Positions 1 to 64,000 of a DNA stretch of 64,000 nucleotides are shown here, piece by piece. The stretch is from Akanthomyces muscarius (taxonomy: Eukaryota > Ascomycota > Sordariomycetes > Hypocreales > Cordycipitaceae). The stretch lies in assembly GCF_028009165.1 (NCBI RefSeq), contig NW_026611618.1:1550001-1614000 (forward strand). The letters are read 5' to 3'. A program made the position numbers and the translations under genes. Positions within the stretch are counted from its first letter, which is position 1; every line of letters begins with the position of its first letter. The notes under the pieces were generated by a model, which saw only the letters and a program-made list of their open reading frames with translations, was not told the DNA's origin and ran no database searches.

Positions 1-1071
1 TTGGACGGCAAGGGGGATGGCAACTTTCACGACGAGCTGTAGCTGTGTAAGCTACCATGACATAAGTCAGATGACAGTAATCTAGCCACTTTACCTTAAT
101 GTCGCTGTTAGACTTAGTGCTGATAGCTCTTCTTTATGCCTGTCCGTCAATGCGCGTATTTTGCACAAACTTCGTTGGGACACGATACCTCTGGCAAAAA
201 AAAAATTGATATTTTGGACCCTACGCATCAAGGCAAGGGAATTTACGAGCTCCTTGCCAATGTAGCCACTAGCATACCCAGTTGGGTTTCATTATGTAAA
301 AAGTCAAAGCCATTAAACTGAAGCGTCTTTTAAATACTATTATCCGAAAGGGCCCTCAAAAGTTAGAGTGCTATGTGTGTGCCAACAATTTTGACGCCGC
401 GAACATGAAGAACAACGCTAGCGTGAACTGACGATAGTTACTGCCAGGATGTGCTTCGATCGCAGGTATTGCCCTTGTAGATGTAGTGAGATCTCTGCCG
501 ACTAAGTCTGCTGGAAAGCAGAGCTGCGCAAGTGTTGACCTGTGGGCAGTTACCCGTCGTCGAGTTTGACTGGCTTACCTGCCCACATCCGAGATGTAGT
601 ACGTCCGAGCACATGGCTGTACAACGACGAGAAACTATCTAGATGAACCTTGGAGAGAGTTTTCTCTTCCTAGCAAGCAATTAAACCACCCTTCGGGGGT
701 CTCGGCCATCATACCTCGCTATCCCTGCCATGCACCTGCTCAAATTTCTCTGCGCTAGTCATAACCCTTGACACTTGTTGTCTTGAGGTAATATTAAGCA
801 AATGTGATAATGAGATGGAGATTCTTTTTTTTTTCTTAACTGATCTTATCTTAACTCCATGCTCATGTCCCTCTTAATAAGTTCTGTCTTCCGCCTACTA
901 CGTGGTGAATGTACCTTTACTAAACTGACAACCAGACCTACCTCAAAGCCACACATGACCTGTCGCTAGTATAGCGCCACGAAAATTGTTGTGTTGATCT
1001 CTCTTATAACACACATGTTGTCCCAGTAACGCCTATTCCACATTTAGAGTAGAAGATCATAGCTGACAGCA
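1..1071. other. Intergenic region with no intact gene
   Basis: No convincing coding sequence was found in this stretch left of the LysM gene. It holds one recognisable gene relic (a LysM fragment near 449-500, listed separately). The short open frames have no family motif. Confidence 0.6.
449..500 (-). pseudogene. Remnant of a LysM domain coding sequence
   Basis: On the minus strand this segment translates to HYIYKGNTCDR followed shortly by a stop. That is the same signature (HYIYKGNTC) found three times in the intact LysM gene at 1072-2091, and the nucleotides are also nearly the same as those around 1187-1217. Flanking sequence no longer reads as LysM. It is best seen as the decayed end of a former tandem paralogue or of a longer ancestral LysM gene. 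The match is short, so the exact limits are uncertain. Confidence 0.55.
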
Positions 1072-2091
1072 TTAAACGCCGACACAAGCGTACGCGTCTG
1101 CCCAGAGACCCTCGCACCGCGCCCCAATTTGCGCGTTCCAAGTGGAAAAGTCCTGCTGAGATATGTGGTGGTATGATGTGATTTGATCGCAAGTATTGCC
1201 CTTATAGATGTAGTGAAATTGTTTGCAGTAGGTCACCATGCCTGGCTGCGTAGGTTGCGGCGTCTGGATGCCATTGGATGGAGTCGTGGACGTGGGGAGA
1301 GGTTTTTCGCCAATGACACCAACACAGGCATAGGCATCAGCTAACAAACCCGTACATTGCTGTCCGATCTGAGGATTCCATCGAGCAAACTGTTCCTGAG
1401 TAATGCCATTATAAGAGGTGATTTGGCCGCAGGTATTGCCTTTGTAGATATAATGAAATTTGTTGCAGTTATCCACCATGCCTGGCTGTGTGGGCTGCGG
1501 TGTCTGACTGCCGGTGGGTGCCGTGGACGTAGTGGTAGGTGCGGGTTCCTCGCCTATAACACCAACACAGGCGTAGGCGTCAGATAGTAAACCCGTACAT
1601 TGCTGTCCAATCTGAGGATTCCATCGAGCAAACTGTTCCTGAGTAATGCCATTATAAGAGGTGATTTGGCCGCAGGTGTTGCCTTTGTAGATATAGTGAA
1701 ATTTGTTGCAGTTGCGAGCCATGTCAGGCTGCGTAGGCGTAGGCGTTTGGACGCCGTTGCCAGTATTGGTGCTAGTGGTCGTGACCAGCGTAGTTGATGT
1801 TGGGGGCGTTGAAACAGGTAGTGCTGGTCCTTCGACGCAGTATGACTGATTGATAGGGAAATTGCCACAGTTGGAACCGATAGATGGATTCCAGTACAAG
1901 AACTGTTCCATGGTGCAGTCATTGGCAGCAGGAACGTTCGCGCAGGCCACTGCTTCTGACCCGCCATTATCAAAAAACCAAGTGCAGCTCTTCACTGTCT
2001 GGGGATCAACAAGGTATTTAGGCTGAAAGCCAGATGCCATCACTGACGTCGCCAACGCCAGAGCGACCCCAATATGATGAAAAGAAATCAT
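1072..2091 (-). CDS. Secreted multi-LysM protein (candidate LysM effector)
   Basis: A single-exon 339-residue protein, starting at the ATG complementary to 2089-2091. Residues 1-19 form a typical signal peptide (hydrophobic VALALATSVMA). Four LysM modules follow: a divergent first one at about 36-88, then three similar ones at about 127-178, 208-259 and 287-339, each with HYIYKGNTC, a WN-x-QIG core and a closing C-x-GL-x-DAYACVGV. Thr/Pro/Ser-rich linkers (for example TPTPTQP) separate them. LysM binds N-acetylglucosamine polymers; secreted fungal LysM-only proteins commonly sequester chitin fragments or coat hyphae to protect them from host chitinases. There is no catalytic domain. Modules 2 and 3 are almost identical in DNA, which suggests a recent internal duplication. 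The gene is head-to-head with a LysM-containing chitinase. The effector role is inferred; the LysM assignment is firm. Confidence 0.9.
   Translation of the reverse strand: MISFHHIGVALALATSVMASGFQPKYLVDPQTVKSCTWFFDNGGSEAVACANVPAANDCTMEQFLYWNPSIGSNCGNFPINQSYCVEGPALPVSTPPTSTTLVTTTSTNTGNGVQTPTPTQPDMARNCNKFHYIYKGNTCGQITSYNGITQEQFARWNPQIGQQCTGLLSDAYACVGVIGEEPAPTTTSTAPTGSQTPQPTQPGMVDNCNKFHYIYKGNTCGQITSYNGITQEQFARWNPQIGQQCTGLLADAYACVGVIGEKPLPTSTTPSNGIQTPQPTQPGMVTYCKQFHYIYKGNTCDQITSYHHISQQDFSTWNAQIGARCEGLWADAYACVGV
1316..1743. repeat. Tandem near-identical LysM-module repeat, period 243 bp
   Basis: The sequence from about 1316 recurs from about 1559 with an offset of exactly 243 bp (81 codons). For example, the stretch starting cgtacattgctgtcc is present in both copies with only one or two changes over about 100 bp. 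This encodes LysM modules 3 and 2 with their linker. The similarity points to recent duplication or ongoing gene conversion between modules. Confidence 0.85.
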
Positions 2092-3004
2092 GATTGAGCT
2101 GCGACGAGATTAAGCCGAGTGTTTGCAAATTGAATAAAGAATAAATACAAAGCTTCTATCTGCAGCTGGTGCAGATTGTTGTTCAATACAGGGACATCAC
2201 ATTACTATATTTATACCTAGTTCACTCTCATGCCGACTAGATAGTATATGAGCTCCTTCCTCTATTCTTGCCCGTCGACTTCCAGGCTTCATGTCGTTGT
2301 TGAGGTAAGTAGTGGGAACAAGATAGTATTACAGTACCCACGTATATTCAAATTTACGTTAATTAAGTACTACGCTATCACATGACTTTTTACCTAGTAA
2401 TGCGGTCAGCACAGCCTAAAACAAGGATTATCCAGCGCTTGACCGGGCTAGGGCGAATGAAACCCGATCGAGGATGAACGTGCCACGCACCTCCTCCATA
2501 GCAGCCAATTTGGAAATCAATAGTCTACAGGATCCGACCAGGTACAGAAAATAGCTCAGCCGCCCTTTTTGGACGAGCATTACCGTCCGAGCCCAACAGA
2601 ACAATGCAAAGCTACCTAGTACAATGAAAGTGATTGAAGCTCACCTCGATGTGGCAAAATCGCTTGACAGGCGCTCAGCCAATACGCCCACGCAGGGGTT
2701 GTTGTAGCCTCTTACTTTCTACGTCAATAACCAAATTTGTCCACGCCAGAAGCACGTGGTGGTACCTTATACTTCAGTTCGGCAGACGAACTCAGCCGAC
2801 GGCGGCAGGGGAAAGGGAGTGAAATTGTACCGGGATGGCTTGTCGGTGATAGATTCTGCGACGAAGGACGGGCGGGCCTGGTTAGGAGTACAGTATCTGG
2901 CAATCTCCAGCTGTAAGTATAAAAGGGCACTTAATCGCCCAGCACAGTCTCGGGCAAAGAAAATCTGCTGATCGTAAAACGTTACCGCTAGCACACCGGT
3001 CGTC
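2092..3004. promoter_or_regulatory. Shared divergent promoter of the LysM gene and the chitinase gene
   Basis: This 913-bp gap separates two start codons on opposite strands. A TATA box for the plus strand, TATAAAAG, lies at 2918-2925, about 80 bp before the chitinase ATG. For the minus strand, TATAAATA is present as its complement at 2208-2215, about 117 bp before the LysM ATG. No coding sequence is seen between them. The arrangement allows co-regulation; no specific operator was recognised. Confidence 0.6.
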
Positions 3005-6000
3005 ATGATAAAACCTGTGCTGCCAGTAACCCTTGCGCTGACGCTTGGAGCTTGCTTTACCCACGCCGAAAATCTCAAGGCCAAAATTGGCTACTCCGAG
3101 GAGGAGCTTCTTGACGGACTTGTGCCAGTGCCAATCGGTTTGCCGAACAACGATCCCCAGGCACTGCCCCTGATTAATGGCTGCCCACGAGCCTGCGCGG
3201 CTGCTGGCTCAGATGCTGCCAACTGGACGCAGCTGTACAAGGTCAGCCATTTGGAGCCTTGCAACTCGACACTTCTCTTTGAGTTCAACGTCCAGAATGA
3301 TCCAAGCCCCTTTACCACCATACGTGCGTGTTATACTGGAAGTGAAGTGAAAGACGCTTCCCCTAAGACACAGCGGCGCAGCTACCAATCTTCTGGTCAT
3401 GTTGAGGAGGGTGCCACGTCGGCTGCGAAGCAGCCTCTTTGCGGTGCGGCGTCAAATGTAACGTCCGAGGTCAATGTCAGCGTTGGAATCGATTCGATTG
3501 CCAGCGAGATGCGTCCTGGTGCTGCTGAAGCGGTAGCGGTACTGGCATCGCACCTGTCTTACCATGCCCCTTGCGGAAGTACCATCATATTTGCCAAGTC
3601 CGGTGAGGCCATAGTTGGGCTCTATATCGGAGCTGACCTACAAAAGTCTGCTGCAGTGGAGCTGCTTCCCAAATTATGGTACGCAGAGCTCCAATCCCTT
3701 GTCTCAGTATCCTCGCTCTGCTAACTAAGCTACGCAGTAAGTTGATACCAGGCTGAGTTGCAATGTTTCCCGGCATCAAACAGAGCCGGATCCCTGAATG
3801 TACCCCTTTGTTTGCTTCATAAAGACTACTAACTTCGGTTATTTCAGCATCGCTTCTTGAGAATGGTAGCCAAAGCGTCGAGATCTGCGACTCTGACACA
3901 GCGCTTGATTCCACAATGGGACTGTTCGTCGCTCAGAGCTCCTCAGAACTTAGAAAACCGCACGAGGCACTCCGGATTTGGTCTGCTGGAAAGTGCTTGG
4001 AGAATCAAGGGCAGAGACAGCTCGAAAATCGAATACAGCTCCAGGTTCTGAGCTCATCAGCGCTATCCTCGTCCAGAACCAATAACGCAACGTCCAGTAA
4101 CTCGAAGTCGACTCTCAACAATCGTTCCGATTCCATAAAGGCCAGAGGTGAGTGCCGCACCATAACTGTGGCAGATGGCGACGGCTGCGGCTCTCTCGCA
4201 TCCAAATGCGGCATAAATGGCCATGATTTCGAGGGCTACAACTCGAAAAAGCCACAGTTCTGTTCCAGCCTTGTGAAGGGACAATTAGTCTGTTGCTCAG
4301 AAGGAACTCTACCAAGCAGGCGTCCCAGCCCTGGGTCTGATGGGGGCTGCTATGCGCACCAAGTTGGCACTGGTGAGACTTGCGCGGGCCTAGCGGCCTC
4401 ATTCGACATTACAGAAGACGAGCTTTTCAAGTGGAACAAGCACGTCTGGGGCTGGCAAGGATGTGGGAACAAACTTCAGAGGCTGCAGATCATCTGTCTC
4501 TCCGATGGCAACCCTCCAATGCCTGCCCAGCTTGACGGAGTGATGTGCGGACCCCAAAAACCTGGAACTGCCAAACCGAACGGGAAGTTCACAGGTGAGG
4601 ATCTGTCAAAACTTAATCCCTGCTCCCTCAACGCATGCTGTGACAGTTGGGGATTCTGTGGAACAACGGCAGAGTTTTGCACAGTGTCACCTGCCGACAC
4701 GGGCAGCCCAGGCACTCACCAGGATGGTACAAATAGTTGCATATCCAATTGCGGCATGGACATAGTTCAAAGTCCCAGTGCCCCAAAAAGCTTCTACTCC
4801 ATTGGCTATTTCGAAGGATACGGCTTAACTCGTGCTTGTGATCTTGTTGACATCCGCAGCATTGACGTCACCAGATATACTCATATCCATTTTGCATTTG
4901 CGACAATTAGTGCAGACACCTACGATGTTAACATGGGACCAACTATCAACCAGTTCTATTATTTCAAAAAAGTCACAGGTGTAAAAAAGGTTTTGTCCTT
5001 CGGCGGCTGGACGTTCTCGACAGAGTAAGTTCTTCCTTGATGTCGGGAAACGAAATGCACTCGCTCATAACTTACAATAGTCCTGCAACCTATGGTATCT
5101 TCCGCACCGGTGTAACCGGTGCACACCGGGCCACAATGGCCCAGAATATTGCCAAGTTCATCATAGATAATGATCTTGACGGTGTGGACATTGACTGGGA
5201 GTATCCCTCCGCCCCTGATCTTCCTGATATCCCCCCCGGCAGCCCTTCGGAGGGGATTGACTATCTCCGGTTTCTAATGACATTGAAATCACTGCTACCG
5301 GTTGATAAGACAGTTTCCTTCGCTGCACCAGCGTCCTTTTGGTATCTTAAAGGATTTCCAATCGACAGGATCACTAAAGTCGTCGATTATGTTGTCTATA
5401 TGACCTATGACTTACACGGACAGGTAAGTGCTTGTTCAAATCATAAAATAAACAGTTTTTAACGTATCATGCAGTGGGATTACAACAACAAATGGAGCAC
5501 GCCTGGTTGTCCAGCGGGAAACTGCCTGCGGTCGCATGTCAATATGACGGAGACAATCAATGCTCTTTCGATGATTACCAAGGCGGGGGCGCCCTCGGAT
5601 AAGATTGTCGTCGGTGTCACTAGCTACGGTCGCTCTTTCAAGATGACAACCTCTGGGTGTACCGGCGTCATGTGTACATACGAAGGGCCCAAGTCTCAGG
5701 CTGCGCAGGGCCAATGCACCCAAACCGCTGGCTACCTCGCGAAAGCAGAAATCGACGATATCATCGCAAACAATCCAAGTGCTCACACCAGTTATGACAG
5801 TGCGAGCCTCAGCGACGTTCTCGTGTACAACGATCGAGAGTGGGTTTCGTATATGAGTGACAGCAACAAGGAGAAGCGGAAGAGTCATTACAAAAGCTCG
5901 CATTTCTTGGGCATCAGTGACTGGGCAATTAGTCTGGATACCAGCCATCTCCTACCTATCAACCAGAGCATGCCGGCCACTTCCAATGACTGGCCCGATG

Positions 6001-7542
6001 GCCCTTCTCTTATATCCGGAGGCATTTTGGACTTGCGAGTCCACCAAACTTGTATTGATCGTAACCATCTTGACAAGATCAAGACGAGCTGGAAGGATGC
6101 CGCGGCTTTGTCAGATGCCACTATGCAATGGACTCGATGGAATAGATATCAAGACGCGATGGAAACCTACTTCGGAAAACAGACACACAGTAGCCCTTGG
6201 TTCGGACCAGACATTTGGTGGGGTAAGTCTATGAGCATAGCTTCTGAGATTCTACAGTAAAGCTGATAACACGCTAACCCTGAGCAGACAATTTCAAGAG
6301 ACAGAACAACCTGCACACACGTTATTGGTTTCAAGACGACTGGAAATACGTTTACATATATTGCGACGAAAACGACCTCCCGAGGAGAGCCAAGAAAGAC
6401 AGGACAAATATCTGCTTCGATGCTGACAGAGGCAAACCTGTCAGTGCATGGACCTTTAACGTGCCTAAGAACTCGTACTCCAGCGAGTTTTACATCCTTG
6501 TATGCCCGGCATTCTTAGGTGAAATTGCGTCGTCACCGTATACAGATCTCGAGGCTCTTGCGGAGGAATCGAAAAGTGATGATTTTGTCAAAAAGTATAT
6601 TGATAGGTGGATGAGCGTACGCGGGGTGACAATGTTTCATGAGATTATGCACTTCAAAGGCATAACAGTCCCTTGGTGCGGCGACGAAACCGAGATCTAC
6701 AATCCAGCGTCGCTGTATAGGCTCGCACGAAGGAATACCGATGAAAAGAACAGAAGACTCAACGTCAACGCACACACCTGGGTGAGTGACACACTACTAA
6801 CTACTGCAAGTTGAGGGTCGCGCCAAAAGAACTGTGACTAATGTTGCTTCTTCAAACAGGCAGTATCGGCCGTCGCAATATGGATGATGAGAAGGTGGAG
6901 CGACATCTTCACCCCTCTTCCATACGTGATTCAGCACCCCCCTTCGAAGCGTGACGATGGCGACGACTCTGATGATTTGAGCGGCATCAGTGTATTACCC
7001 GACGACCAAAGAAGAGATGAAGCCAGTAAGTAGAGCATGGCGCGAGGCATACCTCTCTTGAACACCTCGCAACGGATCTAATCGCTGACGAATTTTTTTC
7101 TTAATAAAAGCCGACTTTGATGCTTCCCAGATTGATCCGACCAAATTTCGTTGGCTCAGCCACTATGGCCTAACAAGTGGAATAACATCGCCGTGAGTCT
7201 ACCCAGGCACTGTATGCCAATACACGAGACCATGCTGTTTTTAACAGAGTGACACAAAGTGAATGTACGGAAGGTGACTACATGAACGAGGAGCAGTGCA
7301 AGTATTTTTGCCACGCGGGTGACGAAGGAGATTGCACCAAGAACGACGACAAGAAAGTATGGACATGCAGTGGCTGTGTTCATCCTACGCAGTGCAAAGC
7401 AGGCGACTACAAGACAACAAAAGAATGCAATGCCAATTGCTTCAAGGGCACATGTATCGACAACGAAACCCTTTGCCCGCCAGAGATAGGGGACCCTAGT
7501 TGTATGCCAACAGAAGTTGTACACTGCGACTGTCCAAGCTAA
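3005..7542 (+). CDS. Killer-toxin-like (subgroup C) GH18 chitinase with LysM and hevein-like domains, fused to a metallopeptidase-like domain
   Basis: About 1,330 residues. Proposed exons: 3005-~3706, ~3848-5024, 5081-5423, 5475-6222, 6288-6781, 6860-7025, 7111-7192, 7248-7542. Order of domains: signal peptide (1-21); N-terminal region of the killer-toxin-like chitinase family; two LysM modules (about 333-385 and 400-450); hevein-like chitin-binding domain (CCDSWGFCGTTAEFC); GH18 domain (about 545-860) with the catalytic signature DGVDIDWEYP and the barrel end HFLGISDWAISLD; then in the same frame a region like fungal aspzincin-type zinc peptidases, with WKDAAALSD, YFG, YILVCPAFL and the zinc motif HEIMH; finally a Cys-rich tail. 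It should hydrolyse chitin outside the cell or in the cell wall. The junction of exons 1 and 2 is unresolved: no canonical donor keeps frame with the good acceptor ending at 3847, and a perfect GTAAGT at 3737 lies just past a stop at 3722. A frameshift or unusual splice is therefore possible. Downstream introns all fit by phase. Confidence 0.8.
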
Positions 7543-8159
7543 AGTTCGCAAATTGAGCCACGTCTTCCGCTATGTCTCGAGTACTAGGTAGTGTTTGGTA
7601 GCCAATCTCATAGTTAATATGACACGAAATACTGCACTAAATATTCAGGCTTTTGACGCAGATTGTTTCTTTAGCGCATTTTATTAAAGGTATAATAGCT
7701 ATTATATATAAAGTTGTATTCTTATATACTTAGATATATTGGCTTAAAGCTATAAATAAGCTAATTAGTAAGTACTAGTAAGCTAAAAAGACTAGACTAT
7801 AAACTAAAGGATCTATTTCTATATAAGATATAAGAAACTTAAAAGAGTAAATAAATATAGACTATTAAGTAAAGAATAAAATATAGACTTATAGTTATTA
7901 TAGAGTAAGGGTTAAAATATATAGTTAGTAATATAGTATATATAGCTAGAGTAGATATAATATATAAACTTATACTATAAATATAGTATAATACTAAATA
8001 ATACACTTAATATATATATATTATAGTGTCCTTATATTATAATTATAAAAGCCTAATACCTTATAGTAGGTAATAAAATTTTAACCTTTTTTCCCCTAAT
8101 ATAATATATTTTTAAAATACTATAATTAATTAATTATAAAGCCCTATATTTATAAGTGT

Positions 8160-8510
8160 TATGGACTGGCCTCACGGCTGCTGCAGGTGAGCGTCACAAT
8201 AGTTATTAATTCTCTTAAAGAGAGAAGAAAGAAGAAGGAAGGGGGAGTGTCAGGGACCTCGAAGCTATATAGTGGATGCTAGGGATACTCGGCTACGATC
8301 TGGTATTGCTTGATCTTTTTGATCTCTGTGGCCGAGTGGTTTACCTAGCGCCCCGGTTCCTCACAGGGAGGCTCTCTCTCCCTCTCCCCTAATCTAGCTC
8401 GTAATCTACACTGTGGAGTAAGTACGATCTACGCCCAATGCGAGAGCTTAGTAAGCTCTCGCATTGAGCCCCTAGGGAGCGGGCAAAGCTCGAATCCTTC
8501 ACAATAAGTA
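8160..8510. repeat. Normal-composition island with tRNA-like box motifs and a long palindrome
   Basis: This 350-bp stretch inside the A+T-rich island has ordinary base composition. It contains TGGCCGAGTGG (8329-8339), which fits a Pol III A box as in tRNA-Ser/Leu, and GCTCGAATCCT (8488-8498), which resembles a B box. Between them is a near-perfect palindrome at 8437-8465 with 14-bp arms (AATGCGAGAGCTTA and its complement) around one base. The box spacing is about 150 bp and no cloverleaf closes, so this is not a tRNA gene. A tRNA-derived SINE relic or an LTR fragment is possible; neither is proven. Confidence 0.35.
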
Positions 8511-8849
8511 AGAATTACCCTTCTAAGTATTCTTCTTTAACCTATAATAACGACTTAATATTAAAGCCACCACTATAACTTATAAGATATAAAATCGACC
8601 TATATAAAGTAATTTAACTTAAAATAACTTAATTCTTAAAGATTATAATTAATTACTTAAAGACGCCCTTTATTATACTAATATTTAATATACTTCTCTT
8701 ATAAAAGTACTACCTTAATATTAGAGTATATAGAGTATTCTATAAGTAGGTATATAGCTTTTTTTTAGTATTTACATTCCTAGAATTATAATAGAAACTA
8801 GTAATAAAGAAGATTTTAATTAGTTTAAACGTTTTTTCTATTAGTTATA

Positions 8850-11485
8850 ACGTAGTTTATAAGCGAGTGGGCCACCTAAGCGAGTAGGCCACCTTCTAGG
8901 ACCTTATAATAAAAAATATACTTTAATAAACTAAAATAAAATCTAGTTAATAAAACTTAATTATAATTATCTAAAGAAGTGATTTCTATTACCTTTTTAT
9001 ATATCCTAGAATTATAGCTAATTTTACTATAATTACTATAGCGCTAATAGTGTAGCTTAGGCTATATTAATAGACCCGGACTTTTAGACTTATTATATCT
9101 TCTTTTACCCTTCCCTTATAACTAAGCAGCTAAATTTTTACTAGCCTCTAGAGTAAGAGATCTTTTAGTCTATAAGCGTTTTTTTTTTTATATATTGGCG
9201 CTAAGAAAGTTATATATTTACTACCTCTAGCTTATTAATTTATTCTTATATTAGTACTATCTATTATATTACTTTTATTATATACTTTAATAACTAAGAG
9301 ATATTTATAATAATTTTACTTAAAGAGCTACTCTAATAGATCCTTATCCTTTTTTTAATATATTCTATTTAAGATAGAGCCTTTATTAGGTTATTAGGGG
9401 TTTTTAGAAGTTAGGGAAGTTCTTAACTATTAGCGGTACTAGGAGGTAATAGAGTCTATAACTTTATATTAAGCTATAAAATAATATATTCTAGATTAAA
9501 AGGATAAATCTTAGCGCCTTAAAAACCGCTAAAGATATTTAATTTAGTTATAAAAGCTTTATATACTAAGTAAACTATAAGGAAAAATTCTTCCTTAGTA
9601 ATATAAGTAACCTTAATATATATTAAATTATTAATTATATTATTATATATATATTTTAATAGCTAAAAATAGATAATATCTAATAGTTAGAGTATATATA
9701 ATAAATAAGTAGGTATATATAATATAATTATATTATTTACCTTATAATATAGCTTAAAATCTATAAAGTAATAGCTTTTATACCTATTAAGGATTAATAG
9801 CTTATATTTACTAATTCTTTTAGTCTTTATATATAGATTAAAATACTTAAACTATTCTAAACACTTCTTATTTATAGTCTATCTATTTTTAGTAATAGAA
9901 ATAGCTTAGTTATAAAGTAAAGGGCTATTTTTATACTAAAAGGAGAGGTAGGTTTTACTTATAATAATAATAAATAAAGGAATAATAATACTAACTATAC
10001 TAATACACTCTATTATTATTACCTAAGTATAATTTCCTTATTATATTTTCTAACCTTTTTAATATCTTTCTATACTTATAATAACTATTTTAAATAATAT
10101 TTAGCCTATTATAAAGCCTATCTTATTAAAGTTATAAATCTCCCCCCTTTATATACTATATTTTATAATAGTATTTCTTATAAGTTAAAACTAGTCTTAA
10201 TATTATTTTAGATCTTTATATTAGACTCTTTAATAGTTAATTTAATATAATAAATATATAATAAGTTCTAGGTATTATCTAATAAAGTTTATAGACTAGT
10301 ATCTCCTAACTAGAATATCGTATTTAAGCTCTAGTAGGTAGTTAGTTATAGCTTCTATATTATATAGGTAAGGCAGCTAAGATTATATATCTAGATTAAG
10401 AATATACTAAATAAGGAGATCTTTTTTTTTATTTATTAATTTTTAAGAGTATATTATTATATTAGCTTAACTTAGTTATTCTTATTAATAATATATTAGT
10501 ATTATTTATAACGTGGTTGATAAGCGAGTGGCGTAGATAAGCGAGTGGCGCGTTTTGCCCCACTTATTCTCTAAAAGTAGAATAACTAGATAAATATAAG
10601 AGTAAATTAGCTATATTTATAAATAGAGCTTACTAAGCTATTAAATTACTTATATATAAAGATAAAGTATTTAATATAATTATCTAAATTTATAATAACT
10701 AATTTAATAGTTAGTAGATTTAATTCTTTTTTAAACTCTCTAAAGAATTAATAATTAATTTAGTTTATTAGCTAAGAGACTAAATTATAGTTTATAGTAT
10801 ATTTATAATACCTAATTAACTATAAAACTTCTAAAATAAATATAGTTAATCTTTTTAATAAGTTAAATAAAAAAGACTAAAAATTAGCTTTAAATTTTAA
10901 ATTTCTTTAATAACTTATTAAAACTTTTAATTATATTTTATTTTTAATTATATATAAGTAAAAAGTTATTAATAAAAGCCTATTATAATAAATTTAAAGT
11001 TTTAATTATTTTAAATTAAAGAATATAATTTTTAAAAAGAATTATAAAAAGAATTAAACTTAGTTATTATTAATTATTATATAAGTAGAACTTATTTTAT
11101 TTATAATTAATACTATTTTTCTATAAGGAGTCTAATACCTTATTATACTTTAGTAAAAAGATTAGCTATTTTAACCTTATCTTTATAGAGTTATTTTACT
11201 TTTAGAGAATAAGTGGGGCAAAACGCGCCGCTCGCTTGTCTGCGCCGCTCGCTTGTCTGCGCCGCTCGCTTATCAACCACGTTAGTATATTATAAATATA
11301 AGCCGCGCTCTAAAGTAATAGTATAAGGTCTTTTTTTAAAGCCTTAAGGGTGTTAATAATATCTTTTTTATTTAGAGTTAAAACTATTTTATCTTATTAA
11401 GTTAATAGAGTTTAAATACAGTTAATTAAAAAAAGACGCGAAGTGGCCTACTCGCTTAAGTGGCCCGCTTGCTTGTGAACTACGT
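8850..11485. mobile_element. Decayed DNA transposon with about 47-bp terminal inverted repeats (Tc1/mariner, Fot1/pogo-like size)
   Basis: The left end (8850-8895) begins ACGTAGTTTATAAGCGAGTG and the right end (11441-11485) is its imperfect inverted complement, beginning ACGTAGTTCACAAGCAAGCG when read from the right. Each end carries two copies of an AAGCGAG-type subterminal motif. Both ends abut TA, as expected for TA target-site duplication. Total length is 2.64 kb; subtracting the nested 0.77-kb element leaves about 1.86 kb, the usual size of fungal Fot1/pogo elements. The interior is too A+T-rich and broken to show a transposase. Family assignment rests on ends, TA flanks and size only. 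Confidence 0.65.
10511..11282. mobile_element. Nested TIR element with subterminal tandem repeats (MITE-like)
   Basis: The left end starts ACGTGGTTGATAAGCGAGTG (10511-10530). The inverted complement of the right end (to 11282) starts ACGTGGTTGATAAGCGAGCG. Similarity runs about 75 bp inward to a shared GCCCCACTTATTCTC. The right end has three copies of a 17-bp unit (gcgccgctcgcttgtct) and the left end has two. TA flanks both ends. At 772 bp it is too short for a transposase, so it is a non-autonomous or internally deleted element. It lies wholly inside the larger element. Left-arm differences from the right arm are C-to-T changes (for example GCGCAGACAAG against GCGTAGATAAG), consistent with RIP. 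Confidence 0.7.
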
Positions 11486-11702
11486 TATTTATATTTTAAT
11501 ATAAGTTTTTAAATATATTTTAAGCTATTAATAAACTACTATTATATAACTATACCTACTAAGTAGGTTTCTATAGAATATAATAAGTCACACTTATACT
11601 CTTGATAGAATGCCCTAGGGAATTCCTCTATAACTGTCCTCTGGCTATATTAGTTTCGCGCCTAATGGTATATGTCTGTCTCGATCGATACCTGTCCGGG
11701 GG

Positions 11703-12107
11703 TGTAACGATGGCTTATTTACTAAGTCACAGTAGGTCTGTTTCTTAGAGAGTAAGTCAGGCTGAAGGCTACAGGGTAGCACGGTCTTAAGCAGTAGGCG
11801 ATAAACGGTCGTTAAGAGTAGAACTCTCAATAGTGAAACTATTACTTAGATTGATCAATAGAGATCTAAACTATCTAGACTAGCTACGGTCCTTCCTTAT
11901 ATACTAGTTTACCTCTCTATTGTTTTCCTTGGATCACTGGCTCACCCGCTCCTGTGATCCCTTCATGGCTCACTGGCTCACTCGCTCCAGTGATCCAGTG
12001 AGGTCACGTGACCACAAGGCCCGATCGGGGAGCCTGCAGGCGCCATGAGGTCGTCCTCTTAGGCCGCTTCCCCGGTCGCCTTGCGTCACTTCCCATCGTT
12101 CGTAACA
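11703..12107. mobile_element. Probable solo LTR
   Basis: The 405-bp segment begins TGTAACGATGG and ends CCATCGTTCGTAACA, giving inverted TG...CA ends of the LTR kind (TGTAAC / GTAACA). The five bases on the two sides (ggggg and gcggg) match at four positions, which could be a worn target-site duplication. Inside, GGATCACTGG (11931-11940) and CCAGTGATCC (11987-11996) form inverted arms, and GGTCACGTGACC (12002-12013) is a perfect palindrome. No internal retrotransposon sequence is present. It could also be an unrelated repeat. Confidence 0.45.
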
Positions 12108-12310
12108 GCGGGATCACGATGATGTTTTCTATATACTTACTGGACTCCCTCTAGCTAGAATTCTCTCACAGGAAGAAGGAAAAAAATATATGCTATAGTA
12201 TAGCTCGGGAAAATCATCAACAGCCACAGATAAAGCGCAGGAAGCGTGTTTGCGCCCGAAGGCGGATGTTTGTCGGTATTGATACCCCTCAGCGGGATCA
12301 CGATGATGTT
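12106..12310. repeat. 20-21-bp direct repeat pair bordering the solo LTR
   Basis: AGCGGGATCACGATGATGTT occurs at 12107-12126, directly after the proposed LTR end, and again at 12291-12310. The copies are 184 bp apart and identical. They may mark a short duplication associated with insertion of the LTR or a neighbouring repeat. Confidence 0.6.
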
Positions 12311-13175
12311 GGCTGGATTACCGCGTCTGTAACCGCGGTTCCGTCAACAACTTTTATCGCTTGGTCTTCATACGGGGACCAACGGGAGCCCTTTTGTCAT
12401 CGGTGGTAGCGTGCTACCAAAATATGCGAGAAGGTCAACCTCTTGCAGCAGCCACACCGAAGTCTGGCGCCCTCCGATGTGGCCAATTGTCAAGACATCG
12501 CACCTGGCTACTGGTCAGCCACCCAGCAGCAAGGTGAGCTATAGACAAGCTGCTCAGGGTATAATCTCTGTGCCAGCAGCGCCTTCAAGGTCTGGCACCC
12601 GGCCACCTACAAACCACGAAGTTTTTGTTATTCTATTTCACTCATGGGCCTTCTTGCACACAGGATGGACAACCCAATGGTTCAGTCGAACGGACCTTGC
12701 CTTCACCCTATGCCATATATCGAGGTTTTGCAGCTCGTCTTTCCACGTTGTCATCTCTGAAAGGTGCATAGCCACCATTTTTATGCGCGTAGTCCCGTTC
12801 CGTCTCTGGTAGGTGTCACTGAGCCCTCCTCCTCATGAATCTATGGTGGTACGTCCACTTTGTCATCGGCCTAAGAAAAATAGGTAATATTTTTGCCTGC
12901 CTACATAGTGCTATAACTTGAGTGTGTGACCCCTCCACTCTAAATTGGGCAGCCACTATTGGGCACCCATCATTCACTGAAACGCGACCTCACATGACAC
13001 ATCACGTGACCCCGTGTTCTGCGTTTTCCACTTAAAACGCGGTCCAACGCGCTGCCGCGGCTCCCACTCTTCCCTTCTACACAGTCTGATACGCCTTTCA
13101 GCAACCACCGCTGTCTAAGATATAGTATCAAGCTGTGTGTTTAGGTTTCGCATTATTGTTCACAGAGACGTGACA
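12311..13175. other. Intergenic region without recognisable gene
   Basis: GC content returns to normal here. Open frames in this stretch lack any family motif or intron structure. Nothing functional was recognised. Confidence 0.5.
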
Positions 13176-13790
13176 ATGACGAATGTACGACGATCGATGC
13201 GGCGACGTGAGGGTCCCATGAAACGTGTGTTCACGTCTCCTGGCGGGGGTGTCGAAATCCCGGCTGGTAGAGAGCAGACCTTCGTTTTGGATGGACCGCA
13301 TACAAGTAACTGGGACGAGGTAACGCGTCTCAGGGGAAGTTTGACCAGTGTATGGGCTGAAGTTGACATGAAGAGGAAGAGCAAGGATACTGAAAGTGAG
13401 GCAATCGTGCGCGCCGGCCTGACCCGTCTGTCTGGTGCAGACAAGGATCTCGTGAAAGGTTCGTTCTTCAAAAAGAACATGGATGCGGAGAATGTGCTGC
13501 TGCCTGTGACTCTGGACGGGTCCAACAGGAAGCGGCTGCATGGCGCTGTAGATGGTTTGCCTGGAACAATCAGTTATTTGGGGAATGAGACTCCTGGCAT
13601 TGGCCTCTTGGTGGCGAGCGCCACGCAAACTATCAGACTTGGTTGGTATGGCCCGATCAGCAGTAGAGGGGGAGTGAGATTCACTCGAAAGCGAAGTTGC
13701 AAGGCGGCTATGATTCTTACCATTCAGGCTCCGAACGACACAAGTGTGATTTTGAAGGGAGTCACAATTTCTGTGTACGGTACGGGCTAG
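13176..13790 (+). CDS. Hypothetical protein (possible orphan)
   Basis: A 204-residue open frame beginning at the ATG at 13176 (MTNVRRSMRRREG). The N-terminus is Arg-rich, and most of the rest alternates hydrophobic and polar residues as in a beta-sheet protein (for example VFTSPGGGVEIPAGREQ and VILKGVTISVYGTG). There is no signal peptide, transmembrane segment or recognised domain. It lies next to the transposon-rich island, a usual setting for lineage-specific genes. A 334-residue frame on the other strand overlaps it fully; that frame has a low-complexity, Ser/His/Cys-scattered composition and looks like a shadow. The plus-strand reading is preferred but is not certain to be a gene. Confidence 0.4.
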   Translation: MTNVRRSMRRREGPMKRVFTSPGGGVEIPAGREQTFVLDGPHTSNWDEVTRLRGSLTSVWAEVDMKRKSKDTESEAIVRAGLTRLSGADKDLVKGSFFKKNMDAENVLLPVTLDGSNRKRLHGAVDGLPGTISYLGNETPGIGLLVASATQTIRLGWYGPISSRGGVRFTRKRSCKAAMILTIQAPNDTSVILKGVTISVYGTG

Positions 13791-15908
13791 GTATTTCGAC
13801 TTTGACGGCTTTAGATGAGTGGGAGAGGGAGAGAGAGCGCGAGAGGAAATGAGTGAGAGAAAAAGAGTCGGCGCGAGGATGAGGTAGAGATAGTGAGGGA
13901 AAAAACTAAACAGGAAAAAAAACGTGAAAAAACAAAGTAACTTGCATAACGACCTAAACGATGCTAACCAATCTGTACCAGTACTGTGATCAGCCAGTTG
14001 ATACGAAAGCATACAATTTTGGAACCACAGGCGAGCCTTGCTCCAGTGGGAGCGGGCGCAGTAATAGCAGCAGATAGTTATCATGGTCTGGCTTCGTCGG
14101 TTTTTACAACCTACACAGTGGTTCGGCACCACTAAAATGCACTATCACTTGAAATTGCACTGGCTGCAGCCCTGATTTGTGGTTGAGCGTGCGATCTAGC
14201 GTATGGCTGGCCAAGTCCGCAACAAAACAGACGCGCAATCAGCCTTCATTCCGCCTACCTAAACCTCCAAGCGATAATTCAACATAAATACAGAATTCGA
14301 AGAGAAACTACTGGTAGTCTTTAATGCCAGTCACATATTCCTGCTCCCATGTGCGTAGCTCGAAACAATCTGCAGGCGCATCGTCAACATCTGACCTCGA
14401 TTGCGTGGTGGCGATGAGACGGTTGCCTCGTCCGGCGTTCAGCGCTGCAGCCGATCCGTCGCGTGGCTGCTCTTGTTCCTCCGCATCTTGCTCTACATAG
14501 CTCTTTCAGCTGACACATGATAGAGCTATTGGGTGTCACCTGTACAAGGATCTCGTCCTCCCTCTTCAGCTCATGTAGCGTAATGTAAGCTATGTGACAC
14601 TTTTTACTATCACAAAAAATTGCCCCGTTGGCACTGCGCCGGGGAAGATTACAAAACAGGTACTGCTAGGGCACGAACGGGGGGCCGTTATGAAGGCACC
14701 GGTAACTTATTTGAGGCGCAACTCCAAGAGGTAGCAATAATTCTTCCACCTTGTCGCTATAATATGCATTATTCGGTGACTTAAGCCTTCCGCGCCAAGC
14801 TGCTCGCAGGCGCACAATTGGCCGAAGTTAGTGAATCTGCCCGTTCAAGTTAAAAAGCAGTGGAGCTCGCTAAAACCTCCTACTCCCCTTCTGTCAAAGG
14901 GATAAGCAGTGCGGATGTTTGGTTTGTTAAGGGAATAAGTAATTACGTCTAAAGAATGTCCGGAAAGCAGTTCAAATTCCATTCCACTAATAAAGCGTAC
15001 TCAGTCCGCCGATAACCGACTGCCGATTGCCCGTCGTCGACCGCCCACTGGTGTATGTACTTCTATATCATGTGTAACTTGGCCCTTGACTAGCAAAAAC
15101 TAGCCTGACAAACTGACAACAGATTCAAGCGACTGACAAGGTTTTCGCCCACAGACAGGCAGCTGTTTCAGCGCGTAGTGGCGCGCCGCCCAGTGTCATC
15201 TCCACCGATGGGCAACGGGCCGCTACAGGTCAAGCCGTAGCATGGATCAAGGCTCGACGAAGGTGGGACGAAGCCGACGCATGACGCCAAACCTAGTATG
15301 GAGCGGGCGGGCGTGGGCGTTCTGCAACCTCGCCGACGGAAAATGAAGCGACCCAGATCTCGCATGCAGGGAGCGGGCGCACTGGGGTAGCCTGGCCTGA
15401 TCCTCCTCCTCCCTTGCCGCGATAGGATAGGCTGGTGTCCTTCCCAGCGCCCAAGCCTCGCTGGCTTGATCCAAGCAAACATAACTAGGTAGCAATCACG
15501 TGCGGTCATCTCTACGCAAGTCAAGCGGGTTTAGCAACGAAAGAAGGCTGGGTAACAACCTTGACCAACCTCTCTATCTGCCCTATTGTCTCTTTTGTTT
15601 CATTTCCTTCAGTGTGGGAGTCACAGACCCCTCAGGCCGGGCGCATCCTCTTGCAGGAGGGAGAGCTCCATTGTTATACGTTTATTCCTACAGCGGCCGT
15701 GTAAGCCACTCCATCGGCGACCCCGGGGGCGCCGCACGCCTTGCTTTTGGGGGAGGGGTGGGCTGGTCCATCTTGCTTGCTACCCGTTCGGTCTGGGTTG
15801 CAAAGGGCTTGCGCCGGGCGTCGGAGTACACGCGTGTGCCCTTTACAACATCCGAAAAAAAGAAAAGCCGTCGCGTTTATCAAAACCTTCATCGGCGGAT
15901 GAAAAGCC
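13791..15908. other. Intergenic region upstream of the phosphodiesterase gene
   Basis: About 2.1 kb with no convincing gene. A GA-rich low-complexity tract runs from about 13813 to 13880. Short frames near 15170-15900 are GC-rich, mutually overlapping and without motifs. The right part presumably holds the phosphodiesterase promoter and 5' leader. Confidence 0.5.
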
Positions 15909-17683
15909 ATGGCAGACCAAGCCAGTCCGTCGCTGCAGGTGATTGTCCTGGTGAGTTACTGCCCCCCCCCCCGGTTGATGGGATTATTTGCGTGTTGGCT
16001 GGGCGCGGAGTGAATGTAACGGCGGGTGTTGCCTAGCGCCCTTGTTATTAATCTGGAGATTGAAGCCCGGCCAGAGAATCAACAACGGTGTTCATTTCTT
16101 TTGAAGAGTAGACTGTGGATTGTGAATGCTGACGCTGTTCGCAATAGGGCTCCGGAGGCGGACCGCAAGAGTCCAATGTCACGGCATTTCTCGTCCGCTC
16201 AATCGAGCAAGACTGGCGCAAGGGCTCCCTCGTCGCCGTCGACGCTGGCGTGCACCTGTCGGCCATCACCCGCCTCATCGAGGAGGCGACGCCGTCACCG
16301 ACGCCCACGCCTCCCTTCACGCTGACCTCGGGCCCTTTTGCAGGCCTGCGGCTGCCGCATAGCACAGCGTCGGCCAATGCCGCCCACGTCACACGGACGC
16401 TCGTGGACACGTACCTCATTACACACCCTCACCTAGACCACATCTCGGGCTTCGTTATCAACACCGCGGGGCTGCCGGGCACGCGGCCCAAGAAGCTCGC
16501 GGCGCTGCCCAGCACCATCCAGGCGTTCAAGACGCACATCTTCAACAACGTCATTTGGCCCAATCTGAGCGACGAGAACAACGGCGCGGGCCTGCTCACG
16601 TACCTGCGACTGATGGAGGGTGGCAGCCCCGCGCTCGGCGACGGCGAGGGCAAGGGGTACCTCGAGGTCTGCGAGGGCCTGCAGGTCAAGACGTGGAGCG
16701 TCAGCCACGGCCACTGTCTCGAAAAGCACAGCCATCGCGGGTCGACGGCCTCGAACCCCTCGACGCGGTACGGCAGCCACGATGCCTCTTCCGGGAACTT
16801 CAACTACACGCCGCGGCGGGACACGTACGGCACGCCGCACATGCAGCAGCCCATGTCGCGGGCGCACTCGCTTGTGAACCAGAGCTTCACGAGCGGCTCG
16901 TCGCCGCGCCAGCCCAACGAGACGGGGGAGCAGGGCGTGTGCGTCTACGATTCGAGCGCCTACTTCATCCAGGAGCAGACGACGCGGCGCGAGATTCTCA
17001 TCTTTGGCGACGTCGAGCCCGACAGCGTGTCGCTGAGCCCGCGCAACCTGCACATCTGGCAGGAGGCGGCGCCCAAGATTGCCGCGGGCGCCCTGACGGC
17101 CGTCTTCATCGAGTGCAGCTACGACGACGCGCAGGGCAACGACCGCCTCTACGGCCACCTCAAGCCCGTGTTCGTCATGGAGGAGCTCCGCGCGCTCGCC
17201 GCCGAGGTCGACGTCGCGCGGAAGCTGCGCGCGCTGGAGCTGTCCAGGAAGAAGCGCAAGCGCCTGAGCGTCTCCGAGGAAGGTCAGCGCGACCGCAGAC
17301 GGACCTCGGCGGCGCGCAGCAGCGCTGCTGTAGAGGACCCCGTGTCGCCCAAGTCGCTGAGGCCAAGCCTACGGTCAACGGGGGATGTGGCGATGAGGAC
17401 GACGAGCGAGGGGCCGAGCACGCCGCATCTTGCGACGCCGACAGAGGAGCTGTCGCTGCACGATGCGGATATTGGGGCGATGGCTCTGCCACCGGCGGCC
17501 GCGTCGGCGCCGTCGCGGCCGCTGAAAGGGCTCAAGGTTGTTATTATACACGTCAAGGAGACGTTGTCTGATGGGCCGGTGCCAGGGGATGTGATCCTGG
17601 AGCAGCTGCAGGAATACGAGGAGGAGGCGCAGCTAGGGTGCGAATTCATCGTATCCAAGTCGGGACAGTCGTTTTATTTGTAG
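15909..17683 (+). CDS. PDE1: Class II (low-affinity) 3',5'-cyclic-nucleotide phosphodiesterase
   Basis: Two exons, 15909-15950 and 16148-17683, joined in phase 0 across a 197-bp intron with a GTGAGT donor. The mature protein is about 525 residues. Exon 1 gives MADQASPSLQVIVL and exon 2 continues GSGGGPQESNVTAFLVRS, the conserved start of the class II phosphodiesterase fold. The metal-binding signature of the family, HPHLDHISGFVINTAG, is intact, followed by SVSHGHCLEK and ILIFGDVEPDSVS. The enzyme hydrolyses cAMP to AMP and tunes protein-kinase-A signalling in the cytoplasm. Between residues about 190 and 280 is a low-complexity insert, and the region at about 370-450 is charged and Ser/Thr-rich, as is common in filamentous-fungal members. 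The sequence is GC-rich and looks intact. The identification is secure. Confidence 0.93.
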
Positions 17684-17969
17684 CGCGGGGAGAGATACCA
17701 GGACTGCGGATTGCTTTTGTCGGGTTCATTGGATATCATGCACGAGTTGGACAATGTTGGCCATAATTCAAACGTCTATAGGGAACATCTTCTGGCTATC
17801 CTTTTAGGGGGGGGGGGTTATGATGATCTTTTGGCGTATTATTGTTTGTTTGGGAATGTCTATGTCTGAAATCTGGGCGGCACTCTATCTATTTTGAAAT
17901 CATGAGTACATCTCCATCATTTTTGCTTCCTCTTGATTATTTTTTCTCAAGGCCTCTTTTTGGCATACT

Positions 17970-18893
17970 TTAAGCCTTGCGCTCGGGTAGCTTCTCGTAG
18001 CCTTCCAGGCCGCCGACGTCCTCGTTGAACTTGGGACGAGTGAGCTCCAGGCCCTGCGTGGTGCGAGAGTAGGTGATGCCACCGAGACGACCCATGGGGC
18101 GCAGAATCTGAGGGAATCAGGTCAGCATCACGAGAACGATATTCAGAGTCGCGGGAGCTCGTCCACTTACTGCAGGATCAACAATGTTCTTTTCGTCGTT
18201 GAGCGCGTCCTCGCGCACCCAGAATCGCGTGCCCTCGACAAAGACCGTGGTGCCAGACTTCTTCCCCGGCTTGGAGCGGCTGTCCCACTCACGGAAGGAA
18301 TCCAGCTTGGCCTCGACACTAAAGACAGCTTCTTTCACACGCGCGCACTTTACCGTCTCGCAGGAATAATCCGGGGTCAGGCCGCTGACGCGCCACTCGT
18401 CGGCGCCAAACGGCGCGTCCACGCTCGTCGAGTTGGCCGCCTCGAGGAACGTCTCGGAGATGATGTTGATGACGCACTCTTTCGAGTCGAGCAGGTTCTT
18501 GAGCGTGTCCTTGGCCTCGGCGACGCTCGACGAGAAGCCAATCATGAAGACGGGCGGGTCGTGGGTGACGACGTTGAAGTAGCTAAAGGGCGCGAGGTTG
18601 GTGACGCGGCCGTCGGCGCTGCGCGTGCTCACAAAGGCAATGGGCCGCGGGGTGATGGCCGAGATGAGCAGCTTGTAGTTGAAGCCCGCGGGGCGGTCGC
18701 CGGCGTGCGGATCGATGGCGACGTGCGGACGGGCCGCGCCGGCGTCGGCGAGGGCGTTGCGGCCGCGGCCAAAGGACCACTCCGGGTCGGCCGTCTTGGT
18801 GTAGTGGAAGCGCTGGTCGGCCTCCCAGCCGGGGCGCGAGGCCTCGACCTTTTTGAAGTCGGGGTGCGGGTTCCGGTTGATGCTGTCGCCCAT
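17970..18893 (-). CDS. Flavin reductase-like (FMN-binding split-barrel) protein
   Basis: Two exons, 18171-18893 and 17970-18107, joined in phase 0 over a 63-bp intron. The protein is about 286 residues from MGDSINRN. The core has KLLISAITPRPIAFVST, NLAPFSYFN and DPPVFMIGFSSS, typical of the DIM6/NTAB flavoprotein oxygenase or flavin reductase family that binds FMN in a split barrel. The last exon supplies LRPMGRLGGITYSRT, also conserved. An in-frame extension to an ATG near 18980 adds MHRARLFSPTSFRLTPP and RRPFSV, an Arg/Ser-rich stretch that could serve as a mitochondrial presequence, so a longer isoform is possible. The substrate is unknown. It may pass reduced flavin to another enzyme or act as an oxidoreductase itself. 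Confidence 0.85.
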
Positions 18894-20124
18894 GGTGACG
18901 GAGAAGGGCCGGCGAAGATGAGGTGAAGACGGTGGTGTGAGACGGAATGAGGTGGGAGAGAAGAGACGGGCACGGTGCATAGAGAGCGTGCAAAGTTTCA
19001 AGTAGGTTAACAAAGGGAGGGTTGCTTTGGAATTGGGTGACAAGAGAAAAAGGGCGCGTCTTATAAAGAACTTATAAAGCGATTAGATGTCCCGCGGCTC
19101 TGTGTGTGGTTCCGTCATCGCGCGGGCGTCCGCTCGGGTTGCAGCCCGGACGAAGGCCAGGAACCCCGCCATATTGGTGGTGGGGGTGGGCAATGATAAA
19201 CGTCATTCGTTTTGACTTGTACATTACAGTGATGACAAATTCATTTTGCTGCATAGTGGCCTTCTATGAATATAGACTCTCCTTGATTCGGTATTTGCCA
19301 TTTACCACTATCTTGACTGTGATTTACAGAATTCGGGGCGTACCTAGCGATGTTTCTCGTCCGACTTCTGCCGTTCCGAGCGGGTCGTGATGGGATTGGT
19401 CAAAATCGATGTTAGGGAGCGAGGACATCTCTGGGCACTGCAAGATTTAAATTCGTGGCGTTCCTGGTCTCTTTAGTAGAGTTTCTAGAATTCCGCTAAA
19501 ATACGGGGTGTAGGAACTCTTGTGCCTTGTCGTCGCTTATCCCCGTTCTGCTGCTCCCAGAAACCGTTGCGCCGACACAGTAAGAAGCGCTCCCCCCATA
19601 CTAAACTACACACACTCTCCTTCTTTTCATCTACGGGTGTGCACAGCACCAGACTCGGGCTAGTCCCGTCTTGTAACCGATTCCCGCCCAACACACAGCT
19701 CACCACCGGATTTCAGAAGCATCACGCGAGCCAGCCAAAACCATACCGGCTTATTCTCTGCACATGTCACCCATCTCACCTTGGTGTGCCGTCCAGTGAC
19801 GGGATTGGTCAGGGTCTGCACTGTCACTGAGATCTCCCGTTACGAATGCGGGGAACATCACTAAGATGGCCGGATGGATGGGTGGCGCTTCTTTTTGGCG
19901 TGGCCCAATACTTGGGGTCTGGCCATGGTAAGCTTACAACTATAAAGGCAGCAGTATCGACGAGAAAAGAGGAAGAGGTCTTACCATCATTCTACCAGTT
20001 TCATCTGCTTTGTACTTGATATATTATAACATTGTGCCGCAGAACCGGCTCGCCAAAGTCACAAATAGCCACTTATACAAACTTTCAAGAACTACAAACC
20101 GCCCGGCGCAGAATACACACAACG
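18894..20124. other. Intergenic region
   Basis: Apart from the possible upstream extension of the flavin reductase gene to about 18980 or 19043, no gene was recognised. The short frames present have no motif. Confidence 0.5.
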
Positions 20125-20361
20125 ATGCCGCCCGCTAAACTCTCTACCGCCTCCCCTGCCTTTATGCTTCTCGGGGGTGTTTCTTCGCTCCCTAGCGGAA
20201 CTCTTGTCCGTGGTCTCCTCAACAAACCCAAAGCCACGCCGCCGCGCTTCCGCGACGTCGAGGCCGAGTGGGACTATTTCCAGCTCCGAACGTATGGCGT
20301 CGGCATCCCAGAGCGTGCGTCCAAAATGAAACGCCGCAGCGAAGCTAGCGATCGCGCTTGA
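20125..20361 (+). CDS. Small hypothetical protein (78 aa)
   Basis: The open frame starts MPPAKLSTASPAFMLLGG and ends in a basic tail (KMKRRSEASDRA). A short hydrophobic stretch (about 12-25) is followed by charged sequence with WDYFQLRTYG. The reading has good codon balance and a distinct aromatic-rich segment, which favours a real small protein, but no family is recognised. It could be a small mitochondrial or membrane-associated protein. Confidence 0.4.
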   Translation: MPPAKLSTASPAFMLLGGVSSLPSGTLVRGLLNKPKATPPRFRDVEAEWDYFQLRTYGVGIPERASKMKRRSEASDRA

Positions 20362-21116
20362 TGCGAGCCAGTTGATAACTCTTCACTCGGTTTGGGTTTA
20401 TGGTACGGAGGCCATGGTACCAGCGTCGCTCCGCGTTTTCAGTGGACGCCGATGAATGTTTGTGTATCGTCTTTCTGTGAAGAATAGCGAGTTTCTTGTA
20501 CAAATTTATTGACAATTGCATATTTTTACGCTTTTGCCGAACCTTGCATGCTGCGCCGATGGTATCGAATCTACACTGACGTGAGGTGCATAATATCCCG
20601 GCGTAATACAGCTTGGCGATGCACACTACATTCGGTTGCGCCTGAATAGACTAAATATTTTGATTCCCCACTACCAGATTAAGCTACATCACTTTTTATG
20701 ACTACTAGTTTTATTTTGTCTATTTTCCCACTCGATCCCAATAGCAGTAGGGTGCCGCCAGGTGACACTGTCCAGGGAATGCGTACGAGTAGAGTCGAAT
20801 TCCACAACAGTCTGAAAAGTGTGGAGTATTTAATCAAATATGGCCTAAATCGAATATTCTTTATTTATGTATTCAAATAGCCGTCCATCTTGGCGAGGCA
20901 CAGCGCCGCCTCCGTTGCTCGTCACTAATGACAGCCAAAGCAAAACCGAGACCCACCTAAGCTGTCCGACGACGCAACTTTTTTTCAACCTCGCCGATGA
21001 CTACATCCTCACATCTTTCTTCACGCCTGCTATGACGCATCAGTGCAAGCCCCAATGCCTTTCATGACGCTCCTTCGACTCTCTTTTTAACCTTTCTTCC
21101 CTCTGTTTGCCTCTCC
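20362..21116. other. Intergenic region upstream of tRNase Z
   Basis: No gene recognised. The stretch is moderately A+T-rich and presumably holds the 3' end of the small gene and the promoter of the tRNase Z gene. Confidence 0.5.
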
Positions 21117-23918
21117 ATGGAATCATGGGGCATCCTGCAACGAAATTCTCCTCTCTTCGCTCTCCACTTCAAACCCCATTGTCCCCGCGACATTTGCATT
21201 AGATATTTTACTTGCCGCGTGGCAGCCGCCGCACCTCGACGACCGAATACATACACTACGCGCTCTCCCCCGGCACTCTTCCTCACGAAATCCGCCCGCC
21301 TGGGCTCGACTTTGGTGGCCAGACAGTCGGCCAAGGGAAGCGCAAAGGACCCCACAACCATGACTACGACGGTTGAGCTGGCTACGGTCCCCACGGCCGA
21401 TACACCGGGGACCTGCATCTACGTGCACCATGAGAAGCGATCTTACGTATTCGGCCACGTGGCCGAAGGCACGCAACGCGCCTTTTCATGCCGCAAGCTG
21501 CACCTCGGTGGCACGGAGCACCTCTTCCTGTCCGGCGCTGTCGGCTGGTCGCAAATGGGCGGCCTTATCGGCTACCTCTTGAGCATCGGCGGTGCTTTTG
21601 ACGCGGCCAAGGAGTTCCGCGCAACGGAGAATTCCAAGCGCGCCGAAAAGGGCCAGAAACTGCTACGCCAACTCCGGAACGAGGGCGTGACGGTCCATGG
21701 GGCGGACAACCTATGTCATATCCTCGCTGCGGCGCGGCCCGTCATTTTTCGCCAACCAGTCTCAGTGCGCGCAATGGAGCAGAGGGAGGACCCACGCGGT
21801 GAAGACCCTACGCTGACGGCTCCAGATTGGGAGGATGAGTCGATTCGCGTGTGGAAGATTCCGGTGCGGAGGGCCCGCTCGAATAGTCCAACCAAGCGGC
21901 GACGCAGCAACAGCTCGACAAGCAATGGGAGTAGTAGCGGCATGTATAAGCCGGCTTCGGAGCCCTCGGATCCTTCCGTGGCAGGCTTGATTATGGAAAA
22001 GATAATGTTCACTGGCAGCCATGATAAAATCATTCTGGTCCCCAAGAGCATTGACGAGCTGAAACCAGAGGACGACGCGATCGTAATCGACGGCAATAGC
22101 ATGCGCCGCTATGATGGTCCCTTTGGTGCGGATGCGCTCCAGTCATTCGGCAGCGCAGCCAAGGCTTGGGTATTCCCTGACGCCAACGCTGTGCCCTCCA
22201 AGGGAGATATGGATGGCATCAACGCTATCTCGCACGGCGCACTGCCGCGAACATCGTACTCGGAAACCTCGATGAGTTACATTATGAAATGCCACGACCG
22301 ACGAGGCAAGTTCAATGCCCAAGCCGCCAAGGAGCTTGGCGTGAAACCTCAAAGCTTCAAGCTCTTGACAGCTGGTGAGACTGTCACAACAGACGGCGGC
22401 ACTGTCGTCACTCCGGACATGGTGTTGGGGGAGCGCCAGCCTGGCAAGGGCATCGCTGTCGCTGATATCGGCAGCCGCGACTTTCTCGACGCATTCTTCG
22501 AGCGTCCCGAGTGGACAAACCCCGAAATCATGTCCGACGTCACGTCCATGTACTGGATTGTCGGCGATGGTCTCGCCTCGGATCCCAAGATTCAGCAATA
22601 CATCAAAGCACATCCGGACATTAAGCATGTCCTATGCTCCTCTAGCACATGCCCCAACATGGTCAGCAATGCAAGCTCCGCTGAGATGCTCGCTAAACTG
22701 CGTCGTATCGATCCTGAACGGTTCCCCTTTGTCAGCTTCGACAACACTGTCGACTATCAAACGCCTGATAATGTCCCCTCCATTGAGCTTGGTAGAGCGG
22801 GCCACAAGGTCCAGATCATGCCGCGACTGTTTTACAAGGACGACGCCATTGCACCGTTTCCTGATTTGCATGCTGCGTTTAACTCTGTTGACGAGGAAAC
22901 CCTCGCGCTCGCTCAGAAGGCCAAGGCGAAAGCCACCGACCCGGCATTTCTTGCGCGCATCGAGCGCCAGGAAGCTGACATTCCCAACCGCGACACTGAA
23001 ATCATTCCCCTCGGCACAGGCTCCAGCGTGCCCAACAAGCACCGCAATGTGTCTGGCACTTTGATACGCGTCCCCGGCATCGGCAACTACCTTCTTGACT
23101 GCGGTGAAGGCACGCTCGGCCAAATCAAGCGTCTGTTTGGTGCCGAGGAAACCGCCTATATCCTGCGCGACCTGCGCTGCATCGTCGTCAGCCACCTTCA
23201 CGCAGACCACCACATGGGCATGGCCACCACCATCAAAGCTTGGTATGAGCAGGCTCTCGCCGACAAGAGCGATGCCCTCATCGCCATCAGCTGCATCGGT
23301 CGCTACCGCACTGTCCTGCAAGAAATCTCCCAGGTCGAGGATATTGGCTTCCACCGACTACGATTCCCAAGCTGCTCGGACTCGCGCGCCGACCGTGATC
23401 GCGACACCACGACGGCGGAGCAGCTCGCCGCCCTCGGCGCGCAAGACTCGTTTGGCCTGCGCGGCATCAAACGTGTGCCGGTCGCGCACTGCTGGCGGTC
23501 CTACGCTACGGAGCTCGAGCTCGTCTCGGGCCTGCGCGTCGCCTGGTCCGGCGACTGCCGCCCGTCGAGCAAGTTTGCGCAGGCGTGCCGCGGCGCGCAC
23601 CTCCTGGTGCACGAGTGCACCTTTGGCGACGACATGCAGGACCACGCCAAGTACAAGATGCATAGCACCATGGGCGAGGCGCTGGGCGTGGCCCGCGAGA
23701 TGCAGGCGCGGCGCACGCTGCTGACGCACTTTTCGCAGCGCTACAGTAAAGCGGACGCGCTGCAGCCCAGCGAGGACAGCGGGACGCCCGACGAGGACAA
23801 GGAGGAGTCGGTCCTGCTGGCGCATGATCTGATGCGCGTCAAACTGGGCGACTTTCAAAAGGCAGCTTGCTACATCCCTGCGATTGCGCAGGTCGTGGCC
23901 AAGACGTCCGACGCCTAG
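21117..23918 (+). CDS. TRZ1: tRNase Z, long form (tRNA 3'-end endonuclease, ELAC2 type)
   Basis: An intronless 933-residue frame. The enzyme cuts the 3' trailer from precursor tRNAs in nucleus and mitochondria. The long form has two metallo-beta-lactamase-like halves. The N-terminal half (from about residue 100) has lost its metal ligands, while the C-terminal half carries IIPLGTGSSVPNKHRNVS and the metal motif SHLHADHHMG near residue 690, then WSGDCRPS, HECTFGDDM and LTHFSQRY, all characteristic of tRNase Z. The first 80 residues are rich in Arg, Ser and Ala with few acids and read as a mitochondrial presequence; an internal ATG (MTTTVELATVP, 21360) would give a nuclear/cytosolic form. Dual start use would fit dual localisation. 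A Ser/Arg-rich linker with KRRRSNSS may act as a nuclear localisation signal. Confidence 0.95.
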   Translation: MESWGILQRNSPLFALHFKPHCPRDICIRYFTCRVAAAAPRRPNTYTTRSPPALFLTKSARLGSTLVARQSAKGSAKDPTTMTTTVELATVPTADTPGTCIYVHHEKRSYVFGHVAEGTQRAFSCRKLHLGGTEHLFLSGAVGWSQMGGLIGYLLSIGGAFDAAKEFRATENSKRAEKGQKLLRQLRNEGVTVHGADNLCHILAAARPVIFRQPVSVRAMEQREDPRGEDPTLTAPDWEDESIRVWKIPVRRARSNSPTKRRRSNSSTSNGSSSGMYKPASEPSDPSVAGLIMEKIMFTGSHDKIILVPKSIDELKPEDDAIVIDGNSMRRYDGPFGADALQSFGSAAKAWVFPDANAVPSKGDMDGINAISHGALPRTSYSETSMSYIMKCHDRRGKFNAQAAKELGVKPQSFKLLTAGETVTTDGGTVVTPDMVLGERQPGKGIAVADIGSRDFLDAFFERPEWTNPEIMSDVTSMYWIVGDGLASDPKIQQYIKAHPDIKHVLCSSSTCPNMVSNASSAEMLAKLRRIDPERFPFVSFDNTVDYQTPDNVPSIELGRAGHKVQIMPRLFYKDDAIAPFPDLHAAFNSVDEETLALAQKAKAKATDPAFLARIERQEADIPNRDTEIIPLGTGSSVPNKHRNVSGTLIRVPGIGNYLLDCGEGTLGQIKRLFGAEETAYILRDLRCIVVSHLHADHHMGMATTIKAWYEQALADKSDALIAISCIGRYRTVLQEISQVEDIGFHRLRFPSCSDSRADRDRDTTTAEQLAALGAQDSFGLRGIKRVPVAHCWRSYATELELVSGLRVAWSGDCRPSSKFAQACRGAHLLVHECTFGDDMQDHAKYKMHSTMGEALGVAREMQARRTLLTHFSQRYSKADALQPSEDSGTPDEDKEESVLLAHDLMRVKLGDFQKAACYIPAIAQVVAKTSDA

Positions 23919-24209
23919 AAACATGCTAATCACATTTGTATTTGATAGACTACTGTCCACTCTGATATATACCCAGTAGACGGCGGAAAAAGTTGCATAC
24001 ACGTGTTGCATAAATCATCTTTCTATTTCATCATTTTTACATGTTCCGTGACAGGACCCAGCTACTAAAATTCCCCGGCAGGAACCTCATATCAAGTCAA
24101 TACAGTGCACCCTCACACAGTATCATCAAGTCGTCGGATTTTTGCTCAAACTCCGACGACTTATCTACGATAGATCAGAGCGAAGATACGGCCGAGTTTC
24201 TGTTCCCAT

Positions 24210-26114
24210 TCAGCCTCTGCGAGCACATCGACCAGATTTCATCGCGGCAGTGCGCCTCTGCTTTCCATCGCGACCGAGCCCAAGCAAACTCAGCATATAC
24301 ATCGGCTCATCGCTATCCCGTATTACCGCCGGTGGCCACCGTCCGCCCGTGCGTGTCGGAACCGGAATACCGCTACGCGGTCGCTGTCCATGCCGCGGCG
24401 GCGGCGGTGGTGGTGGTGGTGATGGTACGTCGTCTCGGCATCTCTGCCTCGCAGCATCCTGCATTTCCTTCGCCTCCTCCTCCACGGAGCTGTACTCGGA
24501 CGGGGACGGCGGCGCCGCGGCCGCCGCCACCGTCACCGTCGCCACCCCCGACACACTCTGTGTAAAGAGCGACGACGGCGAGTGGAGGGTCGTGCTGCTG
24601 CTTCTGGCGCCGGCGGAGTCTGAATCATGGTAAGCATCGTAAATGTCGGAGAGGGGCGCCTCGGAGCACAGCGACGACTGGCTGCGGAGGATGTGCCGCT
24701 CGTGGTCGGCACGCCACGGCTCACCTGGAACGTTGAGGGATGCCCCGGCCTCGGCCGCGACGTCGACACCGAGGCGAGTGCTGCGACGGCGGTGAGAAGG
24801 CGGCATCGGCTGCAACGGCCTGCACGGCGGCGCCGGGGGACAGTGGTCGTCGGTCGTCGGCCGGGGCGGCCTGACGTCGCTTTGGTCGTCGAGGCGGCCG
24901 TGAGCATCCTCATCGTTGGAGTTTTCGCTAACGCAGACAGGCGGACGATAAGCAGAGGCAGAAGGGGCATTCTCGGCTGCGCGACTAGAGTCGATAGTGG
25001 CCCTCGCGGTCTCGATACTATCAACGCGCCGAATGATGAGGCTATTCGGCAAGTACTGCGAGTACCCTTCCCTCGGGCCCGTCCTTCGTCTCGGTCGCCA
25101 GCGACCAGCAATCCACCCGTCCTCCTCCGCATACTCATCATCATTATCAACATCATTCTCCTGCCTGCCGCTCGCGCCGCCGAGCACGTACGCTCCCTCC
25201 TTCAACTCCATCATCGGCATCCGCCAGCCCCGGCGCATATGTCCTCTCCCCTCCTCACGGCGGCTCTCCGCGGCCCCGCCGGCGCTCATCTGCGCCCCCA
25301 ACAACTTAGCCACTATGCCCACCATCAGGTCGCTCTCGTCCCGGATATGGCGCTGCCTGCGCGCGTCGTAGCAGCGGTCGATCCAGGCCTCGGCCATGCG
25401 CAGCAGCGGCGGCTGCGGCGCCGCCGCCGCGGCAGTCCGCTTCCCCTCGACATCGTGCAAGTGCAAGTGCCGCCGCGCGAGCAGCGACGTCCGCAGATCC
25501 ATGAGAAACTGCTTCGAGCCGCCGACGACGGCCAGCTTGCACGCCGCGCAGTCGTGGTGCCGCGCGCACTGCGGCACCGAGACGTCCAGCGCCCGCTGCA
25601 TCTCGTCCTCCCAGCGGGTCTTGCCCATCCACAGCACCGTGATGCTCGACATGCTGCGCAGCCAGCGCTCGGCGGCCTCCTCGCCGACGTCTTCCCGCTG
25701 CTGCGGCTGCTTCGTCTCCTTCTGCTCCTGGAGGCGCGCCCGGACGCGGTCGGCGCGGACAGTCGCCTCCTCGGTGACGAGCGCCATGAGCGCCGACAGC
25801 ACGTGCGGGTTGAGCGCGCGGTGGCTGCGGCAGAGCGCGGCCGTGCCCTGCGCCTGCAGCACCTCGTGCGGCCTGGAAAAGGCGCCGCGGATGAAGACGT
25901 CGGCCATGAGGGAAAGGGTGCCCTGCCGCCGGATCGACGCCTCGTGCAGTGCGGCAATGTGGAAGCGCTGGAGCTTGAGCCAGGTGTCGCAGGAGGCGAG
26001 CGTCTTGGATCTGGTGGTGGCGTGCTTCATGTAAAGGATGCGCGCGAGGGCGTCGACCGCGGGCTGCTTCAGGGCCGCAAAGGCTGCGCCGGGGTCATCT
26101 TTCATGGCGGGCAT
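24210..26114 (-). CDS. Hypothetical protein with disordered C-terminal half
   Basis: A 634-residue unbroken frame from the ATG complementary to 26112-26114. The first about 290 residues look helical and folded (for example LARILYMKHATTRSKTLAS and LSLMADVFIRGAFS), with a compact Cys/His cluster CARHHDCAAC that could bind a metal, and WIDRCYDARRQRH. The rest is low-complexity: acidic runs (DNDDEYAEED), Arg clusters and a proline run (SPPPPPPPPRHG). Very GC-rich codon use gives long shadow frames on the other strand, but this frame has the most protein-like N-terminal half. I do not recognise the family. It is convergent with the tRNase Z gene. Confidence 0.6.
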   Translation of the reverse strand: MPAMKDDPGAAFAALKQPAVDALARILYMKHATTRSKTLASCDTWLKLQRFHIAALHEASIRRQGTLSLMADVFIRGAFSRPHEVLQAQGTAALCRSHRALNPHVLSALMALVTEEATVRADRVRARLQEQKETKQPQQREDVGEEAAERWLRSMSSITVLWMGKTRWEDEMQRALDVSVPQCARHHDCAACKLAVVGGSKQFLMDLRTSLLARRHLHLHDVEGKRTAAAAAPQPPLLRMAEAWIDRCYDARRQRHIRDESDLMVGIVAKLLGAQMSAGGAAESRREEGRGHMRRGWRMPMMELKEGAYVLGGASGRQENDVDNDDEYAEEDGWIAGRWRPRRRTGPREGYSQYLPNSLIIRRVDSIETARATIDSSRAAENAPSASAYRPPVCVSENSNDEDAHGRLDDQSDVRPPRPTTDDHCPPAPPCRPLQPMPPSHRRRSTRLGVDVAAEAGASLNVPGEPWRADHERHILRSQSSLCSEAPLSDIYDAYHDSDSAGARSSSTTLHSPSSLFTQSVSGVATVTVAAAAAPPSPSEYSSVEEEAKEMQDAARQRCRDDVPSPPPPPPPPRHGQRPRSGIPVPTRTGGRWPPAVIRDSDEPMYMLSLLGLGRDGKQRRTAAMKSGRCARRG

Positions 26115-26763
26115 CTTGTTGGTTATACTCTAGTTGCTGATGTAGCTGGTGTGCAATACAGTCCAAACTTGTCATTGGAGAGTCCTATTTGAATTGAAGA
26201 AGAGCAGCTACTTTTTTATACATTTTGATACATTGCTGTTTGATTTTCGGAACAGTCTCAAGTTGGTTGTTCTTTTACAAACGAATACCGTCTTTGTGCA
26301 GTGTTCACCGTCGTGATAATTGGCAAAAGCAAACGGGAAGGTTTACGGCAACACGCACAGGGACAAAGACGACAGATGAGCCCAGTCACAGCCTCGTTCA
26401 AGCAGGATAAAAGCACTCCTTTTTCTCAGAAGTCAATCGTACGGCAAGAGGCGGGCAGCCGTTTGTGCAGCACAGTGTTGGGCTCAACACACTCGTTCTG
26501 TACACAGCGCCAGTTCTAGCATCCATCTCCTTCCATCCAATAGCAGCAATTTCATTAGAAGATAGTGTGAGAATCTATCTTTTGCCGCTGAACCAGTCAT
26601 TCCAAAGTCTCACGCACATCTTGGATAAAGATTTCAAAGTAATTAATATTAAGGCCCTTTCTCCAGGTCAGTGATTACCACCCGAACTAGTTGCTAAAAT
26701 CCAAAACACCTTCTTAACCCCTATTTTCCCCAAATGATCCAATGCAATGAGCAAGCTGCAGCT
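26115..26763. other. Intergenic region
   Basis: No gene recognised between the hypothetical protein and the DUF4267 gene. Confidence 0.5.
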
Positions 26764-27150
26764 TCAATCAAACCACCCATACAGACCGGCCATGATGACG
26801 GCCAGCACGGGCGGGACCATCCAGTGCTGCGCCTCGCCGCCGCCAATCAGGCTGCGGCTCACGAAGCCGTCGGTCACGGCCAGCGCGGCGCCGGCGGCCA
26901 GGCCGTGCGCGAGCAGCCGGTCGTCGCCCGTGCGCCAGATGAGCGCGAGGAGCGAGCCGACGGCGATGTTGCGGATGCCCCAGATGCGCATGAGCGCGAA
27001 GCTCAACTTCCGCGCCGCCGACTCAACGGGCACGGGGAACTGCAGCGCCCAGAGGTGGCCCGCGGGCCGGGCCATGCCGTTGAGGCCGAGCAGGACGAGG
27101 GTGCTGCTGAGGAAGAGGCCGGCGGCGGCAAAGTTGGGGTGCGACGACAT
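26764..27150 (-). CDS. DUF4267 family membrane protein
   Basis: A 128-residue, single-exon protein. Four hydrophobic segments are visible (about 8-26, 48-66, 78-95 and 108-126), including FALMRIWGIRNIAVGSLLAL, the most typical piece of the DUF4267 family of small fungal integral membrane proteins. The middle RNxAxG motif and the closing VIMAGLYGWFD also fit. Its biochemical role is unknown. The 5' flank has TG-rich repeats (about 27170-27200). Confidence 0.8.
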   Translation of the reverse strand: MSSHPNFAAAGLFLSSTLVLLGLNGMARPAGHLWALQFPVPVESAARKLSFALMRIWGIRNIAVGSLLALIWRTGDDRLLAHGLAAGAALAVTDGFVSRSLIGGGEAQHWMVPPVLAVIMAGLYGWFD

Positions 27151-27857
27151 GGTGGAAGATGTTTGTCGTAGATGGTTGTATGTGTGTGGTGTGTGTAAGT
27201 TGCCAAAGAGGTGTGAGAATGTAAAAGACGAATGTGTATTGATGAGTTTAGGCTGAGCAAAAGAGACGAGTATTTGGTATTACCATTGTACTTAAATAAA
27301 GCCAACAAACTAACTACCACTTGCCAACTTAGTTGTATGCTAAAAATCCTGTTTGACATTTTAGTCAACATGTCCGATAATCCCGGCTTACAATGTCACT
27401 ACTAGCCAACACCGCCAAAAAAAAAAAGCCCCCTCCACCAAGTCCGCACCTCGTTAATAAGCACCGCACACGGGCTTTATTACTATCACCGAGGCGAAAA
27501 TACATCATTATTCATCTCTCGCGTAATTGCAGTATTGCGCATCTCATGAGCCATCAGATTCGAAATCGAGCATGCTCGAAAGGCCTCGCGCGTTCAGTGA
27601 CGCGTACTGGTAACCCTCTCATAGACTTCAACAACGCAACGGCGCTAGTCCTCCGCTCGTAAACTACCGCGCTAATAATGTAAGCTTTGGCGGGGGCTAG
27701 AAATTGGCTGCGCTGAACTTGTTGACTGTCGCGAGAGTCAAGTTGGGGAAATCTACAAAAACAAAACAAAAAGCATCCTAATTCAAAAAGCATCATAGCT
27801 TTGAAATCATCACAAGCATTCTAGCCCAAAGCTTCATTTGTACCAAAACTACCAACC
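27151..27857. other. Intergenic region between divergent membrane-protein genes
   Basis: The flanking genes diverge, so this contains two promoters. No other gene was recognised. Confidence 0.5.
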
Positions 27858-28534
27858 ATGGCGCCCACAAAGCCATATCGAGACTATCTCTATGTTTTCA
27901 TGGTGGTTATGCACTTGACCGCGATGATAGGTACGTACGACTACAAAACGTTTGACCACCATCTTCATAATGTGCACCAAAGGTTTTTACTTCTAACTTT
28001 TGCTGTTCTGAATAAGGCGTTGACTTTGTCCCCTTCTATCCCGCGAGCTTGGTCGAGCCTCCATCTTCACCCTTTCGGCTTCTCGTCGCCTATCGCAACT
28101 GGTACATCCGTACAATGTCCGACCCTTACTACGGCATGGATGCGCCAGGACACTTCTTCGACTTTCTCGTGTACATCGAGCTCGTCGTGCAGTTCCCGTT
28201 GGCTCTATACATGATATCTGGTGGGCTTTGGGAGACGACCCTCTCCGGCACCGTCGAGCTCGCCGGTGCTCTGTACGGGATCGTCACTGGGCTGTGTACC
28301 GCTTTGGTGTGCCATGACATGTGGCATCTTGGACCGGACACCATCGACGCTTCAGCGAAGCAGACGCTTTTATATGGTGCTTACTTGCCATTCGCTATAT
28401 TCCGTATGTCTGAAAAAAATCGCTTGCGCTTTGTTTCTTTGCTAATCAAGGATGTAGCGACATTAATGAGTCTAGACATGTGTCTGAGACTAATGCCTAG
28501 ACTGCGCACTGCACATAAATCTAAAATGCAGTAG
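27858..28534 (+). CDS. EXPERA-domain protein, TMEM97/sigma-2 receptor-like
   Basis: Two exons, 27858-27930 and 28017-28534, joined in phase 1 across an 86-bp intron with a GTACGT donor. The predicted protein is about 196 residues with four membrane helices. It begins YRDYLYVFMVVMHLTAMIG, followed by VDFVPFYPASLVEP and WFD-like DPYYGMD, then FFDFLVYIELVVQFPLAL and CHDMWHLG, the pattern of the EXPERA family (emopamil-binding protein relatives, ER or lysosomal sterol-related membrane proteins). A GTATGT at 28404 with an AG at 28449-28450 looks like another intron, but splicing it would break the frame before the conserved LMSLDMCLRLMPRLR end. The unspliced reading is therefore preferred. Ligand or substrate unknown. 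Confidence 0.82.
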
Positions 28535-29105
28535 ATCTTACATACTCTCGGAGAGCATGCTCAAGAGTTCTAGGCACAATCGAATATGGGGCAATATTCT
28601 GGAGATGGGATGAAAAGTGAAAATGCAGTCATCAACTATATACAATGCAAATAAGCACCTCCACGGTATTCCCGTCCTCCACCTCGTGCCTACTCCAGCA
28701 CGCCAATAAAGTCATTTCCCATCAGATAAAGATCGTAATATGTATGAGTTACCAAGACCCGTGACGCCGTGTTCGAACCATGCTAAACAATGGTGTGTTA
28801 CCCCAAGGGCACAGAATACAACAAAAGAAAAGCAGACGCCTTGTCATCATAAGCACCTGATCAAACTCCTGGCAGGGGGAAAACATTGTAAACCACCAGC
28901 GGCCATGGCTAAGCCGACAAATGAAAGAGAAAAAAGTTGCAAAAAGAAAGTGTAGTGCAAAGAACGCCCAAGTAACTGCAACACAGCTGGCTACCAATCG
29001 CCGTACCAGCTCGCAGCTCCCAATGCAGCCAGCCTTCGAATTGCCGGCAATCAACGCCAGAATCATTCATAGATTGGTCATTGCAAATATGTATATACCC
29101 AACAT
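28535..29105. other. Intergenic region between convergent genes
   Basis: Contains the 3' ends of the EXPERA gene and the LAMMER kinase gene. Nothing else recognised. Confidence 0.5.
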
Positions 29106-31538
29106 TTATCCAACAGGTTGGACGCTCTGGGCATCCTGCCCCATACGCCTCTTCTCCATCCGAATTTTGGCGGCCTCTGTTCCGTCGTCGGGAGGTGCCA
29201 TTTCTTTGAACCATGGGTGGTTCAGTGCCTCGCGGGCCGTGATGCGCTGGACAGGGTCATAGATGAACATTTTCCGCAGCAAGTCGTGGAAGTTCTTGAA
29301 GAACGTCGTGTTCTTCGGAATTATATCCTGGTAATGGTCAGTAACGTTATACAACCACAAGATTTGATAGACATACATCAAGATTTTTCATGGCTTTGAC
29401 AAATCTCTTCGAACTCCGCGATGTATCTGGAGCTGGATAGTCGAGCTTCAGTCGTTTAAAGTATCTACTAGCATATTAGTTAATGTCCGCGGGGACAGGC
29501 TCGAGACACATACTTGGAAGCCGGGTTGCCGCCTGTTCTGGTGGACATCTTGTTGACGTTCTGGACAAGATGAGCGTCTATCCGCTGCCCAATAACCTGT
29601 TCCATCATGGCAAGGTGCTCCAGGTTGTCGTGTGTTTGGAAAAGGGCGTCTCCTGTGAAGAACTCCACTAGGATGCACCCGATACTCCAGATATCACAAG
29701 GGAAAGACCAGCCAAGACCGAGAATAATTTCGGGCGCACGATAATGACGGGTAGAAACGACAGACGAATGATATTCGTCCTCGAATGTGGCAGAGCCAAA
29801 GTCGATCAATCGAATTTCAGTGTCGAGCAGCACCCGCCTTTGCGTGGCTTGTCGATTAATCGTTGTCGAAGCGGACGGAATCTTTCTGTGATAGGTGAAA
29901 GTTTGATATGAGTTGTCGTATAGTAAAATGTTCTCGGGTTTGAGATCGGTATGTATTAGATTGAGGTCGTGCAGGACTGGTAAAGTGTTAGCGAGGAAGG
30001 TCAAGGTCAAGGGCGATACATACAAGCGACGCTGGTAAGCAATTGGCGAGCGAATTTTTGAATCTGGCTGTTGGGGAATGGGACGAAGTGGTTGCCTTTG
30101 AGAAAGTCAAAGACGCTTTGGCCGAGAAGATCCATGACAATGCAGATGTGGCCACGATAGTCGAAGCAGTCCCGCAGATGAATGCATCGGTTCCTGTTGG
30201 TGGGATCATTTGCTTTCAGGGTGGCAAAGACACGGAGCTCAATGCGTGAAGCGTCCCGGTATTTTTGGACCGAGCGGATAATCTTGACAGCGACGGCCTC
30301 GTTTCGCCGGCGGTCACGGGCTTGGACAACCTTGCCGAAAGTACCTTGACCAAGCAGGCATTTGACTTTATCTGGTAGAGTATTAGTATTGGTTCGAGCC
30401 GATGGAGGGGTTCGAAAAATCTTACACTTGTCGGTAAGGTCTGCATCGGGGACGACGATATAGTGACCGTCGTCATCGTCAACCTTGACATTTTTGGAGT
30501 ATTGCTGAATCTGCAGGACAGTTAGCGCTGTGATCGTAAACGCCCAACGAGGAAAGAAGTACATACGTCATGGACAACTCGAACGTAGACATCGCCTGCC
30601 TTCTTAGGAGGGTATGGCGGTGGTACATAGGCTTCGAAGGGGTGACCGAGACCCTCGATATCACGACGTTTGGCCTCGATGGCGACCTGTTGACGGGTGC
30701 GCTTCCTCTTGAGCGGGGCAGACACTGAATCGGGCTGGCCATTGGAAGACAACGAAGTTGGAGCAGTAGTCTGGGCGGTGGAGTGGTGGCCATCGCTGGA
30801 CAACGTCGAGGCACTGGGTGTGATGTTGTGATTTGGGGTAGTTGCGTGGGAGCCGGCCACAGGCTGGATGTGGTAGTGGGCCGGCTTCACATCGTCTCGT
30901 CTTCGACGCTTGGCTGGCTGTGCTTGTTGTAGTTGCTGCTGAGGAAGAACGCCGCCCGGATTGATGATATGGCTGCTGGCAGCATAGCCGTGGGCGAGCT
31001 TGCGGCCCTGGTTCGCCTCTGGTTCTGGTGTATCATCGATGACTATGATTTCTTTGGGGAGGCCGTTGCGGTAGAAGTTGTTCCAATCAGGCTCCCGAGA
31101 GCGTCGGCGTTTGCGGGAGGCGTGGTCGTCAATGGCACCGCTCGCCGTGGCCGTCATGGTCGCACTGCTGGACATGTTGGTGGTGAAGCTATCGTCGGGA
31201 CGTGTGGCGGAGTTGTAGCCGGGCACGTCGAGGTACGCATGGGGAGGGGGAGGCGGCGGATGGTCTAGCAGGCCATCGGTCGGGGCGGAAGCGTTGTCGA
31301 CGGGATAGCGACGCAGATGAAGCGGACTCGGGTGGCCGTAGGCGGGAAGAAGATGAGCGGTGCTCGACACAGCGGCAGATGGGGGGACGACCGGGCTCGA
31401 GGCGGCGACGGGGGCGGCAGGACGGTAGCCAGGAGAGGCAGCGTATTGTTGTTGATGGGCAGCGTAGGGTGAGTGGTAATGGCGCGGGTGGTGGTAGTGA
31501 GGGAGCGTGGCCGCCACGGCTGTCGCAGGTGTCGACAT
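29106..31538 (-). CDS. KNS1: LAMMER-family dual-specificity protein kinase (CLK/Kns1/Lkh1 type)
   Basis: Six exons on the minus strand: 30567-31538, 30426-30510, 30024-30371, 29514-29976, 29377-29464, 29106-29327. All phases agree, giving about 725 residues. The N-terminal about 320 residues are disordered (His/Tyr/Pro/Ser-rich) with basic stretches ([17 protein letters not shown]) that may be nuclear signals. The kinase domain has [50 protein letters not shown] and the family hallmark [17 protein letters not shown] kinases autophosphorylate on Tyr and phosphorylate Ser/Thr of splicing factors and regulators of growth, stress response and development. About 3.5 kb without a recognised gene precedes the start codon. 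Identification is firm. Confidence 0.95.
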
Positions 31539-34500
31539 GCCGCTAGTGGTGCCTTGCGAGCAAGGCGTGTGAATTGCTGTGTTGTAGTTCTCGAGAGGTG
31601 CAGAAAGTCGCGAACAGGACCAGATGGGTTGTTGAAAGGACGATGTTTTCGAAATGAAGCCACGAATGTCCCAGTCAGAGTGTTCGGCTTGGGGGGGGTT
31701 ATTTTCGGGAAAGTTGGAACACGGCCGGGGTGGGAGTGCTAAGAGGTGCTAGAGCGTTTGGTGCTAAAAAAGATGGGCTTGGTGGTGGTGCAAGTGGTGG
31801 TAGCATTGGCCGTTGTAGGTAGATAGTGGTGCAAGTGCACTGTAACTAAAGGTTTGGTGGCTGCAGGCCAGAGCGCCTTTGATAATTGGTGCGTGCTTGC
31901 CGTTTCGTTTATTGGCTTCCATGCTGGCTCAAGCGGGTGGCGGCAATGGTATCTTAGGTAGTGGACTATAGTGGGCAGCCGACAGAATACAGGGCCATCG
32001 CTCTCGAAACGCCGGCCAGCTGACAGTGACGGTAGAAGCGGTGGATAGAGCAAAAGTCACCTGCTGAGGCACCGTGAGTGAGCGTGCTTGCAGCGTCAAA
32101 TCGCACGCCGATTTGAGTCCTAAAAATCTACACCGAGGGGAATGATACATGTGCTTTCATAAGGATGGCAAAGCAAGCCACCGACCAAGTCAACAAACCA
32201 GAGTGGGAGGGGGAAGCGAGAGGGCCTCCGTCCTCGTGGCTGCATGTTCCAGCGCCAGTCTGCGTGGAATGAGCGCGGAGGCAGACGAGGCGGTGGCTTC
32301 TGAAAAGAGGGCTACATCAGACAGAGGAGAATAGGGTTGCGGCATGTACCTGCAATCAATAGAAGAATACAACGAAAAGAAGAGAAAGAAGAACATGAAA
32401 AGACGGCAATGTCAAACGTGGACAAAAAGCCATCTTGATTCACAGTCTTTGTTGTGCCGCCTGCGTTTGCGTTGTCGGCGGACGCAAGGAGGGACTTGCC
32501 TCTAGTAGCGTGCAAAGCGCACTGTATCTACTGTGCATGCATGCACGGCGGTGCAGCAATGCACGATGTGGCGTTGGCCCAGCGCGCCGGCAAAAGTTTG
32601 TTTGTATCAAAGGCCACCGAAATTTCTGGCTACTTTGAGAAGAAAAAACCATAATATATGTCGACTTTTTTTCTCAAGCAGATGATGACCTTTGCAAATT
32701 TCAGCAAACCCTTCGTCGTTGCCTGGAGCCGTGCGCGGAACGTTCACCGACGCACGGGGGCGGCGGCGCGGTTGGCCCGGCAGACAGGCAAGGCAATGAC
32801 TAGCGAAAAAAGCACAAAGGCCAGCAAAAATTCACTGTACAGATGCCAAAAGTCAGAGTGGTCCGCCTTTGCCATCCACAGAGGCAAGCGTAAGTAGTTG
32901 AAAGATGGGCCAAATAATGGGCCGTCGTCGTCATGTACACAGGCACAGATAGACATGACCACCACCAGTAAAATGCCCTTGTGCCTTTCTCAGTAGACCG
33001 AACAACGGGTGGGTGCCTCAGCACTTCTCTATCACCACGCATACTCCGTACCCTGGCCTCCTGCCTTTCCTTACACCATCAGCAACGGAACCCCCTCCGA
33101 CCGAGCATACAAGCGACGGCGTCCTTTGCCACTCATCGACTCCCACGTTGCATGGGCATGGCAAGGAAACGAGATGTGCACTAACTGACATGTCGCCTGC
33201 ACTAAACTGCTGCGCAGCGGGAGGGGTGGGGTCTGTAGACGATTGGAGGTGCGGCCCGTGGTACAGCATCGGCGCATCGAAAGGACGCGAGCGTCAACAG
33301 ATGCGATGTGACTTTTTATCTCCATAACAGGGTGTCGGAATAATTAAAAAATCGCTGGAATTTATTCATGGTGAATGGCCTTTAGCTCATATGGGCTCAG
33401 TCTCTACGCCAGCCCTCCCTCTATTCTGGCTGCGGGCCTGTGCTGCCCAGCTGACCTGCTAATAAGGCGCTCCTTTTTTCCCCTCCCCGAATGGCGTGGT
33501 GTATATACCAGTGCAAAGCGACTCGGCACGCTCCTGATCGCCATACATTCACCTCTTCCGCCAAACCACGCCTTGTTCAGGGGGGAACCAGCTGACAGGA
33601 TAGTAGCCTCACTTGCCGTTTAGTTAGTCCTTGGCTAAAATCTCCCTGGTCTTATCTGCATGCTGCAAGAGATCAGCACCAGCACTGGCACCGCACCATG
33701 TTCAGACGCTTGCCCGTTGGGCTTGAGCACGCCAACAACTCGGCGCACAACCAGTGCTGAGGCTTGGCAGGCTGGCTTCCAGGTTGGCCCAAGGCCCCTC
33801 CTTCCCGCCGTTGCACCCTGCCAACAGTGCCAGCCTGCAGGCCGGTACCGCCATCATGGAACTTGTCCGCTCACCACGTCCGCCTTGCTGTAAATAAAAG
33901 AGCCGGAGAGCCGTGAATGACGCCCAATCAATGGAGCATGCGAACCATTTTTGCCCCGTGTCTTGAGTGTGTTCAACGCTACCGCAGAAATCATGGTCGT
34001 ACACGCAATTTTGTGCATGTTAATGCCTCGCGCGTTTCTTTCGGCTCTATTACTAGCATTTCCTTTCACGATGTCCCAAATCCGCCCGAGACCCAACGCC
34101 AGACTCCGAATCTTACCCAAGTAACAGGCTGAAATTCCGACCGCGCTCAACACTGCCGCTGTTTGCTTGCTTACAACTCCAATGCCATCGTTTCATGCAT
34201 ATACCGACTCCCTGGTGTCCTCGGCATACCATGGCATGTCCCTCTATCGCACACGCAACGCAATGCCGGCAAATATTCACCGTCCTGATTTGGCTACCCG
34301 GTAGTCAACTGCTCCTCCAATTTTGTTTCACATCGCCTGCAAGTCTTGGGACATGGTTCGCCGGCCTAAGCACGCCATGGAATCCTCTGCCTCGCTCCTC
34401 GCCATCCAAATCCTTTGCCCCCCCTCCTTTCCTTCCTGTCCTTGTCTTGCCGTGCCACTGACTGCAGCCACATTTGACCCGACCATCATCGCGGAGAGCG

Positions 34501-35073
34501 GGGGAGCACCGCTCCAAGGAATGAACAGCAGCACATTGGCCCGTTTAATACCGCAGCCCAACCATGAACCAAACCATGTACACTCACATAAAATCAAATT
34601 GCGACAGAATTAGCAAGATGGGTTGCTGCCAAGCTGCGCGATTGCCGCTCTCGCTCCCCGCATGACGCCCCTCTCTTTTGCATTATAAAAATGCCTAGGC
34701 TGGGCCTGATGCCCAAACTCCTCCTCAGCAACAAGCAACCAGGCGAGCGACTTCCAGTACCGCTATTCCGAGTATCATACCTGAGCACTCGTTCAGCTGA
34801 CCAGGGTCGTACATCGTATTCCTGGCAGATGGGCCGCCAAGAGCCTTTGCGAAACTCTCAAGCCGTAGTCTCGTAGCATGTCTGTCGAAACATAGCATTA
34901 AACTTTTAAAGCTTTCACAACTATCATCTATCGCTCTCTAATGAGAAAATTGAGATCCAAACAAAATACGCCAAATGCCTGCGCGCCCGCCTCAACCCTC
35001 CTGTAGTGTCCAAAGAGCTCTTCGTCACACCCCCCATCTTGCGTCAGCCGTGGTCATCCTGCACGTCTCCCAT
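31539..35073. other. Long stretch without a recognised gene
   Basis: 3.5 kb between the start of the LAMMER kinase and the end of the sideroflexin gene. Many short frames on both strands are mutually overlapping, with no motif, signal peptide or intron pattern. GC content is normal and no transposon ends were seen. It may hold a long 5' leader and regulatory region of the kinase, or a non-coding transcript. Confidence 0.5.
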
Positions 35074-36311
35074 TTACAGACCACGGTTGAACCAGACCTT
35101 GCCTCTGTCACCTCCCTTGCCATGGAACTCGGGCTCCAGATCGTCCGCGCTAATCTCCTGCTGCTGGGGGAACACGGCCAGCGCCAGCGGCAGCGCCGCA
35201 AACGACACGACTGTGATGAGGCCCAGGTTGAGGCCAATCGGCACCAGCATGGCCACCTTGGGCCGCGACTGCACCCACTGCTTGGCCATCAGACGCCTGT
35301 ACCACGCCTGCTTCTCCTGGATGTGGTACAGCACCATGGCGGGGATGATCATGATGGGGCTGTTGTTGAAGACGCGGCTCGCCGCCGTCTCGTACACGGC
35401 CAGCTTGGCCGCCTTTTGGCTGCGGCCCAGCGACGGCACGTCGCGCTCCGACTTGCCCTCGGCCTGCAGCGCCTGCTTCTGCGCCTCCGAGATGACGGGC
35501 CGCACGTCGATGCCCGTCACAATCTCGCCGCGCCGCATGATGTAGGCGTTGAGCGCGCCCGCCGAGGCCACCGCCGCAAAGGGGATCAGGCGTTTGAGGA
35601 TGTTGCGTGTCGACGGCGCCACGCGCAGCCGCGGCACCAGCGCGTTGAGCCCCAGCGCCACCGAGCACGACGCCGTCACCGCGATGCCGTACGACTTGGC
35701 CAGCGTCGCCGTCGTCATCGGCGACGACTTGTTGGCGTTGGAGCTGTTGACGGCCACGTTGAGCGACTGGTTGGCAATCTGCCACCCGACGGTGCCGACG
35801 GTGCCTAGGCCGGGCTGCAGCATGCCGACGGTGACGACGAGGTTGGACAGGACAAACGACGACATTCGAAAGGGAAGAAACACAGCTTCGCCGGTATCTG
35901 GACAGTTTGGGTTAGTTCTGTGCTGGGTTTGCCGATTTGTTTGCTCGTCTTGACATGCCTGGGTGCAGGGTCGAGTCGACAATCTTCTTTGCGTTCCAGA
36001 GCTCAGGAGTCATGTCCTTGAGCTCGCCCGTCTTGTACTTTGTGACGAGTTGCTTTGCGTTTTCGAGACCCGACTGTCCGGCAAAGAGCGTGCTGCGAAG
36101 AACAAGGTTAGCAAGCTTGTCATGGGACTGAAGAACAGGTGTCTGCCGCTGGCGGCGCCATGCAGTGCGAGACACCTCACCGGGACAAATTGCTCGCGGC
36201 GACGTACCTCGGGTCAGTCAGTGTGATGGCATGCTGGACTCGTCCAAAGTATGTCGACAAATCGTACTGCGAGCGCGGCAGTTCGCGGTCGCCGGGGAGG
36301 GAGGCAGACAT
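35074..36311 (-). CDS. FSF1: Sideroflexin (mitochondrial serine/amino-acid carrier)
   Basis: Three exons: 36208-36311, 35959-36092 and 35074-35897, with phases that fit. The protein is about 353 residues, the usual length. It starts MSASLPGDRELPRSQYDLS and shows the family pieces STLFAGQSGLENAK, LWNAKKIVDSTLHPDTGE, FLPFRMSSFV, GWQIANQSLNVAVN, FNNSPIMIIPAMVLYH and LNLGLITVVSFAALPLALA. Sideroflexins are inner-membrane transporters; animal SFXN1 carries serine for one-carbon metabolism. The second intron (35898-35958) begins GCATGT instead of GT: the splice CACCCAG|GC...CAG|ATACCGG restores the conserved HPDTGE, so it is a GC-AG intron. Start chosen at MSASLP; an in-frame upstream ATG near 36371 is less likely. 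Confidence 0.93.
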
Positions 36312-36977
36312 TATCGCGGCTGTCGAGTCGGCTCTCTTGCGATTCGCAACGATGAATTGGCCAGGCTGCACCGTCTACAGACTACACTTGTATTCGTCGC
36401 GGGGTCGGGAGGCGCTTCCACTCTCGAGGGCGGTGCAAATTGAATGTCAATTGTCAGACTCTTGGCGGTCAAGGTCAATTTTCTATCGCCTGTGCCGAAT
36501 ATCTGGATGACGATGCTAGCCGCACGCTACCGATGTCGGCTGACCAGTGTGAGTGAATCGATTAGGCCAATTTTTTTTAGTGGTCTGGGGAAGAAAGGGC
36601 AAGTTGGCCAGAAAAGTCTAGCGTTGGTTGACTAGCGCAGGGACGCCCGCAAGGTCCAGCATTTTGGCCCTACGTGCACTCTCCTTCTTGGATGCCATGT
36701 ACAGTGTGATACAAGTGCAACACATGGCAGTAAAATCAATATTTTAGAATCAAAGGTAGCACGCAGCCCACTCCCAGTCGGTTTGTGTGCTGTGCTGGTA
36801 GGTAGTTCGCCTTGTAAGTGCTGCCCAAGCCACTAGCATGACGGTGTAAGCTCGCGCGTAGAGACTCGGAGCAGACTCACGCAACCAGGTGTGTTGACTC
36901 GATAGATCCAGCAAAAATAAGTTCGGGATGAAACAGAATCCATTTTGGCAAAAATAAAACCACATTCAAGTGCTGTG
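36312..36977. other. Intergenic region
   Basis: Upstream region of the sideroflexin gene and 3' flank of the tRNA gene. No other gene recognised. Confidence 0.5.
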
Positions 36978-37068
36978 CGACCACGCCAGGAGTCGAACCT
37001 GGAATCTCTAGAGATTACGGAAATCGGTTGGCCGAAATCTAGCGCCTTAGCCATTAGGCCACGCGGCC
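36978..37068 (-). tRNA. tRNA-Arg(UCG), with an 18-nt intron
   Basis: The minus strand folds as a tRNA: acceptor 5' strand GGCCGCG with 3' strand CGTGGTC (two G-U pairs), D arm GCC/GGC around TAATGGCTAA, anticodon stem CTAGA/TCTAG, and T arm CCAGG-TTCGACT-CCTGG. The anticodon loop starts TT-TCG-G, so the anticodon is UCG, reading CGA arginine codons. The 25 nt between the anticodon stem strands exceed the 7-nt loop by 18 nt, a usual position and size for a nuclear tRNA intron after base 37. A box (TGGCCTAATGG) and B box (GGTTCGACTCC) are intact. Confidence 0.95.
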
Positions 37069-37424
37069 GATGACCATGTTTCCGACCTAATGATACCCAT
37101 CACCTTGAGGCGGTGCCGATACGAGCAGCCTTTGTAGTTTCAATTATTGAAGCATGCAATCATGAGTCACTTGGGATCTACAAGACTTGACCTGCGAGCG
37201 TGAATGTGAATATAGGTACCCACTTGGCTGGCTTACACGTTGTGGTGCTCTGCCAGCTGGCAGCTGGCGGTTGACGCACGGTTGCCAGTTGCCAGCTGCG
37301 AGCGTGCAAACGCAGGATGTTGTGGATAAGAACATTTGGTATTGCAAAATTTTCTTATTCCTCATCTTCATCTTCATAATACACCTTATCAGTCTATGTT
37401 GCATACATCTCTTGACGCGAAGAA
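37069..37424. other. Intergenic region with a GC-rich CAGCTGGC repeat
   Basis: Between the tRNA gene and the GNAT gene. A cluster of CCAGCTGGCAGCTGGC-type repeats with partial inverted complement lies at about 37250-37305. A similar GGCAGCTGGCAGCTGGCAG run occurs inside an intron at about 41838-41860. Confidence 0.5.
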
Positions 37425-39211
37425 ATGTCAGCCAGTGTGCAGGAGTGGTCGGCTGCTGAGGTGGCATCTACTGACAATCTACCCGAGAATTTTCTTGGCT
37501 TACTTGAATGGGTATTGGATGAATCAGTCATGGCTGCTAAAGACAGGCTTGATGGAGACTTTGAACAGCGCTCCAGCCAAGAAGTTGTCATGGATTCGCC
37601 GCAGGCCAAAGAAATTACGGGCGTTGGTACGTCCATGATTTTTGTTCTAAGCGTCCACTCAACTAATTGTTGCCAGACGAAGTAAAAGGGCACGAGAATG
37701 CCGAAGTCAGCCCGCTCCCAAAAGAGCCATTGACTTCTGAAGCTTTCATCGGCATAGATGACGCGCAAGATAAGAGCTCAAACAAGAGCAATGTCCCTGT
37801 CGAACAAGATCAATACCCCCCGTCCTTGCGCAACAGCCAAGAACAAGCCTCCCAGTCCAAGTCTGTCTCATCCGTGGACACCGCAAGAAAGAAAGCTCTG
37901 GAGCTGGCTTCGAAATGGAAAATCCCATCCGAGGCCATTCAAGACCAGGATCGAGCAACACCTGAGGCCAAGGACTCGATTTCGTGTTGGAGCATCAGCG
38001 CCCTGGGAGAAGAACCCGTCACGCCCCCGGTCGCAATTTCTCCGAGACAAGATGAGTCCGAGAACCTGAACAATGATGGGCCTTCTGAAAAAGTCGAAGA
38101 GTTGAATTCTGCGGACAAGCCGCGTTCACTGACCGTCGCTGCCTGGGTCATGGACACCGAACAAGCGCCATTGCCGAACCTCGTTATTCCAAAGGCGGCC
38201 AATGCTTCGGCTCACTGCTGCGCCATTGACCCTGAGACCGGTGCATTCCTCCCAGCTATTGAGCATCCAGAAACGAGGTTGAATCATGAGTTGGAGGTCC
38301 AGTCAGAGCCTGGATGGCACAGAGGTCACATTACTTCAGATATGCAGATCATCAGGGAGTTGAAGGCCAGGGCGCGACTTGCGCAACGCCTAAAGGAAAG
38401 ACTTCCTACGCCACTTGAAGTGGAAAGCCCTGCGCCGGACGAAGGAGAGACGACCTTCCCCAAGGCAGACTGTACGATTCGGCCCGCGACAGATGATGAC
38501 ATTGCCGGTATTTCAGAAATAATTAACCTGGACCGACAAGCGAATGAAGAGGCGCATCGCAAAGCCCCGTCTGGGATCAAGAGTTGGGATATCGTGAAGA
38601 TTTTCAACAAATGCAGAAAGGAACAGCGACCATTCCTCGTTGCCACGGGGGGTGAAGATGACCTCTTGGACCGGTCAAAATGGCCCGCGGGCGCTGACAA
38701 GGCGTTTCAAGAATATGTCAAGTACCGGAGCAACTCTTCAGGGCCGACAGCTACTATTGTTGGTTTTGCTTTTGCGATGCCGCGACAAGGACCAAGTCTC
38801 GATGCGCAAGAAATTCACGTTGATCACTCTTGCTACGTTAATCTCTGTGTTCATCCCGCACACAGAAACAAGAAGTATGCAACGGCACTCCTTGACAGGA
38901 TCCTGATGTCTGTGTCTCCCATCCACCGCAGTCTAATCGATTTTGAATGGAAGTGCGATGACCCGGCCGAGATATATGAGCAGCCAGCCTCGAATAATGC
39001 CCAGCAGTACGCGCGCATTTTTGTCGAATATCCTGATGCTCACGACGAAGACCAGAGATTGCGGTCCAGGAAGAAACTGCTGGAAAAGTTTGGATTCTCA
39101 CAGGTTGGTCATTTGACTTGTCTGAGGAGCGAATCTCGCGGAGGGAAGAGATACTGGCTGGATTTATTTATTTGGGAGCTCGAGGCCCAGTCCCTCGAAA
39201 ATGTTCGGTAG
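37425..39211 (+). CDS. GNAT-family acetyltransferase-domain protein
   Basis: Two exons, 37425-37626 and 37677-39211, joined in phase 1 across a 50-bp intron; about 578 residues. The first about 330 residues are Glu/Ser/Pro-rich and probably disordered, with SARKKALELASKWKIPS-like charged helices. The GNAT fold starts at CTIRPATDDDIAGISEII and includes the acetyl-CoA-binding region VNLCVHPAHRNKKYATALL, where the usual R/Q-x-x-G/A pattern is represented by HRNKKYAT. The protein ends with KKLLEKFGFSQVGHL and YWLDLFIWELE, as in fungal GNAT proteins. Substrate unknown. Similar long fungal proteins are conserved in Sordariomycetes but not characterised as far as I know. Confidence 0.8.
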
Positions 39212-39599
39212 ATGGTGCGGATCTCTTTTTTTGTGTGCAGTAGCTGCCGTTTGTCGGGAAAGAATTCCGACTGGAAGAAAGGCATGTCCATCCGTGATTG
39301 ATTAGCTTTATACAAGGGTCGAGTAAGATTTGCCAGATATTTCATTGCTAATGCAAATATTAATGACTATTCTGAAAAATGGTTGTGAGATGATGAATAC
39401 AGCCGTAGGTTGGAGCGAGCCTCGAGGGCCTTAAGCGGTAGGAGGCTCCACCACGGGTTCTCGAGGCATCTCTATTTTGACCCTTTCACAGTATCCAAGC
39501 CAGCTCCGTCGCAAGTATAAAAGCGCGCCTCCCTAAAATAGAGCTCCGAGCTTCGATTGCCTTGAGAGGACAGGATACAGAGAACGAGTTATCTTCAAT
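39212..39599. promoter_or_regulatory. Intergenic region and promoter of the ARL2-type gene
   Basis: No gene in this stretch. A TATA box, TATAAAAG, lies at 39516-39523, 77 bp before the start codon of the downstream GTPase gene. Confidence 0.55.
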
Positions 39600-40428
39600 A
39601 TGCTGTCGATTCTACGAAAAGCGCGGCTCAAGGACAAGGAGATGCGCATCCTGATGCTGTGGGTTGGCGACCTCGACAAGGCAGCAGGCGCAAGCTAATG
39701 GGTAGCGTTTAGTGGCCTCGATAATGCAGGAAAAACGACAATTGTTAAAAGGATCTTGAACGAGGATGTGCATACCGTCAGCCCAACGCTGGGATTCATC
39801 ATCAAGACGATAGACTACGACGGGTGAGTGGAGGCAGAGGCAGCAAGCACACGAGGACTTTTGCTAACGCTTAACACTGCTCAGATATAAGCTCAATATC
39901 TGTTGGTTTTTCACAGATACGCCGGAATGCGCGGCTGCTAACCGAGTTAGGGGATGTCGGTGGACAAAAAACTCTGCGGTCATATTGGCGAAACTACTTT
40001 GAAAAGACAGACGCGCTGATATGGGTGGTCGACTCTACGGACCGGTTGCGAATTGAAGACTGTAGAGAGGAGCTCCACGGGCTACTGCAGGAAGAGGTAG
40101 GTCGCGGTGGCAACGCGCCGATTGAGGGAGTAATACCAGAAGCTGATAAGTTCTGCAGCGGTTGGCGGGAGCTTGCCTGCTGATTTTCGCCAACAAGACG
40201 GATGTGGACGGATGCATGACAGAGACGGAAATTCTACAGGTAGGTAGCAGAATTATCAAAGCTCCGTGACCGTGACACGACGCTAACGAAGCTCAGGGTC
40301 TCCGACTAGACGAAATTCGAACGCATCAATGGCACATTCTCCAGTGCAGCGCCATGACGGGCAAGAACCTCAACGAAGGGATTGCGTGGGTTGTGGAGGA
40401 TGCGAAGAAGAGGCTGTTTCTGTACTAG
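39600..40428 (+). CDS. ARL2: ARF-like small GTPase, ARL2 type
   Basis: Six exons: 39600-39658, 39713-39823, 39885-39901, 39951-40096, 40159-40239, 40297-40428. The protein is about 181 residues. It starts [20 protein letters not shown] and continues [15 protein letters not shown] (P-loop), [46 protein letters not shown] and CSAMTGKNL, all matching ARL2. Notable is exon 3 of only 17 nt (YKLNI plus one base at each end), needed to restore KLNIWDVGG. ARL2 (Cin4/Alp41) works with tubulin cofactors in beta-tubulin folding and microtubule stability. Residue 2 is Leu and not Gly, so N-myristoylation is impossible. Two introns use non-standard donors (GTGGGT and GTTGGT). Confidence 0.93.
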
Positions 40429-41534
40429 CGAGCATACCGACTCGGGCAGCTGTAACGAAATATACCACAGTAGATATGAAGAATATAAGAAAAATCAGAA
40501 ATATAATAGGATATTTGACAAGGGCAGTGCATATTGTGCAACCCATCAAAGGAGGGGGGTTGCAACAGAGAGAGTGCATGACGTGCATACGAGTAAGTCG
40601 ATGGCGGCGATGCAACGGCTGAGACGATAGGATGCGACTGGAGCCGGAAAAGCATTGAGCCAATGGCAAAGGGTCAGATGGCCGAGACGACCCAGAATCT
40701 CGCTTTATACCGGCGCTGACTATCGACTGAGGCAAAGTGGGAGAAGGGGCCATGATTCGCCAACGCGGAGACGACGCGGTGCGGGTGGGCTTTTGTTTTC
40801 TTGGGCCGGGCTTTTGTTTACATGCCGCATTGGGCTATGATGCGTGTGCTAACAGAGTCTACTTGTAGACTTGGGGGGTTCGAAAAAGGAGAAAGGGACA
40901 AGGTAGATGGGAGGGAAAAGTCTACATGGGCAATGCGTGGTAAAACGAGGGTGTAATGCAAGCAGATCTTCCAACTTGTTCGCCTGGCCGGTATGATGGT
41001 TTTAATTGAAGACCCCCTGCTAGAGCGGCCAGGTATCGCGGCCAGCTCCCTTGCAGGTGGCAGGCACGCAGGGTACAAGCCTGCAGTGGAGGACAAGTAT
41101 CTTGTCTTAGCGGTAACGGGCGCCGTCTGGGACTAGCCACGCCTGGACCGCGCGCTAAAAATAAAGACAGCCCGCTATAAGCTGGCCGTCGGGGTACATT
41201 TCCAGTCTTGAGTTCTTGTACCTTGACTCTTTGAGACACTCCGAGCAACGTGGAATAGTACGCAATTTGGCCGACTGCGCATGTCGCCGCCTGATTCAGA
41301 GCTGCGACTTCTTCTCGCCCTTTTTTCCCCATCTCTGGAACCCCGACGGACAACCAACGGTCCTTTTCCCCCTGGAGGGCAGAGTGCATTAGCGGAATCT
41401 CCAATCTGATTCCCCGACAGTCGCTACGGAATACGAGGAACTGCCATGTGCTCGGTAGCTTGACGCTGGCAGACCGATCAAGACAAGCCCCGACACCGAA
41501 CAACGCGCCGGCGGCCGCAGAAGAAGCACCTATA
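40429..41534. other. Intergenic region
   Basis: 1.1 kb between the ARL2 gene and the DUF4045/gelsolin gene. A 282-residue frame on the minus strand at 40922-41770 overlaps the 5' end of the next gene and has no family features. No gene supported. Confidence 0.5.
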
Positions 41535-44500
41535 ATGTCCGACGAAGTGTCCCAGTTCCTCGAGCAGGTCGAGCAGCTGCGCGGCAAGCAGATTGAGGAT
41601 GACCAGCTCAGAGCCCGCGAGCGCGAGGAGTTTATGGCGGCCAAGCGAGAGCGCCAGGCCAGAAGAGAAGGTGAGTCGTCGTCGTTGTCGTTGTCGATGC
41701 CCGATCCCGAGGTTAGAAATGCGGCATGTACAATTCTGGCCCGGTTGTGCAAAGAGACAAGAAAAATCACCGATCCAAAAAAGACATCAAGAGATCAGGC
41801 CGTACAGCTGGCCGGCTACAAGCGATTGCTCGTCTGTCTGGCAGCTGGCAGCTGGCAGAAAACGCGGTCCCCTCACCCAGGACCACCGTCATCAAACAGA
41901 GCACCACTACCCACCCTGCAATGACAGCAAAAAATCTCAAAGGTACCCTGATAAACTAACTGGCATCTCTTCAATTGCTTCAGAGCGCGCACGATCAATC
42001 TCGCCGCAAAAATCTTCACCCGCAAACACTCCGTCTCCGCGCGCCAATGCCCGCGCCGTCAACCTATCCGACTCGCTGAAGTTCGACTCCTCCCTTAACC
42101 TTGACGACGCCCGCGAATCCTCAGTGGAACTGGCACGCGGGATGGGATACTCGAACTCGCCCACAAAGGAGAACGAGGCACCGATTGGCGTCGAGTCCAA
42201 GCAAGACGCCACCGTTGGTGCCTCTGACGCCGGTCTTGCCAGAACCTCGACGCTGTCCTGGCAGCAGCGCCGGCCCAACTCGCGCGGCGGCACCGCTTCA
42301 CGCCCGCTGAGCATGGTGGCCGCGCAGAATGCCACGCAACGTGGTGTCGCCCGCATGCAAGATCCGCAGCCCCCTGCTGCGACACCCGAACACCAGACCC
42401 TCACGAGAGAAGACATCGCCAAGACGCTGGGCTTGAAGGATCCCTCGTGGTTCCGCCAGACGGCTGAACGTGGCCAAGCCTCCGCTGCTTTTAGGAAGAA
42501 CCAGGTGGAAGACGGTGATACCATGGACATGTCGTCTGTCAAGGCTCAATTGCCCGGCATGTCAGGCGTGGAAAAGGAATCCGTGGCAAGCCCGACATCT
42601 GCTACTCTTGCGTCCCCACTGCCACTCAATCCACCGGCCTTTGACTTTGCGGCGGAAAGGCAAGCTGACACCGACTTGCCCAGCGGCCGAAGTTCGCCTA
42701 CCCGCTCTGCCTCTCCTACAAAGGGCCTGGGTGGGTTTGTTCAGAGTGCCATGTTGAAGAGAAGCGACAGCATTAAGCGCTGGAGCGTTACCAGCCCTCC
42801 TGGCTTAAGCCGTGCCGATTCGGTCTCTGGTAACATTGCTGGTCACAAGGGAGAAGCAGTAAGAGGAAGCCCACGACCGCGGAGCACGATTAGAGAATCT
42901 GCTACGCCGGATTCCAGCCGACCTACGTCACGAAGCGGCATCAAGGAAGAGAGCGCATCTCCCGACCCCTCAAGCCAAGGGACTCTAAGCCGCGAGCCAA
43001 GCGATTTGAAAATTCCCACCAGCCCTTCCAAAACAATGGATTCGAGACGATGGAGCCCGACCAAGTCCAGCTGGCTGGAAAGCGCCCTGAACCGACCCGA
43101 GTCCCCTCGACCGCAGCACAAGTCCAATCAGTCGCAGCCCGAATGGATGTCGGAGCTGGCCCGCAGCAAGGCCGCAAGCCCCAGCGGCGAAGGCAGTCGC
43201 CCAGGCTCGCCTTCAAAGCATCCCGTCAGCATCGGCGGCCTCATGAGAACGACACCATTTGATGGAGGCGCGAAAACCAACACGACCGGCCTGGGTGGAA
43301 TCTACTCTCCGCCTCCAGGTGGCAACAGACCGCAATTCGGGCACGCTGCTAAGCAGAGCTTTTCTATGGCTTCAACCGTGCGACCGTCCTCGAGCTTCGA
43401 AGCTGAACCTCCGCATACCCCTACGCCAAGGGAAGCCAAGCCAGATCTTAAGCGAGAAGTCAAGCCGGAAGTCAAGCCGGAAGTCAAGCCGGAAGTCAAG
43501 CCGGCATTGAAGCCAGAGGTGAAGTCAGAAGCGAGGTCCGATACTAAGCCGGACACGGATACGGATGCGCGGTCGCAGCCCAAGCCGGAGCCTGTGAAGC
43601 GGATAGCCTTAGCTTCCCCCCCGGCTCTCAAGCCCAAGCCCGCTGTGCCACCGACGAAGGACTTCCGCTCAAGCTTAAAACCCCGTCCTGTCGACACTGA
43701 CGCCAAAGCATCCGAAGAACCCGAGTTCAGAAATGCTCTGGGCAACTTGCGTCGCACCAAGACACAGAACTATGTCGCGCCTGATGAACTGAAAGGGAAT
43801 ATTCTTCGCGGCAAAGCTGGCCTTGCTGCTAGCGGTGGCCCGCAAAAGACGGAGCGAAAGGACGAATTCAAAGATTCGATTCTCAAGAAGCGAGAAGACT
43901 TCAAGAAAGCTCAAGCTGATGGGAAAGGTGTTGCACGAACTGTTGCAGCTGCTTCGGCTCCAGCAGCTTTACCGGAGGGTCTGGCCAGGAGAGCCGAGCT
44001 GGGCAAGGGTGGTTCCGTCCGGGGCAACAACCCTGTCACTGGTTCATCTGCCGCTGCCGCCAAGAAGCCAGAGCCATTTAAGCCAGTACCTGCGCCGAAG
44101 CGAGTCCCCAGCGGCGCTGCCTCGGCTGCCACAAAGAACCCCGGGCCCGAAAAGCCTCGCCGCGTCTCCACCGAACCCCAGAGAAAGGCCAGCATCGAAG
44201 CCCGTCGGGTGCCCAGCATGAAGAAGGAGACTACGGCGCCGGCGAGCCTGCAGCAAGGTCGTGCTGGGGCTGGTAAGCTCGCAGACCGTTTCAATCCCAG
44301 TCTTGCCAATATGCTTGCGCGAGGTCCGCCCCCAATGGCATCAAATGCAGGGCAACGGTCTGAAGACAATGGAGCGAGCGCCAGCCCTGTGGCCGAGCCA
44401 TCCGCACCCGGACCGCAGTTGACACATATGACCAAGGGACGAGCTCGTGGGCCTAAGAGAAAGGTTCCGACGTCTGCCGCTGGCGCAAAGGCTAGCGCTG

Positions 44501-46647
44501 CGCCGGCAGCTACGGCGGCTCCTGTAGAGGAGCCCACGAAGCCCTCGCCAAGAACCGAGGAGGCCAAAGTAGCAGCCACTGAGCCCGAGAGGAAGCCCGG
44601 TGCTATGTCTGTTCAAGAGCAAGTTGCGGCCCAGGCAGCTGCTCGTAGCAAACCTCCGCCGCAGCGGCCTTGGGAATCAGCGGCAAGCAAAGCAAGCGCC
44701 GACGCCAGCTCGTCGCCCAAGACACCTTTGCAAAAGTCATCCTTCAACCAGGCAAACAGTGCAGTTACCTCGCCTTCACACGACGCCTTTCCTGGAAAGA
44801 GCACCATTGCAGAGAAGAGACAGTCTAAGCCGCTGAGTGCTAACCGCCTCTCTAAGTTTATAGACAGTGTTGAAGAGAAATCTGACAAGCCGAGCCCTTC
44901 GCCAAAGCCTCTCGCGCCAGCCAAGGTCACGCCTTCATCTAATTCTGCCTCCTCGCCCAATTCTGAAGTTTCGTCAAAGCTGGCGCCCTCACCGCGATCC
45001 GTCGCCTCGCCCAAGTCAGCTTCCTCAAAGCCAGCTTCGATCAGTGTTCCTTCGTCCGCGCCTATTTCACCAGAGAAGCCTACCACACCACGACAGAAGC
45101 ATGCCACATCACAAGAGCAGCCTACCACACCACGGGAGAAACCCACTACACCGCGGGAGAAGCAGAGCGAAAGACAGTTTGCGTCTCCCGCTCATGCCAT
45201 GCCCTCCAGAACATTTGGTACCATCGGCCCAGGCTCGCCCTCTAGAAGCTTTGGCACCATCGGCCCAGGTTCACCCAGGCCGACACTACATGGACCCCGT
45301 CCTCAGGCCGACTCGTCACGCCCGAAGTCGCGACACGGCCGCCCTCTTTCCAGCGCTGGCCTATCTTCTGCGGCATTCTCCGCACTGGAATCACCCATGC
45401 CTTCACCTACCAAACAGCCGGGCGAAATCACCACATTATTTAAGGATTTCTTCGGACCGCCACGCCCTAGAAAGGACTTTAAGGTTGACGCGGGCGAGGT
45501 GTTGATGAGCCACCCCGAGCCAGTAGCTAAGATCCAAACCCAGGAGGTTCAGATGTACCGACTCTCGGGCGACGGCAAGAAGACGCCCGTGTCGTCGCAG
45601 AACGAGCGTGTACTTTTTGATGGCGAGATGTACATTTGTGCCCATAGCTTCAAGTCTGCAGCTGGGTCAGGCACCGTCGAATTGTACTTTTGGGTCGGTG
45701 ATGAGGTTCCCGAGGCTCTGGCACAAGACGCGCAAATTTTTGCCCAAAGGGAAGCCAAGGCTATCGGCGGCAGACTTTTGAAGCTGTACCAAGGAAAGGA
45801 GACGACCGAGTTCATGCAAGCCCTGGGCGGCGTCATTATCGTGCGACGCGGCTCCAGCGACCGCTTCGACAGTCTGGCCCCGCACATGCTTTGCGGCCGC
45901 CGATATCTCGGACAGGTTGCTTTTGACGAGGTGGACATGAGCACTTCTAGCCTCTGCGCTGGATTTCCCTTTATCATTTCGCACAGCGGCAAGTGCTGCC
46001 TGTGGAAGGGTAAAGGCAGTGATGTAGACGAGCTGAGCGCCGCCCGACTGGTTGGTATGGAGAACACCATTTCTGGCGAGCTCATGGAGCTCGAAGAGGG
46101 CAGCGAGCCGGTTTCGTTCTGGCAACTGTTCGAGGAAGGCCAAGCCAAGTCTCACTCTGCCGATCACTGGCGCCTCAAGCCCAACTACAGCAAGTATGGC
46201 AGCAGACTGTTCTGCTCTGACGCCGATGCGCGCCACCAGGTAAGAATTATTTAGTCCTCGGATAGAAAGTCAATGCTAACGCCGTGGCAGATTACAGAGA
46301 TTGCGCCCTTTAACCAGACGGACTTGTCACCTCTGAAGATTTATGTGCTGGACGCCTTTTTTGAAATGTATGTTGTCGTGGGCTCCGGTGCGCAGTCGCA
46401 ATACTCGTCCTTCCGCAACGCGCTCGATTTTGCGCAAGAATACGCCATCCTATCTGCGAGTATGGAGGACCGCCCATTTGTGCCCGTTTCTACCATTGTG
46501 CTGGAGGGCATCCCGCGAGATCTGAAGCGCGTGTTCCGCAAGTGGGAGGATGCGCGCAACCCCACGGTGACGAACACGTACCTAAGGCGCGGGCGCAGCT
46601 TGAGGGTTGTGCCGCTGTCGCAGGCGCTGCAGGCTCTGAGCGAGTAG
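41535..46647 (+). CDS. DUF4045 and gelsolin-repeat protein (villin/gelsolin-like, giant, disordered)
   Basis: Three exons: 41535-41670, 41984-46239 and 46291-46647, phases fitting, about 1,580 residues. It begins MSDEVSQFLEQVEQLRGKQI with a short coiled coil, then over 1,200 residues of Ser/Pro/Lys/Ala-rich disordered sequence typical of the fungal DUF4045 family. This contains a PEVK-like run (KPEVKPEVKPEVKPALKPEV, 12-bp DNA repeats at about 43456-43504) and a TTPREKPTTPREK repeat. The last about 400 residues hold gelsolin-like repeats (YRLSGDGKKTPVSSQNE, VELYFWVGDEVPE, GVIIVRRGSSDRFDS, MYVVVGSGAQSQYSS). Gelsolin repeats bind actin and may sever or cap filaments. The function of this fungal type is likely in actin organisation at hyphal tips, but that is inferred. 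Intron 1 is long (313 bp) and carries a CAGCTGG repeat. Confidence 0.88.
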
Positions 46648-47362
46648 ATTTTGTACGAGCGTGTGTGAGCATACAAATGTGCGTTACTTGAACGATGAAG
46701 GAGGATAAGCATTATATGTGTGGCTGTTTTTTACTTGTTTCTTTTTTTTTTTCTTTTTTCAAATCATGGTTATATGTGTACATGAGATACTTGGTAGAAG
46801 AGCAAAAGAATAATACATGAAACCAAGCGATGGCCCCCATATGGCTCTGCACTGTGGCAAAATGGCACATGACAGCCGTAGTGCGCATATGCCCATGCCG
46901 TGACCGAAGTCGGACATGTGAATCCATGCAGGATGAGGTTGATCCCTGTTTCTGCTTACTCGCAGGATTCGACACAGAGAGCGATAGGCCATCATTTCTA
47001 CAGGCCGGGGTTGACCACACCGCAACCCCCCACCATCGCCCCCGGGGGTTGACGGGATACATTGCGAGTGGTTGGAAAAGGCGTGCTTGGCAAGATTTCC
47101 CGGGCGGCGGAGCAGCGTAATCCGAACTTTACTTTTCCCCAGACCCAGAAAGCGTTGTGCAGATTACATGCGACCCCCACAAGTTATTGGCTCTCGGCCG
47201 GTGAACAAACTGCGATGCTAAGCGACCGAAGCCGAGCACTCTGGCGAGAGAGCCTTGTTGTGCAAGACGAAGAAATGTATTTAAAAGCAAACGCGCACAA
47301 GGCAAGAAAGGTAATGCGATGCAAGACTTGCCAATTATTGTGACCATGATGTCGATTTGATC
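46648..47362. other. Intergenic region
   Basis: 3' flank of the gelsolin-repeat gene, with a T-rich tract at about 46727-46760, and the promoter of the MFS gene. No gene recognised. Confidence 0.5.
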
Positions 47363-48956
47363 ATGATGGCTGTGGAAAACAAGACAATTCTCCGTGATGA
47401 CGACGTAACGAATCAGAGACGACACTTGGACGACGGCGTCGGTGGCGCATCGAGTCCAGACGACGACGCTAAACAGCAGCAGCAGCAGCAGCAGCCGCCG
47501 CCGCCACCACTTACACGAGATGCGCGCCCAGAGTCGCCGGACCGCCAGCTCGACCCGGAGCAGAGCGACGATGCGTACGACGTGTACAAGTCGCCGGCGC
47601 CAGACGGCGGGCTGACGGCGTGGCTGGCGCTGCTGAGCTCGTGGTGCATGCTGTTCTGCACCTTTGGCATGATAAACTGTACGTGCGCAACGCTCCTTTG
47701 ATGGCAGGCGAGAGGATAAAGGGGGGCAATGAAGACTGATGATTGTGTCGAAATCAAGGCATTGGCACTTTTCAGGGCTACTACCAAGAAGTCTATCTCC
47801 GGGAGTACTCGCCCAGCGTCGTGTCCTGGATCCCGTCGTTGCAGATATTCATTGCCTACGCCACGGTACGTTTCCTCTACCCTCGCGCCTTTTTTTTTTT
47901 TTTTTGGTTGGTAAATCCCAGCTAACACGAGACAAACAGAACCCATTCACAGGCCGCCTCTACGACGTCTACGGCCCGCGCGTCCTCGTCATGGTCGGCA
48001 CCGTCCTCGAGGTCCTCGGGCTCATGACCACGTCCCTCGCGACGCGGTACTACCAGATCCTCCTCGCCCAGGGCCTGTGCACCTCCCTCGGCATGTCGGC
48101 GCTCTACGTGCCCGCGACCGCCCTCGTCGCCAGCTGGTTCGACCGCCGGCGCGGGCTCGCCTACGGCCTCGCCACCAGCGGCTCCTCGTTTGGCGGCGTC
48201 GTGCTGCCCGTGCTCATCGCGCGGCTCGTCCCCCGCGTCGGCTTCCCCTGGGCGCTGCGCTGCGCCGCCTTTCTCATCCTCGCGCTGCTCCTCGTCGCCA
48301 ACGCCACCGTCAGGTCGCGCCTGCCGCCGAGCCCGAGGCCCCTGTCCCGGCGCGTCCTCGCGGCGCCGTTTCTCGACGCCAAGCTCATGCTCGTCAACGT
48401 CGGCTTCCTACTCATGACGCTCGGCGTCTTCATCCCCATCAACTACATGGTCGTCGAGGCGCGGCGGCAGCACGGCATGGCCGAGGCGCTGAGCCACTAC
48501 CTCGTCGCGACGATGAACGCGGGCAGTCTCGTGGGCCGCGTCGGCGCCGGGCTCGTCGCCGACTGGGTCGGCGCGTACAACACCTTTGTCGCCGTGTCGG
48601 CGCTCGCGGGTGTGCTGGTGCTGGCGCTGTACATTCCGGCGGCTAGCGGCGCCGCCGTCCTCGCCTTTTCGGTGCTGTTTGGGTGCACGAGTGGCGCGTA
48701 CATTGCGCTGCTGGCGCCGCTGGTGGTCAAGATCTCGCCGCTCGAGGAATCGGGGTACCGCATCGGCCTGCTGTTTGCGCTGTCGTCCGTCAGCGGCCTC
48801 GTGACGAGCCCGATCGGCGGCGCTATACTGGAGCGCTGGGGCGGCGACTACACGGGCATGAAGATTTACTCGGGCATCATGATGCTGAGCGGCGCGGCGC
48901 TGGTGTTTGTCTCACGCATGATGGCGACCAAATGGAAGATGAATGCTATTTTCTAA
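47363..48956 (+). CDS. Major facilitator superfamily transporter, monocarboxylate transporter-like
   Basis: Three exons: 47363-47678, 47759-47865 and 47940-48956; about 479 residues. The cytoplasmic N-terminus has a Gln run followed by a Pro run ([12 protein letters not shown]). Then comes [20 protein letters not shown], the typical start of the fungal monocarboxylate transporter family, [20 protein letters not shown], the TM2-3 region [18 protein letters not shown], and [20 protein letters not shown], another family signature. About 12 membrane helices are visible. Substrate cannot be read from sequence; family members move small carboxylates, riboflavin or metabolites across the plasma membrane. 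Intron 1 uses the acceptor after AAATCAAG and not the later TTTTCAG, because only the first restores CIGTFQGYY. Confidence 0.88.
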
Positions 48957-49284
48957 GGTAGCTCTATGAAAAGGGGGGTATCAGCCAGACAAAGAAAGTT
49001 ACTTCTCTTTTCCTTCCCTCCGCGTCTCAGTCTTTTTGTTTTTCCTTCCTCGGTATATATACGAACGTGTGGGGGTAATTGATGCTTTCTTTCTAATAGG
49101 CCAAAAATTGCAAGTCTTGACAGGCAATTAAGATGTTGTAGGATGTTGAAAATATGTCGGGGCAGTGTGAATGTATCGTTCCTTTCTCATGGTCGAATCG
49201 TCTCGGCGTCGCGCTCTTCGAAACACGTAAACTGGGCAGCGTCAAGGTGGTGGATATTTGCAAGTCAACGCCGCTTGCTGTCGT
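48957..49284. other. Intergenic region between convergent genes
   Basis: Short 3'-3' spacer; nothing recognised. Confidence 0.5.
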
Positions 49285-50242
49285 TTAGTTCTTGATATCG
49301 ACACCAGAAGAGACCGCCGAGGAAGGGTTGGCAGGGACAGCCATGGGCTGGCCACGGGCCTTGGCGGTCAGGGTCATGAGCTCCTTGAGCATGAGTTCGC
49401 GCGTGGTGCGGGTGAGCTCGTCGACGTCTGCAGAGGTGAGGCCCTTGGTGGGGATGGGGTCAAGAACTGCCATCACATGTTAGTCAAAGGTTCTTGTGTA
49501 ATCAGAATAATGGGCTGTACGTACTTTTAATGGGCACTGTGCCGGCATTAAAGACATAGTCCTTGGGATACAGGATATGGCTGTAGTTGGCCACGACGCA
49601 GGGAACAATGGGGACCCCGGCCTGGACAGCCAGATGGAAAGCACCCTTCTTGAAGGGCAGCAGCATGGGCTCCTTGGAGTAGCTGCGGGTGCCCTCGGGG
49701 AACATGTAGACGCTCTGCTGGCGGGACTTGATCTCGTTGGCGGCGCCCTGCATGGCCTGGCGGGCGTCCTTGCTGTTGGCGCGGTCGATGAAGATGGAGC
49801 CGCTGAGGGTCATGAACCAGCCGAGAAAGGGAATGTGCTTGAGGGAGCGCTTGCCGGTGACGCTGCAGTACTTGGGGAAGACGGCGCCGAGCATGAGCAC
49901 GTCGAGCTCCGTCTGGTGGTTGCCGAGAAAGACGGCGGGCCGCGTGGTGCCGAGGACGTTGCGCGGGTCGTCGACCTCGAAGCTGGCACCTGTGGTGAGG
50001 CGCGCCGAGTAGAGGAAGGCGCGGGCCGTCGCCCACTGCGCAATGTTCTGGTGCCCGACGAGGGTGAGGATGATGGAGGAGACGACGCCAAAGACGGCGG
50101 CCCAGAAAAAGGTCATGTACATGGCGAGGCAGCGCGCAAAGAAGCCCGCCTTGGGGATGACGAACGACATCATGAAGAGGACGGACGTCAGGGCGCAGTA
50201 TGCGACAAAGGCGGCGACGTTGTAGTAAATAAAGGCGTTCAT
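49285..50242 (-). CDS. SLC1: 1-acyl-sn-glycerol-3-phosphate acyltransferase
   Basis: Two exons, 49525-50242 and 49285-49466, joined in phase 1 across a 58-bp intron; about 299 residues. Two hydrophobic segments lie near the N-terminus (about 5-30 and 36-62). The acyltransferase motifs are intact: NHQTELD (catalytic NHx4D), FIDRANSKDARQAM, FPEGTRSYS (glycerol-phosphate binding) and VPIVPCVVANY. It converts lysophosphatidic acid to phosphatidic acid in the ER or lipid-droplet membrane, the second step of glycerolipid synthesis. Exon 2 supplies ILDPIPTKGLTSADVDEL, also conserved in fungal SLC1 proteins. Confidence 0.93.
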
Positions 50243-51602
50243 GGCGGAGGTTGGGTTGCGTATCCGGAGCTGGTCGCAGTCGCAATGCAGGAGGGTTTGA
50301 CGGCGGCTGGCGAGAATTCTTGTAGTGAGGCTTCGTTTACAAGAAGATGGCGGAGCGTAGGTCTAGCAGACTGGAAAGCTCGCCGGGTGGTATGCTGAGC
50401 AGCTCGACTTTGCGATTGGAGGGGTTGCAAGCGGAAAAGGTTCGGTTCGGGATCAAAGCCGGCGAGGTCGGAGAGAGGGGAGAGACGGCACAGGACTGGG
50501 TTTCCTTGTCAGTGGCTTTTCCATGCGGCAGATTCGTATCAAAAGGCAGCTGTGACGTCGAGGAGGAGAGGACGATCGAGGGAGTGGGACACGGGGCTGT
50601 ACAAGAGGGAAAAGCGAGGGTGTCACGAGAAAACGGAATGGACCACGGGATGGACACTGCAAACGCAAAATGCGGTCGGCGGCCCCGCGTGGCGGCGGCG
50701 TGGGGTCTGCTGTGGCGCAACAGGCACGCACCGCCGAAGCAGTTGTTCAGTGGCCGAAGCAGGCTTTACAGTGGCGGAACGGCAGGCAAAGCTTCAGCGT
50801 GTCCAAAGGCCCGCTTTTGTTGAGATGCACCTAAAGACCTCGGCAGCATGGCATATGATCATTGTTTGATGCTACTTGGTTTACTTCCTGGGAAAGAAAA
50901 TCTAGAAAGAAAAGTCTTGACAGCTTTAGTTGGCAGAAATCAGGTTTCCTCAAATAGAAACCTGCCAGAACGAAAGTCCTCCACTGCAGTGTTACGCCGG
51001 AACTTGACGTTCAGATGTCACGGAAGCATGTGCTACAGGGCTTGTTGGGGAGGAGGACCCTCTTCAAGCTCCAGGCGTCTCTGGGCCTTCTTCAGCAGCT
51101 GAAGCGCTCGAGCTGGCGGATCAGCTGGCGCGCATTGTGCGCTAACGTCCTGTGACGCCCCTATAAATTCACCCCTCCACCTTGCTCGGCTTCAAGATTT
51201 GCACATGCCAGCATTCAAGTTTGAATATCGTTTACACGGATCCAAATAGCAAAAACCCAAATATTTGCACTTCGTTATTCTTGGAACAGGTTTATCATTC
51301 AACATGCTTCGGCGGTAAAACGCAGAATGCGGGGTTACGACAGATTGACAAGGCGGTGGACCATGACAGGCAACATCCAACAGTCGACTTCACAGGTGCA
51401 GATGTGAACCTCCGCTGGCATGATACCATCGGGCTTTATACAGGTCGCTCATTGTGTGCAAACGACAGCTGGCAGATCCCCCCTCTTTGATTAAAACAAA
51501 CTGTTACATGCAGCTTCCCTCCCAAACGTGATCTGGTGCCACTGGCCAGTCTAGCATCCAATCGACGACGGAGAGCTAAAGTCAGCGTCCTAGTCTCCAG
51601 CT
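50243..51602. other. Intergenic region upstream of SLC1
   Basis: Contains the promoter of the acyltransferase gene and about 1 kb in which no gene was recognised. A TATA-like sequence (TATAAATT) lies near 51161, but the following frames have no family features. Confidence 0.5.
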
Positions 51603-52290
51603 TTAATGATGCTGAAGTTGTCGAGGTGGCAGTGGTGGTTTGGTACCACCGATGACGCTGATGCAGGCTATGCGTTTGCCCATATGCTGGTGCAGCTGGC
51701 GCCAACCCTGGGGTTCCATTTGGTAAAGTCCTCGTGCGAGATGCTGTTGTAGGAGGTGATTTGATCGCACTACCCTTGCTCATGTAGTGGAACTTATTGC
51801 AGTCAACCAACATGTCCGGCTGCAGAGACTGAGGCGTGGCGATGCCGCTGCCCGGGGCCGTGGTGGTGGTTGTCGTGCTACTTCTGATGACGGAAACCGA
51901 GTCCATGATAGACACGCACGCAAACGCGTTGTACTTGAGCCTGGAGCAGTGCTTTCCAGCTCTGGGTTTCCACTTTATCCAGTCGTTGATGGAGATGCCA
52001 AACGGCAGGGTAATGCCATCGCACCTGTCTCAGCTCTTGACATAGTAAACCTTTTCGCAGTTGTCTACCACGCCAGGCTGCGCCGGGGTCGGCGTGGTAA
52101 TGCCTACAGCAACAGCGCCACCAGCATACAGGCTTGAATGCAGACGATGCTGGGCAACTGGCGCGTTTCATGCCGCTTCCCGTTGGAGGGCTGAGTAGTG
52201 GTGGTGGGAGCCGTGGTGATGGGAGCCGTGATGAAAGGTGAGAATTGGGTGCTGGAAGAGTGTGTGGTCACGCTCAGCAGAAATTAAAGA
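51603..52290 (-). pseudogene. LysM protein pseudogene
   Basis: The minus strand holds two recognisable LysM modules separated by a Thr-rich linker, spread over several frames. The upstream module reads VDNCEKVYYVKS, then an in-frame TGA, then CDGITLPFGISINDWIKWKP and YNAFACVSI. The second reads VDCNKFHYMSKGS, then after a frame change CDQITSYNSISHEDFTKWNP and ASCTSIWANA, where a further single-base loss turns the expected YAC into a stop; sequence like ISVIGG follows in another frame. Ahead of the first module is a Thr/Pro linker (TAPTTTTQP). No start codon with signal peptide was found. The relation to the LysM gene at 1072-2091 (HYxxKG, CDQITSY, ACxSVIG) is clear. The lesions are described, not corrected. 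Confidence 0.8.
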
Positions 52291-52781
52291 CAATCAGAGA
52301 CCGCGCTATATACATATTGGTCTTGAAAAAGCTTGAGCGGAAGATTGGCGAAACACGCTTTGATAGAATTCATTTCCGGCACCCGTCCGCTCGTCCACTC
52401 GTCCACTCGTGAGAGACGGGGACCCCGGAGCAGGGGTCACTAACGATATACGTTTTCAGGTTTTTTTTCTGATTCCTGCGTGAACTCCTTTGCCAAGCAA
52501 GTTCTCATTCAGCGAGGCTGTATTATGATGGCCTCATTCCCGATGCTCCTCTTTGACGGTAATAATCCTCTGCCAAGCCACGTATATCATGGGTTGAAAT
52601 CACACTGTGCCGGGCCCTTGTCCGCTCCGCAGCGGATATTGGCGTCGATAAAGAATTTATATGCTTGAATCTGGCTGGGATTTGTTCCGTTGCCCTACGA
52701 ATGACCACCGACGGAAAATTTGCCTCGTCGCGCGTTGGTGTCGTGACAAAGCTGAAGAGAGTAAACACAGAGAGATAATTC
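52291..52781. other. Intergenic region
   Basis: Between the LysM pseudogene and the 2EXR-like gene. Includes a short repeat of cgtccactcgtccactcgt near 52391. No gene recognised. Confidence 0.5.
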
Positions 52782-53939
52782 ATGGCCGGTTTCTCAGACC
52801 TTCCGATTGAGGTTCGCCTTACTATATGGCTCCTCATCATCCCCGACGACGAGGAAGGGGTCTGTCTCATTTGGCCCGGCCACAGCCCCGGCAGCGTAGG
52901 CGAGGGGCAACCGCCGCTGGCCTACCTCCCCGTGCTGCCGCTCACCGTCGACACGGGCTTCCCGCTGGCAATGCACATTTGCCGCGAGTCGCGCGCCGTG
53001 GCTCTGAATCCCAAGGCAGGCGGCGTGCGCCTGCGCGCTTCGCACGTCGCCCGCTGCATGACACCGTTTCGGTGCTTTCGCCCGGAGCTCGACGTGCTGT
53101 ATCTTGACCAAGAGTCCATCTTTCACCTCGACCTCCTAAGTGAACCGGGGCGCTCGCATCTGCCCCTCGCGGGGCCGCCGGAGACGCCGGCGCGTTTGTG
53201 CTTCGAGGTCTTCATGGACATTTTGCGCCGCACGAGGCGGTTCGCGGTTCCCGTTGCGCTCGCGCTCGACGACGTGTTTCTCTTCCTCGTGTCCGACTAC
53301 CTGCGCTACCACTCCAAGACGCCAGCGCCCGCAAGCTTGTGCATTGTATTGCCGTACACCACGCCGTACGTGTGGCGCGACAATGACAACGAGGGGCCCG
53401 GGCTGTTCGTGCCGCCAGGCAAACGATGCCGGCTCGTCACCGTGCCGCCAGCGGCCCTCCAGGATGACGCGCTGGTGGTTGTCGCCCAGGGAGGGGGCCT
53501 GTGCAGAGTCATGACCGCGAGGCAGGCCGTGGCAGACGTGTACGGGCTCGTCGTCAAGGAGCGTGAGGAAACAGAGCCGTGGGAGGAGCTGGGGATGCGC
53601 GACGGCCTAGAGCTTCAGGTGCGGGTGTTTGTCGAGCACCAGGGCAACGGCACGTGGTGTGAGGCGTGCAGGGACAGGATGTACAAGGGCGGATATCACT
53701 CGTCGTCGAGGATCGATGTGCCGCTGAGTCGGCGCCCGAACCCGGAGCTGGTGAGGGTGCATGATACTGATGCGGTTTTCCGTCCGGTTGATATTGACTG
53801 GGTACGTTGCATGTCCTTGTCTTGTCGGACGAGTTTTGTACTAACACGCTTGCGAAAGAAAAAAAAAAGGATGCGCCTTGGTAGTCGCACGGCACAGAGA
53901 CTCCCAGGCAGGGGGGAAAGGGGGTTGCGACGAATTTGA
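52782..53939 (+). CDS. 2EXR/F-box-like domain protein of unknown function
   Basis: A 385-residue frame. The start MAGFSDLPIEVRLTIWLLII matches the 2EXR motif (F-x2-LP-x-E(I/V)R-x2-IW), a fungal-expanded F-box-like module, and the following HICRESRAVAL is also usual in that group. The remainder is a globular region rich in Pro, Val and Arg without another known domain. A GTACGT at about 53801, directly after DIDW, could be an intron donor; the sequence after it (RKKKKRMRLGSRTAQRLPG) looks less protein-like, so the true 3' end may differ. Function unknown; a role in protein recognition is possible. Confidence 0.65.
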   Translation: MAGFSDLPIEVRLTIWLLIIPDDEEGVCLIWPGHSPGSVGEGQPPLAYLPVLPLTVDTGFPLAMHICRESRAVALNPKAGGVRLRASHVARCMTPFRCFRPELDVLYLDQESIFHLDLLSEPGRSHLPLAGPPETPARLCFEVFMDILRRTRRFAVPVALALDDVFLFLVSDYLRYHSKTPAPASLCIVLPYTTPYVWRDNDNEGPGLFVPPGKRCRLVTVPPAALQDDALVVVAQGGGLCRVMTARQAVADVYGLVVKEREETEPWEELGMRDGLELQVRVFVEHQGNGTWCEACRDRMYKGGYHSSSRIDVPLSRRPNPELVRVHDTDAVFRPVDIDWVRCMSLSCRTSFVLTRLRKKKKRMRLGSRTAQRLPGRGERGLRRI

Positions 53940-54540
53940 CGCTGGGATAGCTCTTCATTCTGGCCATGACGCAGAAAAGTTGGGCCGGCGTTGTGAGGGA
54001 GGGCGAGACTATCGAGATAAAGCATTGGGATCCTTTTCGGGCCACCGCCGGCGCTATGACGGAGCCGAAACGCGGTATAATTATCTCCTATCTTCTTATT
54101 TTTCTTGTTTTCCCTTAACTTGTCTTTTTTTATTAGCGAGTAGCTACTAGTATCTTGTTTTGCTAACCCTTAGACAGGCTGCCTTCTAATCCGTAAGTGA
54201 AGACTGTTTTCTAACTCTAAACATATATTTGTTAGTGCGTTAGAGCTGAGCCGTGAGCGTTTGCTGAAACTTTCGCTGTGATGGCGCCGCATCGAAAGCT
54301 CAAATAGAAATGCGCTGGAGGCTCACCCGCCGGTAATGAAAAGACCTTCATTCGCTCCTGCTGGCGGATTTGAAATACAATCCAGACGTGGCATTCACGT
54401 AGCGAATCTCTTTCAGTGTAGAACGCAGCATGTAGTTTCTACTCTGACCCAATGGACTACCCTCCAGATCACGTTGTAGCAACGCAGCTGACTGCTGTGA
54501 GTTTCGGGCCCAGGGCATGGCTACTGGCGACGGAACTCAA
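53940..54540. other. Intergenic region
   Basis: No gene recognised in the spacer between the convergent 2EXR-like and aldo-keto reductase genes. Confidence 0.5.
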
Positions 54541-55770
54541 CTAATGGCCAACAGCAGCCTGCTGCTTGGGTTCATATCGGTTTCCACTAGGCTTGGCAGC
54601 ATCGATAATCCTTCGAATTTCTTTCTTGTCCTCCTCCGTCAGCTTGACATTCCGCGACGCCCAGTTCTCCTCCAAGCGACCGGCCTTGGTGGTGCCCGCA
54701 ATCGGAATCAGCCCTTGCGAAGCAACCCAGGCGAGTGCGATTTGGCTAATCTTGCAGCCCTTCCGAGCAGCAAGCTTCTTGATCTCTTCCACGATGGCCC
54801 GGTTTTTGTAAAAGTTCTCGCCTTGGAATTTGGGGATCCTGCGGCGGAAGTCGTCAGCGGCAAAGTCGTCGGGGGACTTGTAGTTGAAGTCGTCGACGAG
54901 CCAGCCGTGTCCCAGTGGGCTGTAGGCGACGTATGCCACGCCCAGCTCTTTGGCAGTATCGATCAAGCCGTCTGTCTCGTGCAGCGTCTCAAAAGCAGAG
55001 TACTCGGCTTGCACGGCATCAATTTTGGCGACTGTTCCAAGTGACTGAATTAGAACCCTTTTCTCGACCCAACGTTTGCCAGGACCGGATTGGATACTCA
55101 CTTGAATTGGCCTTGCGGAGCGTGGCGGCGGAGCATTCTGAAAGACCAATGTACTTTGTTTTGCCCGCTTTGCGAAGTTCATCAAGTGCGGGGATTGATT
55201 CTGTGAGGGGTGTGTCTACAAGGGTCAGTAAAATAGTCACTACCGTTATTAGGAACGAACATACTGGGGTCTATCCGGTGCAGATAGTAGAGATCAGGGG
55301 CGAAGCCGAGTCTCTCAATGGTGCCTTCGATATACTCCTTGATGTGTGATGCAGAATTGGTCACTGAACCACCTCCTCCGAAAACATCGAATCCGCATTT
55401 CGATGCGACTATACGTAGTAATGTTAGAAAATAAACCGATAGCTGCAAGTACGGAATGTGATAGCTTACTGAAGATCTTGTCACGAACATTGTGCTTTCT
55501 GATGAAGTCGCCCAGAAGCTTCTCATTCACACCGGCTTGATAGACAACCTGTGCCCCGAAGGGTCAGAGTCCGATCTATTTCATTTGGAGTAGTCGGATT
55601 CCTGGACTCACAGCAGTGTCCCAAAAAGTACATCCTAGCTCAAGTGCCTTCAACAGCACCGGCTCAGCTTCTTCGAGGGTCAGATTGCTGCCCAATCCGA
55701 AACTGAGGCCCATGGCGCCGAAACCTGGCCACGAGACCTGGACATCGCCAAAGGGAAGTGTGTTGACCAT
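54541..55770 (-). CDS. Aldo-keto reductase
   Basis: Five exons: 55612-55770, 55470-55548, 55265-55408, 55102-55215 and 54541-55030, all in consistent phase; about 328 residues. The protein starts [20 protein letters not shown]. Family catalytic residues are present: Asp and Tyr in WDTAVVY, Lys in ASKCG and His in YYLHRIDP. C-terminal [16 protein letters not shown] is the NADPH-binding segment. Such enzymes reduce aldehydes or ketones with NADPH in the cytosol; this type resembles fungal pyridoxal-reductase/AKR13-like members. There is no obvious biosynthetic cluster around it. The substrate cannot be told. Confidence 0.92.
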
Positions 55771-56958
55771 TCTTTTCTGTTGATGGATGAATTGCGCTTG
55801 TATAGTAAACCTGAGGCTATTCGAGTCTAGACTCTAATTGAAAGCGATGAAGGCAGGCAGCCCAATTTATAAACGGTGCATTTGTGGCACCGGAATTAAG
55901 AGAAGGGGTTAGGACTTTAGAGTCGAAGTATCACAGAATAGTAGTATGCCCATCACGTCAATAGTAATGTGGAGGCAGGCAGCGCGCGCCACTTTAAAGT
56001 ACACGCGGTTGGAGAAGCCATCTATGCCTTTTTTTACGACGTGCGCAGGCCCAAGATGCGCGCCAAGGACGCTACTTCCCGTTCCGACATGGATTACCGT
56101 GTAAGTGTTCCGTATGTTTGTTAGTGTCAAAATACTCCACTCTCAATTTTCCGTCGAATTTCCCGGTCGTCCTTTGAAGTTGCGAGGCGTACGGGACGGC
56201 GATCGGCGATAATGACCCCACGTACGTCATCGCCATTGCCAAAACGTATGAATGCGAAAACGTCCGCGAAAAACACGACTTATCGCCGAATTTTCATGCG
56301 AATGTGATGCATGCATTTGATGGTTCCGCGAGAAATGCTGGCATCGTTTGTCGTGCTTCAAGTAGACATGATGGCACTGACGGCTACCATGGCTATTGTA
56401 CTGCCATCGGCGACGGGTCCCAGTTGTTGAAGTACTTAAGACCTGATTCCACGCCAATTGGTGTCGATTCCCCATTTTGCTCTACACGACACCAGTTACT
56501 CAGTCTGCATTATCTGCACACGATCCGCACGCAGGGAGCCGCGGGAAAATGCTGGCAGTTGCTTTGGGATACGTCGGACCCAATGATCCAACTTGCAAAG
56601 CATGTAATCTCTACATCGTCTAAATCGATCTACCTAATATGGTAGTACAATAGAGGACCCTTTTTCTTTTTTTGAATGAGTATGCGAGGCGCCTGTCAAC
56701 CTTGAACGATTCACTATGCTAGGACGCTATCATTATGCAAGGCAAAGACACAGAAAACAAGGCAATCCTACTATATATAAAAGCCGCTTGTCAAGTCTTG
56801 TAATCTCAATAAGACATCGGCTTAAAGGAAATAATTAGATAACAAGGCCCCGCTCTGCTAGATAGACATACTAACTACTTGCTCAGTAAGTCGCGGGATC
56901 TCGGGACATAGACAGCCACAGCCACACCAATCTCCACATCATGCTCAGGCTTGTCTTG
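55771..56958. other. Intergenic region
   Basis: 1.2 kb between the start of the aldo-keto reductase gene and the end of the ankyrin gene. No gene recognised. Confidence 0.5.
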
Positions 56959-59900
56959 TTAGCTATTTCTTGTCAGCTGCTTCCAAAATCTTGATATCCC
57001 CCCTGGCTGGGCTAATGAGCCTGCTTTGCGCTTATTTTGGCTCTTTGTTTGCTGTGTAGGCGCTGCCATTGGCTGTGTTGGTATGCTTGAAGCCGAGTTA
57101 CTCGGGAAATATGACTCTCTTGAGGAAAGAGCCGAGCTCGACAAGCTAGACATGTCTTGCGGTGCAAGGAAGGAAGATGGATCCGACTTTGGTGAGAGTG
57201 TAGAGTCTTCTTTTGCAAATGAGACTGAATGATCAGGGTCAGGGAATTGTTGATCTTGCGATCCAAATGCAAGCCTGATCTGGCGGGCTACTTCAGGATC
57301 AGCATTGCGCCTTCTGTACCCCGCTTGTTTGAGTAGTTGTAGAACATCATCATCGGGAATAAATTCTTCCCAGGCTTTGCGTCCCGCTGGGAGAATATTG
57401 GGATCCGCGCCATGCTCAAGAAGCAGGACCACGATGGGAAGCGTGCGCTTCTTTGCGGCGTAATAGAGCGCCGTCCTTCTTCCAGAATTCATGCCATTTA
57501 CATCGTGGCCCAAGCTGAGGAAGAGATTTATCATAGGGATGTTGCCCGTGGTTACCGCCTGTTTTATCGTCACAGCTCGTCGTAACCCCGTGACGGCTCT
57601 GCAACAGCGTGACTTGCCAAAAGCCAAGTTACAGATGGCTTTATAGCTATGGCTCGATGGCCGAAGATCGAGCCATTCTTCTGGTGTAAGGCCACTCTCA
57701 TCAAGCAAGCCTCGAGGCTCTTGTATAGCAGCGCTGCCAAGCAGGACCCCGATAGTAGACAGATCTCGACTGTACACAGCTAGGTGAAAAACGGACCAGC
57801 CATGATTGTCCTGCTGAGAGGCATTCATTCGTACACGCTCGTCTTCCAGGAGACACTGGGCAACTTGAGAATGGCCCATGTAGGCTGCATGGTGAAGTGC
57901 AGTCCACCCGTGGCAGTTTGCCTTACGCGCGTCCGCACGTCGTGAAAGAAGCAGCTTCACAATGTTAGCATGCCCTCCATTGGCAGCACAATGCATCGCT
58001 GATGTGCCATACGAGCTCACAGCATCGACGTTGGCCCCTGCTTCCAGCAATAAGCGCACAACTCCCAGATGGCCCTCTTCCGCTGCCCAGTGTATGGCAG
58101 ACCAGCCATCCCGATCACGAGAATTTGGATTTGCGCCCATATCGAGGAGCAACTGTGCGATGAAGTGGTTGCCTGCAGCAGCAGCTTCATCTAAAGGCAT
58201 CATCATCGGCCCATTAAGTGTCCTCGACATCTTAGCACCGCGGTGCACAAGGAACCCAGCGATTTCTATATGACTCAGACCGGCTGCCCAAGCCAGCGCA
58301 GATTTTCCATCTGGGCTGACTGAGTTGGGATTCCCAGCGCCTAGGGATAAAAGTTTCTCAGTGGCCGCAGCCTGGCCAGCAACCACAGCCCAGAGGAACG
58401 GAGTAAACCCGTAGTTGTCAATGGGATCGGCATCAGCGCCGTTGTCGGTCAAAATTTGTATTCCATGAGTGTTGCCCGTCTGTGCAGCATAATGCAAAGC
58501 TGTTTGACCGTTGTCGTCGCCTAGATCCACGATGGATTTATCGCCGGCGTTGAGTAACAGATCTACAATAGCAGGATAACAGGACTGTTCCATGAAGGCG
58601 TAGTGGAATGTCGTCCTACCGCTTTTGTCTCTGCTGCTCAATTTTGCGCCGCCCTGGATCAAAGACTTGGCCAATTGCAACTCGCCGGTCTGCACGGCCT
58701 GGTGAAGGTTTGTCATTCCTGCCACGTTTTTATCCTCCAAGTCAAGTCTCGACACTGACGGACTGAGGCCTTCCGCTTCGAGATCCAAATTGACATTGGC
58801 TGCCTCAGCATCGTCGTCGTCGTCCTGGAAAACGAGATCTTCGTCGTCGTCTAGTACACTGTACATAGAACCACGGAACTTTACTAACCCAGGCCCAACC
58901 TCATCATCTAATGGGTGGTCGCTATCAAAACTCATATTGTTCTCGTCCTCATCGCTCGGCAGCTTTTGTAGTGTAAGCAAAGCGATTTCTTTTATATGGC
59001 CGGCAATGTGTGACTGCAGAGCTTCGCTCGCAAAGGCGAGACTCGGTTCGACTTTTTCTGGGGGCTGGAAATCGTCGTTAAAGGGGCATTGCAGCATCTT
59101 CTCTAGGACAGGTCTTCGTGCTGCGCTGCTGAGAATCCCGGCATGAGTTTCAGGCACGCCATGCTCTCTGATCGAATGCTCCTGGTGCTGGATTTCCTGG
59201 TTGAATATCATTGGAGCGTGAGAAGGGGCTCTACACTCCCATGCCTGCCCGTGAGCGTTTTGCATGTGGCTGACCCAAGCTTTTGACGTTTCAAATGTTG
59301 GTGGAGCAGTCGTCTCATGTTCTCCCTCCAAGCAGTGTGGAAAGACACAAATAAATGGCTCCAAGTCTCCGATGACGTGAGTCCTGATGCACATTAGGTC
59401 GGAGATAATACTATTCAGAAAGTAGTACTCAGCTTACTGCCACAACCTTGACCTTGAACCGGTCTTAAACTCAATAATAACGCCACAGTACGGGCATTCT
59501 GGTGACGGCGGTACTGGGGGGAACGATAGTTTGTTGTTCACTACAATAGATTTAGCCCGAGGGACCTCCGTTGCAGACTTCGCGTAGAAAGCGCCAACAG
59601 CAGTCTGTCGAGCCGTCGTCGCATTTGTCGCTGGCGCTGGCACAAAGCCGGCTGGTCCTGATGATTTATTGTCGCTCGCAGGCTTTTGGAACACGCCCGC
59701 AGCAAAATGCACAGTCTGACGAGGATCCTCCTTTATCTTGGGTAGTTGTGGACGAACAGCTTGGGTGAGTTGTGGATTCTGAATACTCATGTCAATGCGC
59801 CGTCGGTGGGATCGCTGGTAATACAGCCGTCGAAGTCGCAGCTCATTCGCTCTGACTAATGCTTTGCGAAGTGAATCAGGCGCCTGGGGAAACCGGAAGC

Positions 59901-60612
59901 GGATATAGCATTCTGTGTAAAGACGTAACTCAGCAATCGCGGTATTTGCCTCTTCATCGTCGATGTATCGTTCGATTTTGCGAGCCCGGTTGGCCTTTGC
60001 GGACCTTCGAACGGCATTGGAGAGGCGGAAGAGTCGTGCTATGGTGCCGTGGATTGTGATTGTGATTTTCGAAACATTTTCTTCAGTCTGATCCAGCTCA
60101 CTATCCGAGTCGCTTGAATCGTCGCCGGTTCTCCTCGTGACTTCTGAATCTTTGTTTTCTCCTATGCGCTGTTTCTTCCTTCTCCGGTTCGGACCCGGTG
60201 GTCGCTGTTCGTCGACTGGTTGCACTGTTGTGGTGAATCCTCGTCAGCTTGAAATTCTTGACCTACAGTCCATTCCAAAATCATGCGACGACAGGCACTT
60301 ACAAGAATCTAAAGTCTCACAGATGACGTCGAGGAGCTGATGTAAAATCTGGACGACTGTGGGACTGTATCGGAGTCTGTAGTCCAGCGAAACATTGAGC
60401 GGCCCATAGACGTCCATGTTATTTCCCCAGAGTGTGAAGCGTGCCAACTGGTCATCCAAAATCGTAGGATCCGGCACGATATCTGCAATGGCCATTTTCC
60501 TCTGAAAAAGGGAGCTGCACTGGGCTGCATGCTCTGCGATGGTCGGGCAGAGACCATCTTGAAGAAAGACATCTTCAGTAAAATCGTCCTCCATGGTATC
60601 CAGCCCACTCAT
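56959..60612 (-). CDS. Zinc-finger and ankyrin-repeat protein
   Basis: Three exons: 60303-60612, 59438-60224 and 56959-59383; about 1,173 residues. Exons 2 and 3 join across a 54-bp intron to give CPYCGVII...WQTHVIGDLEPFICVFPHC, the zinc-finger-like block that precedes ankyrin or other repeats in many fungal proteins. The N-terminal region (about 1-360) is largely helical and charged with an acidic DSSDSDSELD run. Residues about 590-1,050 form around a dozen ankyrin repeats (NGQTALHYAAQTGNTHGIQI, SGRTTFHYAFMEQSC). The tail is Ser/Pro-rich, ending RFWKQLTRNS. Ankyrin repeats mediate protein binding. No NACHT or NB-ARC domain is present. It lies beside a gasdermin/protease pair, and such receptor-like repeat proteins are frequent at fungal allorecognition loci, but a joint role is only a guess. 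Confidence 0.85.
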
Positions 60613-61757
60613 GGCGACGGAGAGGGGAGGGACTGCAGGCGACGTCCCTGTAGGTGCGCGGAATATTCACGAAGCTGATGTCCGTCGGTGCGCAAGGAGA
60701 GGGGAGAAGAGCAGCAGAAAATCTTGAAATCGTAGACAGCACAAGCGAATTGAGACGACGACGGAAGTTTGCAAAAGTTGTTGTAAGTGCCTCGGCTGGG
60801 GACAAGTTAGGCCTCGCCGAAACTGGCGAAGTGATGAATTGTGGTACGGGTGCTCGGGGAGGGCGATTCAGAGCCCGTCACTATACTGACTGCCACCCAC
60901 TACACTGACTATGGGCAGCTTCTGGCGACTGTACTGACCGCTAGCTGCTGTGCTAATTGCAGGCCGCTGGTGGCTCTGGTGCCGTGGTTGGCTAACGTAG
61001 TAAGTCAAGAAACGCCCCTGTGCACTGGTCCGTCGCCCTCATCGCACAAGATATGGTAAGATACTCCGTACGCGTGATCATTCCCTGCCCTCTCCATTGG
61101 TCCAGAACCTTTGCAGAACCTTTGCAACCTGAATGCATCCTTCCGTTTCAAAGCCTTGTGGCTTGTGGCGCTGAGGACTGGCGCGCCCACACTGGCTCCA
61201 AGATCCCAATAAATTCAAAGAGCCTGAAGTCGGGCGGGCCGGCCCTCCGCAGCCTATGTCGGGGCTGAACTTTGATAAAAGAACCCCCAGTCACTCGCTT
61301 GTATGGAATATGCACACTCCCATTCCACTAATTATGCACCATCCTTTATTTGAGCGGATTAGCTACAGTGCAAGCAATCCGCATCCCATACTGTACTGGT
61401 TGGCACAGTGTCTGGTATGCTGTAGCGTTACGGCAATCGAATATAAACCGCCAAGAAAGCCACATACCTCAAGGTCCTTTTTAGCGCTTCTGCTTGTGCA
61501 ATAACAAGTTAAAGTGTGACTACAAAGTTCTTGAGGAGGCTGCATTGCACGGATTAAAAGCAGTGCGTGTCAAGCAAAGAGGAGGGCGAGCTAGTGCGAC
61601 AGCCTATGTACAACGTGATTTCACTACACGCCGAACAACGGACCAGAGCGGTCTGGGAGCAAATAACTTGCCAAAGATTGTCCATCACACAAGTGTACAG
61701 CGTCCTTGACAAGGAATCAAGGCCCATGATCTTGATTTGAACCTTGTTGCGGCAGCC
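60613..61757. other. Divergent intergenic region between the ankyrin and gasdermin-like genes
   Basis: 1.1 kb holding the promoters of two divergent genes. Repeats of CACTGACT/CTGACT type occur at about 60883-60950. No further gene recognised. Confidence 0.5.
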
Positions 61758-62591
61758 ATGTCTTTCACAAAGACGTATTTTCTATGTCCCACGTCGGACT
61801 TCATCCACCCACCACCCGCAGGTCCCCTCTACCTCGGTTCTATTATTCGCTCCTCGTCAGCACCGCAATACCCTCTTAACAGGGCAAACGTCATCGCCGT
61901 ACCTGACGCAGCAGTCTTTCGCGTCGTCGAGACTAACTGGAAGAAGAACGTCTCCGCCGGCAAAGACTTTGGCCTGGGTGTCTATGCTCAGTTCCTGCAG
62001 CTGGCCACCGGTGCTGAAGTGGAAGCGGCGCATTCGAACCAAACCACAAACACGTTTGCTTTTGACACGCTGACGACTCTGGCTTTTGAGCCGACGCAGG
62101 AATATGTGCAAGAAGCCATCAGGGCAGCACCTGCTGTGCGGTCGTGGCTGAAGGAGCCTAGGCAGCGGTTCGCACCATTTTCCTCGCTCTACCTCGTCAC
62201 GGGCATGAAGCTCGTCAAGGGCGCGATGGTCAAGTACTCAGCTTCAAAGAGCACGACGGCCACGGGTAATCTTGGTTTCAATATGCCTACTTTGGGCGTG
62301 ACTGTCGGCCCAAAAGGCCATTGGAGCTGCGCGGCTAGCGACGAGACCGAGTTTAACCGTGAGTCGGAGTTTGTGTTTGCGTTTCGTTTGAAAAGGCTCA
62401 AGTTCGGGCGCAATGTCAAGATGGAAGAGTATAACAAGGGTGCCTTTCTGGCTGTAAGTGATGCAGAGGAAGAAGGCAACGACGCATCTATTTCTGTTTT
62501 AGTGGAGGATGTGGATGGCTCTGATATCAACACTGCGAAAGCTGTTTCTGATGCAACGGAACAGAGTATGGTTTATTGCGTCTCGACCTGA
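61758..62591 (+). CDS. Gasdermin-like pore-forming protein (RCD-1/HET-Q1 family candidate)
   Basis: A 277-residue single frame from the ATG at 61758. The N-terminus has CPTSDFIHPPPAGPLYLGSI, which resembles the start of fungal gasdermins (proline-rich turn then G-x-L-x-LGSII). Alternating beta-strand patterns, basic KxK segments (FRLKRLKFGRNVKM) and total length fit the RCD-1/HET-Q1 group. In Podospora, HET-Q1 is released from autoinhibition when the subtilase HET-Q2 removes a short C-terminal tail, after which it perforates membranes and kills the cell. Here the tail after KGAFLAV (Phe about residue 230) is acidic and low in structure, as expected of a removable segment. The next gene, 85 bp away on the other strand, is a subtilase. 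A canonical GTAAGT/TTTTAG pair in the tail could be an alternative intron. Assignment rests on sequence pattern and context. Confidence 0.68.
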   Translation: MSFTKTYFLCPTSDFIHPPPAGPLYLGSIIRSSSAPQYPLNRANVIAVPDAAVFRVVETNWKKNVSAGKDFGLGVYAQFLQLATGAEVEAAHSNQTTNTFAFDTLTTLAFEPTQEYVQEAIRAAPAVRSWLKEPRQRFAPFSSLYLVTGMKLVKGAMVKYSASKSTTATGNLGFNMPTLGVTVGPKGHWSCAASDETEFNRESEFVFAFRLKRLKFGRNVKMEEYNKGAFLAVSDAEEEGNDASISVLVEDVDGSDINTAKAVSDATEQSMVYCVST

Positions 62592-62676
62592 TTGTGGTAT
62601 GAATCAAATCGTGAGATGAAAGATGCTAGTATGCTACATGTAATAGAAAATTTGACTAGAATCAGTTACTCAGCGT

Positions 62677-64000
62677 CTAGTCATACATATGCCGTCTGAG
62701 GTCCTTGATCTTGTCATAAACCTTCTCTCTCGACGCTCCCTTATCGAAAAGCTCACTCGGCCTGATGTAGTTGTACCCAGCACCCCTCGTCTGACTGGCC
62801 ATGCTCTTCAACACCATATCCATAGAATGAACATCCTTCAGCCACGGCCCTAATAAGTCGCTTCCCACCCTGGCATGCTGGTCCTGCTGCCTCACAAACG
62901 ACAGGACCGAAGCGGCAAGCCCCGCGGCAATGGGTGTTGCGACTGATGTCCCTGACATGGCATTAACAGGTTCACTAAGGCCATTTGCAAGGCCAACGGG
63001 CCAGTAGGAGGAGACATTCTCCCCGAGAAGACTAAAGTTGACGTCTTTGTCGTCTGCAGTCGGATTGAACGCAGACGGGTTGCCGTTTCCATCGGTCGAG
63101 TGTATACAAAAGATACTAGGATATTTAGCGGGAAACGCTCTTCCGAGATTTGCTCCATCGTTTGATGCCGCTGCGAATAACAATGTCTGACTATGTAGGG
63201 CATTCGATATGGCTCTCTTCATAGGCTGATTATATTCACGAATCCCGAACGACATTGATATAATGTCCACCTTCCATTCAGAAACCGCGTGGTTAATTGC
63301 CTTTACACACGATGAGCTTAGTCTGCGGGGAAAATAGGGCTTCTGCTCTACCGGCCAGACTTACCTTCGCAATGTCATCGTACGTGTTTCGATTCAGAGT
63401 CGCTCGATGCGCAATTTTCCCGATATAAATCTCAGCGCACGGGGCAACTGTCAGTAACAGACCAAGGGCATGAGTGCCGTGCCCAATCTCGTCTCGAATG
63501 TCCTGTGGTTCTGTGTCATGTACAAAACTCTGTGCAGCCTTGATTCGTGGGTCTATTCGTCCGAGGTCATCCCTCAAGAGCGGGTTTTCAGCGTCAAAAC
63601 CGGAATCCAAGATGGCTATTCGCACAGATTCGACCGTTTGGAGCGCACCAGCTTGGACAGGCTCAAAAGGGTCAACGAATTGGTTAATTGAGGAGAGTAG
63701 GTTGTCCATCCATTTTCGCGATAGTGGATTCCTGGCGAATGGCCATTAGTATAACGCTGCTTTGTAAATCTTGAAACAATTCCTTACTCTTGTTCACAAC
63801 CTGTCTGATGGCTTGCGTCGAAAAAGTACAAGCTATTCGTTGAATCCTCAGTGACTTGCGCACGAGCAGGCTGTGCAGATTTCTGCACCACCATGTCGGA
63901 ATTGAAGCTTGGAAGCACATTTTCGGACATCGAACGTTGTGCAGGTGAACGCCCAACATCATTTGTATTAGTGGAAAAGTCATTCTTGCCAGTTTCAAGG
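62677..64000 (-). CDS. Subtilisin-like serine protease (S8), 5' end outside window; HET-Q2-like by context
   Basis: Three exons visible: 63788->64000, 63365-63731 and 62677-63300, with 56- and 64-bp introns, phases consistent. At least about 400 residues; the gene continues past the right edge. The catalytic triad is complete: Asp in VRIAILDSGFD, His in GHGTHALGLLL, Ser in GTSVATPIAAGLAA, and the oxyanion Asn in FAAASNDG. No signal peptide can be judged because the start is missing. The visible N-terminal part (NSLYFFDASHQTG, PLSRKWMDNLLSSI) is a linker-like region before the catalytic domain, as in intracellular fungal subtilases with extra N-terminal domains. It is convergent with the gasdermin-like gene, 85 bp apart, so cleavage of that protein is the obvious candidate function. 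The substrate is inferred. Confidence 0.88.

Follow-up and report, generated by a model that had tools for sequence, protein, structure and literature searches.

About 80% of the fungal gasdermin genes adjoin genes for proteases, and these enzymes are regarded as the activators of the gasdermins (PMC10197012, PMC12881547, PMC10989679; accessible parts of the texts). HET-Q1, a gasdermin of 278 aa, is reported to be cut after F238 and to lose about 5 kDa (PMC10989679, accessible part). Two- or three-gene clusters and kinase-like fusions are mentioned in general terms in the available portions of the reviews, so that the locus described here may already figure in unpublished or unseen lists. What triggers and controls the proteases activating fungal gasdermins is named a major open question in the accessible text of PMC12881547.

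We analysed a gasdermin-protease pair of Akanthomyces muscarius (Sordariomycetes, Hypocreales, Cordycipitaceae), an insect-pathogenic biocontrol fungus (PMC11354060, accessible part), within a stretch of 64,000 nucleotides, here called the window (C11:1550001-1614000). The pair itself is an ordinary representative of a kind already described. It is set apart by a third gene that is conserved with it, by the DUF7580 portion of its protease and by a history crossing fungal classes. Taken as a whole, the locus is probably a three-gene regulated-cell-death cassette. Its features are compiled in Table 1.

Table 1. Features of the gasdermin locus in window numbering.
Feature	Position	Strand	Basis
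Third gene, 1182 aa, zinc-finger-like N-terminal region and ankyrin repeats	56959..60612	-	gene model, Pfam ankyrin
Third-gene exons	60612-60303, 60224-59438, 59410-56959	-	gene model
Divergent intergenic region third gene/gasdermin, 1145 bp	60613..61757	.	coordinates
Gasdermin gene, single exon, 277 aa	61758..62591, stop included	+	ORF; RCD-1 match; AF2/Foldseek/VIA-align; homologues
Predicted flexible linker, residues 221-243, between pore-forming part and short acidic C-terminal tail	62418..62486	+	pLDDT <50
Conserved YNKGAF motif, residues 225-230	62430..62447	+	alignment of 49 orthologues
Convergent spacer between gasdermin and protease stops, 85 bp	62592..62676	.	coordinates
DUF7580-S8 protease gene, in-window part	62677..64000	-	gene model, catalytic residues
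Protease exon 5	62677-63300	-	
Protease exon 4	63365-63731	-	
Protease exon 3	63788-64888 (crosses window edge at 64000)	-	
Protease exon 2	64949-65382 (beyond window)	-	
Protease exon 1	65471-65719 (beyond window)	-	

The gasdermin reading frame was found where the original prediction had placed it, including the quoted stretch PPPAGPLYLGSII, and its identity was borne out by sequence as well as by fold. In a phmmer search against the PDB it matched the characterised proteins RCD-1-2 (8jyz_B, E 5.2e-10) and RCD-1-1 (E 9.3e-6). The structure comparison with RCD-1 that had been proposed as a check recovered an RCD-1-like gasdermin fold in the AF2 model of the product (Foldseek, VIA-align), a model of moderate confidence (mean pLDDT 65.1) with TM-scores against RCD-1 of only 0.38-0.65, normalised to the shorter chain, among the well-ranked matches. 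A Pfam scan of the window gasdermin assigned no family, because the PF26164 model is absent from the Pfam copy used and not because homology is missing: two homologues with a precomputed PF26164 assignment likewise scored nothing in this copy. PF26164, precomputed on some homologues (P0006, P0013 and others), is probably a newer model of this gasdermin family. The N-terminal part of the protein has a pI of 9.41, and the 47-residue C-terminal tail (4.84 kDa) has a pI of 4.05. This acidic tail, following a linker of low model confidence, fits the layout of a short, putatively inhibitory tail. Within the linker motif, Y225 is conserved in 98%, N226 in 86%, K227 in 96%, G228 in 100%, A229 in 98% and F230 in 98% of the 49 orthologues.

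The gap of 85 bp between the gasdermin stop and the stop of the S8 gene on the opposite strand is as predicted and lies inside the 10-kb criterion for Q2-L clusters. Completion of the protease gene past the right edge of the window, suggested as a further check and carried out with the adjoining stretch L005, yielded five exons without an internal stop, separated by four GT-AG introns of 88, 60, 56 and 64 bp, with splice sites picked by eye and predicted from sequence alone. The spliced product of 924 aa contains the expected intact triad (Asp637, His679, Ser836), with Asn764 at the oxyanion position. Pfam assigned Peptidase_S8 (E 4e-24) and, in the half of the protein absent from the original prediction, DUF7580 (E 6.8e-30), a domain for which no paper was matched in our literature search. 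Secretion of the protease and lack of conserved linkage had been named as features speaking against the pair. Neither was seen: a simple hydropathy plot, admittedly a crude check, showed no strongly hydrophobic stretch at the N terminus and thus no obvious secretion signal, and linkage is kept in relatives (see below). For part of the homologues, the source annotation also reads intracellular serine protease. The structure model of a protease orthologue reached a mean pLDDT of 63.6, and its fold-search lists were filled by subtilisins, i.e. by the S8 part. A kinase-like nature of DUF7580, suggested by reading the sequence, may apply but gained no support from a 7-sequence profile, which matched none of the PDB sequences at E<=10.

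About 3.9 kb past the protease gene start there is an NLR-type gene of the PNP_UDP-NACHT-ankyrin type (L005:7206-10000, C11). Genes of this type are het candidates in other fungi (PMC11138114, accessible part). At the opposite end of the window, the products of positions 1072-2091 and 3916-5028 resemble, by reading of the sequence, a secreted three-repeat LysM protein and a LysM/chitin-binding chitinase, respectively. The block at 7000-12000 is AT-rich (GC 0.26 in 8001-12000, compared with about 0.5 to 0.65 in the greater part of the window) and possibly RIP-affected.

We consider it very probable that the gasdermin is activated by the protease, a cleavage being predicted from the linkage and the linker motif. 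The short acidic tail would hold the gasdermin inactive until its presumably intracellular neighbour, the DUF7580-S8 protease, cleaves the flexible linker, the likely site being YNKGAF with F230 as the candidate P1 residue. The freed basic part would then assemble pores in the plasma membrane, and the cell would die.

The third gene lies on the other side of the gasdermin, outside the coordinates of the original prediction, and the region between both genes may serve as a shared promoter region. The zinc-finger-like N-terminal region of its product is called PF26082 in part of the homologues by other sources. The product agrees with A. muscarius LMH87_008997 in 822 out of 823 ungapped positions, and the single mismatch falls on an intron boundary for which the two gene models disagree; this match identifies the host species. 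For the gasdermin and the protease no match of about 100% was among the matches listed, although a third-gene annotation exists for A. muscarius. A divergence of the gasdermin allele from the reference A. muscarius was dropped as an explanation, as it is indistinguishable from missing annotation. No text on a zinc-finger/ankyrin third gene was found in the literature listings searched or in the accessible parts of the main texts of PMC12881547, PMC10989679, PMC10197012, PMC11138114 and PMC9119436.

Linkage in other fungi was followed in homologue lists of 316 gasdermins (E<=1e-3), 139 proteases and 207 ankyrin proteins, of which the best 120 each were compared by two proxies: contigs of identical size across lists, and serial locus tags. 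Each cluster is represented only by its longest contig, and partnerless entries count neither as absence nor as support. Among the best 120 of each list, gasdermin and protease shared 23 contigs, gasdermin and ankyrin 27, protease and ankyrin 36, and all three genes 8; at least two of the three genes were located on 70 different contigs. No contig size was repeated inside any one list. A partner was present for 42 of the best 120 of the 316 gasdermins and not for the other 78; among those on contigs of at least 20 kb the fraction was 41/79. The RCD-1 match in sequence and fold, the 316 homologues and the 23 contigs shared with protease homologues together place the observed pair beyond chance.

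Where serial locus tags were available for both genes, they place them near each other. Consecutive tags of all three genes, with the gasdermin in the centre, were found in Ophiocordyceps australis (CDD82_3356/3357/3358), Aspergillus alliaceus (ETB97_000459/458/457) and Pestalotiopsis fici (PFICI_10860/10859/10858). The tags of gasdermin and protease differ by one in Pyrenula, A. melleus and Penicillium cataractarum and by two in Capronia. For gasdermin and ankyrin genes the difference is one in Trichoderma semiorbis, T. cornu-damae, T. aggressivum and A. lentulus, two in Monosporascus and four in two Fusarium genomes. Ankyrin and protease tags are exactly two apart in eight genomes (N7511, UA08, MW887, VF21, TrVFT333, LB507, FOVSG1, ABKA04), which leaves space for one gene between them. 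Counter-cases are LZL87_007135 and 007205, 70 tags apart on one Fusarium contig, as well as N0V90 (three) and LTR86 (four). FVEG and most JGI-style tags were left out as non-serial. Shared contigs and adjacent serial tags support a conserved gasdermin-protease linkage among relatives. The contig-sharing cases span Sordariomycetes, Eurotiomycetes, Dothideomycetes and Leotiomycetes, where the class of each fungus except A. muscarius and Penicillium occitanis is the one we take it to have.

The A. muscarius genome (36.19 Mb, 12 contigs) contains further loci of this kind. A genome search detected four gasdermins, and a fifth on C5 was added by a profile scan of fetched stretches (E 2.9e-8); a reverse search with this gasdermin matched only itself, which leaves the profile match as the basis of its identity. 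For four of the five gasdermins an S8 protease gene lies no more than about 2 kb away; it is of the DUF7580-S8 type in the window on C11, on C6 and on C5. On C10 (L007:4396-9998) the divergent neighbour of the gasdermin combines S8, NACHT and WD40 parts and thus unites sensor and protease in one protein. The lone gasdermin at C7:338 kb had no S8 or CHAT match within 30 kb (C7:323801-353800), and a CHAT protease as its partner was rejected, none being present on C7.

At all three DUF7580-S8 loci with a gasdermin (C11, C6, C5) a zinc-finger-like gene adjoins the gasdermin, which is central in each. The C6 third gene matched that of the window with 22% identity over 540 aa in a pairwise BLASTP comparison (E 3.9e-18); the one on C5 scored E 1.2e-12 as a single-sequence target against a profile built without it, and a single exon of it reached E 1e-7 in the scan of the fetched frames. 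In the window the third gene and the gasdermin are divergent and the protease convergent; on C6 and C5 the protease is divergent and the third gene downstream. The C6 third gene has a stretch IVGIDFGTTHSG (L008:7496-8290) where the ankyrin repeats would be. We presume that it resembles the start of an Hsp70/actin-type ATPase, a reading for which Pfam gave no confirmation.

Altogether, five of six DUF7580 loci lie beside a zinc-finger gene, where the C5 and C7 zinc-finger loci, like the C5 gasdermin, were found in stretches fetched for DUF7580 and the in-genome counts are consequently biased towards association. The sixth locus (C2:5278 kb) had no zinc-finger neighbour in C2:5265001-5291000. 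At C7:383-389 kb (L012:4072-9999) a DUF7580-S8 gene (C7:384 kb) adjoins a zinc-finger/ankyrin gene. No gasdermin was detected in C7:379001-397000, the closest one known being about 45 kb off and itself without protease. At C11:405-410 kb (L009:4744-8933) a DUF7580 gene is located beside a zinc-finger/ankyrin gene, with no S8 seen and no gasdermin in the scanned stretch, which suggests that the partnership of DUF7580 and zinc finger may exist without a gasdermin. One of the six zinc-finger loci detected, C4:692 kb, had no DUF7580, S8 or gasdermin in 10 kb. One single-sequence genome search gave no paralogue at E<=1e-3; searches of this type are insensitive, and further zinc-finger paralogues may exist elsewhere.

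These loci bear on the question whether the module ends with two genes, the ankyrin gene being an unrelated neighbour kept by descent or moved with a transferred segment. The published unit comprises mostly two genes (PMC10197012, accessible part), and on C10, where the protease is fused to NACHT and WD40, no zinc-finger-like gene was seen in the fetched 15 kb. Against this stand the repetition of the trio at three loci with zinc-finger regions only about 22-26% identical and the linkage of the third gene across several fungal classes, and we regard a two-gene module as rather unlikely. Of the module originally predicted, the linked pair of a gasdermin and an S8 protease stands, but its extent has to be revised to a conserved unit of three genes.

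It had also been proposed that the pair is an allorecognition or immune-type death switch. A role in allorecognition would make it a heterokaryon-incompatibility system like het-Q or rcd-1, with polymorphic alleles killing fused cells. Both experimentally studied fungal gasdermins do act in allorecognition, but most fungal gasdermins are not involved (PMC12881547, accessible part). The window gasdermin is 61-85% identical to the best 120 of its 316 homologues and is the most conserved of the three proteins (median identity in the shared-contig sets 0.77 and 0.76 versus 0.69 and 0.68), and such strong conservation is unlike a fast-diversifying het gene. Furthermore, there is no idiomorph, both genes being present 85 bp apart in one genome. 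In Podospora, het-Q1 and het-Q2 are not neighbours, as had been assumed, but idiomorphs occupying the same locus in different strains (PMC12881547, accessible part). An allorecognition role is thus very unlikely. The same conservation is unusual for an immune gene, and, death being a prediction here, the pore might instead serve e.g. secretion or development with the protease as regulator. We give this little credence, as the known fungal gasdermins execute death (PMC12881547, accessible part).

The gene trees do not follow the fungal classes. In the gasdermin tree (47 sequences) the window falls into one group (SH-aLRT 99) with Beauveria, Conoideocrella, Cordyceps javanica and Talaromyces pinophilus, and the class labels need 13 changes, with a minimum of 4, in a tree with 30 of 44 inner branches unresolved. 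In the protease tree (38 sequences) the window is sister to a sequence recorded as Penicillium occitanis (Eurotiales; SH-aLRT 100), which we take to be a Talaromyces, and a single Eurotiomycetes clade was rejected (p-AU 0.00016; quick tree). The two proteases are 89% identical across classes, and the Penicillium occitanis record shares 58% with T. atroroseus. The Beauveria protease compared is 55% identical and may belong to another Beauveria cassette. Gasdermins of Metarhizium and Pyrenula or Exophiala are 91% identical, those of two Trichoderma species 76%. Gene trees crossing classes and identities contrary to taxonomy suggest horizontal movement; on these sequence comparisons, horizontal transfer appears to fit best and is preferred over the alternative of lineages that duplicated long ago and evolve at unequal rates. 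That the Talaromyces records are contaminated appears improbable, two different records being concerned, one per gene. Divergence is correlated among the three genes (Mantel r 0.75, 0.76 and 0.93), which is also expected from a shared species history.

In the proposed three-gene cassette the third protein, with its zinc-finger-like region and ankyrin repeats, would act upstream as sensor or regulator of the protease. Whether it is a working part controlling the protease we judge to be evenly balanced. More tentatively, and with somewhat less confidence than in such control, the cassette may represent a death system of filamentous fungi that has three components, is ancient and spreads horizontally, and in which an exchangeable sensor would act on the DUF7580-S8 protease and this on the gasdermin encoded between them. 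The zinc-finger-like N-terminal region of such a sensor would be shared and its C-terminal part variable, ankyrin here and other in the paralogues. Such a separate sensor would do the job of the NACHT-repeat parts in fused protease-NLRs, e.g. in the C10 gasdermin neighbour. Its association with both other genes, seen in distant fungi as well as at paralogous loci, makes the third gene a concrete candidate regulator. Should the cassette also pass from one fungal class to another, it would exemplify the horizontal sharing of a self-contained death module, as is the case for defence modules among bacteria.

Like in bacterial gasdermin operons, the gasdermin gene adjoins a protease gene, and bacterial structures were matched by Foldseek, too (7n52, 7n51, 7n50). 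The het genes of Aspergillus fumigatus differ, as they include a CHAT protease and a NACHT-ankyrin gene and not the trio of the window (PMC11138114, accessible part). RCD-1 of Neurospora crassa is the closest solved protein in sequence and fold, but is activated without cleavage when two allelic forms meet (PMC12881547, accessible part), whereas the window gasdermin has a dedicated linked protease. With HET-Q1/HET-Q2 of Podospora anserina, as described in the available texts, the locus shares a near-equal gasdermin size, an S8 protease, a conserved F in the linker and a tail of about 5 kDa. The Podospora genes, however, are idiomorphs at one locus serving allorecognition, while those of A. muscarius lie side by side in one genome; HET-Q2 comprises 388 aa compared to the 924 aa of the DUF7580-containing protease, and the third gene is additional. 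Finally, the Q2-L clusters (Clave et al. 2022, as far as described in the accessible parts of reviews) likewise combine a gasdermin with a multidomain S8 protease less than 10 kb away. From these the A. muscarius locus is distinguished by the added zinc-finger/ankyrin gene and by a protease whose putative sensor half is DUF7580 instead of NLR or repeat domains.
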